From positions 12,626,318-12,690,317 of the forward strand of contig NC_058506.1 of the NCBI RefSeq assembly GCF_020382885.2: DNA of 64,000 nt. The letters are read 5' to 3'. This document shows positions 1 to 64,000 of the stretch, piece after piece. Origin of the DNA: Scatophagus argus. Lineage: Eukaryota > Chordata > Actinopteri > Scatophagidae. Position 1 is the stretch's first letter. Each line of letters opens with the position of its first letter. The translations under genes were made by a program, and so were the position numbers. A model generated the notes under the pieces. It had not been told where the DNA came from, did not search any database, and saw only the letters and a list, made by a program, of their open reading frames with translations.

Positions 1-588
1 ATGCTACTCATGTGAAATGGGTGCGTTCATTCTGTTTGGTGTCTCAGCCTTAAAAGAAATGTGTTATGGCAAGAGTCAAGAGAGATCTGATCCTCACTAC
101 AACCAGATGAGGCCCAGACTGAAGCAGAGCCTAGGTACATTTGTAATAGCCACAGTTTCCTTAATGCTTTTCCTTTTCCTTACTGAATGCTGTTTTGCAG
201 CACAGATTACTGCAATTGTATTTTTGCTTCTTTTTTGGTAGCTTCAAACATACTCTGTGTGTTTACTTACCAAAAGGAAACAGCCACCTCCCTTCCAAAA
301 CATAGAATTCCCTTATCACCATCTTGCTGGAGTTTCAAAGCCCAAGGTTTCAGGAAGTGTCTTATGTCTTACAATGGGCCATGTGGGTCTTTGCACTTAG
401 TTCAGTCACTGTGTAGTGTTTGTAGTGAATGAAATGAGAGACTTTCTCAAAGCACAGGCAGGAGTTAAATTTAAATCTGTTCATTGTCAGACTCAAGGGT
501 CACATATGGTTCTGCCAAAATGTGAAACCTGTTCAGGCCAGATTTTCCTTTTTCAATAAATCCCTTAGATTTTTTTTCTCTTTACTAG

Positions 589-624
589 CTGATACTTGAG
601 CAGGAACACAAACAAAAGAAAACG
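589..624 (+). other. Candidate 36-nt in-frame microexon upstream of arfip2 exon 1177
   Basis: A T-rich polypyrimidine tract and TAG acceptor (581-588) precede 36 open nucleotides followed by a strong gtgagt donor at 625. Read in phase 0, which is the entry phase of the exon at 1177, it encodes twelve residues (LILEQEHKQKKT) with no stop. I do not recognise the peptide in arfaptin-2, so this is inference from splice signals only. It could be an alternative microexon, or chance. Confidence 0.3.
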
Positions 625-1176
625 GTGAGTTAAATTAAGGAAGACACACACAAAACTGATCGTGTGCCTCAGTCCCCCTCATGATCCAGAGCTTCACTGA
701 AGCTCTGATTATTTTGTAAGGAGGAAATAGTTTGGTTGAGAATTTTTCTGTGGCGCAGATCATAGGAGTCACCATTTGGAGTTACACAAGCTGTCGCACT
801 GTCACAGCTGTGGTATCGTAGCCCTTTTGCTTGGTAGAAGATTCAGTTCAGGTATTTAGTTAGGTTGATTATTGACGAGGCACTTTAGTGGTGTGTTTTC
901 TGGCGTGTCATACACTTTATAGATTAGCTGTTTGCTTCCAGATAAGTGGCTGAAGTTAGACTGCTTATTGCGTACTGACTAACCTTGCTAACATAGTTAG
1001 TGTTTGTCCCCCTCTAGTGAAAAGGCCTCTAACCTACATTGTCTACAATGTCTGAATTCAACACTCAAGTCATAATCTCCTTTTTGTTGTACATCCCTGC
1101 CCAAAACCCTCTATTCTTCCCTTTGTTCTTGTTTTTATTATTATTATTATTATTTTTAAATTTCCCCACCTTGCAG

Positions 1177-1668
1177 GACCTTCAGCAGGTGATGGTATCA
1201 GGTCCAAATCTCAACGAGACTAGCATTGTATCTGGGGGTTATGGAGGAACAGCAGAAGGTATCATCCCCACCAGTTCAATCAAAGGTACAGTCCCACTTC
1301 GCTGTTTGTCACCTCTCACACATTTCTGACATATTGTCTCTTCTCAGCTACACTGTCACTGCCCATTTTGACTTCTTCTGTTCACTCCTTAGCTTACTCT
1401 GGATATGACTCTGTGACTTTAATCAGAGGACAAGTGTTTGATTACTGCAGCCTCTGATCTTTCTTCCAATGAGAACATCCTGCAATTCATCTTCTCTAAT
1501 TGGTCATCAGTTTCTTCATTCACCCCTGACTTAGACCTCCACTGTATCTGAAAACGAGTCTTAAAAATTTTGCTGTTAAACTTGTAAACATAATTTACAT
1601 TTGCCGTATACAAAGTGTCAAAAGGAAACAACAGTCGCTTTACTGCTTATTTGACATTTATGTTTCTG

Positions 1669-1728
<60 letters not shown>

Positions 1729-4700
1729 GCCCTGCTGTGCATTATAATGCAGAGTTTAACAAAAGGATCCCAGTTACAGGAATAGGTGGCTCCTTAGACC
1801 CAGTTGTTATTAATAGTGGAGAGCTCATTTCCAAAATGTGATAAAATCATATTTGGGGATGTTTATAGAACATAAAACATCCAGTCTGTGAATATTTATG
1901 TAAGCAAGAACTCAACCCCAACACTCACAATGTGATTCTGATTTTCTTCTTTTTTTAAAAAAAAAAAAAAAAGAAGAAAAGAATAATTCCTACATGATGG
2001 CTATCTCATTTTGGAAAGATGCTTTTTTTTGTGTGAGTGTGTCTTTTTTTTAGATGGCTGGGGTCCAACTTCTCTGTCCTTTTCATCAGATTTTCTCTTT
2101 CACAGTGGAGAGAAGAGCAGCACAATCATTTTTGCCTTCTGCTCTTCTTCTTGGACATATTGTGACTTTTTTCTATCACAACTTTTATTTTATTATTTTA
2201 TTATTTTATTATTATTATGTATTATTCCTCTGCTTTCTGATTGGTTTGTCTTACAGTTTTAAACTCAAGGGGTCTGCCTTTTTTGTATTTCTCTAAAAGC
2301 AACTCATTGAACTCCGTTATAGCCAAACAGAAACCATCTTCATGTAATAAACTTTTAGATTTCCATTAATAATTATGTAATGAGAGGCTGATCCTGCTTA
2401 TTTATTGTCGCATATTCAGCAGTACTGCATTCCAAACTGCCCCCGTCTTCATCATCACTCATTTGTCTGCATTGTTCAATGTCATTCACTAAATGTTGTC
2501 TTTTTATCTTGTCTTTGTCTTCCACCTCCTTTTCACCATTCCCTCCTACATGCTCCTCCTCCTCCTCCTTTTGTTTCCTGACTTTTCTGTCTATTTTGTG
2601 TGTTTCTGCTCCTCCCCACGATCTTTTCTCTTTCGTTATCATTCCATTTTTGGCACGCTTGTTCAATCTCAATAATTGATGCATGTTTAAACCCTAAATA
2701 TCCAACTCTGTCATTTTAAATCCTGGTCCTGACAAAATCCCCAATATAAATCCCATTATCTCACCCCAACCCTGATGCATACTCACTCTAAACCATCCTT
2801 TCATTTATACCTGACCAACAATCCACTGTCACAGACCTGCGTATGAAGGCCAGGAGAAGTAGCGTTCCCCCAAGCAGTTCTTTCCTCTGCCACATAGCAA
2901 GCCAATCAAATGAATACAAAGGTACTAGTTGGGGGGAGAGAGGGTGAAGGTGAATGCTCAAGCAGGCTTAACATTGATGAATCAAATTGTCATTTTAGCA
3001 GTGACCCAAAATATCCCTGCAGTTTCCAGTATATTCAGCTTTAATCATGGATGAAATAAAAGAATTCTGTGTCTACTGTTGCTTTTCTCAGTATTTCCTC
3101 CCAGTTTCATTTTCTGTATTCTCCTGCTGTCCACTCACTCGTTAACTCCATCGCACTCCTTTGCATGTTTTGCAATGGTTTAAAGGGCTGGCGGTGATGG
3201 ACATGAGATGTCAAAAACAAAAATCTTTTCTGAATGGAGCACTGTTATAATGCACTTGGATTTTCTGCTCTTTTCTGGGGTTAATGTTGTTGTCTACCTG
3301 ACTTGCTTGTCTGCTTGTCTTTATTATTTACAATGTTCTCATGTTTGTACATTTGGATCTTATCATTCAGGTTCCAACATGCACCACAGCAGCAGCAGCT
3401 CATCAATGACTGCAGAGGACACAACACGCGGTGTGGCTGTGGAAAAACTAGAAACAGTGAAGAAGTGGGGAATTAACACTTACAAGGTATCTGCAGTTCT
3501 GTTATGTTCACTAACGAGTAGATCCCCCCTCTGTGTCCTTAAGCATTCTGTGATACACTCACAGAGAGGAGTTGTGTTGCTAATGTCTCTGCGTGTCTTC
3601 CTTCCTTGTTCTAGTGTACAAAACAAATGATCTCAGAGCGTTTTGGTCGGGGTTCCCGGACTGTGGACCTGGAGCTGGAGGCCCAGATTGAGGTGCTGAG
3701 AGACACTAAAAGGAAGTACGAGAATGTGCTGCGATTGGCCAGAGCGCTGACCAACCACTTCTACAACATGGTGCAGACGCAGCATGCACTGGGTGACACC
3801 TTTGCTGACCTCAGTCAGAAATCTCCAGAGCTACGGGTGAGACCTCAGGATGTAATCATGTGGCTTTTATGTAGCCGTGTCTTAACTTTTAGATGCACCG
3901 TGAAAGGTGAATAACATCAGGTTTATGTAGACGGCCTTTAGAAGCATTCATTTGTTGTTGTGTTTGCCCTTACAGGATGAGTTTGGGTACAATGCAGAAA
4001 CTCAGAAGTTGCTGTGTAAGAACGGGGAGACTTTACTCGGTGCCATAAATTTCTTTGTGTCCAGCATCAACACATTGGTTAACAAGACCATGGAGGACAC
4101 CCTGATGACTATCAAGATGTATGAAAATGCCAGGTAAGGACAAGCAGTATGTTCACTATCTTTTCACAAAAGGGCTGGATGTTTGTTGTTTGATCAGATT
4201 TGAAAATCATCAGATTTTGATTCAGATATTGCTAAATCCTGAATGGTGCACACAACACACAAACATGTTAATACAGAGATACTAATCTATCATTTGAAAT
4301 CATGCTCGTGTTGGGTCCTTTCATTTACAGTAAAGAGCGAGGTGTATTTTAAAACTTTTCTCTGCTCCTTTTGTGAGCAGACTGGAGTTTGATGCCTACA
4401 GGGCAGACCTGGAGGAATTGAGTATGGGTCCGAGGGACGCTGTAGCCATGGCCCGCATAGATGCTGCTCAGCAACAGTACCAGCTCCATAAGGACAAGTA
4501 TGAACGGCTCCGCTCAGACGTCACCATTAAACTCAAGTTCTTGGAGGAGAATAAGGTTAGTGGGCTGGGTAGGCCTGCATCATCATCAGCAGCAGCCTTC
4601 ACAGTGACAAAGCTGCATGCAGGTTTGGAGTGGCTTGTAATCTTCCTTGTTTCTCTCTATCAGGTGAAGGTGATGCATAAGCAGCTGCTCCTCTTCCACA

Positions 4701-4819
4701 ACGCCATCTCAGCGTACTTTGCTGGTAACCAGCAGCAACTGGAGCAGACGCTGAAGCAGTTCAACATAAAGTTGAGGCCCCCAGGGGCCGACAAGCCCTC
4801 CTGGTTAGAGGAGCAGTGA
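1177..4819 (+). CDS. arfip2: Arfaptin-2, 3' part (7 coding exons, N-terminus outside window)
   Basis: Arfaptins carry an amphipathic helix plus a BAR-like AH domain. They bind Arf/Arl1/Rac GTPases and PI4P on trans-Golgi membranes and shape or sense curvature. Coding exons read from the sequence are 1177-1285, 3371-3486, 3615-3836, 3976-4133, 4381-4555 and 4664-4819 (stop TGA 4817-4819); phases agree throughout. The first begins [12 protein letters not shown] and matches the ARFIP2 N-terminal region. KKWGINTYK and [14 protein letters not shown] open the AH domain, and the gene ends PSWLEEQ, the usual arfaptin C-terminus. Residues such as [17 protein letters not shown] favour ARFIP2 over ARFIP1. 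The initiator exon and roughly 30 N-terminal residues lie upstream of base 1. Six exons are certain; a seventh (2835-2921) is a likely in-frame cassette and is listed separately. The next gene on the same strand is the FHDC formin, about 3 kb downstream of the stop codon. Confidence 0.95.
1671..1727 (+). repeat. (TC)n microsatellite
   Basis: About 28 uninterrupted TC dinucleotides in an arfip2 intron, ending directly in CAG. The repeat would serve as a long polypyrimidine tract for the AG at 1727-1728. Confidence 0.95.
1729..1785 (+). other. Candidate 57-nt in-frame cassette exon of arfip2
   Basis: This sequence lies between the AG that ends the (TC)n tract and a GT at 1786. It is 57 nt long, keeps phase 1 on both sides, and would insert about 19 residues (starting [12 protein letters not shown]) with no stop. 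The donor (gtggct) is weak. An open 57-nt stretch is not rare by chance, so support is modest. Confidence 0.25.
2835..2921 (+). other. arfip2: Probable 87-nt alternative cassette exon of arfip2
   Basis: An ACAG acceptor ends at 2834 and a donor gtacta starts at 2922. The 87 nt between enter and leave in phase 1, exactly the phase between the exons ending at 1285 and starting at 3371. Inclusion would therefore add 29 residues ([16 protein letters not shown] then [13 protein letters not shown]) without a frameshift. The peptide looks protein-like: a basic cluster, RRSS as a possible basophilic kinase site, then a Ser/Pro-rich stretch. Human ARFIP1 is known to have an alternatively included segment in the equivalent region before the AH domain. 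No transcript evidence is available here. Confidence 0.55.
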
Positions 4820-5548
4820 GAGGGTCTGCTGGACGCCCTGCCTCCTCCTTCTCGACCACCTCCATCTGTTACCTGTTGAAACCCCCAACTTAGAGAGGAC
4901 CACTACAGAAGGAAACACACAGATAAATTGGGTGGATGAAGATAATAGATGAGCATGTGTCTGGAGTGGACAGATGAATAGCTGGGTATTACTGATGAAT
5001 GGGCTAAATGCAGCAGGAAACCAAGTGGCCAGTTTTATGGACAGTCTGGGGGCTTTTAGTGCCTCTTCCCAACTTCTTATTTTCACTTGTACCTTCTCTT
5101 TGTGTTTTGTTCCCAGAGAAACTGTTCATCTCTCCTTTCCCTCTCTCCTATTTGACTAAAGCCTCTTCTATCTCAACACTGTTCTGCTGCACGAGCTTGT
5201 GCAAGTCATCTTCTGGCCGTTATTATATTCAAGTGCTCCCATTGCTCTGAATTAAACTTCGGCACGACACAGGCAGATGAGAAAAGAAAAAAAAAAAAGG
5301 TAAAAACCATTGAAACATACTCAAATGTGACCAAACACTACAACAAAACTCCTCCAGTCCTTATCGCTCTCCTAGTGTGCCTCCTTATTTATGAGCTAAT
5401 GTACTAAATGTGGCCTCGAGGGAAGACAGATTCAGTTCGGAAAAAGATTTCAGACTACATTGAACGGAGTTGTATGGTACACTGGAAAGGAATGTCCAGA
5501 CATTTCAGATCAATGTACATTTAATATGAAGTACTATTTCACTTTTGA

Positions 5549-5554
5549 AATAAA
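5549..5554 (+). terminator. Polyadenylation signal AATAAA, arfip2
   Basis: AATAAA lies 730 bp after the arfip2 stop, in an AT-rich 3' UTR, followed by a T/G-rich stretch (TTGTTTGTAG). It is the best-placed signal; other poly(A) sites further downstream cannot be excluded. Confidence 0.55.
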
Positions 5555-5574
5555 TATGATTGTTTGTAGCTTGT

Positions 5575-8090
5575 AAGAACCACACTATTTTGGTTAGTTT
5601 AGATTTTGCTTCATTTTACCGTCATCTTTTATTTTGTAATTATTTCAGTTCTAGTCAGCTATGTGTCCAGTGCTTCACAGTGAAGGACAGTGTACTGTTT
5701 AGGCAACATGTGTTGGTGTTGTAAGCCACAGGTACCACAGTGCTTAGTATGTGTTCATCAGAAATGCAACAGATTTCAGTTGCAACCTGAAAGTTCTTTG
5801 ACTTCAACTCATATATGCAATCATCATATTAGGGAACAGTGTCACAGCTTCCCAAAGTTATACTGGTTTGCGACTTTACTAATTGTATCTTATTTACCCA
5901 AAGATAATTGAGAGAGGTGTTACCCTCGTTACATTTTCGCAGGTCGTTTTAGCATCGTTGGTCGGTTCAGTCTCACTGTGGACTGAGGAGGCTTCGAGGG
6001 ACAGTTCATGGGCATGTCAGTCAGTTAAGATCCAACAAGCTTGAATGGATTTATTCCATTTATTGCTGTTTAAATGACTGAATTTGAAAGGAATTAATTA
6101 CATTTTGTTTGTTTGGACATTGCTATATTTGAAAAGCGTTTTTGTCTTCTGTTTGTCTTTTTAAAGTTAACAAGGACATAAAATGGATAGTTCGGGTATC
6201 TCACAGCCCTCCTAAAACAAAATATATCTGTCTGTGGTTATCTTTCTTCACACTGCAGATCACTGTAGCTGTCTAATATTACTAACCCTTATATTTTATC
6301 ACAATATCTTGTGAATTAGTCATTAGGAAATGGGAGAAGTCTAATGATTCATCATTTGTTTTATCTCCTTTAATTGACTTTTTAGTACAACGGGGGTAAA
6401 CAATCAACTGTTGTTGACAATTAAGAGAAGGTTTTACCACAAAATATCAGCATGGTACTACATATGTAACATTGAACTGTTGTTCATCACTGTATTTATT
6501 ATGTTTATTGTGTGTATTAATCTGTTGGACTCAACATACTGTACATCGAAACAAGTGGTTACGCAAATTACTCAGTTTATGAGTATGGCATTTATAGTCT
6601 TTTGCAGATGACACACTGACCTGAAAACATGCCTCAGGATACCTGCAATCGTTTTAGTTTCCTAGTGTCAGCCCTCTATTAAGTCAAATGAAGGTAATCC
6701 AGGGTGATGAATGTTTTACCATGCTGAATTTCACTCACGAGAGCTTCTAATAACAGAAGGGAGAGCTCTGTTGGTTAATGGTCCTCCAGCTTCTTGTCTC
6801 CTCTGTATTTGCATGTGAGGCAGCAGTCCAAAGTATACCTGCAGATATGGCCTTCTGTGTGCCAGCTCGCATGGAGTGGCACAACGCCATGCTTAAGATT
6901 TCAGCTTTGATACCGGCTGAAGCAGAATCCAAACTTTGGTTCTACTTTTGATACTACTATGAAAGTAAGTGAATTTGATGAAAGAAAATAACAAAAAAAA
7001 CAATGGACTCTGTGATCTATTTGGCTTGTGTTGAATTCTTGTGTGTCAGTGTGTCATATGGGTGTATTTTACTCTGGCTGAAAAAGTCACTCTGTAAGAC
7101 CTTGGCCTCACTTGTGGCTGAAATTGCAGTTTCACTGGCCAGTTTTGGTCTGTTTGACCTCCACACAGCAATATTAACTAAATGTGACTCCTCTTTTCCA
7201 AACCTGCCCTTTTGAAAACCCAACCCCCAACACCAAGATGAATGGCAATAGGATTTCTTTCTTTGTCCAGTAGTTGTGAAAGCTCCGGTAAATTGAAAGA
7301 AAACAACTGTGATAAGAATTTGAAGTCACTCTTACTAGCAGTCTTTACATTGTTGCAGAGAGAGAAGATTTATAAAATGAGATATTTTATTTGTGTACAA
7401 TCAATGTTTTCTAGGCTGACCTGGTGTGTTGTACTGTATGAATGATTGCACATAAATGGTATTTAAAGATGATAAATGAAGTCGTGTCATGGATTGATGT
7501 GATACTCTGCCTTCATTCCTCACTCAGACCTGAAAAGTCTCACCCCAAACTGAGGTAACAGAATTAAAAGTAGACATTTTCAAATGCTCCAGCTGTATTT
7601 CCTGTTTTATCGTTTGTCTCATTTGAATTGTTTTAGACAGAAAAGCAACTTTTTTTTTTCATTTACTTGTCTATTGATCATTCAGAAAACTGGGACCCGA
7701 ACAAAAGTTTGTTGTCATCCATATCACAAATATCTCGTCTGACTATGAGGTACTATGACTATGAGTACTTTGCACATTTTCACACACAAGGTACACCAGT
7801 TACTTACTTACAATCGTAAGAATGCAATTGTGTGCAACTTCTGACTTGTTAATCTAGAGAAATAGATGACATGATAATATTCTTTCTCTCATATCGTCAT
7901 ATAATAGCCTACTTTGCCTTTTTTGGATTTTTGAGCCACAGTGTAATGAAAATAATGTTAATATGTAGGACTGTTTAACTGTATGTGGAGTTAGTTATAT
8001 ATTGCATAATACAAATACATATTTATAAGGAAATAATTTCTGTTTAGATTAAAAGTAGTTTGACCTTTTTCCATGTCGATGCGGTTACTC
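5575..8090. other. Intergenic interval between arfip2 and the formin gene
   Basis: AT-rich sequence with only short unrelated open frames. I see no exon, RNA gene or clear repeat. The distal part could still be an extended arfip2 3' UTR. Confidence 0.5.
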
Positions 8091-8099
8091 ATCTTTTTT

Positions 8100-8282
8100 C
8101 CAAGCCTCCCCGCCCGCCAAAAGGGCGTCCCCGTACCTGGAAGCTGTCTCGAATACGATTGGTGGAGGCGCGGCCTGCACCTGTGCCTGCTGCTTGTGAC
8201 GCAGTCCGACGTTAGTCGCCCGCAGGAGCACGAGGCGACATCGGAGCGGGGATTTATCTGACAGCTCCCTTTTAAAAGCAAG
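8100..8282 (+). promoter_or_regulatory. CpG-rich promoter and 5' non-coding exon of the FHDC formin
   Basis: A local GC- and CpG-rich island stands out from AT-rich flanks. It holds GC-box-like CCCGCCCGCC near 8108-8118 and an inverted CCAAT box (ATTGG, 8158-8162). A strong donor follows (AAG then gtgagt, gt at 8283-8284). The sequence upstream of the donor is therefore the probable first, non-coding exon, spliced to the acceptor at 9091-9092 ahead of the initiator ATG at 9154. The transcription start cannot be placed exactly. Confidence 0.6.
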
Positions 8283-9153
8283 GTGAGTAATATACAACGC
8301 GATTTTAAGAACATGTTTTACAAGGATGCGATCCCTTGATTGTTTGTGAAGAGGTGACACTGAAAGTCTTTTTTCAGTGTCAAATTAATGATGCTTGTTT
8401 GTCGGGAAACGCACGGACTAATCTAATGTATTGTGTTAACGTTTTCTGGACAGGCTACGGCATCCACCCAAATGTTTCAGTACAATCACATTTAATTCTG
8501 GTCGGTTCGCCTGATATTTCCCACCTAGAAAATTGGCAGCGCAAATCAGCATCAAAGTGAGGCAAATTTGAAAGTAAAGTTCACATGTGAATATTTGGCG
8601 TGACACCAAAAAACCACTGGGCTCTAATAAGCACAAGGTCTAATTCTAGTTACCTTTGCTGTGAAGATGAAGGAAGCATAATATGGCGTTTTAATGATGT
8701 TACATCTGCATATAGAAGAACCGTAATTAAAGGGGAGGACATTAGTCTATATTTGTGTTTTTTTATAGTTCAAGGAAGAGAAGGTGACAGAATAATAATG
8801 TCTGTTTGTGAGTGTGATGAGTGAAGAGCTGATGGTCCAATCCTGATAAAGTCTGCCATTTCACAAGCTACGCAAAATAACTGAAAGCAAACTAAAACTG
8901 GTTAAAGAAGTTATTTTGTTAAATATTAAAGTTATTGGATTTTTGACTAAGACACAAAGGCACTTTGCTAAAATGTGAGAGGCTTTGAGTAGGCTGTCAG
9001 CAAAGCCGCAGTCACAGAAACGTGATCACCATCTTTTGTTACTTGTGAAGTCGATATTTAGAAACAGATTTTGTATTTCCCCATCTCCTCAGATCTGAGT
9101 GGCCAACAGTGGGGTACTTCCTCCCATCGTCTTTTGGAATTTGAGAGTTACAG

Positions 9154-12100
9154 ATGGAGGGAGTGCTCATTTTAAAATCTGCTTCTCCTCCCAGCTGTTC
9201 CTCTCAAAACTCCTTTCCTTTTTCGCCGGGTGCTCAGGAAGATTCAGATCCCCGATCATCTTCTCCTGTGCCTCCCAGCATGTGTGTTGCCACTGCACCA
9301 CCACCGCCACCACCTCCTCCACCTCCTCCTCCTCCGCCTCCTCCTCTTCTTCTTCCTCCCCCTCCCTTTGGCTCTCGTAATGATCAGCGACGATCCATGA
9401 AAAAGCTGAACTGGGACACCATTCCCAGTCAGCGTGTCCTCGGCAAATTGAACATCTGGACGTCCAAGCGTCCGCAGAGGAACCTCGTGCTGGATATTCG
9501 AAGCATGGAGGAGCTGTTCAGTCACGTGGACAAGCGGGCCTCGCTACGCAATTCAAAGGTCACGGGTCTGAGGAACTGTGATGGCATGGATCTCTTTCCA
9601 CAGGAGCCTCAGGTAAATGGCTGCACTCCCACACTGGGGAAGTAATAAACGCGCAAATAGGAACTGCTTTTTAAAAGTTCCACAATAATCATGTAAACAA
9701 TGAGGAACTTGCTGAGGTGAGACCATGTTTGGGAGTGATTTTGCTTCCTACCCTAAGGGCTGCACAGAGACAAAAACCTTATTTTTTTTGTATTAATGAT
9801 TTTTGTTCCTTTTCCCTTTAGGTCACAATCCTTGATTCTAAAAAGAGTATGAATATTGGGATCTTCCTGAGACATTTCAAGAGGTAAGACGAGCTGAGCT
9901 TCAGTACAAAAGAGAATGACGATGAGAGCAGAAGAAATATGGATCTCGTCCTTCTTGCCCTGTGCTAAACATTACCCAGACAGCAGACTCTTTATCTCAA
10001 AGGACCTTATTCAAATAAATGGAAATGACTTTTTAAACGTCATTTTAGAGCTTTCATTAGCAGCATGACGAACATCACATTTAGGCAAACAGTTATGATG
10101 ATGCTGAAAAGAGGGGATGGAAAGGGAGGACATGCCCATCTGATGTGTGGCCATGTTGGATAACCACTGTAATGTCGCTGCTTATGTGTTTCTTTCTATA
10201 AAGTAGAGTAGTTGTTTCCTTTAAAAATTGCAGTTTCTTGTGATTTCTCATAAGGCCCTTAACTTAAACTTAACATACAAATTAGACTCAGTGGGACCTC
10301 ACCTCCCTTAAGCCCTTGCGGTTGTGTCTCTTAAATTATGACTGGATGGTCTGAAGTTTTAGGGTCAAGTACCCAATTACTGACTATTGATAGTAGTCGC
10401 TAATGATTTTGGATGCTGAAAACACAGAGAGATGAGGATGAAGTGAGAGGCTCTTAAATGTAAAAGATATTTCATGCATCCCTCTACATTCATATCATTT
10501 TAAAAACAACATAATGTTATGCAACAGGTCACTATGATTAATGATGGTTTTATTAATTCACTAACCCTTTCTGAAATTGTTTTCAGTTCCTTTGATACAG
10601 ACATTTAATATTTACAGTGTGCTATTTACATTTTCACTTCAAAAATCGTTGTGCTCGTGTCCATAATCCTTCATGGATAAAATAGGATGGCGTCTGTGCA
10701 GCCTGAAAGGTCAAAACCTAATCAGTCTTTGCAACACTTAAAGCTTAATTTGCTTAATTAGCACAAGTAATAACTGAAAATGACTTGGATCTGTGTAGCA
10801 ATATTTTGATCTGGCAGCTGTACAGTAACACTGCTCTATATCAAGTGTTTTGGACATCCAAAGTGCAATACTACAAAGTACAGTTACATTAAATTTCCCA
10901 AAAGATGAAACATTTTAGTTAGTTTTAGTTACTTTGTTTATTTTTAGATCTAGTTAAATGTTTAGTGGAAAGTTGAACGTGCTGTTCTCAGCAGTGAAGT
11001 TTCTTTGTCTGAACCTTATCAAAATATTGTTACTTACAGTCCCAAGTTCACCCAGCTCTCACTTTGAATACCAAATGCAAACTCAGCTTTAGCCCTTTAG
11101 TCAAATTCAAATTGCATCATCTTTTGTGTGGCAGTGATGAAAGGGCACTGCATGTTGCCATTTAAAGGCATTTTGACCTTTGCTGGACACCGTGAAAATG
11201 TTAAGCTGTCTCATCTAATCCGTGATGTGCAGGCCGAACCTTGTTTGACTGTAGGACCCATTCTTGTAAACACGATAGTACATAATACATAACCTTCATA
11301 CTTACACCAGTCACCCCCACACTCTCCTCCATGCAGTAGATGACCACATTCATTTTTGTAGCACGTTCCTGCACAAATTTGTACGTTAAATGTAAAGTTT
11401 TTAATTACTATTACTCATACTCATCCTTTGCAACAGAGGTTACATATCAAAGGTGAAGCACAGAACATCTGACCAACAACCTACCGTAGCCTTTTGAATG
11501 AATATGATTCACGACACCCATGTTTGATCATCGTTTTGTCTTCAGGATTGACTTTTTGACATACTTACAGGCCACCTCTATGAAGGAGTTTCCCAAATAA
11601 ACTTCATCGCAACACCTTTGGGGTTTACTCAGCAAGATGAAATAGAAAAAGTAAAGCTGAGCATGATACTCACTATGATGAATAACCTGTCTCGAGTAGG
11701 TTTTAATTCTCTGTAAATTATTTTTAAGACTAGCAGCCTGGAAAGTAGAAATAAAAAATAAATACCATGACTTAGTGTTTGATAAGTCATGCTGATTATA
11801 GCAGGATTTCAGGCAACACGAGTGCTTTTTCATTACTGTTGTCTTTTGTCTCCCTCTGCAGGCCAGTGACAGAAATGGTTCAGGACATTTGTCAAGGCAA
11901 CTGGCTCAGATTTGGGACAGGCAAACTAAAAGAGCTTTGTAAACTGCTGCCAGAAGAAAGTGAGGTAACAACAGCTTCATTTTTCTTTCTTCTTCAGTCC
12001 AATATGCATTGAGTATGCTTAATGAACATTTCAATGCCTTGGAATTCCAGTAAGGCCAGGTGTCCTATCACATTTCATTTGAAGTTATTTTGGAAGAGTT

Positions 12101-15100
12101 CTGTTGTTCTGTTCGTTACTGCAGATTAGATGGTGGAGTTCTCTGCAAATTATATAAAAATATAGTCTTTATTTATATATAAATAAATCAAATTTTAATG
12201 TTGCAAAGAAGTTACAGACAAGGTATATATACATTTTTTAAAAATTGCATCTTGAACTTCTGTGCCTGTACACTGATGCAAAATGATTAATCTCACTATC
12301 TTTACTTCAAACGCTTGAACTGGTCAGTGATGCTTCTTGCCCTGACAGCTGCCTGACTCCAATTCCCTTACTTTCTCCAATTACATCTTGTAATACCTAG
12401 AAGAGGGAGAATGACAAAATAATGTGTCGATGCACAGGTGAAGCAGCTGCTGTCGTTCAGTGGGAACCTTTCTGTGTTGCCTGAGGCTGACCAGTTTATG
12501 GTGCAGCTGGTCAAAGTGCCAGGGTGAGTCTTTCGTTTTGGCTTGTTACAAAGATGTTCTTTGCATTCTTAAGTCAGCTAAGATCTGCAGATGTCGTATT
12601 GTATTTTATAATTCTACCACTAATACACCTCAAACTTTAAACAAACTTTCTTTGAGGAAAATTTTGCTGCTCTTTGTGATTTTTTTTATTTTTCAGTTTG
12701 AAGAGTTGGCCTTGTCTGTGTATCTCTAGGTTTAATAACAAGTTATGAAAATGATAAAATGACAACAACCGTTGCAATGTTGTTAATGTGTCTTTCCTTC
12801 AGTTATGAGGAACGGCTAAAAACGATGGTGCTGAGAGAGGAATTCTTTCCTCTCATGGAGGAGGTGAAGAACTCTGTTGCCATCATGATCAAAGGAGCTA
12901 ATGGTAATGTCTCACACTCATCCACCGAAGCTGCAAACCATCCCAAGACTGATCACTTTTTTCACAGCCCAGTTCTCATTTGAAGTTTATATCAAGGTTC
13001 TTTATCTCCATCTGTATTTTTTCTTCTCTTCCCTCAGAGCTGTTGGACTGTGATGACCTCCATTCAGTCATTCGGCTGGTATTAAAGGCCGGAAATTACA
13101 TGAACGCTGTTGGTATTTTTCTTTTAAGAATTGCCTTTTATTAGGTGCATTAACATATTTTATCTGATGCTCTTAAGCTGACCTTTGTTCTTTCAGAGGC
13201 TTTTTACTCAGCATTTATTATACTGATGAAATAACTAATCAAATAATTTATTATTCAGGGTGGTTACAGTGCCAATGCCATCGGATTCAGGATGACTTCT
13301 TTGCTCAAGCTGGCAGACACCAAGGCCAACAAGCCTGGCATGAACCTCATGCACTATGTTGCCAAGGTGACGAGGAGCCCTGGCATCAACACGTGCTCAC
13401 TGAAGAAAATTTTGCAAAACCAGGAAAATCTCTGCTATCATGCTATGTCATTAAAGGGTTATGTAGCTAATGTTTCTCCTGCTTTATCTCTTTACGTGTT
13501 ACTGTTCTCCCTGTTGAATGTCTACCCACAGCAAGCAGAAGACATTGATACTGAGTTGCTGACTTTTCCCAGCCAGCTTGAACACATTGGGATGGCATCA
13601 AGGTGGCTATCATTCGTACACTGATAATATACTTGGTTATTTAACCGAACATGGCGTGGTTTGTTCACTAGCAGGAGATTCAGATGTTGTCATATCTGTT
13701 TCACCCTGATATGAAATCTTGGAAAGATACACAATTTGTATTGCCTATAATACATTGTGACAATGCATTAATGTGTCCAACAGAATTTGTAAAGAGGAGG
13801 TAATCTCAGACTTTGAGAAAGAAGTCAAGAAGATCAAAGAAGTGAAATTGTACAGCAGCAGACAGCCCAGCCTCTTACAACAAATGGAAGCATTTCTCAT
13901 GGTAAAGTTTTCCCTTTGTTGTTTCACCTTAAATGTGAAAAAGCACAGAGTTGAGCGTGTGAATACTTCATCCTTTTATGTGGTCATTTCTCAGAGGGCT
14001 GATGCCAAACTGGCTGAGGTGGAATCATCTCTCCAGGAGCTGAATGCTCTAAGTAGTGCTGTGGCTGAATACTTCTGTGAAGATCCAGCTACCTTCAAAT
14101 TGGAGGAGTGCTGCTCCATCTTTAATTCATTTTGCAAGCGGTTTGACGCAGCTGTTCTGGTACGAATAGAAAGAATTATTCTGTTGCTTTGTGCTTGAGG
14201 AGTGTTCCAACATTAGTTTGCTTTTTGCTGCATCTTATTTTAATATGTCCGCTCTTTACACGGCTGTAGGACAACCGAGAGCGAGAGGCAGCAGAGCAAA
14301 GGCGCAAGCGGAAGGAGAGCATGCGTATTGCAGCTAAACGCCGCTCCACAGTGTCCTGCCCAGGATCTGAGCCTGATCTGGACTCCACTGGCTTGGAGAC
14401 GGCCTTGCACAGCTTTCTGTCCACTGTTCCAGAGGGATTGTCTAGATACAAGAAGAACACATTGCCCCCAGTCAAAGGGTCCCCCTCTGAGCGCAGGTCT
14501 CAGACTGTTCCTTCAGCTGAAATACCTGAGGTAACGCCACGTACTAGACAAGAGAAGCCTGAGAATAAACAACCCAAACTGCAGAAAGAGGACGAGCAAC
14601 TGGAAAACGACACAGAAGCTAAGAAGATGCGTGAGATAACTCGGAAGGTGCTTCGATACCAAAACAGCAAAAGTAGCCTTGATGGAGACAGAGCTTTGGG
14701 GACTCCTCGTAGGTCAGAGAGAGCACAAGACATGCCAGCTACCCCAAGCACCCCTCGGCCTAGAACCAGAGATTTCTTCTTTGCACACAATGGGGATGTG
14801 GGCTCCCCGTGGACTATCCTGAGCCCTTTTACTTGCTCCCAAAGAAACCCCCTTCAGAGTAACAGACAAGCACGCCGATGCAGACTATCCTCAGTGTCCG
14901 GTGGAGATGACCTTGATGATGGAGTCTGGGAGAGTGACCAAGGCAATCATCTCCCCATTCCTTCCAACCAGGATAGTCAGACATCTCCATCTGGAGGTTC
15001 TGTGTCTCTTCCCGAGTGCCTCAGGCAGAGAGCCGTATCACAGGGTCCAATACTCAGGTCGATTTCCATGGATGAAACCAGGCAATCTTCAGCATCCCGC

Positions 15101-15334
15101 TTCCGGCTGGGAGACTTGTTCCAGAGAAGCATATCTCAGCGGTCATACTCTTCTGGATCAAGGACAGAAAACATGAGAGAAAAAGGAGTCTGTTCAGCGC
15201 CTGGCAGTAAGGTGGAGAATCATGTAGAGGGACAAGTGAGCACCTCTGGGTTCATATCCTTCTTCAGACGCATTGGAGGCAGAACTAAGCCTGGTTATGT
15301 GGAAGAACAAAACTTCAAAGGATCTAATACTTGA
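9154..15334 (+). CDS. FH2 domain-containing formin, FHDC1-like (complete, 11 coding exons, 802 aa)
   Basis: FH2 formins nucleate and elongate unbranched actin; FHDC1 (INF1) also binds microtubules through its C-terminal tail. Coding exons: 9154-9612, 9822-9883, 11862-11964, 12438-12523, 12803-12903, 13038-13108, 13259-13366, 13532-13602, 13784-13901, 13995-14159 and 14270-15334; all phases join. Residues 49-71 form a single short FH1 tract (16 prolines, three leucines, four prolines). FH2 runs from MKKLNWDTI (about 82) to about 470 and carries the signatures [27 protein letters not shown] and [17 protein letters not shown], closely matching human FHDC1. No N-terminal GTPase-binding or inhibitory domain is present, as in FHDC1. 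The 330-residue tail is basic, Ser-rich and ends near [13 protein letters not shown]. The ATG at 9154 is the only start in this frame ahead of FH1. The specific fish paralogue number cannot be assigned from sequence alone. Confidence 0.92.
9292..9366 (+). repeat. CCN-rich proline-coding tract (FH1 region)
   Basis: An imperfect CCA/CCT/CCG triplet run inside exon 2 of the formin encodes the poly-proline profilin-binding stretch. Codon mixing (CCA, CCG, CCT) shows it is not a pure microsatellite, although length variation is likely. Confidence 0.85.
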
Positions 15335-15542
15335 TTAAAGTTTTTAATTGATGGACAGCTTAAGCTTTATCATTTTTTTGTGTGTGTTTTAGATTGTTAA
15401 AATGTGTTTGTCTGTTTTTACCGTTTTACCCTTCAGTGGAACCAAGGCAAATGAGGACTTGCTTTGAACTGTGAAGATTTTGATTTTGTGGAAGTCAAAC
15501 CATGTTCAAAAATCATAACATCTTTTTTGTCTTTTTGTGTGC

Positions 15543-15548
15543 AATAAA
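15543..15548 (+). terminator. Polyadenylation signal AATAAA, FHDC-like formin
   Basis: AATAAA lies 209 bp after the stop codon at 15332-15334 in a T-rich 3' UTR. This gives a short 3' UTR for the formin mRNA. Confidence 0.75.
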
Positions 15549-16638
15549 GGGTGACATTCTACCATTTTATTTTTACTTGAATGTAGTAAACCGACCCGAC
15601 GGCATTTATTATTCACTTCTCTTCTTTCTCTCTTCATGAAATCCTTGAAAGTCTTAGTGATGCTGATGTCTCCTTAGTGACACCTGCTCACCTGTTTCCA
15701 GTATTTCACTTCATCTATTATTTCTTCTCCTTGTCAGTCTGGCTGCAGGGCAGTTGTTCAGGTAACAGATGAGCTAACCTTTTAGCTTTAAGGCTTTTAA
15801 TATTTTTAATAGATGTACATCAGACAACCACAAGGACACGACCAATCACATTGGTAAATTAGGTATTTTTATTGAAATTTAAAACTCCTAATGCTGTTCT
15901 CACAATGGAAAGGACAATTTAAATAGGACATGTTACTGTTGGTGAATCCACTCTGGGTGCTGCCAGCCCTTCTTTGGTTTCCAGATGATCTGTCCTACCA
16001 CCACTGTACCACCCTGATGTCTCTGCTCAGAAGTAGCTGAGATTTTGGGCAGAAAGAGAAGAAAGAGACATTCAGCTGTGTTACTTGGGCAACAGGGTTT
16101 GTTTACAGCCATTTCATTTGAGCTCTCGCAGTGTAATAATACTCTCTTGAACAAACTGCTCAATACAGGCTCCTTTCTGACTGTTCCGTTGTCCTCCCAC
16201 ATCCCTCCCTCCCACCGACAAGCGCTCAATGGGGACATTTTCAGTCTCCTGGCATTTAAAATCAATGGGCACAATGAATAGAATAAAAAAGGGAATTTGG
16301 GAAAAAAATTTGCAATGTTTTGTTTTTTTGTTTTTTCCTCAGGAACAAGATTTCTCTCCGACAATAAAAATTTAGTTGTTTAGCTACATGCATGCAAAGT
16401 TTTTCTTCATGCTAGTCAAACAAAAGCTCAAAGCAAGGCCTCGTACACAAACGGAGATAACAGTATGGTACTTTTAACAGAGCACTACGTCAGCAGCGAC
16501 TGACCTGTTTGATGTAAAATGAGAGCTCCAGAGTACAATCAGGCCATTGTGATACATCTCATGTGAGTCAACTCCTGAGGACTTGATGTGACTTTGTGTC
16601 TCTCAACAGGACCTTGCTGATCAACTGTGTGCTCTGCA

Positions 16639-16678
16639 TAGATAGATAGATACTTTATTGATCCCAAGGGAAATTCAA
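16639..16678 (-). repeat. Non-LTR retroelement 3' tail with GATA repeat
   Basis: On the + strand, tandem ATAG units run into a stretch reading ACTTTATTGATCCC and then AAGGGAAATTCAA. Read on the - strand this is a conserved tail ending in (TATC)n, a motif I know as a common dispersed LINE-type 3' end in fish genomes. The family cannot be named with certainty. Confidence 0.5.
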
Positions 16679-17674
16679 GAGTATGTGTGCTTGTGTTCCA
16701 CTGAAAGATGAGAAAGCATGAATAGAGATGAATAGATGAGGTGGGGTGGGGGAAAGTTGGGCCAAGTGAGAGAGAGAGAGAGAGAGGGAGACTTGCAAGT
16801 TGTATTGTGAAGAGGCATTTGAGCAGAGAGCAGAGGAGAGCATGTGAAAGCAGAGAGAAAGCCAGTATCTTAAAGACACAGCGAAAACACAGAGGGGAAA
16901 TACACAGGAGCAAGACTTCAGGTCGATAGGATTTACAGAGGAAAAGGAAAACCCTGTATAGTGACCATGGATATTTTTTAATGTGGGAACTCAGCTGGAC
17001 CAGAAAGGTAGATTCATATTATATCAAGAGTGTATAATAACAGATCAGCTGTGAAATGTGCTGTCAAGTAAACTAGCTCTGAGTAAAATATTTCCATCTT
17101 TTATTTCCATGAAATAGTAAGCCTGAAGCATTAAGCACTGTAGTAAATTGTTTTGCAAAAACAGATCCTGTTTTACAAAGAGGCCTGCTGAAATTTAATG
17201 CCCTGCTGTTCAGCATCACGACAGAAGATCACATTGTGCGGCAACTGTGGTGGTTGTTTTTGCAGTAAACCTAATACAACATGGCAGTTATGGGTGTTCG
17301 ACTGTTTGCAAGTGCTGTAATCAGATTTGAGGTTGGAAAAGGAAAAATCAGCTCGTGATACACTGAGATGTGACTAAATCACATTTGAGGTTTTAAAATG
17401 ACCCCCTTCTTATCATTATTAAAGTTTACGCTCTCCACCATACACTTCTGTAAAGGAAATGTGAACCTGTGGCTGCTCAGCAGTAAAAGGTGTCAGCTAC
17501 TGTTCTCAAACCTCATTCCTCAGGGAATGGCTGAGCATGTGAAACCTGCAACAGAGAATCAGGTTTGCTGTGGAGTTTGGAAAAGAATTCAAAAAGAATA
17601 TGATATAATTTTAAAATGCATTTTTAATTAAATGGGCTTGCACATTTTTAAATTTATGATGTTTGATGTTCTTT

Positions 17675-17745
17675 TTAAAGGCATAGTTCGCCCCAAAGAA
17701 ATGAAAATTCTGTTATTATGCTCTCACAACATGCTGAGGTGAGGC
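17675..17745. repeat. End of a TTAA-type inverted-repeat element (MITE-like)
   Basis: The motif TTAAAGGCATAGTTCGCCCC followed by AAAGAAATGAAAATTCTG resembles the terminal repeat of short fish DNA elements that insert at TTAA. It also resembles the ends of the element at 32096-32521 in this window. I could not find the opposite end, so the copy appears truncated. Confidence 0.45.
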
Positions 17746-18030
17746 CTCAAAAGATTTCTGGAGGTTCACAGCAAAACAGCATTTTGCAGTGAAGCCGCAG
17801 AAATGATCTGTGGAAACTAAATGCAACTTTTCACCGATGAGAGTGAGCAGCCAAGATTATGAATGTACGAATAGTCATTTATGGATAAACTTTTCCTTCT
17901 GAATTTGTGCTGGTGGTGACTGTACACTTTGTGGTTTAACTAGAAGACAATTTCTGCTCTCTAACGTTTGTCACTTCCTTTACAAATGAGTCCATGGTCA
18001 ACAATTATGTAATTAATTCTATTAAAGAAA

Positions 18031-18102
18031 TGACCCCGACGTGATTTGAACACGCAACCTTCTGATCTGGAGTCAGACGCGCTACCGTTGCGCCACGAGG
18101 TC
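18031..18102 (-). tRNA. tRNA-Trp (anticodon CCA)
   Basis: The reverse complement gives a complete 72-nt cloverleaf: acceptor GACCTCG/CGGGGTC with one G-U pair, D stem GCGC/GCGC, anticodon stem TCTGA/TCAGA around loop CTCCAGA (anticodon CCA), a five-base T stem with loop TTCAAAT, and discriminator A. The A box (TGGCGCAACGG) and B box (GTTCAAATC) are intact, so the gene looks functional; CCA is not encoded, as expected for eukaryotes. The trailer begins TTTCTTT and shows no run of four T within about 50 nt, so the Pol III terminator is weak. Confidence 0.95.
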
Positions 18103-18239
18103 TGGTATCATAAACGCAATAAAAGGCCACCTGCTTATCTGTGCATGTCGGCATCTATTGGTCTTCTTTTAAAACATATTTACGCGAAATGTTTTTCTTT
18201 TCCATCACAGGCTTTTAGACAAATCTGTCTTTTCTAAAC

Positions 18240-18392
18240 ACAGCACAAGGCACTTCTCGGTGCGCTGCTCAGGTATATGACTGGGTACAAACATCGTAAT
18301 GATTTCATATTTGGGGGTCGAAAGTGTTTTCCTTCCGCTGTTATCGGATCTGGCTTCTGCACGTGGCCTCATGTGTTTCTTTCAGGTGAAAG
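18240..18392 (+). promoter_or_regulatory. Possible distal 5' exon ending in a strong donor
   Basis: The sequence ends GTGAAAG followed by gtaagc (gt at 18393-18394), a good 5' splice site not associated with any coding frame. It could be a first exon feeding the candidate exon at 18869. The upstream sequence is only slightly GC-enriched and no TATA box is obvious, so confidence is low. Confidence 0.25.
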
Positions 18393-18868
18393 GTAAGCAA
18401 AACGTGAGATTTTACTTGAGACTTTGCGTTTCATGTGGCACAATCCATCCAGTAAAACGTTAGGATGCTGTTGATGACTTAGTCCCCAATCAGTCACTAG
18501 ATGGAGCAATGCAACAGAAGTTTTTGGCGTCTGGATCTGCCTTCAAATATCTGTCATTACGTTTCTCAAACTTTTCGCTGCCACTAATAGTTGGTCCTCT
18601 GAAAGGTGTAGTTAGCATGGCAGTGAGGTGAAATGAGTCATTTAATTTGGACTAAAGTAATGCATTTGTAGAAGAATATATTTGGCATTTAGATCATGCT
18701 CATGGTCCAAGAGCTGAATATGAATTAATCCAAGGTAATGTAGAAAAACAAAAAAAATATGCTTTCTTTGCATAGCTACACACCTAAACGTGCTTTTTAA
18801 TTCTGCCCTTAAAAAAATTAAAAAACGTTTTTATGATTGTTATTATTTGGATGCCTTCATGTTTGCAG

Positions 18869-18980
18869 GTCTGTGTGTTCATGCCAGCTGTTTCCAGCAC
18901 ATAAAGACCTGAAGCTTCTGGAGAATCTTGGACACTTAACCTGACACCTTCACAGTAACCAGCCCGTTCAAAATGGATGG
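18869..18980 (+). other. Candidate 5' non-coding exon (112 nt), perhaps of trim3
   Basis: It is bounded by a TTTGCAG acceptor (ending 18868) and a near-perfect gtaagt donor (18981). It contains ATGGATGG at its 3' end. Joined to the trim3 exon starting at 36701, this ATG would open an upstream frame that overlaps the trim3 start out of frame. The assignment to trim3 rests only on strand and on the absence of another gene in between. Confidence 0.35.
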
Positions 18981-21666
18981 GTAAGTGCACACTAAAGTTG
19001 CAACAACTTTTAGGTTATGTTTGATCACATAAAAAAAGGTAATACCACCTAGCTGAACCTGGGCATCTACCTGAACCATTACAGGAGGTCTTTTCTTCCC
19101 TTCTCCAACAATTAAATGGTCTGTTGTTATACATTTAATCATCAGTCACTTAAAATGAGGTTGCTCAACGCTGATATTAATGTCCCTCCTGCTCCATCAG
19201 TAGCCGCTCTGATTAGGATGCATGCTGTCTTCTGTCTGTGCTGATGAGATGGGCCTTAACGTTAGGGAGTCAGAGCAGCACGGGGCCCATTGATTAGCTG
19301 AGTAAATGTCAGTCGCCTGCAAGGAGCTGCAAGGACGATGGCAGTGCTGTCGATATGTATGTCTTCTCCATTCACTCGCTCTACGTCACTGCTGTCCTGA
19401 CACCAAAGTCAAATCTTCACGTCAATCAAAATATTTAGCAACAAAGGAGAGACGGGAACATGTGCTTCAGTCTGACCTTTGCACGTCTCTCTTAGACTCC
19501 CTTTTGGAGGAAACCACCTAACTGGGTTTACAGGGGTCAGACTGTAATGTTTGTGGTTTAGCTTCAGTGGTTGAGTGAATTATTTAAGGTCATGGGAGCT
19601 CGACAGTAGTAGTCTAAGCCGAGGGATGCGTGCGCCTGTGCATGTGCTTTGTCACTGAACGGCAAAACCAAGCCTCAGGACCAGAGTTACTAAGAACACG
19701 GTGTTGTGTGCCAACGTGCGTGACTGTAATCTGTGTGAATTCAGTGTCTGATTTATTAAGAAAGCAGCTCATGGTACAATCAGTTCTTGGTTCTGAACCT
19801 ACAGACGTCACTGTGCCAGAGAAGGCGCAGTTCACAGATGGGTGTTCATTCTTACGAAGCATTTATTTTGGCTACGATTAAACTCCACCAGAACAAAACT
19901 ATTAGTCAAGAATATTACTCGTAAAACTATACTATAAAGTTTGGCATATGTTTGCATATATAGTGCAGAAGAAGGCAATAAACATGTTCATGGGGAACCA
20001 AAAGGAAATTAAATCGTATAATAACACCAAAGACACACAAGGCCTACACACACTGCTGAGGTAAATGCAGCCAAACACACACTTAAACCCCTTATACTAG
20101 ACAAAGGAAAGTTTAGTTAAGGCCTGTAGTAATTTTCATTTTACAAGACTGTAGACCACAAACCGCAGTTCCCTTTTGACTGTTTGCTCGTGTTACAAGG
20201 AATTACGTTCATTAATAACCTGATTGCTTATTTGTCGTCCTTTCACGTGTTGACCTACATGCCTCGCCTACTCTCCCCTAGCTAATACACACCTGATCAC
20301 ACTCACCATAGCTAGCACAGCTAATGAAAGAGTTCTGAGTGAAAACTGGGGAACGGAAAGCAGATACCATGTTAGAGTGTTGGCGTGAACAGAAGTTAGC
20401 AAGTTTTTGTTTCTGAATATGAAGACTAAACCTCTTTAGCTAAAGAACCATCGGGTTGTGCATGTTTTAAAGAGTTACCTGCAGATTAGTTCACATCACT
20501 GCTTTCACAAAGCATACCAGACATTTTTAGAATAATTCCATAACTTCTATACTGCTTTCAATCACATCAGTGTGACAGTCAACCTAGACTTCCTTGAAAC
20601 AGCTAACCAGTGAATATGTACTCTTTAGCATGTGACATTTTATTACAACATTGCATTAAAACATTTTCTACAAAACTAACTGTCCACAAGTCATACACTC
20701 ATGGCCACACATATTAATGAATTAATGTAAATGTAATACACAGACCAAGTTCTGTTTATAGTAATGTGCTTTATATATCATTTTGAGACAAGCTGAGAAA
20801 ACCATTTTAAAGTGCTGATCTGGGGCTTTCACACAATATCTCATTTATGTCTATGTAAATGGACTGTATTATAGTTTTATTTCCATCATTTTTCCACCAT
20901 GTGTGCATGAAAAGTATAACTGCAAATCTTTGCAACTATTAACTATTTTTATCATAGTCTAATATTCTAAGTGATTATCACTTAAAAATCTAAATGGCCA
21001 TAGATGCCTTTGTACTTTTTCTTGTATTTTGGGCTCTTTGCAACTTTATCCTTTGCATCCAAATGAGTCAGACTTATGGATGGGTTCCTGCTGAAAATAA
21101 AGAATAATGTAAAAACAGTTTTATAGGTGCTAAACAAAGACAAAAATCAATGCTGAGAATGTCAGATAAATTAAGATTAACCTAGAATCATTTCAAGTCT
21201 CTGCAAGTCAGTTTTACCAGCAGTATAATACAAAGACATTGACTGAACCACAGTGTCTGTATGTCACTGTTACTCCTCTGAACGTCACATTATAATGTTG
21301 TCCACACAGTGTGCACTGAAATGTGCACAATGTTCAGTTTACATGGGCTGTAATCACAAAGGTAATGTATATAATAATGTATATAATGTTGGAGCAGGTG
21401 TGTTATACACAAACAGTTTGTTTAAATGGATTAGACAGTGTTTTTCTGGTGAATAATCTTGTAGTATTTCCCATGCAGGTTCATGAAAACTCTGGAGATG
21501 AAGGCCTGTTCTCCTCTTTAAGTAAATATATAAACAAATAAATACTTGGTCACATGCTGAGTCAAAAGCTTGTCTGTACCTGGAGGGTTTTCTAAACCCG
21601 CACAGAGACCAGTTTTTATAATTTGCTGGTCAGGGATAAGAGGAGGACTCGAGGCTCTCTCTGTTT

Positions 21667-21671
<5 letters not shown>

Positions 21672-21699
<28 letters not shown>
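21672..21699 (+). repeat. (AG)n microsatellite
   Basis: About 14 AG dinucleotides. The surrounding 200 bp are also rich in short CA and GA runs, which explains the artefactual open frames there. Confidence 0.9.
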
Positions 21700-22528
21700 C
21701 AGCCATCTGCATGTTCTGCTGCACTGGATGCAGTCTCCATGGCAACATGGTGCTCCCGCAGCAAAATCCTGGGTAGATGGTTTGGTCCCCACCCCCATGC
21801 GCATGCACACAGGCCCTACACACACACTTACAAGGAGGACGGTGCTCATGCCTCTGCTCTGCTGTCAGTACACACACACACACACAGTGAGAGTGAGAGA
21901 TCTATGTCGCGATCACAATTTTCCTGTCCATACATTATGATCAACATGAACGTTAAAAGGGCAACAACAGCATTGTTAGTTATCTTTGCAAGGAACTTGA
22001 ATGCTTGTGTCTCCACCATTCCGTTTCCTTTGTCACATCATTCCCGGTCACTCGCTTCCTCTCTCCTCTTTTTTATACCACTCCAACAACCTTTGCATCT
22101 TTTAAGCTGAGCTCCACATTTGTCACTCTCTCCCACCATCAGTTATTAGAGTTCCCAGCAAGCTCTGGTCATTTATCTCTCTTGTTCGTCCTATCAGTTA
22201 CCCTGTACCCTGAGAAAGAAGAGAGAAATAGACTAGGTTGCCTTTTCTCTTTATCACATTGACTGACTTTTTCTCCCATATGAAGCATCACCAGTTTTAT
22301 ATTTGATAATTGGAGCTTTTCTCATTCTCCTTACGCATGCAATCAAAAACGACAGCAGAAGTAAGAGAGAGTGATGGCAGGAATAAAGAAAAAAAAAATG
22401 TCTCTTTGTTGCCATCTCTCCTTCACTCTGCTCATCCCTCACATCATTGGTCAGTCCAGCCCCCTCCCATTTTCACACCAGCCACTCAGCTCGTACAATC
22501 TCTCTGTATCTCTTGCCTCATAAGAGCC

Positions 22529-22556
22529 TCTCTCTCTCTTTCTCTCTCTCTCTCTC
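22529..22556 (+). repeat. (TC)n microsatellite
   Basis: A nearly pure TC run with one TTT interruption, followed 50 bp later by a short (CA)n run (about 22609-22628). Confidence 0.9.
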
Positions 22557-22659
22557 AGTCGCTTTCCCTCCCTCTAGCACATTCATGCGATAAAGCCAGA
22601 TCACGATCACACACACACACACACACAGTTCCTGCCTCCCTTTCTAGACTCACTGTATG

Positions 22660-22780
22660 AGGTGCTTTTTGCTTTAGCGATGTCGGGTTTTGTGGGCAGA
22701 TATCGCTCCCTGCGGAGGAGAGCGCGCTGAAACTTGCTTGTACCTCTCTCTCTCTCGCTCTCATCTGTCAGGAACCTGCT
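22660..22780 (+). promoter_or_regulatory. Candidate alternative 5' exon with strong donor
   Basis: A short GC-richer segment (TGCGGAGGAGAGCGCGCTGA) lies downstream of CA/TC-rich sequence. It is followed by a pyrimidine tract and GAACCTGCT before a strong gtaagt donor at 22781. It may be a non-coding first exon for trim3 on the same strand. Nothing else supports it. Confidence 0.25.
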
Positions 22781-24094
22781 GTAAGTAAACCTGTCTCTCT
22801 TTCTAGTCTTTCTTCTTCTTGGTATCCGCACTGTGTGCCAGCACTCATTCCTTCATCATCCACTATTTCCATCTCACACCCTTCTCAGAGGGTGCCAGTC
22901 TTTCCTCCTCTCACGTCTTCCTCTCTCCACTCCATCCCTCTCCCATGTTTCCTTTCCCTCCCACTGGTGGATGCATACACCCTATGCTGTCTTTATGCAA
23001 ACTAATGCTGCGGGCCATTTGCTAGGCTATGATAGGTTTCCTGCTTGTGCATATGAGACACCTGACCTGACTGTGATAACAGATGAGTGGAGAGATAGGT
23101 GCTGTGTTGATGGGGTCACTTGATATAATGATTTGTGGCTTGATGTAAAATGTTCAGATATTCTTGCATTAAGCATGCAGCTCCTGGAATGACAGTTTAT
23201 TTTACTGAAGAAATTTAAGCAAGAAATAAAAAAAAAAACCCAATGCTTTATTCAGAGAGCACAATGTTCTGTGCAATTTGATATATTTTATTATATTTTA
23301 TATCATAAAAAATGCAAATCTACACCATCACAGACTGGTGTTGGTGATTTTTATTATTTACATGAACTGGGCAATTTCTACAACCTGTCAGTTCCAGAGA
23401 ACCCTTTTAAAATTTCTTAGTATCAATAATGCATTGAAGCAAGAGTGTTTGTCTTTACTTTTAAGCATCATCTTTCACCAGTTCCACACTTTGGTCTCAT
23501 GCTATAATCTACCAAGATACAGTAGATGATGTGAGCAGAACCTCATTTTGTCCTCAAGCATGTGTTTTAAATAGAACTCCAGCAAGACAAGACCCTGTAG
23601 ATGGCCACAGCAGAGGTACACACTCCTGTACATGTGTGTGCAGAAAGGCTGGGATGTTGAACAAGGACATTTTTAAAAAGGCTGAAATAGTGATCCAGGG
23701 GCACCTCTGGTCGCTGTGGGGGGAAGTGGAGACTGGAATGTCCAGCTGGCATGGGAGGAATGTCACCAGAGCTGAATGGGAGGAGTGAGAGTCAGGCGAG
23801 CAGGGATGTAAACTTAACCACACACTGAATGATTAACCGAACGGTCACCAGTGTTGTAACTACTGGAATTTCTGCCCCATTTGTGTCAAAACTGTCTCCT
23901 TGTTTCACACACACACCTCTGTGGTTTTGATGTTGTTATTTTCAAAGAGCTGTCTCTATGCTTGGATTGTGAGCTCTCTTAACCCACATTGTCGTGCATT
24001 TTAAAATGTTGCATCCAAACAGCTTTTGAATATCACATCTTTCTGCTCTTTCCATCCACCGCTTGATCAGCTCTCCTGTCGACCCAGAATAAAT

Positions 24095-24550
24095 GTTGGC
24101 ACTGTACAGTTCTACAAACCAGCTATTATGTTGAAACTTTGCACATTTCTTTACAATTCAGTTTTCAAATTTAGGTTATCACAACACTGTGCTTAATGTC
24201 TGGTCAGGATCACGTTCTGCCTTAAAATATCTGCTTTTGTTGCTACAAACACGACTTGAAATTCTCCTGACGTCTCAATCAAAATATCTTTTTTTGATGC
24301 CACAAAGTGGCTATAGAAAGTTGTTGAAATTAAAAAATTGTTTGTTGGTACCTTGAAGTGGTCTCACACAGTGGTTTCTTGCTCATCAACCGCTGCGCCC
24401 AAGTGTCATGCAACCATTAAGAACATCAGCTCATAAACATGTAATCTGATATGACACAATGTTGTAGAAATGCTGATGTGATATCAGGTATGAAATAGGT
24501 ATGAAACGTACAAAACCAATCCATAGTTTACAGAAATGTACAGTGCCAAC
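24095..24550. mobile_element. 456-bp non-autonomous element with terminal inverted repeats
   Basis: The left end reads GTTGGCACTGTACAGTTCTAC. The right end is its imperfect complement (TGTACAGTGCCAAC), with the first 14 bases matching perfectly. The interior is AT-rich with no coding capacity, typical of a MITE. I could not identify a clear target-site duplication, so the superfamily is undetermined. Confidence 0.65.
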
Positions 24551-27500
24551 GTTTTCCGGTAGCTACGAGGCTGCCGAGGTGATTGTGTTTCCATGGGTAA
24601 CAGCAGCTGAACTCTGCCTCCACTCTGCATGATCAAGCAAATGTACGTGCAAGTCTAAATTTATATAAATGGGTTTTTTTATCCCGCTTTGATGTGAGTC
24701 CATCAGAGAAGAGGGAAAGTCTTCATGACTAACGTGCATTTGGAGCAGTATCAAACACGTGTAGCTGAAACTCAGCTTAGTGAAGTCTGAAGCAGAGAAA
24801 ATCTGAGTCCAAAGGCTATGAAGTTCCTCTGAGAGATGTAAGAGCATCAGCTGGGAATTTTGAGTCTGGTCAGGTTAATTATTGTTACCCTGTGCTGTAA
24901 AAGCTGTGTGATGGTTAATGTAGCTTTAATCATTTTTTATTTTTTTTTATTTTAGTTTTTATTAATTTTTCCAAACATCCACTCCCAGTCTTTTGAAGAT
25001 CAATCTGTGACGTGAGCAGTCCTGGTGAAATTATTGTAGTGATTAATGGCTGTGGTGATTACTTACTAATTTGTTCTATATAAAGTCTATGTCAAGGGTT
25101 TTAGTATACAGCTTGTGTTTTATGTTCATTTCATGTTCAGCTCATGTGCACTTTATACTGCATGAACTATTTTTTTACAGCTGGAACAAAACACACAACG
25201 TTTAAGCTGAACGTTTAATCTTCATTTGTTGAGTGATGGCAATAGATTCTGCAGACACAGCTATTGTCTCGCTTAGATGTCACTTGTGGAGTCTTGTCCC
25301 TTGTTTGCTTACAAAATAAGCGTGTCTTCATATGCTTTGATGTTCCCCTATGCATGGTATACATGCGTGGACCAAAATATGCGAGTGCAAGTTTGAGCTT
25401 TGGCAGTGGGCATTCAGGTTATTTAAAGCATATTCAACCATGTTTTCTTTGTATTGTGGCAGCAGGGAGCCATGTGGTGAAAGCTTAGATACTGAACTCA
25501 GAGGTGCAGTCATGTCATGTAGGATATATTTAGATAGATCCCTCGGGGGGGCTCAGTAATAGCGTTGGCCATATTGTACTATTTCATAAGCATTTCATAT
25601 AACATCAGCAATAAAACACTTGTGCTTTGCTCAGTTTGGTCCATCTTTAGATTAAGTGAATTATTTGCTTTGGTCATTTGGACGCTGCATATCCCTGCCT
25701 GACTTCCATCCATGAAATTCAGATTTTTATGGCGATACAGAGATTTTCTTATTGCTGCTTGAATACATGATAAGCTGTGATGTAAAACGCCAAAGAAGAT
25801 GTTCAGCATACCAGTGTATGCTGCTACCAGCACTGACATTTCCCCGTGTGTGACAGTGGAGCAGGAAGGCTATTGTTCTAAATACAACTGAGGGCGAGAT
25901 TAGTTACACTCGCTGATCTGTTAAAACAATGCACTATTGATGTTCCTGTGTTCACTGTCTTGATAGAAATCTTTGAACCATTCATGTGTTGGTTCATTAA
26001 TTCGTGAAGGACACACACTCTCCTTTGTATGAGCCCTGTGTGTATGTCCACAGCACTTGCACCGAAAGGTTTTGTTAGTATGAAAACATACCATAAAACT
26101 GAAGCCTCCTCCGCCTATCACTCTTTCTCATGACTAGAAATTAGAGTACCGAAGGTGGTGTGAAGTTGGTCATAGCTTTTCACGACTGGGGAAAAAAGCG
26201 TGCCCAGCAAATATTAGTGTGTTTACGGCTGTGGAACAACAAGCAACATATTTAGGAATCCACAGGGCAAAGAAGGGCAGATGAATGCAAAACTTGTAAT
26301 TTAGCCATGAACTGTGATTAATGATGATGTGTTGGGGCACTCAGCGTCTGAATGCTATTCCGGGATCAAATTAAAACTGCAAAAACCACTTATAATCAGC
26401 TTTAATCAAACCTCTGTAAAAAAACCCAAAAAACCCTGCCATCATGCCGTAAGTGCAGTCAGGCAAAAGGGGAAAGCAACAGATTTGATATCTGAAGGCT
26501 TCTGACTGAACTCTGTCAGTGTCTGCGTATGGGGAAATCCTGATTTGTTGCTTGTGTTGTGTCCGTATTTTTTTCCATTGACATGCCGCTTCAGTGCCAA
26601 TGAGTTGTGTGCACCTGTGTGTGTGTGTGTGTGTGTTCATGTGTGCTTGCGTGCTGGAGTGTGAGCCGTTTGTTAATATGTTGATGCAGGCGGTTCCTGT
26701 GACACATTCCTGCCCAGCCTGGCTCAGATCTGAAAAACTGATAATTTTAGCTGTGCTTATGTCACTCAGTCAGTCATGCTGTATGAAGAGAAGGTAGCGC
26801 TCCTTCTGTCATCCACTGCATCACCCTTGCCAGAGGACTATACATGATAAATGTGTGTGTTGTGACATGTTAGTCAGCAGAGAAGCCTCGCTGTTTTTTC
26901 CTGCTCTGCCATCACAGCAACAATCTGATAATAAGACAAGCAGTGTTGAATGTTGATTTTGAGGACTTGTTGGACTGCACTGAATTATGTTTGAGTTTCT
27001 GTTATTTTGTCCACCCTGAGTGCAGTTTAGTTCTCATGGTTCATGTGCAGAGATTGACAGACGCGAAAATCAGAAATCTGCTGACTTATCAGTATGACGA
27101 ACAAATGATGGCATTTGGAGTAACCTCATTTCAATGAATTTTCACCGTGTTAGGAATCTGAACTGTTCAGAGACTGGGTTTCTCATGATGTCTGGTTAAA
27201 ATGAGCAACTAGCAGACTTTCACACTGAGTCAGGCTATTCTGCTCCTTGCAGCCAGAGAGAAAGGAAAAATCAAATGGTCATGGTCAAAAAATACAGTAG
27301 TATTTTATCTCTGGCATCCTTCACCATGTTTGATTTTGTGTGTGTGTGTGTGTTTCTGTGATGAGAGGGGCATGTAAGCAAAATGCCCACAGCGAAGTGC
27401 TTTTATTCTCCTGTTGTGATTGTTCAGCTTGATTTCTGGATATTTGGCTCTTACATAAACCACTTTTTTTCTACAAGCATCCGGCTGATAACACACATTT

Positions 27501-30500
27501 AAACATCCCAAATATCTTTATAGATAAATACAAAGATACGGGGGCCTGTTCATCTTAAACCTACCTGAAACATCACTGTGGTCGGGGCACCCTGTGACAT
27601 GAAGCTGTTTATGTTAATATATGTTTAGCCGAAGGCGTCTATTTCCTCGGTTATTTAAAGAAACAAATTATTTCAGGATCAGCTCCTCTACCCCATGGCA
27701 CATGCTCCCCTTTCTCTGAAATAATTTTCTGAGCTGGGAGAGGGAGGGGGTTTAGTTAGGATAAGAAAGACAGTGAAGAAACTGTGCATCATGTAATATT
27801 CCCTCTGAATGCATTTAACTTCAAAATATTTGAATATACGCTTTAAATGGATTATATACTATGTTTATTTCTTGTGCTCATGCTGTTGTGTACAGGCTTA
27901 TGACTGCCCATGCAAATTCTGTTGATGTTCAGTGTAGAACACATGCAAGAATAATAACTGTCAAGTGTTTGATATTCAGTACAAATGAGAGTAGAAAGAG
28001 AAGAGATTGCCTTTCTCCCCCCCTTCCCACCCACCCACAAATTTGGTTCAATATCAAGAGGCTGTGACAGTTTGAGAGTGTGCACATATTGGCGTACTGG
28101 TACTCAGGTACTCTCATGTACATAGAGATGCGAAGGGGCCTGTATCTTCCTATCTGAGCTGCTCGTGTATCTATTTCTCAAGGCTCAGTGGAGATGAGCC
28201 GCTGTTCTGATGTCTGCCTCGGTGTTATTCATGTCAAGAATCTCTTGATGAAGTTCTGTGAGCGAACATGAGGGGAGATAAAATGTTTTGTGACTGCAGT
28301 GGTGACAGGAACACATTTTATTTATGGTTTCTTTTAGACATGTAAAGGAATTGAAATAGTATTTTTTCATTTATTCATTTGAGACACTTAACTCTCTAAA
28401 TTTACTTTACTTTGTAGCACTACTCTTATTTTTGTTGCTGTTGCTGTATTTACTTTTGAACTTAATAAAGGCAGCCATTTTTGCTCTGCCAGTGTGTTTT
28501 GTGTCAACATAAAGCAAATAATATTTGTATAAGTGGCACACGGTTTACACTCACGCACCTGCTTTCCCTGAGGCCAGCTGTGGTGCAGATACAGCTGGAT
28601 AACTGCCACAGCATTTGAAAGGAAGCATCAGTATTTTCTTTTCAACCCATCAATCAATCGGTGGTTTGCACACGCACAGTAGACCTGTTGAGCTGCCAGT
28701 AACAAGACTGTTTCTTACAGGAGCACAGTCTCAAATGTCTGCGCAGCCCTATAATTTATCTGTATGGTGTATTTATGATGTATTTGCATATTTATATACA
28801 ATAGCAACCACACATGCTGATAATTCCTTCATGAACCTTGATAGTTGTGTCAACATTATACAGGTACGACTTTCTATTTTCTTCTTCCGTTCTTAAATGT
28901 GCAAGTTCTTACATGTGCAGGCATCCACTGAAAGACACAGTAATCCCTAGGATGTGATTGCAATGCTTTGGCATGCTAATGCTATGGTAAGCATACATGA
29001 TAGCATGTACAAATAAATCTCAAATGTTTACTATGTGTATTAGAGGTACTGAAGGGACAAAGAGAGAGAGAGAGAGAGAGAGAGATGAGGCACAGGCTCA
29101 TGTAATGTTTGGCATGTGCATCCTTCTCAAGTGTTTCTGAGTCATTACTATGCTGGTCATTTGAGGTTCCCTGTACTTTCTTCGCAGTGTGTGTGCAGCT
29201 CAGAGCACGTGCCTGCCAATGGTGTGAAGGGGATGAGAACTGATAGCTCTATATATAGAAGTATATGTATGTGGAGGCTTAAGACCGGACCCTGCAGGAG
29301 AATGGAGGCTCGCTGAGCATACTAACAAGGGATGTACAGACTGCTCCATACACGCCATATATTAGCCCTGGGTGTGTATTCTCATGGAGCAAATTAAAGT
29401 TTAAACCATCAGAGTCTGGTGTGTGTGTGTGTACGATCGGTGTAATTTGAGCAACAAGGGAGGAAATGGGAAGGTGGGCTACAGTGACTCACATTGAAAC
29501 AGCTGACTGACTTTGTGTGTGTGCGCATGTGTGATTAACGTACTGTAAGTGTTCGGTAAGATTACTTTGGGATGTAGTTAGTTACTGAACACAATTTGCA
29601 TGACACTTATCATCATTAGTTAAGTAATCTACTGAGTTACAAAAATGAAATTGAATCTGATCACTTTTAGGTTTGACTTTTCGGTGCAATAATTCCTTTT
29701 GTTCTTCTCAAAACATTTTCAATGCAAATACAATGTATTTTGCATATTGAGCATCTACATTTGGTCAAATCAAAACTACTCTCACAGTGCTGACAGATGT
29801 GCTCTGTGGTCACAACATGTGTGACACTCTTTCTTTTTGTCGAACTTTTGGATGCTGCTGTTTTTTGTTAGTCACAGTGAATTTTGCTCTTGTAACGCAA
29901 GAGGAGCGTGTGTTTAAAATGTTCCATCTGCGGTTTTCACTGTAAACAAAAATGATTAAATCTCAGTGCTTTTCATGAGTTATTTGAACATTGGTTATCC
30001 TGAAAAAAAATTTCATATTTTAAAGACAAAGATAATCAAAATTGTAATCAAGAAATCCTTGACAATATAATTATAATCTAATTACACATTTTTCTAATGT
30101 AATCTATGCTGATTATAGTTCTTATTTTTTGTGAATTTATTACATATTCCTGATTACATGTAATTTGTTACCCAACTCTGTGTATTGTTAATCTCCGTTT
30201 CCTCATCCTCCTCATCACTTTTCCTCCTTATTCTTGAGTCCTTTTCTCCCTTCCTTCCCCCTCTTTCTCCTCCTCCACATCTTTCATACTTCATTTCGTC
30301 CATGCAGACCAATCATGAGGTTTCAGAACACAGCATGCAGTGGCAGGAGGATGGTACATCATGTAGGGAGAGCACATGAAACGCAAGATAAAGCACAAAA
30401 AAAATAACAAGGCATCAGGTGTGCAGCACTGAGTGCATTATTGGCTGCAGGAAAGCACAGCAGCACTCTTAACCCTCGTTACTCACTCACAGAACCTTTC

Positions 30501-32095
30501 TCGTCACGTTATTTGTCAGGTGACTTGCACAAGGCACAGAGTAACAAATGCTTGAAGCTTGAAGTGGATCTTGATTTTCTTGTTGGATTTCCTGGAGAAC
30601 ATCATGAGCATTACTGTTATTGTTCTGCCTCTTACTGACCCTGGGGCAGAACGGTTTCTTTAGGTTGTTGATGTTGCACAATAGGCTCAGAGGTAACTGC
30701 AGCAGCATGTTTGTTTCTATTGTACAACTCACGCTAAAGTTCAGGGCACTAATTCTAATTATTATTCATGTTGACCTTTTTGTATACATGAAACTGCTCA
30801 CAACAAGGTCTGTTGATTATTCAGACATGATCAAAATGTCCCCTACTCAATATATTGACATAAAAAAAAATCTAAATAAATAAAACTGTTAAGCTGCAAT
30901 AGCCAACCATGCACAATCATCTTAAATAACAATTAACAAATGTAATCATAATGACAGTAAAATAGTTAGTCTTGATAAACTGACATTAATATTTCTCTTG
31001 ATTATAGCATTATAGTGCAGGCTACTGCAGCTCTGTGTGTGGTGTCGCTGGGTAGGTACATTCAACGTCTGCACCATTTTTGTATAAATATATTAAAATC
31101 TGTAAAATGAGCATTACACAGGCTAGGTGACCATTATTATTATTATTATGATTGTTGTTGTTGTCATTTAAAAAAAAACATTCATCTCAAGTGTAAATTT
31201 TTAAATATTTTAGAATGACAGAAAATGAGTTTTCTGATTATCTGTAGTCTGTTGGGACTGTACAGAACTCACATAACGTTATACGTTTTAGTTTCAGGAG
31301 CCTTGCTGCTGCTGCCACTGGTGGTTCATCTTCCTCTCGTTTAATAACTGCAGGAGTCGCATATTGTGATAAACTGTCGTTTCAGCAGAACACGTAGCGA
31401 TAAACCAATAACGCTGTGGAGTGCTCACTGCAGGGATAACAACAGTCTGCCCACACTGGAGTGCTGCATTTTGTATATTGGTCAGATAGCCTGTCTTTAA
31501 CTACTTGGAAAACAGGACATCCTGTTAGATTGCTCTGTATGTCTTGCAAGGACAAGCATCAGATCTTGTAATTTTACTGTCAGGTTGTCCAAGCGTGATT
31601 GTTTATCAGGTATGAAAAGTTTTGTAACTGCAACAGTTCCTACAATGGTTCCTAAAATCAATGGAAGTGCTTTAGAGGCAAGAACAGTGCCACGTTGGTC
31701 TGTATGGAGGAGTCAAGAATACATTTGTTGCAGGCAGATAACGATATGTCATTCTTTGAGTGGTATTTTCATCCTCTTATCCTCTACTTCCTGTAACAGT
31801 CACCACAGCAGCCTGGCCTGTGAGTTTAGGATGATGGGGATTTTTTTTTTTTTTTTTGGAAAGGTGTGCGTGGGCGTGTAGGAAGCAGAGCCGGAAGCGA
31901 GGGAGGAGAGGTGACTGGACTCAATCCGCACAGATTAACTGTAGATGGATGTTTTTGTCAGAGAAGCCTCACCCCTTGCACCAGATTAAACTCTGACCAC
32001 TTCGTAAGGACAGGGCAGTTAAAGGATTGGATGCAAAATCATCCTGTGACAAGATACTTTACTTGACATTCAAAATGATAATCCCATTTTCAGTA
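24551..32095. other. Non-coding interval, second part
   Basis: No exon is supported. Short simple repeats occur: (GT)n near 26617-26636 and 27338-27353, (GA)n at 29061-29085, (GT)n near 29418-29431, TTA-rich sequence near 31136-31150 and a T run near 31845-31858. Open frames here are short and unlike known proteins. Confidence 0.45.
29061..29085 (+). repeat. (GA)n microsatellite
   Basis: Twelve GA units in non-coding sequence. Confidence 0.9.
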
Positions 32096-32521
32096 TTAAA
32101 GACAGGACAGTTCACCCCAAAATCAAAAGTTCCTAATTTTACCTCTTACATGTGGAGCTATTTATCCATTCAGATAATGTTTACATCCTCCCTGCCAGTG
32201 ATACAGTGTAGGTTGCAAGAACATGTCTCCTACATGAAACTGCTCACGAGATCCTTCTCCGAACTGTGGCCACAAAGTTGGAAGCATAACATTGTCCAAA
32301 ATGTCTTGGTGTGCTGAAGCATTAAGATTTCCCTTCACTGGAAGTAAGGGGTCAAGCCCACCCCCTGAAAAACAGCCCCATAAAGAAGTGTGTCTAGATA
32401 CTTTTGTCTATATAGTATATTTCTAAAACTCACACCAAAACTAAACAATATAGATGGATAAATAGCACTACAGGTAATGGGATATATGTATTTTTGATTT
32501 GGGGTTTAACTGTTCCTTTAA
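32096..32521. mobile_element. TTAA-flanked inverted-repeat element carrying a nested Tc1/mariner fragment
   Basis: The left end has TTAA (32096-32099) followed by a terminal repeat containing ACAGTTCACCCCAAAATCAA. The right end has the imperfect complement (TTGATTTGGGGTTTAACTGT) and closes with TTAA at 32518-32521. TTAA duplication with repeats of about 30 bp is the hallmark of piggyBac-type or similar MITEs. The middle (about 32243-32418) belongs to a different family, described next, so one element has inserted into the other or they form a chimera. Confidence 0.6.
32243..32418 (-). mobile_element. Tc1/mariner-like fragment, inverted
   Basis: Read on the - strand it encodes a stretch like ASAHQDILDNVMLPTLWPQF, the Tc1 transposase segment just before the second catalytic Asp. 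It contains the same CACCAAGACATTTTGGACAA-type sequence as the fragment at 50350 on the + strand. The 3' side ends ACTTTTGTCTATATAGT, a Tc1-like terminus. Most of the element is missing. Confidence 0.6.
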
Positions 32522-33017
32522 GAGTCTTTCTTAATCCATGTGTAATTTGATACTATAATACTAGATGGAGAGGCACATGTTCCAAATTCTCATTTTAAGT
32601 TTTTTTTTTTTTTTTTTTTGAAGATGACATCATGAATTATATAACTGTGTTTTGCCCAGCGTGTGTGTGTGTGTGTGTATTACTGGCTAAGTAATGATGT
32701 ATTTCTTCAAAGCTGTAACTGGAGCCCAGCTGAGCCAAACATTTAAATGATTGTCACCCATCAGCTGTTCCTTCTGATCATCATTAGAGTGTGCACAACA
32801 TTTCACATTTTTTTCAAAAAATCACATAGCAGATTAAGGACTAATTTGCAATATGTTCCTGGATTGAAGACGGTGGTCTTTCCAACCAGACAGTTGACAG
32901 ATGGACTTTCCTTCTCCTTGTGTGTTTCAGACCTCTTTACTATTCACTCCCTCTGGCCAGCACAGAATTTTTGGCCCATGATGCAATCCCTCATCCCTGC
33001 TAGTTTAAGTTTCCTAG

Positions 33018-33370
33018 CCAATCAGAGTGCGGCAGTAGGAGGGTACCCAGCAGCTCATGCTCGCAAACAGCACTGACAGTAGGAGGGACTTTAAATTCAC
33101 AGTGCTGCCGTCTGTTTTCATCCCAGCTCAGCCTTTTCCTGTGTGTGTGTATGTGTGTGTGTGTGAGTGTGTATGTGCTGGAAAAGTGAAAAGTTAGGGA
33201 AGGAAAAGGAAGAGTGGTCAGCAGGTCTGCAGGGAAAGAAGAAGGGGGAAGTGGGCGTGCATGTGTGAGTCAGGGTGTGTGCTGATTCTTCAGCGTTGCA
33301 CTGATTTTACTGAGAGCTGCCATGGAGTCTTCTGGACTGCTCTACTCCACTTCTCCACTTCTAACAGCAG
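33018..33370 (+). promoter_or_regulatory. Candidate proximal promoter and 5' exon of trim3
   Basis: A CCAAT box (33018-33022, AGCCAATCAGAG) lies about 70 bp upstream of a TATA-like TTTAAAT (33090-33096). A purine-rich leader then leads to a donor at 33371 (AGCAG then gtagtc). The leader contains an ATG in strong context (GCCATGG, ATG at 33322). Spliced to the trim3 exon at 36701 it would give a 17-codon upstream ORF whose TAA is formed at the junction. Spacing and strand fit trim3, but no transcript data are available. Confidence 0.4.
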
Positions 33371-35065
33371 GTAGTCTTTCTGTCAGCTCTCTATGAGTTT
33401 TTCCTCTTATACGACTTTGTGATTATCTGCTCAGCTGTTACTAGAGTGTGTGAGGAGTGTGTGAGTTTGTGTGTTTGTCCAAGCTGTCAGCACACATTCA
33501 GCTGTGCTGTACAGGTGACAGTGAGCCAAGAGCAGACGGGCTGATACTTTGAACGTATTCATTACTCCATCTCTCTTTCCCCTTGTACCTGCCCTCCTGT
33601 TGAACTGGGAAGAAGATGTTTAATTTCCTGTCTTGTCTACACCCTGTTTTTTTTTTTTTTTCCCAGCTCCATTCCCACGTGTGTGTGTTATAAGAGATAC
33701 ACATGAGCTGTGAGGATCCTATTGTAGAGCAGCAGCAGAGGTTTCAGTGTTGAATGAGACAAAGAAAACTGTTACTTTTGTATTCAGTAAAGCCAGTAGT
33801 GAATAGACTCATTGTGTTTGAACTCCATGGGTGTTAGCTTGTTGTCACACACACAAACATCCTGCACTTAAACACACACACACACACACACAATTAGTTA
33901 CACATGCAAACGCTGTAATCCTGAGAGTTTAGGGAATTTGTCAGGCTAAGGTCACCAGCAACATTACTGCTCTTATTAGTGTGCATACTGTATACTGTAA
34001 TAGCCAGGACAATTATGACACAATTTATTTTGATGGTTTTAGCTGACAGGATGTATCCACTCCTAAATATTTTTTTGCCTGAGCCTGATTTTATTTCACC
34101 ATGCAGCTGATTCTGAGTCTGCATGTTTTCACTCATTTTTTTTCTTCAACTTGACAAGCCTGTCAAGTTAACTTGTCATGGTTACTTTGCAGCATCAAAA
34201 CTAAGCATTGTGGCCCACTTAGGAGTTTAAGTGGGCATGCGTTAAGTTGGGACCATGTCAAAGCAGTCTTTTAAATACATATAACTATGAACATCCACAT
34301 TAGCACCCTGCATGTGCATGCATGCATGACGATCACGTGTCTCTTGATGGAATGCATGCAGTTTCCATCAACTTAAACATAAACACAGTTCAAAGAAAAG
34401 TTTAAACTGCACGTTTTTATGTCATGAGACTGGCTCCTAACAGATGAGGTTTAGACATTTTTTTTTATCCCAGAAATAATACTTATTTGAGATTTACTGG
34501 GCTTCAGAGTAAAAATGTTTTAAAGCATAACCAAGAGTAAATAAATGGACACTCGGCTCTTCACTTTGCAGCAGTCCTAAGACCTCTGGTCTTATTTTAG
34601 GCTCACTGTCATTGCTTCCTCGCCTACCCACTAATACATGTCTAAATTTAGACAGACGTCATTACGGATGATATTAGTATCAGTGTGTTCTAGTACAGAA
34701 GGAGAATGGCAGGGAAGTGTGAGAACTGTACTGAAGTATACAGCACATCCTGTTGTTGATCTCTCTTTAGTTCTGTGTTCCACCGATTCAAGTTGCTTTT
34801 CACCAGGATTCAACAGAGACAACTGGATACTCTTGAAGTTCCAGTTCTGAGCACAGGATTTTTAGAGAACAATGCATATTTAGATTCAGATAAAACGTAA
34901 GCTACTTACTGGTAATCTTTTCCATCAGACACACTGCCTGTCCCTAAACAGGGTGCGAATGTGACGTGCTGTTTTCATAGCTGACAGCTTAAGAAGTGGC
35001 CTGTAGCAGGTCTAAAGTCTGTGTGTCACTGGGTCCTGCGTGCGCATACTTTTTACTTGCTACAT

Positions 35066-35290
35066 TTTGAGGACCAGAACAAATTTTTGACCAACAGAAT
35101 GAGGACATTTTTTGGAAACTAAGGACATTTTCTCTAAGACTTGATTTGAAGGGTTGGGTAAGAATTAGGTTTTGGTTAGTGTTGGTGTTATGGTTAGAGA
35201 CAGGCATTTACTTGTGATGGTTAAGATTAGGGTAAAGGGCCAGGGAATGCAGTTTGTCAAAAAGGGTCCTCACAAGGATAGAAGCACATG
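35066..35290. repeat. Dispersed fish repeat, GGTTAG-rich, with complementary ends
   Basis: It starts TTTTGAGGACCAGAAC and ends GGGTCCTCACAAGGATAGAAG, with a core rich in GGTTAG/TTAGGG-like words. The GAGGACC and GGTCCTC ends are complementary. I know this as a frequently dispersed pattern in teleost genomes but cannot name the family. Confidence 0.5.
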
Positions 35291-36700
35291 TATGTTGTAT
35301 GTGTGTTTGAGCGCACAGTAGGCAACAACTGACAATAGGGCATGAGCAGGGGTCGGACAGAGGGGATTGAGTGCTGCATTACATCCAGCGGTGACAGATG
35401 TGCAGACGGGGTAGAGTCTGATGGGGGATGATGATGATTATCAGTGTGTGTTTTTTGTGCACAAGTCCGTGTTTGCCCTTTTCAATGAGACTCTGAAATA
35501 TTTTGAAATGTTCATAACTACTATATATCTTAAGGTCAGGCATGTTTGTTTGAGACTCATGCTGCTATTCTCTCGTCCATGCAGTTTGTGTGAGTGTACG
35601 AGTGCATGTCTGTGTCTGATACATGAATAATACACATGTTGACCTACTGAGAAAATGTGGCTGGACTACATTGCTGGAGCGAGTTTGCAACACAGTGATA
35701 AAAATGGCATGCAGGGTATTTATCAGAGGTACAGATTTTAAGACTGAGGTTAAGTCAGGTAAAACTGTTTTCCAATACATTTTGTCATGGCTCCTTGTCA
35801 CTTTCATCACAAAATTAAAATAAATAAATAAATAAATAAGTCAGACTGGATGTCTTTCCATGTTTAACACTTGGTCCTCCAACTTCATTTATGCATAAAG
35901 CAATGAGAACAAGCTGCTGTTCTGCTGTTGTACCAGTAGTACATACAGCTGTAATTATTGTACCATATGTGTTTGTATACACTGATGAATGTGAAAGTGG
36001 GCCACACTGGAAACTGATTTGTGTTGCTAGGTAGAATATCCTTACCTTGCAAGCTGTACTTCCATAATGGGGGTCCTCTGGGGTTCTGGAGTTTTGCTGC
36101 TCTTTCAAATTGTCACTCACATGTATGCATTACCATTTATCTTGTGTTACTTAAAATGTTTGTATTCTAGATGTGGTTTAAATCAAATATTTTCTAACAT
36201 TTAATGTACATTTTAAACCAGTTCATAAACCCACTAAACATCAGAACACATCCTGTGCGATAGGAATGCATATTTTTATAATGTTTTTGTGTACCTGTGA
36301 GGTCAGCAGAGCTTGTTTTAATACATTTATTATAAAAGACTAATTGCTAATTTCTTTCATTTTCCTGCAAGTTGGGATGTTAATCAAAGGCCTTGCTCAT
36401 GGCCATACTAGTTTGACTACATTTGCTGCTGTCTGTGAACTCAAGACTGTTGCATGCTCCTGTTTCACACAGTTGTTATTCAGTAAGCTCTTGTCTGGTA
36501 TTAACCTAGAAACAACATCACAACAATGGACACATTTTTGTACTAATCAAGGAATTATACAGCTTTACTAACTTTGGTTCCTGGTGCCTTTTGTTGTAAA
36601 TCTGCTGCACATTAACAGGCCTGAAAATGATACTGCGAAAAAGCTTTTATGGACAAAACATAAGCAAATTTTCAGTGCATTTATCTTTGTCTCTCTACAG

Positions 36701-36730
36701 GTTAACTGCTGTCATTGTTCGTGGCTTTAA
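36701..36730 (+). promoter_or_regulatory. 5' UTR part of the first coding trim3 exon
   Basis: A CTCTCTACAG acceptor ends at 36700, so the initiator exon is internal and trim3 must have at least one upstream non-coding exon. The 30-nt leader has a TTAA at its start and no upstream ATG of its own. Confidence 0.7.
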
Positions 36731-39700
36731 ATGTCCTCTGCCATGGCAAAGCATGAGGCTGGGAGCACCAGCCCTGTGGTGCGTCAGATAGACAAGCAGT
36801 TTCTGGTCTGCAGTATCTGTCTGGATCACTACTGCAACCCCAAGGTCCTGCCCTGTCTGCACACCTTCTGTGAAAGGTAACTAACATTTGTGCTCTCTAC
36901 TTCAGTGGCAACTGGCAAATCTCCTAATTACCTGCACTTCCCTCAAGCCAAACCTGACACAAACCCAAGTCTCCACATGCCATCTGCTACATGAGGTTTT
37001 TCCTGGCCATGCTAAGAAGGCGGGACAAGGCACTTTTTAGCCCTTTCCCTACCAGTACTTATCCTCCCATCCAATTACAGAAGGATTCTTCTCATATTTG
37101 CGTGGTTCCTAATAGAGGAATCTCATCTATTGCAAATCCCTACACACAATTAAACAGCTCAGAGCACATCTCCTCACTGACAATAAATGCATTCCTCAGC
37201 ATCAGGCAATGCAGTCTGAGAAAAGGCTCATTGTTTGAAGCCACAATCACAATGCCTCAATCTACAGTTCCTCTAAAAGATGACACCCCTCAGGTGATAC
37301 TTATTCTTAACTTATTCTAGTCTTTTCCTGCTGAGCCAAGCAGCCAAGCAGTCAAAGTGGATGGACAATTACGAAGGAGGATATACTCAGAGGTAGAGAG
37401 GATAACTAGGATTATATTTCAGACTGGTTTGCTTCTAAACCTATCAAACAAATATTTATGGAATAGTTTTGAATAGCCACACAAAGTATGGGACAAATCC
37501 TTTTTCCATGCAGTGTGACGGACATTTGCCCACTGGAGGGCAAGTTTAATCCCTGGTTTAACTGGATGGCATGTGATCTGGAGCCCTGCTGAGGTGAACA
37601 GATTTTTTGTCTGGAGCTATAGATGATGTTGCCAGACAGATGTTTTAATACTTGATGGGTGCATGTAGCTTGGGGGGGTTTAAGGCTGACCTGGCAAACC
37701 CTCAATGGGCCCGGTCTGTTTAGTAGCACTGTGTCTCTTTTAATTTTGTTCCTCTTTTCCTCTTCCAGTGATTATCCATCACTGGGAAAGTAAACTCACC
37801 ATGCAGCTATTTCTTAGTATCCTCATTGTGTGCTCACTATTGAGAGATCATGATTGCTGCAGGTTATGCTACTGTTTCAAATTATGCCAAACAAATTGCA
37901 TCTCAGAGGCGTGTGGCTACTTGAGCTCATAATCATGATTGTACTTAGCAAGGATGTGTGCCGCACTATCACTGATTAGTCAATGAATCAGTTTAACAAA
38001 AAAATGATTTTCCCTGGTTTATATCTCTGCAAATAATGTCTTTTGTTTGTTTATTTTTTGTTTGTTTTTTCAACTGTGCTGAATGTGCTGGGAATTTTTC
38101 ATATTTGTCATTTTACAAACCAACAAGTACTCAAGTAGTTGCACATTGACGGATAACTCACAGAACAATAAAAATGATTACATGTGGGATTACAGCCCTT
38201 TTCACCATATATCTTTTTGAGCCTTTGGACCCCAGCTGGTTGTGTGTCTCACAAAACAACAGTTATTTATCCAGGCCTCAGAGTGTTTGACACAGTAGAA
38301 AGAGACTTTTGTCAAAGTCTTCCACTGCTCTCAAAAGCTCAAGACTGCAGTTTACAAAGCCTTGGTTGCCACAAGCCTGTGTGGTGTCATAAATTTAACA
38401 GAATGGCGTCAAAATGCAGTCCAAGCAGTTGTCAGACATCCTTGTGTACAATGACAACAGAGACTTATTCTCAACTCAGACCTCAGGTTTCTGACAGCAC
38501 TAAAACCAGAAGAGCAGTTGTACATCACATGCTGCATGGCAGCTGGGCTGTAGGCCAGTGGTGTGGTGTAATCTGAATGTTGTCGCTGAAATTTTCTTAC
38601 TGTGGTTTTGGCTTAGACTTGAAGGTGTCTGATGTTAAATAGATTGCCTCCTAATGATAACCAAACCCGCAGAACATCCTCAGCCTTCAGGTGCTGGTGG
38701 GCTGGATGTGTGACTGCTGCCAGGATGAGGCTAGGCCAAAATCCAAAACCTCCTTACAAACATGCACATGAACACACACATGCAGACGCATAAACAAGCG
38801 TGCAGCACACAAACATCCGTTCTGACTGAAGTCTTCAGTCTCTTTGCATCTCTGTTAGGCATATTAGTTTGTCAGCGATTCGCTTACTCAAAGAGAAAGT
38901 GTGTGTGTCTTCTCCTGAGGCTGTGGGTTCTGTCTATCGACTCTGGTTTACACTTTTCCCCTATTTGTTGTGACAGGAGCACTATTTAGGCCCTGTCTCC
39001 CAATTATGGTGATAAGGTGACAGCTCTCTCTCTTCCTCGAGTGTTTCCCATTCCTTCTCTCTCTGCTTTATTGGTAAATTGAATGTGACTAATAATTACA
39101 GGCTGAACAATGCAAAAGCTCAGGTAGATTTACTCTAATTTTTGCTTTCTTCATTTGCTTGTTGCCTCCCTCCAGCTGTCTCCAGAACTACATTCCCCCG
39201 GAGTCTTTGACGCTCTCGTGCCCAGTGTGTCGGCAGACGTCCATCCTGCCAGAAAAAGGAGTTTGTGCTCTGCAAAACAACTTCTTCATCACTAATCTCA
39301 TGGAGGTTTGAGTCATAATCCCTTTTTACCTCTGGTTGCACACAGATTACAGGAACAAAAAACAACAGACAGATGTTAACAACAAAGCAAAGACCGTTTA
39401 AAACAATTACAGACATTAGTCAAAGAAATAGGACTTATGGTCTGTCTTTCTGTACCGCTGCTTTCGTGAGAACCACATTTGGTGTTGAACAGAGGGAGAA
39501 CATTTTTATAGAATGAGGTAATTCTGGACTGTCCTTTCTTCTTCAAGGGGCTCTTTTTAGGGTTTGTTCTAAATTTAGGGTCATATAGTTTCTATCGGGC
39601 ATGTAAGGGTGATGATTAAGGTTAGCACTGGGGTATAGAGAGTGAATGTATTGAATGGAGGGTACTAAAAATGTACAGGAATGTGTGTTTGTGTCACGAA

Positions 39701-41571
39701 GAGAATGAAATCAACAATAGATTGCAAGGAAATTCAAATAGGACACATGGAACATACTATTATTGTGACTTGATGTTGGTTTGGGACCTTTGTTCCATAT
39801 CATTCTCTCCCTTTTCCTTTGCCTATTAATTGTCAAGAGTCAATAAAGTAAAAAGTGAGGATAAAACAGAAAAGATTATTGAAACTAGCTAACTGAAAAA
39901 CAGCGTCATAAATTTTGAAATTCTTTCAACCAGGTCCTTCAGCGAGACCCAGAGTGCTCGCGGCCAGAGGCCTGCAGTGTCCTGGAGTCAGTCAGCGCTG
40001 CGGCTGCAGGGAAGCCCCTCTGCTGCCCAAACCATGAGGGGAAGGTGGGAAGCTCTTCTGTGATGTCTCAGACTAGTTGTCGCCTTAACAAAGTTGCCCT
40101 ACCTCTTTCGTTTTCAGCAATAATAAATGTGAAAGCAGCACAGTCTTAAAATGTCTTACTTACATGCAAAGCCCAGCACGAGTGAGAGAGCAGTTTGTCT
40201 CCCCCTGCAGGTGATGGAGTTCTACTGCGAGTCATGTGAGACAGCCATGTGTTTGGACTGTACAGAGGGCGAGCACCGGGAGCATGTGACCGTTCCCCTG
40301 CGGGACGTCGTAGAACAGCACAAGGCTGTGCTGAAGACGCAGCTGGATGCCATACGCAGCAGGTGGGGACTTAATATGCCGATAAAGCTTCAAGAATATT
40401 TCCTTCACATCGGGTGTTCGGAAGCTTGCCCCAGATTTGGCATCTGCTGTTAAAGATCACTTATGTTATGTTGTGTCTGACATGTCAAAACATGGTAGTG
40501 TGTGGTACAGTAGAACAGGCTCATTTTCATTAGAATCAATAGAATTACACAGTTTTGTAGATAAAGAGCTGGTTCTTCATTGGAATATTACATTTTATAT
40601 CAGATTTATTACTCAGTCAAAGCTGTGACTTTTAAACTCTTGTGCTTCTTTTAGTTTCAGTTCTGCAGTTATTTGAAAGAAAACTTCACGCTGTGTCATT
40701 TTTCAGGCTTCCTCAGCTAACAGCAGCCATCGAGCTGGTCAGTGAGATCTCTCGCCAGCTGAATGAAAGGAAAACTGAGGCGGTAGCAGAGATTACCAGT
40801 ACGTTTGAAGAGCTGGAACGGGCGCTACATCAGCGCAAGACTGCCCTCGTTACAGACCTGGAGAACATCTGCAGCACGAAGCAGAAGGTTACCTATGTTT
40901 CACACATTCACATACATAGTATAGGCGTTTGCATCTTTACACACTGTCAGATGCACAAACACACACAGACATTTTACGAACAGGTAGTCAAACATGATCT
41001 GTCACGTCTCTCATTCCTGTCAACACAATTCAGCCTGCTGACTTAATGATTTTGACTTTTCCACTCATCCTCTGTCTCCTTGTCTTGCTCATTTGTGCTC
41101 TTTTCCTTCCTCCTTCCACTTACCTGAGTGCAGGTCCTGCAGGCTCAACTTTCATCTCTCCTCCAAGGGAAGGAACACATCCAGAGCAGTTGCAGCTTTA
41201 CAGAGCAGGCTCTCAGCCATGGCAGTGCTACTGAGGTGGGCTGGCAGATTTTAATTTGTAGAAGCAAGCTAGAAAATACATATGGGAGGCTATTGGGTGC
41301 ATTGCAGAAGTGTAGCAGGATGTGAGCTCTTTTTGTATTTAAAAAAATATTTATACAATAAAATACAACATGTGTCTTTTGCAAGTGTAGGTGCTGCTAG
41401 TTCAGAAGCAGATGAGTGAGCGGGTAACAGCACTGGCCCGACATGACTTCCCAGAGAGACCACATCAGAATGCACACCTGGATTGTCAGGTATTGACTGC
41501 GGACACTGACGTTTTGTTTTGTAAAAATGTGGGCGTTTTTTCTCACTTTAGCAGGGGGCCATTTCTCAAAG

Positions 41572-41624
<53 letters not shown>

Positions 41625-44600
41625 GAACATACATATTAAAGCTGCTTTAAGTGGTTTTTGAGAGATATTTTGACAACCTCTATCCCAACACGCTCACACG
41701 CACAGCCTTAATGTTCTAGCAGCTTGTTTATTGTTATCTCATTGCACTTCTGGCACTAAGTCCAATATTCAGTCTTCTAGTTTGTTCCCCACCAATTCAG
41801 TAATGAGAACAATGTCAAAGTCTTTGGCCTGATAGATACTTGATTCGCTTCACCAGCTGTGGTTTGTCCCTGCCACACGTGAGTTTTTTGGGGAGAGAGC
41901 AATGAGGGATATTGCAGTTGAAAATATTATATAGCTTTTGTGCTTTCTGCTCCAGGTGGAAACTGAAGGTCTGCGACGCTCCATCCAGAACTTGGGTGTT
42001 CTCATCACCACATCTGCTGTGGCTCACACCTCCGTCGCCACAGGAGAGGGTCTTCGCCATGCAGCAACTGGGCAACACCACACCATTACTGTGACAACAA
42101 AAGACAAAGTACTGTCTTCAAATTATTTAGCCTTCTTTTTGCTACATGTTCAGTGAAAACTCTGGATAAAGCAAACTTTTTTGTGTTTGCTTTGCATTAA
42201 CAACATGTTTCAGTTTTTCATTCAAATTTCATGCTGTTTTTATCTGTTTTTGCTGTTTTATTGTTCTTTTTCAAAAAGTCAGTTATTTTATGGTGGTCAT
42301 CAAGTCAATTTATAGGAGCAAATGTGATGTGTCCTGTAAAAAGTTCTGCCTTAGATGTTGAAACCATATGAATATTGCTTGAACAACAAGAGATTTAGGT
42401 TGGTCTGAAATTGATTCAGTGACCTTTCTTTGCAGGATGGGGAGTTGGTGCGGACAGGAAATGCTATTTTAAAAGCAGAGATAACGTCTGCTGACGGGAG
42501 CCGGGCTGCAGAAACAGAGATAGCGGACAATAAGAATGGGACGTATGAGGTGGGCTACACTTTACGCTCTGAGGGAGAGTACTCTTTTGCTCTGTCGCTA
42601 TACGGCCAGCCGATACGTGGCAGCCCCTTCCGCCTGCGGGCGGTCAAGCCCTCAGATGTGCCACAGTCTCCAGATGACGTGAAGAGGAGGGTGAAGTCCC
42701 CCAGTGGGACAGGGGGCCACATACGGCAGAAAGCAGTGCGACGGCCTTCCAGCATGTACAGCACCACCAAGAAAAAGGAGAACCCCATTGAGGATGAACT
42801 CATCTACAGAGTGGGTAAGACAGATGTCCCATCCAGGAGAGAAAGCCCGTACACTATACTTATGTATAGTATACAGGCTTTCATCATATCAGTATGATGT
42901 GGGCCTACATCACATTGGGAAAAGCACAAAATGTCCTCTATAAAGACAGCCTGCATTTTTTACCATATAAAATAAGTTTTTGGATTGATATCCTCTCCCC
43001 GAGGCAGCTACTGTTTTCATTCCATGCCGTTAGAATACAGATTGAAAATCAGCTTGCAGTGGGCTGATAGAAGAGGTGACATCCAGAAAAAACATTGCTT
43101 TCACAGTATGTTCTCAGGAGGTCAAAAAGCAGAGAACAAATATGGATGTTGTGAAAAGGGTAGCAGGAAGAATCGGTTCCCTACAAACTTATTACTAAAA
43201 TGTCCCTGCCATGCAAAGAATGTAACTTCTATAATTAGCTGCACAGCATGAGCAATTATTTTAGCCAAAACCAAAAATATTGCACAATGAGACAAAGATG
43301 AAAATATCAAATTTCATATTTACTCAGTGTGTTACTATTTATTTGTAAGGTTCCCGGGGCAGAGAAAAAGGGGAGTTCACAAATCTGCAGGGAATCTCCG
43401 CATCTGGTAACGGCAGAGTGGTGGTGGCCGACAGCAACAACCAATGCATACAGGTGAGACAGACGCAGGGACGAAGGTGCAACTGCAGCATGTGCAACCA
43501 TGTATGGTTACATAGAAGAGGAAAACACTTGATGACATGTTTCACTCAGAAAGATGCTCTTTGGTGAAAATGATTACAGATATTCTCCAATGATGGGCAG
43601 TTCAAGATGCGCTTTGGGGTCAGAGGTCGGTCTCCCGGGCAGCTGCAGAGGCCGACAGGCGTCACTGTGGACATGAACGGTGACATTGTGGTGGCCGACT
43701 ATGACAATCGATGGGTCAGCATCTTCTCCTCCGATGGCAAGTTTAAGGTGAGATCTCCAACAATCCATCCATTTTCTGTACCGCTTATCCATCAGGGTCG
43801 CTGGAAGGTGAGATCTCATAGCATGTAAATGGTACAAAAGATATGGTGTTTATTTGTTTGTGATTTCTTTCCCTATTGAAGTAAAAGAAAATCCTGCATG
43901 AACAACTGAAATTACTGCTCCAACATTAGCCTCATTCTTGCATAAAACTTGAAGAAATAGAAAAAGGACGCTCATTTACAAGAAAATTATTTCAAAGACG
44001 TTCACATCTTCACTTTCTTTCCTCCCTCACAGAATAAGATCGGAGCAGGTCGGCTCATGGGTCCTAAGGGTGTGGCTGTGGATAAAAATGGACACATCAT
44101 CACTGTGGACAACAAGGCCTGCTGCGTCTTCATCTTTCAGTCCAATGGGAAGTTGGTGACTAAGTTTGGAGGCAGGGGGACATCTGACAGACAGTTTGCA
44201 GGTGAGAAGGAGGCCTTAATAGTAGGCCTCATGTTAACACCGACAGGGAGCTCACAAACAATCCCCTCTCTCTCAAATGACTCTGTCAGCGGGGCAGCAA
44301 TGTCTGCCAGCTTTTAAAGTAACTCCTTCATGATATTTCCCCAATTTTGCACAATATATGGCAACACAAAGTACCATTTGGGCTCTACTATGCTTGAAAG
44401 AGTTCTGCAACATGTTTTGCAGCTTTCATTTCTCTACTGTACAGGATTTATGTAAGAAAATGTCCTCACTGTGATGTAGGTGCAGTTTAAAATGGCAAAA
44501 GCTTGTGGCAAAAGAATGAGGTGTATTGTCAAAAAGCTGTCTTTCTAAAACTGTCTTCATACAAAAACACATGCATGCAGTAAATAAAACTATCAGAGAG

Positions 44601-46399
44601 GAATAAATAACAATGATAACAATAATAAGGATGTTCCCAGTGCAGACCTGTGTGTATTTCTCTACTTTTGTTGAAACTTTTACAGCGAGTTTGAAAGAAA
44701 AAGAATATTGTTTGGTTCTCTCATTATATTTCTGAAAACCGATCAATGCATTACATCACATGCTGCATGCTGTTTAAAACAATAAGCCTGTATACATACA
44801 CATGTAGGCAAAGCCCCAGGCGTTACAGTGACTCCCTGCTTCCCTCCACAAACTGCACCTATGCTGAGCACCCTACTCTATTTTCTTCTTTGCTTATCTT
44901 TTATCTCTGACTACCAATTTTTCTTTCTTTCTTTCTGTTCTTCCTCCTGTTTTCAATCCAGAAAAACTTGGCCCAAACTTAAATAAATCTGGCTCAGTTT
45001 TCAGTAAGTACTAAGTGTGGCCTTGCTGCAACCTTAATCCCACAGTGCGGTGCCCTCTGTCTAACCCGACTCCTTGATTATGTCTCTGACCTCCTCAGAA
45101 TGTTGGATCAAGTACAACAATAATCAGAGATAAATCTGCACACACACATTGTGATAATCATTATTGCAATAACGAACATTTTGTCATGTGCAATGTGTTT
45201 TATTGTGTAGATGGCAATGAAAAGATCAGTGAATGATTTTCAACTGCTCCGACTCCAAATCTCCTAACCAAAACAATGAGTGTGACAAGATCTCATTAAT
45301 GTACAATTTCATATAAATAGCTAACCATAATACATTTTTATAACCATGCATATCTAAGACAATAAAACAGAGGAATGGAATCTGAGAGCCTTGAGCCTTG
45401 CCATTAATCTAGTGTAGTTTTAGTTACATTTTGATAGCCTAAAGAAACAGGAGATCAGTGGTGTAACTCAAGGCAAACCACAACAGCTAACCATAATATT
45501 CAACTATGTTTTGTAATTTCAGTTTTAGACACAACTAGTCAAACTTTGTGTTGGAACGACCCACTAACGTTGAAAGGAAATCATGCAAACCACAGCAAAA
45601 GTACAGCAAGTTTCCACAATAACTTTCCCCTCTCTCCTCATCCAGGTCCGCACTTTGTCGCAGTGAACAACAAGAATGAAATTATTGTGACCGATTTTCA
45701 CAATCACTCTGTGAAGGTAAGACATATCTTATGTCTCTGAAGCTGCCACAAGCATAACAAATGTTGCAGTCCTTCATTGTTATGTATTCCTTCATTATCA
45801 TTAAGACACATGTACATTTTAGTCTACGGCAATCAGGTGCCTTATGGAGATGTAGACAAAATGTGTTTACTGACTTCCTGTCCCAGGTGTACAGTGCAGA
45901 TGGAGAGTTCTTGTTTAAATTTGGCTCCCATGGTGAAGGCAATGGCCAGTTCAATGCTCCCACTGGTGTAGCTGTGGACGCCAATGGAAACATCATTGTA
46001 GCTGACTGGGGAAACAGCAGAATACAGGTGAGACAGTCTATATTCAGTCTACTTTCAATTATGCAACTTTAGGACAAAATTAATTTTAATTGATACAGCT
46101 TTGTTTTTAATCAGTGAGTATAAACACTGAGGTTTAGGTCACAAAGGAAAAGTTACATAAAATTATAGAGCTATGGAAAATGATGCTCAACGGTAAAATC
46201 TGATGCAACATGACCATGAGCCTTTGTGGGGTTTTTTCTATTCCAGGTGTTTGACAGCACAGGCTCCTTCTTATCTTATATTAACACCTCAGCAGACCCG
46301 CTGTACGGCCCCCAGGGCCTCGCCCTCACCTCTGACGGACACGTGGCTGTTGCAGACTCTGGCAATCACTGCTTTAAGGTTTACAGATATCTTCAGTAG
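36731..46399 (+). CDS. trim3: TRIM3, RING/B-box/filamin/NHL E3 ubiquitin ligase (complete, 15 coding exons, 752 aa)
   Basis: TRIM3 is a TRIM-NHL ubiquitin ligase of neurons and endosomes. Exons: 36731-36876, 39176-39305, 39934-40044, 40211-40362, 40707-40887, 41134-41235, 41391-41489, 41956-42108, 42436-42814, 43350-43453, 43580-43747, 44033-44201, 45646-45716, 45887-46027 and 46247-46399. All phases join and give 752 residues (human about 744). RING: C27, C30, C42, H44, C47, C50, C64, C67. The B-box lies near 123-160, the coiled coil to about 290, a filamin repeat ([16 protein letters not shown] onward) to about 433, and the NHL propeller from about 487 to the end, [26 protein letters not shown] and [11 protein letters not shown] favour TRIM3 over TRIM2. 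Translation may also start at the internal ATG 36743 (MAKHEAG), which has a good Kozak context. Residue 49 is Ser where mammals have Arg. Intron 11 has a duplicated donor (separate entry). Confidence 0.96.
39444..39712. repeat. Second, degraded dispersed repeat in trim3 intron 2
   Basis: It contains TTTTTAGGGTTTG, AAATTTAGGGTCAT, GATTAAGGTTAGCAC and a tail with ACAGGAATGTGTGTTTG. The layout of TTAGGG-like words resembles the repeat at 35066, but similarity is partial and the assignment tentative. Confidence 0.35.
41574..41624 (+). repeat. Compound (AT)n(GT)n microsatellite
   Basis: About 18 AT units followed by 7 GT units in trim3 intron 7. It is a probable polymorphic, hairpin-forming tract. 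Confidence 0.9.
43758..43804 (-). mobile_element. 5'-truncated retroelement tail with 13-bp target-site duplication
   Basis: The 47-bp insert reads on the - strand as a tail ending near GAAAATGGATGGATTG, a common fish LINE/SINE 3' end (GGATAAGCGGTACAG precedes it). It is flanked by the perfect direct repeat AAGGTGAGATCTC at 43745-43757 and 43805-43817. The repeat includes the last codon of trim3 exon 11 and its GT donor, so the insertion duplicated the 5' splice site. Confidence 0.85.
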
Positions 46400-48121
46400 A
46401 CTGAGGGAAGGCAACGCTGACATAACTCTTGCTTAGACTCCACATTCTGCCTGTACGCATAGAACTGCAACATTTCATTTAGTCTGTACAGCCTATCTGT
46501 AATTTGGAAGATCTAATATTCCGAACTTAAGACAGAAGTCTGAGAAAAATAAGTTTGCAAAAACATCAATCCCCCAAAAATTAAAATAAGTTAGTTATCT
46601 CAAAAAATACTGCCAGAAGTCTCATTAATTCCCTATCTGAGAGAAAGTACATCTCAAGAGACTATCCTGGTGACATAAAGGTTAATAAAAGGAAATAATT
46701 TAAAATAGCTACTCATAAGGTCTGTCTGCTTTAAACTGTCAGACATTTGTGTTGTGAGCCAAATCTGGAACTAGATGTTTCGGCTCTTTTTCCAACACGT
46801 AGGACCTCATCAGTAGATAGACCTGTCAGTCTGAAGTTAGTGAATTACTGCAATTTTTTGGGGCAGTGGAAACAGGCAACACTCTCAGCAACCAGCAAAC
46901 AAGGGAAGACACATGTTTCCCGGTGAGAAGGTGATGCTTTGTGGTTGAACAATGCTCAGGCCTTTCATCAAACACTGTCGCATGTCAGCGTGCTCCTAAA
47001 AAATGACCCAGTCATCACTGCCTTCAACTTCTCATCAGTAAATGCTAAAGAAACATATGCAGACAGGAATGTGTCTTTTTTTTTTATTACCCAAAGACAA
47101 GCATCAAAAAGCACAATAACAACAGAAAAACAAGGTTTGTAGAACATGACTGAACCAGCTCTTTAATATTAAGTTCAGTCCCTTCCATTAAGTTCACATC
47201 TATTAACCAAAACAAACTTATGATATTTGACCCTGCTACTTATTGCACTTTTGTGTATTCACCTCTACAACCTAATGTACATATGCATATTTAGGTGTAA
47301 ATATGAATTTGGTGTCCATATTATTTCACTATATAGCCTACTTACTCCAGCACTTAACAAATCAAGGACACTGGAACATATGCTAGTACAGTAGAAGGTA
47401 ACGCCAAGTAGTAGCCAACTGAAATGTGTTGCAGACTTCTATGGAACAAAGTTGTACACACATCGTTTGCTGTGTTTTATTTTTTCAAAGGACTTAATTT
47501 ATTTTTTATTTTCTTTTCTACATAATTTGTTCTACAAATTATTTTTCTAATTAGTGCATTTGGACTGTCTCCTCTTTGCCAAACATCGTTGTACATAGGC
47601 CTTGTAACTTGTAGCACTGAAATGCCGCTCGCTCGTCCGCCTCTTCCCAGAGTTCACATCCAGTTAAACCGTTAACTTTTCCTTCTGCCAAAATGTATTG
47701 TTGTAAGTTGTTGTTGCACAAAATACAAATATTCTAAGAGTTATATAGTTTGCAAGAGTAATATATGCCTCTGTGTATAGTTTAACATAATCAGAAAGTG
47801 TACTGTATATTACAATCATATTCTTGGTGTAGCCGACAAGCACCTTTATCATGGATTTTTGTATTCATTAGCTTGGTAGTTCAGTGTTCTGAAGGTTTTC
47901 GGCATGGCTCCTAGAGGATCACAACACCAGCCAACAAGCAGTGACGCATAATTTTTCACCTGTGATTTATGAATAAAGAGTCTGCCACCAACGATTGATC
48001 TGCATTTCCCATTCATTGGAAAACTCTGTGCTGACAGATTTAGTTGAATCCCCCCTTTCATAAATTGTGTTTATGTTTTTTTGTCTGGTTTTTCACCTGT
48101 AGCTGACCTACACGTGTGTGA

Positions 48122-48127
48122 AATAAA
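48122..48127 (+). terminator. Polyadenylation signal AATAAA, trim3
   Basis: AATAAA lies 1.7 kb after the stop, following an AT-rich 3' UTR. A second copy at 47972-47977 may be an alternative site. The 3' UTR therefore spans about 46400-48145 and I see no other gene in it. Confidence 0.55.
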
Positions 48128-48921
48128 AGGAGCACATATAAATAAAACACTACATTAAACCATCGTGTGAAACCTACTGAATACTACAAGAGGCTGGTCT
48201 TACAAGAAGTAATCACTACATTTATGTAATTATGAGAAAGGTATGATTGTAAATATTAAAGAATGACACTATAAATTGTTGTGCAAATGGTCTGTTTTGT
48301 GTAACAAGACTTCACTTATTGTATTAATTTTTTTCATACAAGGGGTGTTCTCTAGTGGAAAACTGTCAAATTACCCGCAAATATGATCAATTACACTATA
48401 TAGTCCTAATAGTCCTAATATAAATCTTAATGCTTCTGTAATCCAGTTAAAATATTGTGCATTTAAATAAGTTAAAATGTGTTAATTCATATGGACATGC
48501 AATGCATGGGGTTAAAAAGTTAAAGAAGATGTATATTACAAAGGTTAAAATGTGTACAAGAATATGTGTTTAAAAGGGTACCTATCTGTCGCTTGTAATA
48601 TTTAATTTTATTGTGAAGGGTCATTAATATTGTATTGTGAAGGTCCTGAGCGGAAATAGATGTGTTTTTGTTGTACAACTTGACCAGTCACCAGAGACGC
48701 GGTACCAAGAGGGGAAGACAATCAAATGTGTATGTAATCTGCACCACAGATTTTCAGCACGACAGTCTGTAACGGCACTGATTCTACATGTGTGTGATGA
48801 GCAGCTTGTAATATTTCAACCCGAAATTTGCTGTATGCCCTGCACCGTTTAATTAGCATTAGCATTCATTAGCACTATGAATGCACTGTATAGCAAATGT
48901 TTAGCTAACTCAGCTGATGCT

Positions 48922-49713
48922 CAGTCATACTCATTGCGCGGCTCGGGTGCCACATGTGGATCGTCAGGCTTTAATTGGCGGCTCGCATGGGAGCTTATAT
49001 CAATATAACACAGCCAATAGATTTTTTATGAGCCACATAAATATACAATGAACATTAGACTACAAACTCGCATTATATTTTTCCTTTAGCCATAATTTAT
49101 GTTGTTTCCAAAAGGGGGTAACTGCCAAATCTGGCAACGCAGCAGGCTTATTGCTTACAACAGCGGTTCACTTGACTGCTGTGCGTGCTTGCAGGTTACG
49201 ATAGCAACGCTAGCCATTAGCCGTATTAGCCGTTAAAATGGATCGTTTTCTAATAAAAAAGAGGACAAAATCAGACGAACAGACACGCAAAGGAGGAATA
49301 GTGAGGATAAAGTGAACATGAAGATGCCGGAGAGGGAACGAGCAGGCTAACGCAAGGTGTTCCAAGTAAAATACGAAAGGTGAACGCTATCGAGAGGAAA
49401 CAGGGAAACCGGCTGACCCATGCTCATCTTGAATGCCTTACCGTGATTGCAACAACAAACTACAAATACAACATCAAGAAAGTCAAGGACATGCATTCCA
49501 GCTTCCGTTCATCCCAGTGTTAAGGTAAATATGGTCTTAATTGAAAGTGTATTGGCTGTATTGTTTCTTTTTTTGTGGGATGACGAATTATGTAGAAATG
49601 TCTGTCTGCTTCAGTGACTTGGTATATTGTTGTAAAAGTGGCTCTCCTCTTGACTTTGCTTTCCCAATGTGGCTCTTGTAAAAAAAAACATAAAAACATA
49701 GTGAGGATCACTG
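48922..49713 (+). mobile_element. Internally deleted hAT transposon relic
   Basis: The left terminus CAGTCATACTCATT and the complement of the right terminus (CAGTGATCCTCACT) match at 11 of 14 positions and start with the CAG typical of hAT. The right flank CTCTAGTT resembles the hAT target consensus nTCTAGAn. Inside, an ATG at 49237 opens MDRFLIKKRTKSDEQ, the start of many domesticated hAT-like proteins. Near 49415 the sequence encodes RLTHAHLECL, from the hAT dimerisation region. The catalytic centre between is deleted and stop codons interrupt the rest, so it cannot make transposase. Confidence 0.7.
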
Positions 49714-50349
49714 CTCTAGTTCATCTTTTCCGACCTGGAAGTTTTGAGAAGTCAACCACAGAGAGGGCTACGAGTTGCCAAAGTAGCAGACCAAGAGGCG
49801 GGTAAACAAGCTACACTGTTCCAGACTGGACACAGTCTCTGGAGTAAGGTGCTTTATTTTTGTTTTGCTCAACTTGAGTGAAGTGTCCGAATAGTTTGTG
49901 CCTCCCCGCTCCCAAGCACCGACTCAGGCCTGCAACAGGGGTTTATTATTGTTATTAATTTGCTGGTGTGCTCGTGTGAGTAGGCCCCATTGACTTGTCA
50001 TTGACTCGGACTTGAACTGAGATTATTCTGTTTACATACAAAATAAGTTTGTCACGGGGAAAACCAGTGAGCAGAGAGTCGTATTAGTTTCTTGTATTTG
50101 TTATTATTATTTACCCTAATTTTCCAAAGTAAACACGTTTATTGTTCTTACATTCTGACTTCAGTGTGTGTATGAGTGGTGGCCTCCCTTTTGAAGGTTT
50201 CCATACATACATGAAGGTTTGCTGAAAGGTCTGATTTTGATAGTGACAGTAATTTTGCTAATTGAACTCAAGAGAAAAGATAGACATTTATTATACACTC
50301 TTTAGCTGATTTAACGAACTCAGAGCCCCTCCCTGCCATCGGTGGAAAA

Positions 50350-50756
50350 ATGGTGGGCTACACTTCAGCATACCAAGACATTTTGGACAATGCTATACTT
50401 CCTGACTGTGCTCCAGTGCACAAAGCAAGGTCCATAAAGACATGGTTGGATGAGTTTGGTGACTGGCCCTCACAGAGCCCTGACCTCAACCCCACTGAAC
50501 ACCTTTGGGATGAACTTGAATGGAGATTGTGAGCCATGCAGCATCAGTGCCTGATCTCACAAAAGCTCTGCTGCATGAATGGGCAAAAATCCCCACAGAA
50601 ACACTCCAAAATCTTGTGGAAAGCTTTCACAGAAGAGTGGAAGCTGTCAATGCTGCAAAGCCGTCTATGTATTTTGAATGCAAATTTATCAAATTCCTTG
50701 TTGATGTAATGGTCAGGTGGCCCAGTACTTTTGTCTATGCAGTGTATGTGCTATAG
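50350..50756 (+). pseudogene. Tc1/mariner transposase fragment (DDE C-terminal part, broken)
   Basis: An open frame from 50350 reads YQDILDNAILP, then jumps straight to DCAPVHKARSIKTWLDEFG and WPSQSPDLNPTEHLWDELE. These are the Tc1 signatures around the second Asp and the final Glu of the DD34E triad. About 15-18 residues expected between DNAILP and the DCAPVHKA block are deleted. At about 50520 the frame shifts; the continuation (ASVPDLTKALLHEWAKIP) lies in another frame. The 3' side ends CAGTACTTTTGTCTATGCAG, a terminal-repeat remnant. The N-terminal DNA-binding region and left end are absent, so the element is dead. Confidence 0.85.
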
Positions 50757-50759
50757 AAA

Positions 50760-53567
50760 TTAAATTATTTTATTAAAAGCCAGACTTTGTCCAATAAAAC
50801 AATTTGTTTAGTAGTTTGCAGGATTTACAGTAAAATGTTTAAAGATATTGAGTATTACAGGAAAATTCAGACAATAGCATCGTCATTTGAATCATGTCAG
50901 CATTGGTATCTATTTTTAGAGACTTCTAATTGTAAACCAAGTGAGTCATGAAAGAGTGACGTTCAGAATCTGTTGCATAAGGTCATAAAAGCAGTCATTA
51001 CAGTTTGTGCTCCTAATAATGTTGAATGAACTGTTTTTGTGTTCTCTCTTGTGGAAGACCTAGTAAGCTGACATGTTATTCATGATCATGTATTTCTATC
51101 CCATTGTATGCTCAGCCGGCCCTTCATTAAAATCATCTCTGGAAAGAAAAAAAAAAAATACTACTTACTCATTACCAAAGCAGGAGGAGGGGTGGAAAGA
51201 GCTGTTTTCTCACCTCCTCCTTAAATGTTCTTGCAGTTTGAAAACTGAATCAGTGACACCAAAACTCTGTCTCAGATGGTTAAATGAGGATGTTGGACCA
51301 GAATAGCAAACAGGGACAAACAGACCTTTTAGGAATATCTCTTTGTTCTTAGCAGCAACCTGGTCATTGCAAAAGAGGGGTGGGGGAGGTTGGTACAGTT
51401 GGCATTTTGGATGTAAACCAGGAGCCTTAACAAAGGAATCTGTACATATTAAGAGGTCAAAAACTGTTATTCAGATGTAGATATTAGGCCATCTAACAGC
51501 CAGTACAAGTAAATGGTTTAACAAGTTCAATATTTTGATGCTGACAATGTGTATTTCGAATAATTCAAAGGGTTCAACTTCACATGTTGGGCCGATGGTG
51601 TCTTGATATCATAAATAACTAATTTTTTCGTTGCCAGCAAAGAAAGATTTTAAAAACCAAATTTCAGGCAAGTCATACTGTTTAAATCACATTTGTGCTT
51701 TTGCTAAAAGTTTACATGAACCATATAGACTGGAAATCATGTGAAAAATAGGCTATTAACACTGAGCAAAGCAGGTACAGCATGTGGATGGTAAACAAGG
51801 CTTTAAGGGAATCAAACAGAAGTCTTTGTTGCTCTTTAATCTCACTGTAAAGTCTGAAAAACATTAAGCACAGTCATAGCAGGTGAAAGGGGCACAAACA
51901 GGGACTAGCAAGGTTTCTTTTTCTTTTTTTTTTTTTTTTTTTGTGTCACAGCCCAGAAACTGCTGAGGTGAATAAAGGACAAATTCAGCAATGAAAGGTA
52001 TGTACAGGTATTGAGGTATACAATCTTAGACAAAATGTTTATCAGCAAATATTCAGAAGTTAAAGAGAACAGAGTTTTCCTGTCTTAGACCTTTAAAACT
52101 AAAATGAAAAAGGAGCAACTTGAGATTAGCTGAAGTGACAATGCTGTTAAATGTTTCCATTGTGCTCCACAATAAGATATTTGAAGAAGAAAGCCATTGC
52201 ACGACCCTGTAAAACGGTAAACATGTAGTTCAATAGCCGCACTGTACAAGACTGCACGGGCAAAACTAAAAACCTTTGAAAGATTATAATCACAAAATAA
52301 AAATTATTTAAATCACGAGATTATGAAGGAAGAAAAAAATATATCCAGATACAAGCTTTTTTCAAATTCAAGAATTTAACAAATCAGCATTTAACTGGAG
52401 ACAAAAAAAAAAAAAAAAAAAAAAAATCAGACGGTAGGAGTTGGATAAAAAGACCCTAAAATGTGAGGCCCAATTTACAGCACTGGGATCCACTCAACTG
52501 TTAGCAATTAATAATATTAAGGGTTTACTTCAGCCAAAGTTGGTGACTGGTGGAAAATGGTCCGTCTCCACAAGGATCCTTTCTGTAATATTGTCAAATG
52601 ACAGTTAATTTTGTGCAGTTGCAAACTGGTTCTGGTTTCTGGCTGTGAATTCTACTGCTGGAATAAGTTTCAGATTTTCAAAATACCAAAAAAACAACAA
52701 ACAAAACAAAACAACAACAAAAAAAAACAAAAAAAAAAAAAAAAGCAAAATGGCATAAATTCATGCCTTCAGTATCACTGCTCACATAAAATAAGCTGTG
52801 AAATGTGGCTCAGAGGAACATACAGTCTTATCAATTCATATGTAATAAATAAATAAAAAAACGATTTTAAAAGGCTAATGATAAAACTATCTGTGGCGAC
52901 ATCGATATCCACAAAACAACCAACCCGAGTCACATTTTCCTGAAATCTCAAATATATGAGTCAATTGACTGCTATTCAGTCTAGAATTAATGAGGGAATC
53001 ATAACTGCCAGCAGCTATCAATATGATAACTGTGCCACGTCCTTCACGTTCTACCCAAGACAATAGCACTGACCTTGTCTGGCAAAAATTGTAGTTAATG
53101 TACAGTAGTATGGCATACAGGTTGCTAACAGGATAAGAGCTGTACATGCTCCAATCAACAAGAGCATCTGAAGCATCTGCATCCCAGCAGACACAGTGAT
53201 AAAGACAGCAAAGCACCTCTCCTAACCCCTCGCCACAGCAGTCAGGGGTATAAGCCTACAGTGTGTGTCTAGGTCGAAAGATACCAAATTTCAAATGTTA
53301 AACCTCAGAATGAGAAAAAGTAAGCTCTTTATCGCAACCCAAGTGTGACAAGACACATGGTAATTCTTATTTAGTGTAACTTTGTTTTTTAAACACCAAT
53401 AAGAACAACAAGTAACGGCTCAAATACATACAGTATGAGGCTCCAGGGGTCAAAATCACCCTGGCACTGCAGCCCCATCTGAAATAAAATCTTGCCAACA
53501 GCAAATGTCAAAGTCACTGGTATACATAAGATTAGACAACTAAATTTAAACACTCATCACAGTTCTA
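50760..53567. other. Intergenic region and probable 3' UTR of the TRIM gene
   Basis: No coding exon is supported. It contains a T run (about 51917-51942), A runs (52403-52426 and about 52714-52744) and AT-rich sequence. The part next to 53568 is the - strand 3' UTR of the TRIM gene; I could not place a clear polyadenylation signal. Confidence 0.5.
52403..52426 (+). repeat. Poly(A) tract
   Basis: A run of more than 20 A residues. It may be the tail of an old retrotransposed sequence, but no body was recognised upstream. Confidence 0.8.
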
Positions 53568-54098
53568 TCAGTAATAGTGACATATCTGCAACCTGCTGCC
53601 TGGATCATTCTTCCCTGGGCTGAAGAAAGGGTAGACAGGCTCTTCAAAGCAGGTGTCAAACATGTACAGTCTCTTCATCGTGACAGCATCATAGAAACTG
53701 AGACGCCCGTTGTCATAGTCCAGGTACACGCCGACCCGAGGAGAGTTCCAGTAGTCAGCGACAGGGATGCGCCCATGTTCTCCGTTGGCATACAGCCGGT
53801 CCTGCAGACACAAGCTCCAGTATCCTGCTGAGGGAGTGAGGCTGACAAAGCCCTTCCTGTTGCTGCACTCAGTGGTGACTCCCAGGTACCACACCCCTTT
53901 GTCCTTCACATCCACTTCCCAGTAGTGCTGGCCACTCGCGTACTGGGCTGTGGCAAGGACACCACAGAACCGGTTGAAGCGGGCTGGCAGGTCTGGCTCC
54001 TGGTTACGAACACGACCCTCCTCCACTTTCGTGTCAAAGTCTGAGATGAGCAGGTTTGGGTGAGCCGTGTCTGGGTCTAAGGTGAGGTTCTGCGGCAC

Positions 54099-54186
<88 letters not shown>

Positions 54187-57100
54187 AGAGAGAGATTAGT
54201 TTACCTTGCTTTTACATTGGGCTGAAGTTGACAAGGCACTGAGAGAGAAAAAAAAATTACAATTTTGTCCAGGAAAAGTGGCAGATTTGCAAATCAGAAC
54301 CACTTCATTGCTGAAGTGTAAATAGGACAACTAGCCAACTTGTCCAGCTAGTGTTAGTTTGAATGAGTGTCTGAAATATTCTTTTGCTTTACCAGTTGAA
54401 CCCAGAATGTTCTGTGATGCAGCAGTGCTACCCCCTGCACTACAATGTCATACACCCTCATAAGCAACACTCCAGACCGCATTCAGCACATGCTTCTAAG
54501 TGTACACTCACTGGTGTGTAGCACGTGCATCATCTTCTTCCACATGATAAGCTGGAAGGGCCCTGAGAAGTCTGTAAATTCAGTCGGACAATTAACTGGC
54601 TCGAGGGATGTGAATGGCTTGCAATGGATGACTCTGTGGAGGGGAAAAAAAAAAAAAAGCTATCAAGTAAATGTCCATATTAAATAACAGAATTCATATA
54701 ACTTCAAGAGTAAAATTCAAGTACTTTTCAAATATTTTCAACATACCTAAACCAATAATTTCCAGACTCTCAAGACCTTTATCACAATGTTTGAATTTTT
54801 ACTGAATGAATGCAAAAACAACATCTACAAAAATTTTTTATACCAAAAGTATTAACGTCCATTGTCACTTTATTTTACCTACTCATTGTAGCTTTGTCAG
54901 GTTTGATGAGGATTATTTCAATTTTGAGGAGACAACAAATACAATGATGGGATGATTCATTTCAAATATACGATTTTTGGTTTACAAAATCAAGCACTTT
55001 TCAAAGATTCAAACGTATTCTTAACATTGAAAACATAATGGTTGCAATCGACCATTTTGGTAACTCTTCAGACTTGGTACAAACCCTAAAATGAAATATG
55101 GTAAATTACTTACTCATTGAAAGTCTCAGCGAGGCTCTGTTGGATAAACAAAAGCATACTTTGATTACTATTGAACACACTTTATGTTTCGCATCACCTC
55201 AAAAAAAAATTTTGTTTACATACCGTTGTGGTGGTTTAACATGCAAGTCAAACACTAAAACATTTCATGATGTTTTTGAAACTTTGGTTCATGCCAAAAG
55301 AGAATGAAAGAATGAATGAAAAAATTGCACTACCCAATACATGTACCAATCTACTATTTCAGCATATTTTGACAGAATTAAGTCAATGCAATGCAGTATA
55401 TTTGTATATAATCCCTGCTGCATACTGACAGAGGTGTTATGCATATCTACTTATGAAGCCCTGATATAGGCATGGTGAATGGTGTGAATGTCAGGGTTGA
55501 TATGTTAGACTGACCTCAAAGCTAGTTTTCCCACTGATGTGGCTGTGGATGTTAGCTATAGCTTTGTCTACAGCTTCCACCTCCGTCTCCACAATCTTCA
55601 AGTTGTCGTCTATCACAGCTATGGTGGCCACCTCCTCAGCGTCCAGGCTCTCAAGCAGTGAGTCTCTCTCATCTAGCAAGAACTGGACCAAGGCACCGAC
55701 ATCCGCCTCAATCTTCTCCTTGAGTCTCTGTTTCTTCAGCTGGAGGGACAGAGAGGCTCAGGATGAAGAATTTGATGAGCAGGGCCAGTGGAGTAGAGTG
55801 CAGTGTGTACTCTAATATGTATATGTCAAGTACTTCATGACAAAATAGGGTAAATTTGTCAAGTCAAGACAAGGTTGTAAGGTACACTTTAAGCTTGGTC
55901 ATGTAACATGTACATGTCTTCAGCAAAAAAGGTCTACCCACCCGAACTTCACTTTTGGTTCGCTCATCAGCCGTTATAACTTTCACACATTGAGACTTTT
56001 GCCAGTTGAGCTCCATTAGCCTCAATTTCAACTCCATCTGTAATAAAACATATTTGAGATACATGCACACAAGAAAAACAGAACATCATGAATAAATCAC
56101 ACATTAAAAAAAAGAACAAAAAGGCCATACAATTTCTCATCTGTTGGCCAAATGTACAGCAGGACCTTACCTTCATATCATTCACAACTTCTGGCACTGG
56201 TGCAACCTCATGGTGTCTGCAATGACAGAACAATGATGAGCTGTCAATGTTTTACAGAGATCAGTTTGTCACACTACCCCAAAACACTTCAGGTGACCAG
56301 TGGAGTTTTCTTAGAAACCAACATTACATTCATTGGTTCTTTCCAAACTACAGTGTGCCTAATAAGCAGTACTGAGCACATTTCCTTCCTTAAAAACAAT
56401 TGAAAACCACATTTGAAACAAAATCATAAAAAAAACAAAACAGATCTGTCAGTTAGTGGCCTTCATCTCTGTCTTTGTTAGTGCAAAATTGAAAAAAAAA
56501 AAAGAGCCCATGAAAACCATTGGTAATTGCTATTAGTGGTCAAAAACTCCAGAGAATCTTTAAAAACAAGTAAACAGCTGTGAATAAAAACACTCTGTGA
56601 GCCGTGTTGCTAATAGTTGTTGCCCAGTAGTGCTTGCTTAAACTTGTTTTCCAAGTAACCATTCACAGACCACTGTTTTGGTTGGTGTGTCTTTATCCCC
56701 TTACTTCACCCAAACACAGCCAACCTGGCTGGGAATATAAGGGAATATAGTCAAAGGCACACTTTTTATTCAGAATAATGAAAAGCAAAAGTTAGTCAAT
56801 AATAGTCTGCATTAAAAAAAAAAAAAATTCAAATGGGTTGAAGGCATAACAAATATTACAGTGATTTCAACAAGTCAAATCTGTGTAATTATGACAAAAG
56901 AAAATATCTAGATGTCAGTAAAAGCATTTGCCCATTTTCAAGACTTACACTGTCTACACCTACTCAAAGTTTATTAATTTAATTTAAGTTGAGGGCTACT
57001 CTGGCTCTTGTGTTGTGTAGCAGACCGACATGAAACTCCTTTCCATCTTGACACCAACGTCAACAAAATCTGTGGAAAGTGGAAATTAGTTGTTGTTTGT

Positions 57101-58741
57101 GCAACAAAATGGGAGTAAACTGATCAAGAACAAAGACTATATGCTCACTAAATCTGGTATAACTTTTCACAGAGTAATGTTTATGATTATGATACAGCTA
57201 TGGCCTGATTGGGGGTGGGGGCTCAACAATATTCTGCCTATTCGTAAATTCACTGTGGTGGAAATGTGCATCTACCATGCAAGACTCATGTCACTTTTTT
57301 CTGTCATTGGTACACTGCCTCTGATATCTCTTCAGAACAATGATAGCTTGTTCAAGGACAAAAAGACCCCGGAAAAACCGATGAGAGACCAAGTTATCAC
57401 ATTGTGTAAGGATTTGCATGACAAAGACAAGCAGGTAAGTAGCAAAAGTAAAGGCAACTTTGTTGCTAGGGCTTGATATAAATATATATTTATAAAAGAA
57501 CAATACCAGATCAATACCATGAAAGTGATACTAATACCTTTTGGTATCAAACACAATGAACTGCCATCTCTGTCAAATACAATAGGCTCAACGTCACCCC
57601 ACTGCAGTCTGTATGAGTTGTTGCTGCTGCAGTCGTGGGCCAATTACATATCAAATTAAATCAAAGAATGCCTGCTGTGATTACTTGTAAGCAAGCCATT
57701 TTTTTCCACAATAAGTACAAAAACACTCACAGGCAGATGTCATTTGACTGAAGAGGCTCCAATAGTACTTGGTACTGAATTACCTTGGGTTGATACTTTA
57801 CAAGGTACTCAGTACATGAACAATTTCATTTACAAATATTACAACCCATTCCGCTCCTTCGCAAGAGAGCAACAACTATGTATTTGCAATCGTTTTCGAG
57901 GAAACAAATAGCTAACCTGAAAGAGAGGGTCTGTATTTTTCCTTACATGAAAAAGGCGAGAACAGGACCAACCTGTGTGCCCGAGATTCCCTGCAGACTA
58001 CACAGATGGGCCTCTTATCAGTCTGGCAGTACAATTTGAGTTCTTCTCCATGTTGGTCACACTTCCCGTCTACTTTAACGGGCTTAGATTGTGCAGGACA
58101 AGACCCCAGACACTCCAAATCGTCCAGTTTGGCCACCAGGTTCTGTACCAGGTAGTTTTTAGTGAAGCTCCTCTTACTGAACACCTGCGAGAACAAAGAA
58201 AGCAACTGATAAAGACGCAGACATGTGCTTGAAACCGAGGCCAGAGTCACTATTAGTTTGCCTACAGTGAGGTTCCACTTATTCTGCATTACACGGTCTA
58301 ATTAATAGCTAAAACAGTTAGTCCGTTATATTCAGCTACTGTTAACTGACCAGAGTTAGCTTAAGGGAGCTATCATAGCAACGGCAACCACAAAATGCAC
58401 TGCGTAGCTAGTTAACATTATTTTTTCCAGCCGTGATCAACCGTTATCCAACTCCTCTGAATTCGCTGATTAACAACTGAAAGTACTGTTGTCACAAACG
58501 TACTATTTTTGTGGCGTTAAAACCAAGGTAGAAAAAACAGGTAACCACATAAACTTACCGTTCGGCACTGAGGGCACTGATATCCATAGTCTCCGCCATT
58601 TTCATCCCAGTGCATGCAGATACAAAACCGACAGAAATTATGTCCACATTTCAGTATAACTGGGTCTTTGAAGAAGTCCAGACAAATTGCACAGGTGAGC
58701 TCTTTCCTCAGGTCGTCTCCTGTAGCTCCAGCAGTAGCCAT
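53568..58741 (-). CDS. Class IV TRIM E3 ubiquitin ligase, RING/B-box/coiled-coil/PRY-SPRY (complete, 8 exons, 478 aa)
   Basis: Probable ubiquitin ligase; fish have many such TRIMs, several in innate immunity. Exons in transcript order: 58741-58559, 58184-57973, 56216-56171, 56037-55942, 55739-55515, 55136-55114, 54633-54512 and 54097-53568; phases join. RING C3HC4: C17, C20, C32, H34, C37, C40, C56, C59. B-box 2: C103, H106, C114, D117, C122, C125, H131, H134. Coiled coil about 140-255. PRY-SPRY about 305-478 ([32 protein letters not shown]). The 23-nt exon after the coiled coil is typical of TRIM39/TRIM69/NF7-like genes. The ATG at 58741 (MATAG) has a strong Kozak context (AAAATGG). The exact orthologue is not identified. 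It is convergent with trim3 (trim3 +, this gene -). Confidence 0.93.
54102..54185 (+). repeat. (CA)n microsatellite at a splice acceptor
   Basis: About 42 uninterrupted CA dinucleotides. On the - strand this is (GT)n running to within a few bases of the TATAG acceptor of the TRIM SPRY exon. It also creates a spurious in-frame CVCV extension of the SPRY open frame. Confidence 0.97.
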
Positions 58742-58871
58742 TTTCACCAGCCAAAAGCAGCACAACACTTCCGCAGCAGGAAGTGAAGGACGCGGAGGGA
58801 GGGAAGCAGGCTCATTTGTGGTGCGTCATATTCCGTCTTAACCAATCAGATCCCTCCGCCCCCGCCTTCTG
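58742..58871 (-). promoter_or_regulatory. Promoter of the TRIM/SPRY gene
   Basis: The 130 bp upstream of the initiator ATG hold a CCAAT box (CCAAT on the + strand at 58842-58846, so inverted relative to the gene) and a GC box (CCGCCCCCGCC, about 58857-58867). They are bounded by a long (TC)n tract. The sequence is TATA-less, which fits a broadly expressed gene with a short 5' UTR. Confidence 0.6.

Positions 58872-58936
<65 letters not shown>
58872..58936 (+). repeat. (TC)n microsatellite next to a promoter
   Basis: About 32 uninterrupted TC units, 130 bp upstream of the TRIM start codon. Polypurine-polypyrimidine tracts of this kind can form triplex DNA and bind GAGA-like factors; that role is not shown here. 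Confidence 0.97.
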
Positions 58937-58937
<1 letters not shown>

Positions 58938-58939
58938 GT

Positions 58940-61823
58940 AGTAATTTTTCATTACCAGTTTTTCATCATTTTGAGTTTGAGTTTCCATTATCTTTCTGAA
59001 TGGATTTTGCATGTGATTTCTATTTTGTGATATCACAAAACATTAGGATCTCTTTATTTCACTCTGCTCTCCTAATAGTCACACCAGCTGATTGTTACGT
59101 TTTGCTTCTTGCTTGTACGTTTTGCTTGTATGTAATATAAATATGTGAGCTTTGTGAGGGAAATGATAATAATCAGATGGTGACATTATTATATGACGGG
59201 TGATTTTCGTCTAAGTCAGAATTCACATCCTTTAGGACAAGTTTCAAATCTACTGTTTCCTTTTAAATGCTGATCACAAAAATTTAAATACTGTTTCTCT
59301 ACAAAGCTGAGACCAAGTGTTTCCAACAGGCAAAAATAATAAAACATTACATGTGTTTGTTTTGCCATGCAAAGCTAGCTCATTTCCTGGCTGTGTATCA
59401 TTTATATTTTATTTGTCAATTTACAAGGCCAAAATGTGATATTTGAACATTTTTGCCTTTCAGCCTCAAGCCAAGAAAAGTCTTCACGGGAAGTAAAGTC
59501 TCAAGTATGCTCAGTCTCAAAGCAGTCAAGTCCAATCAAGTCTTAATTCTCATGTCCATGAATACTTCAACAACAACCCTTAAGCAACAATATTTATTCT
59601 TAAATACATACATAAAAACCCATTCATAAAAAGACACAAACTAAATATCAAGTTTGATTGTTTGTGCTAAAATTGTCATATACATGTGGAAAACTGGCTG
59701 TGGGGTATACATTACATTGCATAGCTTGGATTCGCATGTGAGGGATGTGACTCAAAAAGTGCATTTGATGTCAGATATGGTGTCATTTCCAAATTTGTCA
59801 GGGGGAAAAAAAAAACAATCCCAGCCTGGGTTTTCAGCAGGCTATTAGTTGTATAAATCATCACATCCCACGCTGAGTCACAGCTCAGCTGATTTCCGGC
59901 TCATGTTCAACACATTAGCTAGCCCTGATAAATATTGGAAATAATTATACAATGATGACAGACAACACCATAATAAGACACATATATAGGAACACTGATC
60001 TCAGCATGTTGTATATCCATAGCAGAGTAAGACACAGGTTTAACAACACATGTAAACAAGAAATTTCACCAGTGATATCAGCAAAATAATGAGAGAGCAG
60101 TTTATATCAAATGTCTCAAATGTAACATTTTTCATGGTGACATACTGATTTCTAAGCAGCTATTTTGTTTTCATCCTTTGTTCAAAAACATGACTGAGAA
60201 CACTGAAATGCCACACAGTACTTGTGAAAAATAAAGCTTACAGGAACATAATGTGAAGAACAGGGGTATGGATACAGCATTTGCATGTTCACAGCAGAAG
60301 TGAAAAGTGGCTCTGTAGAGATTCTCTTCGGTCAACAGTAGTAAATTGTGTTATAACATTCTCTGTAAAAGAAATAACTCCTGAGATGAGCATCTTTATA
60401 AATACATAACGTGACAAGTGAAAAAAACTTATGCACCATTTTGCCTTACTGTTGAATAAAATGCGTAATGGCAACATCACAGAAACACACAGCGGAGCAA
60501 CATCACTGTGAGGTCGGATGGCAGTAAACATTGTAGTAACATGTGACAAAGTAATTAACTGAGTTACAAAAAGTACAAACAATATTAGAGAAAAAAAAAG
60601 TGGCAAAAACCCAACTCGGCGGCAACAGACATGCTCAGTACATCTAGGAAAACATTCCTCATCATATGGTGAACACAATAAAGAAACGTAGACACAGTAA
60701 AGCAATTAGCTAGTTAAAAAAACAGGAAGGCTGACAGCAAGTGGTATTCGTTTCAGCAGTCCAATAAGAGAGCTCTGCAGGTTTAGTTCATAGATGAAAA
60801 ACAAGTGGTAGCATCTTGTGTTTTTATTATTTTTATTACATACTGTTTACTCCAGGAGGAGTAAATACCCAGAAAGTATTTCAGAACAAAATTGTAGGCC
60901 AAAAGGCACACTTCATTTCAGAATGATTAATTTACGCACTGCAGAATGGTCTTAAATGTTTAGTGGTGAGACACTTGGGCTATGATTTTAACATTTAAAA
61001 TAAGTCCAGTGTTTACCTGCCAATCCCCAGTGTTTTGCTAAATGATATTATTACAGTAGTGGATGGACAGCAGGTGTTTTAGGTCATTACCATGGAAATG
61101 CTGGACTTTTGCATCCATAATATTATCATTAAGATAGTAAGTACTCAGAATATACTGAACAATATGTGTGCAGAGCTTCGTTTTATTCTCTGCAAGCTAT
61201 AGAAAAGATGTTACCATAAACACTTTCAGAGATACACAAAATTACCTCACAAACTGCAACTTCAAGTTTTGACTGACACAGGGGCAGGTCGATAACATCT
61301 GAGTGTTCTTTTAGAGGTGAACTATTCCTGCCAATATGAACACTGACATCATCTAGTCCCCTTTACCCAAGATACACCTGCAGCACTAAATCTCTGACTT
61401 GGCCTGCGCGACACCAGCTTTATGAAAAGTGCTCTCCGTGACTGGGACTGTCCTGGAGGGATATAGCTGCTTCAGGCACTTTAACGCCATAAAGCCAGTA
61501 AGAGTGGAAGGAAATACCATGCTACTAGCAGCACGAGTTGGAATGTTAAGTGATGACAGTGTATAGGACTGCCGTGCTTTTTTCTGTTGCAGTGATAAAG
61601 GTACATAATGGATCCCATACTGTAGAAATCCCCCCAATAACAAGCACACACACGCACACACACACACACACACACACTCAATAACACATATGATCAATCT
61701 CTGATTTTTGGTGTTAAGAAAGCAATCTAATACCAGTTTAAAAAAAAAAAGAAAATCCAAAATGTTACAAAAGCCCCCACATCTTCATCCCTTTGTCCAT
61801 CTGTCCATCCATGCATCCATTAC
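58940..61823. other. Intergenic region and 3' UTR of frem2
   Basis: No coding exon is supported; the longest open frames do not resemble proteins. Sequence immediately left of 61824 is frem2 3' UTR on the - strand. TTTATT at 59592-59597 (AATAAA on the - strand) is one of several possible polyadenylation signals, so the 3' UTR length is undecided. Confidence 0.45.
61644..61677 (+). repeat. (CA)n microsatellite, imperfect
   Basis: A CA run with one CG interruption in the frem2 3' UTR region. Confidence 0.9.
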
Positions 61824-63940
61824 TCAAACCTCTGAGCTGTTGTGGCAGTCTTGCATCCTCACCACCAACATGGGCTCTGTGCTGACAGACCCTTTCACTA
61901 CCTCCTGCACCCCCTCCCTCCATCCCTCCTTCCCATCCTTCTGTCTGTATCGCAGCACCAGTATGATGGTGACGATAATGAGGACAGTCAGCAGCAGCCC
62001 GACCAGTGCCCCCACAACAGTCACCAGACCCTCCTCTTCTTCCTCTGCGTTCAGCTCACTAGGTTCCAGCCCATCAGTAAACAGCTCGTTTGACCCGATC
62101 GCCCGACGTTTGGTGCGATCCAAAGCGATGTGCATGATATTGGTACCACGGTTGTTCTCTGCTCCGATATCCTCCGCAACCACTGGGACTTCATCGCCAG
62201 CCGACCTCCTGGAGCGATGACCTTTGCCCGTCGATGGGGTCAAGGCGAGCTCGTTGCTTGTGGAAATGAAGGAGTGGTACTCTAGGCTGCGCTTTCCAAT
62301 ACCTCTGTTTGCATTCTCTTTGGAGCGAACCGTGTAAATGGTGTGAATGTACCACTCGCGCCCTGCAGCAACCTGAGGAAAACACGAAATTTTTGCCTAG
62401 CTTATATCAATTTACAAAACGACTTAAGGAGAAAGAACTGATTAAGACTCTGAGTACATCTTGGAGAAATAATTACCTACATTAATTTTTGATAAAAAGG
62501 GAGCTATGTGTGCTAAACTGACTCATTAGTGGATTATTAAACTTTGAATTTCTGGCAAGATCTGCACCAGCCTTGAACTGATAAAATGTATCTGAATATT
62601 TAAAAGACATTAAGTAGTAGTAACATTCATTAAGGATTAAATTACAATAAAGGTAACAAATGACCCCTAACCATGACATCAAAGCAAAACATAGAGCACA
62701 GCTGCAGCACAGCACCTACAACAGTAGAGTGGCAAGTTCTAGTCTCTTTACATGTAGCTGACAAGCTGTCTGGCTATCCCACAATAGCACAAAGTGTCAA
62801 AGTGTCAAAGTGCTGCGTGCACTGAATGACTGATTATTTACTGCTGTAGCTACTGGTTCATATTAGTCGTTGGTCATGAGGAACAGTAAGATTCAGAATA
62901 CCTGGAACATGGCTTTAGAGTCCAACCTAAAACCATCAGAGCCTGGCTGTCTGACCAGGGACATGGCTGATGGATCATCCACTGCCAGCACAGCATTAAA
63001 ACTGACGTCACCAAACGCACGTGCCTGAGTCTCTGGCTGAGCCTTGTCCTGGTAAAGTGTGTTAGATTAAGAGGAAAAAAGAAAGAAAGAAAATTATTAT
63101 TATTATCACTATTATTATTATTAGTAGTAGTAGTAGCTGTTGATTGTATTTGAATCTCTGTGCATACTAAAACTGTAGTCATCCTTAGAAACTCAAACAA
63201 ACTCACAAGAATCTTGAATCTATAGAGCAACGACGGGGAGTCAGCCAGGCAGCCAAATTCAAACTTGGTGGGGTTGTACTTTGGTACATATCCGTCAGCA
63301 CCAGTGCAGAGGAACACTTTCTCTATGCTACAGAAGAAAGAGTCTCCCAGGTTCTGCACGGGGTCCACCATCACACGGCTGTAAATCGTATCACCTGAAA
63401 TAAAGAAAGAAAACATGAATCACAAAGCCTACGTCGGGTTATTATGATGAATCCTACTTATAAATCCAAGGAGGACAGAAATTAATTTAGAGGACCATAC
63501 TATTTACATACATTACAGACATTTTAGCCAATGAACTATTTTTTTCTACCTTCCAAGTAGAAACAAAAAGAACCAAATTCAACTACTTCCAAGTTTAATT
63601 TTCAGACTGTGAATGCCATGCTTTTGGCCTCAAATCTCAGGTGTCATTTCCATTATATAATTTGTAACTAAATAAAAAGCTATTGTAATGTTCACTGTGA
63701 TGGATTAACTATAGTAGGTCAAACTAAGCCTACACTGTGCAAGTTGATTTTCATATTGTGCTGCCATGAAGTCATCACCACAGAGATGATAAAAGCAGTA
63801 AGAGGGCACTCACCCTCAGAAAAGGCTACGTCACTCTCCTGACCAAAACCCATAGAGCCATCAGAGAGCCATAAGCTCTTTTTGGACAACAAGAACATCT
63901 GAGTGTTCAGACTGAACTCCACAGCAACTGGGTCGCTCAC
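61824..63940 (-). CDS. frem2: FREM2, C-terminal part (last four coding exons, 336 aa visible)
   Basis: FREM2 is a giant basement-membrane protein that acts with FRAS1 and FREM1 in epidermal-dermal adhesion (Fraser complex). Exons in order: 63940-63814, 63394-63207, 63048-62902 and 62372-61824 (stop TGA 61824-61826); phases join and the 5' part lies beyond the window. [53 protein letters not shown] and [15 protein letters not shown] match the conserved FREM2/FRAS1 C-terminal region. Tribasic sites (HRSRRS, RTKRR) occur before a single hydrophobic helix ([20 protein letters not shown] onward, 26 residues). The short cytoplasmic tail ends NSSEV, a class I PDZ ligand of the type bound by GRIP1; the SSEV ending favours FREM2 over FRAS1. 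Which teleost copy (a or b) is unknown. Confidence 0.93.
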
Positions 63941-64000
63941 CTACAGAAAGGTGCATCATGAAGGATGGTATAAGGGAGGAAGAACAAGAACAAAGAAAAC

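Follow-up and report, generated by a model that had tools for sequence, protein, structure and literature searches.

The trim3-type gene occupies the forward strand of the window, the whole 64-kb stretch of DNA that was analysed (C14:12626318-12690317 of the searched genome, G000), and has an additional ATG 4 codons upstream of its MAKHEAGS start (Table 1). Pfam matches in the gene comprise RING, B-box, filamin and NHL domains. The best solved match of the NHL region is human TRIM3 (7qrw) with 552.9 bits versus 526.3 bits for TRIM2, and TRIM3 also outscores TRIM2 in a second comparison (400.4 versus 378.5 bits). Judged by these scores and domains the host is a trim3-type gene, putatively orthologous to TRIM3, in keeping with the trim3 assignment of the first-pass annotation. 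In the gene model the six NHL exons A to F, of which exon B follows the acceptor ...ttacag, are linked by GT-AG introns, and with either of two donors at the end of exon B the reading frame is kept as far as the stop codon; the splicing model covers these six exons, the upstream coding pieces having been located individually. Downstream of the gene, the opposite strand encodes PRY-SPRY sequence that belongs to a second gene (53568-54197). At 50284-50529 on the forward strand there is a remnant similar to the terminal part of a DDE_3 transposase (E = 2e-6; 28.1 bits against a Pfam gathering score of 28.6), which we take to be Tc1-like.

Table 1. Coordinates (positions in the window) of the trim3-type gene, its NHL exons and the insertion at the exon B/intron junction
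Feature	Position	Strand	Remarks
trim3-type gene (RING, B-box, coiled coil, filamin, NHL)	36743-46399	+	MAKHEAGS start to YRYLQ-stop
NHL exon A, 104 nt	43350-43453	+	separated from exon B by a 126-nt intron
NHL exon B, ancestral form, 168 nt, 56 codons, phase 0	43580-43747	+	ends at donor 1
Target-site duplication (TSD), left copy	43745-43757	+	exact 13/13; ancestral donor AAG/gtgaga = donor 1, exon end 43747
Potential exon extension, 60 nt, 20 codons, stop-free	43748-43807	+	translation of DNA
5'-truncated SINE-like 3' end, antisense to gene, 47 bp	43758-43804	-	42 bp from consensus position ~322 plus 5-bp tail
TSD, right copy	43805-43817	+	exact 13/13; donor 2, exon end 43807; U1 duplex energy same as donor 1
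NHL exon C	44033-44201	+	acceptor ctcacag/AATAAG, donor TTGCAG/gtgaga; partner of either donor
NHL exons D, E, F	45646-45716, 45887-46027, 46247-46399	+	GT-AG borders

The junction of exon B with its downstream intron is characterised by an exact direct repeat, AAGGTGAGATCTC, the two copies of which enclose a 47-bp insert, CAACAATCCATCCATTTTCTGTACCGCTTATCCATCAGGGTCGCTGG. Direct reading of 43200-44700 finds both 13-mers exactly where they had been reported; a third site at 39014 differs by 2 mismatches and no further site exists at up to 2 mismatches. Each copy contains a complete splice site, AAG/GTGAGATCTC, as the first-pass annotation had noticed, and the identity of donors 1 and 2 is unbroken from -3 to +10. 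The predicted pairing with the 5' end of U1 amounts to -9.6 kcal/mol at each donor and lies within the range of the paralogue donors (-6.9 to -10.6 kcal/mol). The window holds two exact, non-low-complexity 13-mer direct repeats at 20-200 bp spacing, the AAGGTGAGATCTC pair and one at 45319/45485, and 60 order-2 Markov sequences of 64 kb contain 0.6 such repeats on average with a maximum of 5, and thus the bare 13-mer repeat is by itself only mildly unusual. It is decisive because it flanks a known repeat exactly and because sibling copies of that repeat carry the same kind of flanking duplication. The second pair is part of an exact 14-bp direct repeat, AGCTAACCATAATA, at 45319-45332 and 45485-45498 (spacing 166 bp) within a trim3 intron and is unexplained.

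A protein search of the own genome returned 17 matches from 25 candidates. Apart from the exons of the window itself, these include close paralogues of the exon B/C pair on three contigs, C5 (91-95% identity), C2 (80-82%) and C23 (70-74%), which the comparison covers; weaker NHL matches (34-44% identity) lie on C17 and C20. In all three paralogues exon B ends in KFK/GT, at the same codon as donor 1, the insert is absent and the introns that follow measure 100, 532 and 84 nt. Donor 43747 is therefore taken as the ancestral position, and comparison with these paralogues of the same genome, as opposed to orthologues, indicates that the 60 nt were gained in the C14 gene. The human TRIM3 and TRIM2 chains likewise have no residues at the extension site. 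The predicted empty site with a single donor is thus found, within paralogues, on C5, C2 and C23. The gene on C5 is possibly a further trim3. The C2 paralogue carries a weak AAG/GTACAT site 54 nt past exon B (U1 duplex -5.6 versus -9.6 kcal/mol) that is in frame and open over 18 codons, which illustrates how chance may supply a second site that is open and in frame.

Read in the sense of the element, the insert matches the consensus of a repeat family at 40 of 42 positions. A 201-bp query searched against the 570.7-Mb genome (48 contigs) gave 892 first-look candidates, of which 40 were scored and all 40 matched, i.e. the own site and 39 other places at 87-98% identity. The fetched places, together with a further copy in one of the stretches, yield a set of 41 distinct copies including that of the window, all chosen by likeness to the 3' end of the repeat. 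According to eight long copies, the repeat measures about 361 bp before its GGAT-type tail (approximately 370 bp in total), with a consensus that starts GGGCGGCACGGTGGTGCAGTGGTTAGCAC...GGTTCGAATCC and ends ...GCGACCCTGATGGATAAGCGGTATAGAAAATGGATGGATGG. By these matches the family is a high-copy, roughly 370-bp SINE-like repeat of the 571-Mb genome. The head of the consensus, which the window copy does not include, carries GGTGCAGTGGTTAGC and GGTTCGAATCC, similar to the A and B boxes of RNA polymerase III. ARAGORN finds no tRNA in the repeat consensus or in six loci, and the repeat is accordingly named SINE-like, since its head resembles polymerase III boxes but no tRNA is found. A partner LINE with a shared 3' tail would presumably be of the L2 type.

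The members of the family display the features of retroposition. Flanking duplications, a common 3' end and variable 5' truncation are the signature of target-primed reverse transcription, and the 41 copies share their 3' end with its simple-repeat tail while their 5' ends are spread over consensus positions 1-322. Exact words of at least 10 bp are shared by the 5' and 3' flanks of 23 copies, the window copy included, versus 3 of 1640 mismatched pairs in which flanks from different copies were combined; at 12 bp or more the figures are 17 copies, again with the window copy, and none of the 1640 pairs. The remaining 18 copies have flank words of 4-9 bp only, some of which by eye are duplications with a mismatch. 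The 13-bp duplication of the window copy is typical for the family. With dispersed copies, variable TSDs and 5' truncation all present, the insert is classified on sequence grounds as a retroposed SINE-like copy. The 13/13 duplicate and the duplications around sibling copies also bear out the proposal that a TSD copied the whole 5' splice site, and the suspected retroelement tail in reverse orientation, matched at the 39 other places, can be refined to the last ~42 bp plus tail of the ~370-bp family. Consensus 321-322 is the cut point in 4 of the 41 copies (that of the window, L007, L016 and L025) and 246-252 in another 5, which suggests that recurrent 5'-truncation points would seed many 45-bp micro-insertions genome-wide. 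Both differences of the insert from the consensus recur among the copies, the C in 7 and the A in 3 of the 41 (window included), and since siblings share them and 42 bp plus 13 bp give an uninformative bound, these differences do not date the insertion. No further tail copy was detected inside the window at up to 3 mismatches, pattern scans of the viral_contigs and genome_contigs collections for the tail gave 0 matches, and a literature search with the letters of tail and head retrieved no paper on the repeat by title or abstract. A microsatellite primer that contains GGGATAGGCTCCAGC appears in the available text of a neotropical fish study (PMC5855144).

It is proposed that reverse transcription of a SINE-like copy took place where exon B of trim3 meets its intron, that it stopped after about 42 bp and that the copy was inserted antisense with a 13-bp target-site duplication. 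As the duplicated stretch contains the entire 5' splice site, the gene carries two identical donors at a spacing of 60 nt. The upstream, ancestral donor would then give rise to most of the mRNA and a normal NHL propeller, and a minor share spliced via the downstream donor would encode 20 extra residues in frame. In the simplest case these would lengthen the turn that precedes the outermost strand of blade 2, at the bottom of the propeller. The duplication, the repeat family, the single donor of the paralogues, the equal U1 pairing and the open, in-frame 60 nt are demonstrated. The combined explanation, truncated SINE-like insertion with a dominant upstream donor and a minor 20-residue isoform, is considered moderately probable.

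The second donor does add exactly 60 nt without a stop codon, with the NHL exons in frame to the end of the gene. An open frame is also seen in 3347 of 9135 sampled 60-nt stretches of the window, a multiple of three is expected for one length in three, and every one of 28 sibling antisense tails, a count that covers part of the copies and some loci twice, can be read through in all three frames. Because so many 60-nt stretches, a third of lengths and all 28 sibling tails qualify, the open frame is weak evidence, and as a sign of selection it is rejected in view of the open sibling tails and window stretches. Of the first-pass annotation as a whole, the insertion, the TSD, the donors, the open extension and the host gene stand, the exon lengthening is a prediction, and the open multiple-of-three insert loses the strong evidential value attached to it, given the chance rates and the open antisense tail of the family.

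The choice between the donors depends on the local setting. The intron upstream of exon B is 126 nt long; the one downstream measures 285 nt if counted from donor 1 and 225 nt if counted from donor 2. The GC content of the exon (0.548) exceeds that of the introns (0.437 and 0.338). According to the available text of PMC9225289, of two equal donors the upstream one is favoured under exon definition (introns >250 nt) and the downstream one under intron definition, when both introns are short (<250 nt). In five exon-defined minigenes described there the upstream of two identical strong donors was used exclusively; weakening of the donors led mostly to skipping of the two larger exons, and in the smaller ones the preference for the upstream donor persisted. 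Near-equal donors between a short upstream and a long downstream intron showed a heightened upstream preference in an event database (PMC9225289, same text). Upstream use is therefore judged likelier here, as this class prefers it and the ancestral protein is strongly conserved, and a dominant ancestral donor with a minor extended isoform is most likely. Exon B nevertheless lies on the definition boundary and the rule could reverse, because the downstream intron from donor 2 measures 225 nt.

The donor duplicates also carry an 8-nt palindrome, GAGATCTC, at 43750-43757 and 43810-43817, so that the two donor copies are complementary in the pre-mRNA. Of five foldings, four predict strong donor-donor pairing (0.66-1.0) and the fifth a value of about 0.05, and the 86-nt fold has a z of -1.17, its stability being reached by 23 of 200 shuffles. 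Averaged locally, the pairing of donor 1, donor 2 and the donor of the joined flanks is 0.56, 0.58 and 0.51 in 70-nt windows, 0.63, 0.66 and 0.64 in 80-nt windows, 0.64, 0.70 and 0.63 in 120-nt windows and 0.63, 0.71 and 0.58 in 200-nt windows. It is slightly higher at donor 2 than at donor 1, by 0.02-0.08, which is too little to decide between them. A donor-donor hairpin as the driver of splice-site choice was rejected on account of the z of -1.17, the one folding near 0.05 and the nearly alike local pairing.

By the pattern of the NHL repeat, the KFK/NKIG junction would fall inside the outermost strand of blade 2. The aligner placed QGRWKNKIG of the extended protein on EGKFKTKIG of 7qrw; against the TRIM2 chain 7qrv, the alignment of the same protein has a simple gap of 20 residues. 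The final residues of the extension, QGRWK, could thus take the place of the displaced start of the strand, DGKFK, and because QGRWK can stand in for DGKFK the 20 residues would bulge at the preceding turn. In the available text of PMC9634614 the NHL domain is a six-bladed propeller with four strands per blade, and blade 6 is where its two termini come together; the last four residues of TRIM2 are on the bottom surface and the top surface is the putative binding side. By inference the bulge would be on the bottom face, away from the putative top binding surface. Regulated and substantial use of the copied donor, giving a second propeller with a 20-residue bottom loop on blade 2 and an outer strand built from QGRWK, is a speculative proposal that we regard as unlikely. 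If true, a 47-bp SINE tail would have led to the near-instant, single-step birth of an in-frame isoform.

The alternatives to a minor isoform differ in how they divide the splicing between the donors. It is possible, albeit rather less than probable, that the insertion is a neutral passenger, with donor 1 doing essentially all of the splicing, insert and donor 2 remaining intronic and any long product at noise level. The exclusive upstream use in the exon-defined minigenes (available text of PMC9225289), the open frame expected of the antisense tail of the family and the closeness of the NHL region to human TRIM3, which argues against frequent disruption, all fit this explanation. The downstream intron of 225 or 285 nt is however at the boundary of intron and exon definition and the two donors are of equal strength, for which reasons it is not safe to predict zero use of donor 2. 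The opposite outcome, in which the downstream donor is the main one and most of the protein carries the extension, tolerated via an outer strand of blade 2 formed from QGRWK, seems improbable. It would agree with the classical intron-proximal donor preference of Reed and Maniatis (as described in the available text of PMC9225289), with the intron from donor 2 keeping its presumed pre-insertion length and with the strand-mimic sequence picked out by the aligner, but neither human TRIM3 and TRIM2 nor the three paralogues have an extension at the site and 20 residues inserted into a conserved propeller would probably be costly. Finally, an origin of the 60-bp repeat unit by local duplication, or by repair with filler DNA, in place of any retroposon is extremely improbable, for although the insert is very short and near 13-bp direct repeats also turn up in Markov sequences, its 47 bp are matched at 39 other genome places and siblings show the same flanking duplications, three of them with the same cut point.

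The favoured explanation, a truncated SINE-like insertion with a dominant upstream donor, describes ordinary retroposition in an uncommon and testable position, the functional weight of which hinges on transcripts. If the long form is made, a retroposon lengthens a conserved beta-propeller in one step without a splice site of its own; if it is not made, the gene is an example of tolerance to a duplicated donor. Searches for a duplicated donor retrieved no equivalent by title or abstract start, most subscription journals being outside the coverage, and those on TRIM3 splicing in fish no such isoform by title or abstract start. The closest precedent by analogy is the canine merle SINE in PMEL/SILV, the mirror case with a duplicated acceptor, for which a target-site duplication of 15 bp, along with the original splice acceptor, is described (available text of PMC7349775). 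In both cases an antisense SINE is situated at an exon-intron boundary, the splice site is duplicated and a choice arises between two sites. The merle insertion, as portrayed in that text, differs in affecting an acceptor and in its longer SINE, its poly(T) driving a cryptic acceptor and its visible trait, whereas the trim3 case involves a donor, a 47-bp remnant, two identical sites and no known effect.

Retroposon DNA may also enter a reading frame, as exonized Alu and SINE sequences do. Alu insertions near donor or acceptor sites that disrupt splicing are cited in the available text of PMC11321964 and, like the trim3 insertion, place a retroposon at a splice junction. In trim3, unlike Alu cases and exonized SINEs, the additional splice site is a duplicate of one that the host already had and was not brought by the element. 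Introners can take their splice sites from target-site duplications, one family adding four amino acids, but they create new introns and are mostly read as DNA-based elements (PMC9860276, in the text available), whereas in trim3 it was a donor already present that the retroposon copied, without any gain of an intron. An introner identity was rejected, since an intron occupies this position in the three examined paralogues, none of which has the insert. The minigenes of PMC9225289 share with exon B the presence of two identical donors in one exon; in the available text they are artificial and have 365-nt flanking introns, in contrast to the natural trim3 exon near the 250-nt boundary. A native exon with identical donors 60 nt apart and a downstream intron that is longer or shorter than ~250 nt depending on the donor represents a clean natural test of intron versus exon definition as rules of donor choice.
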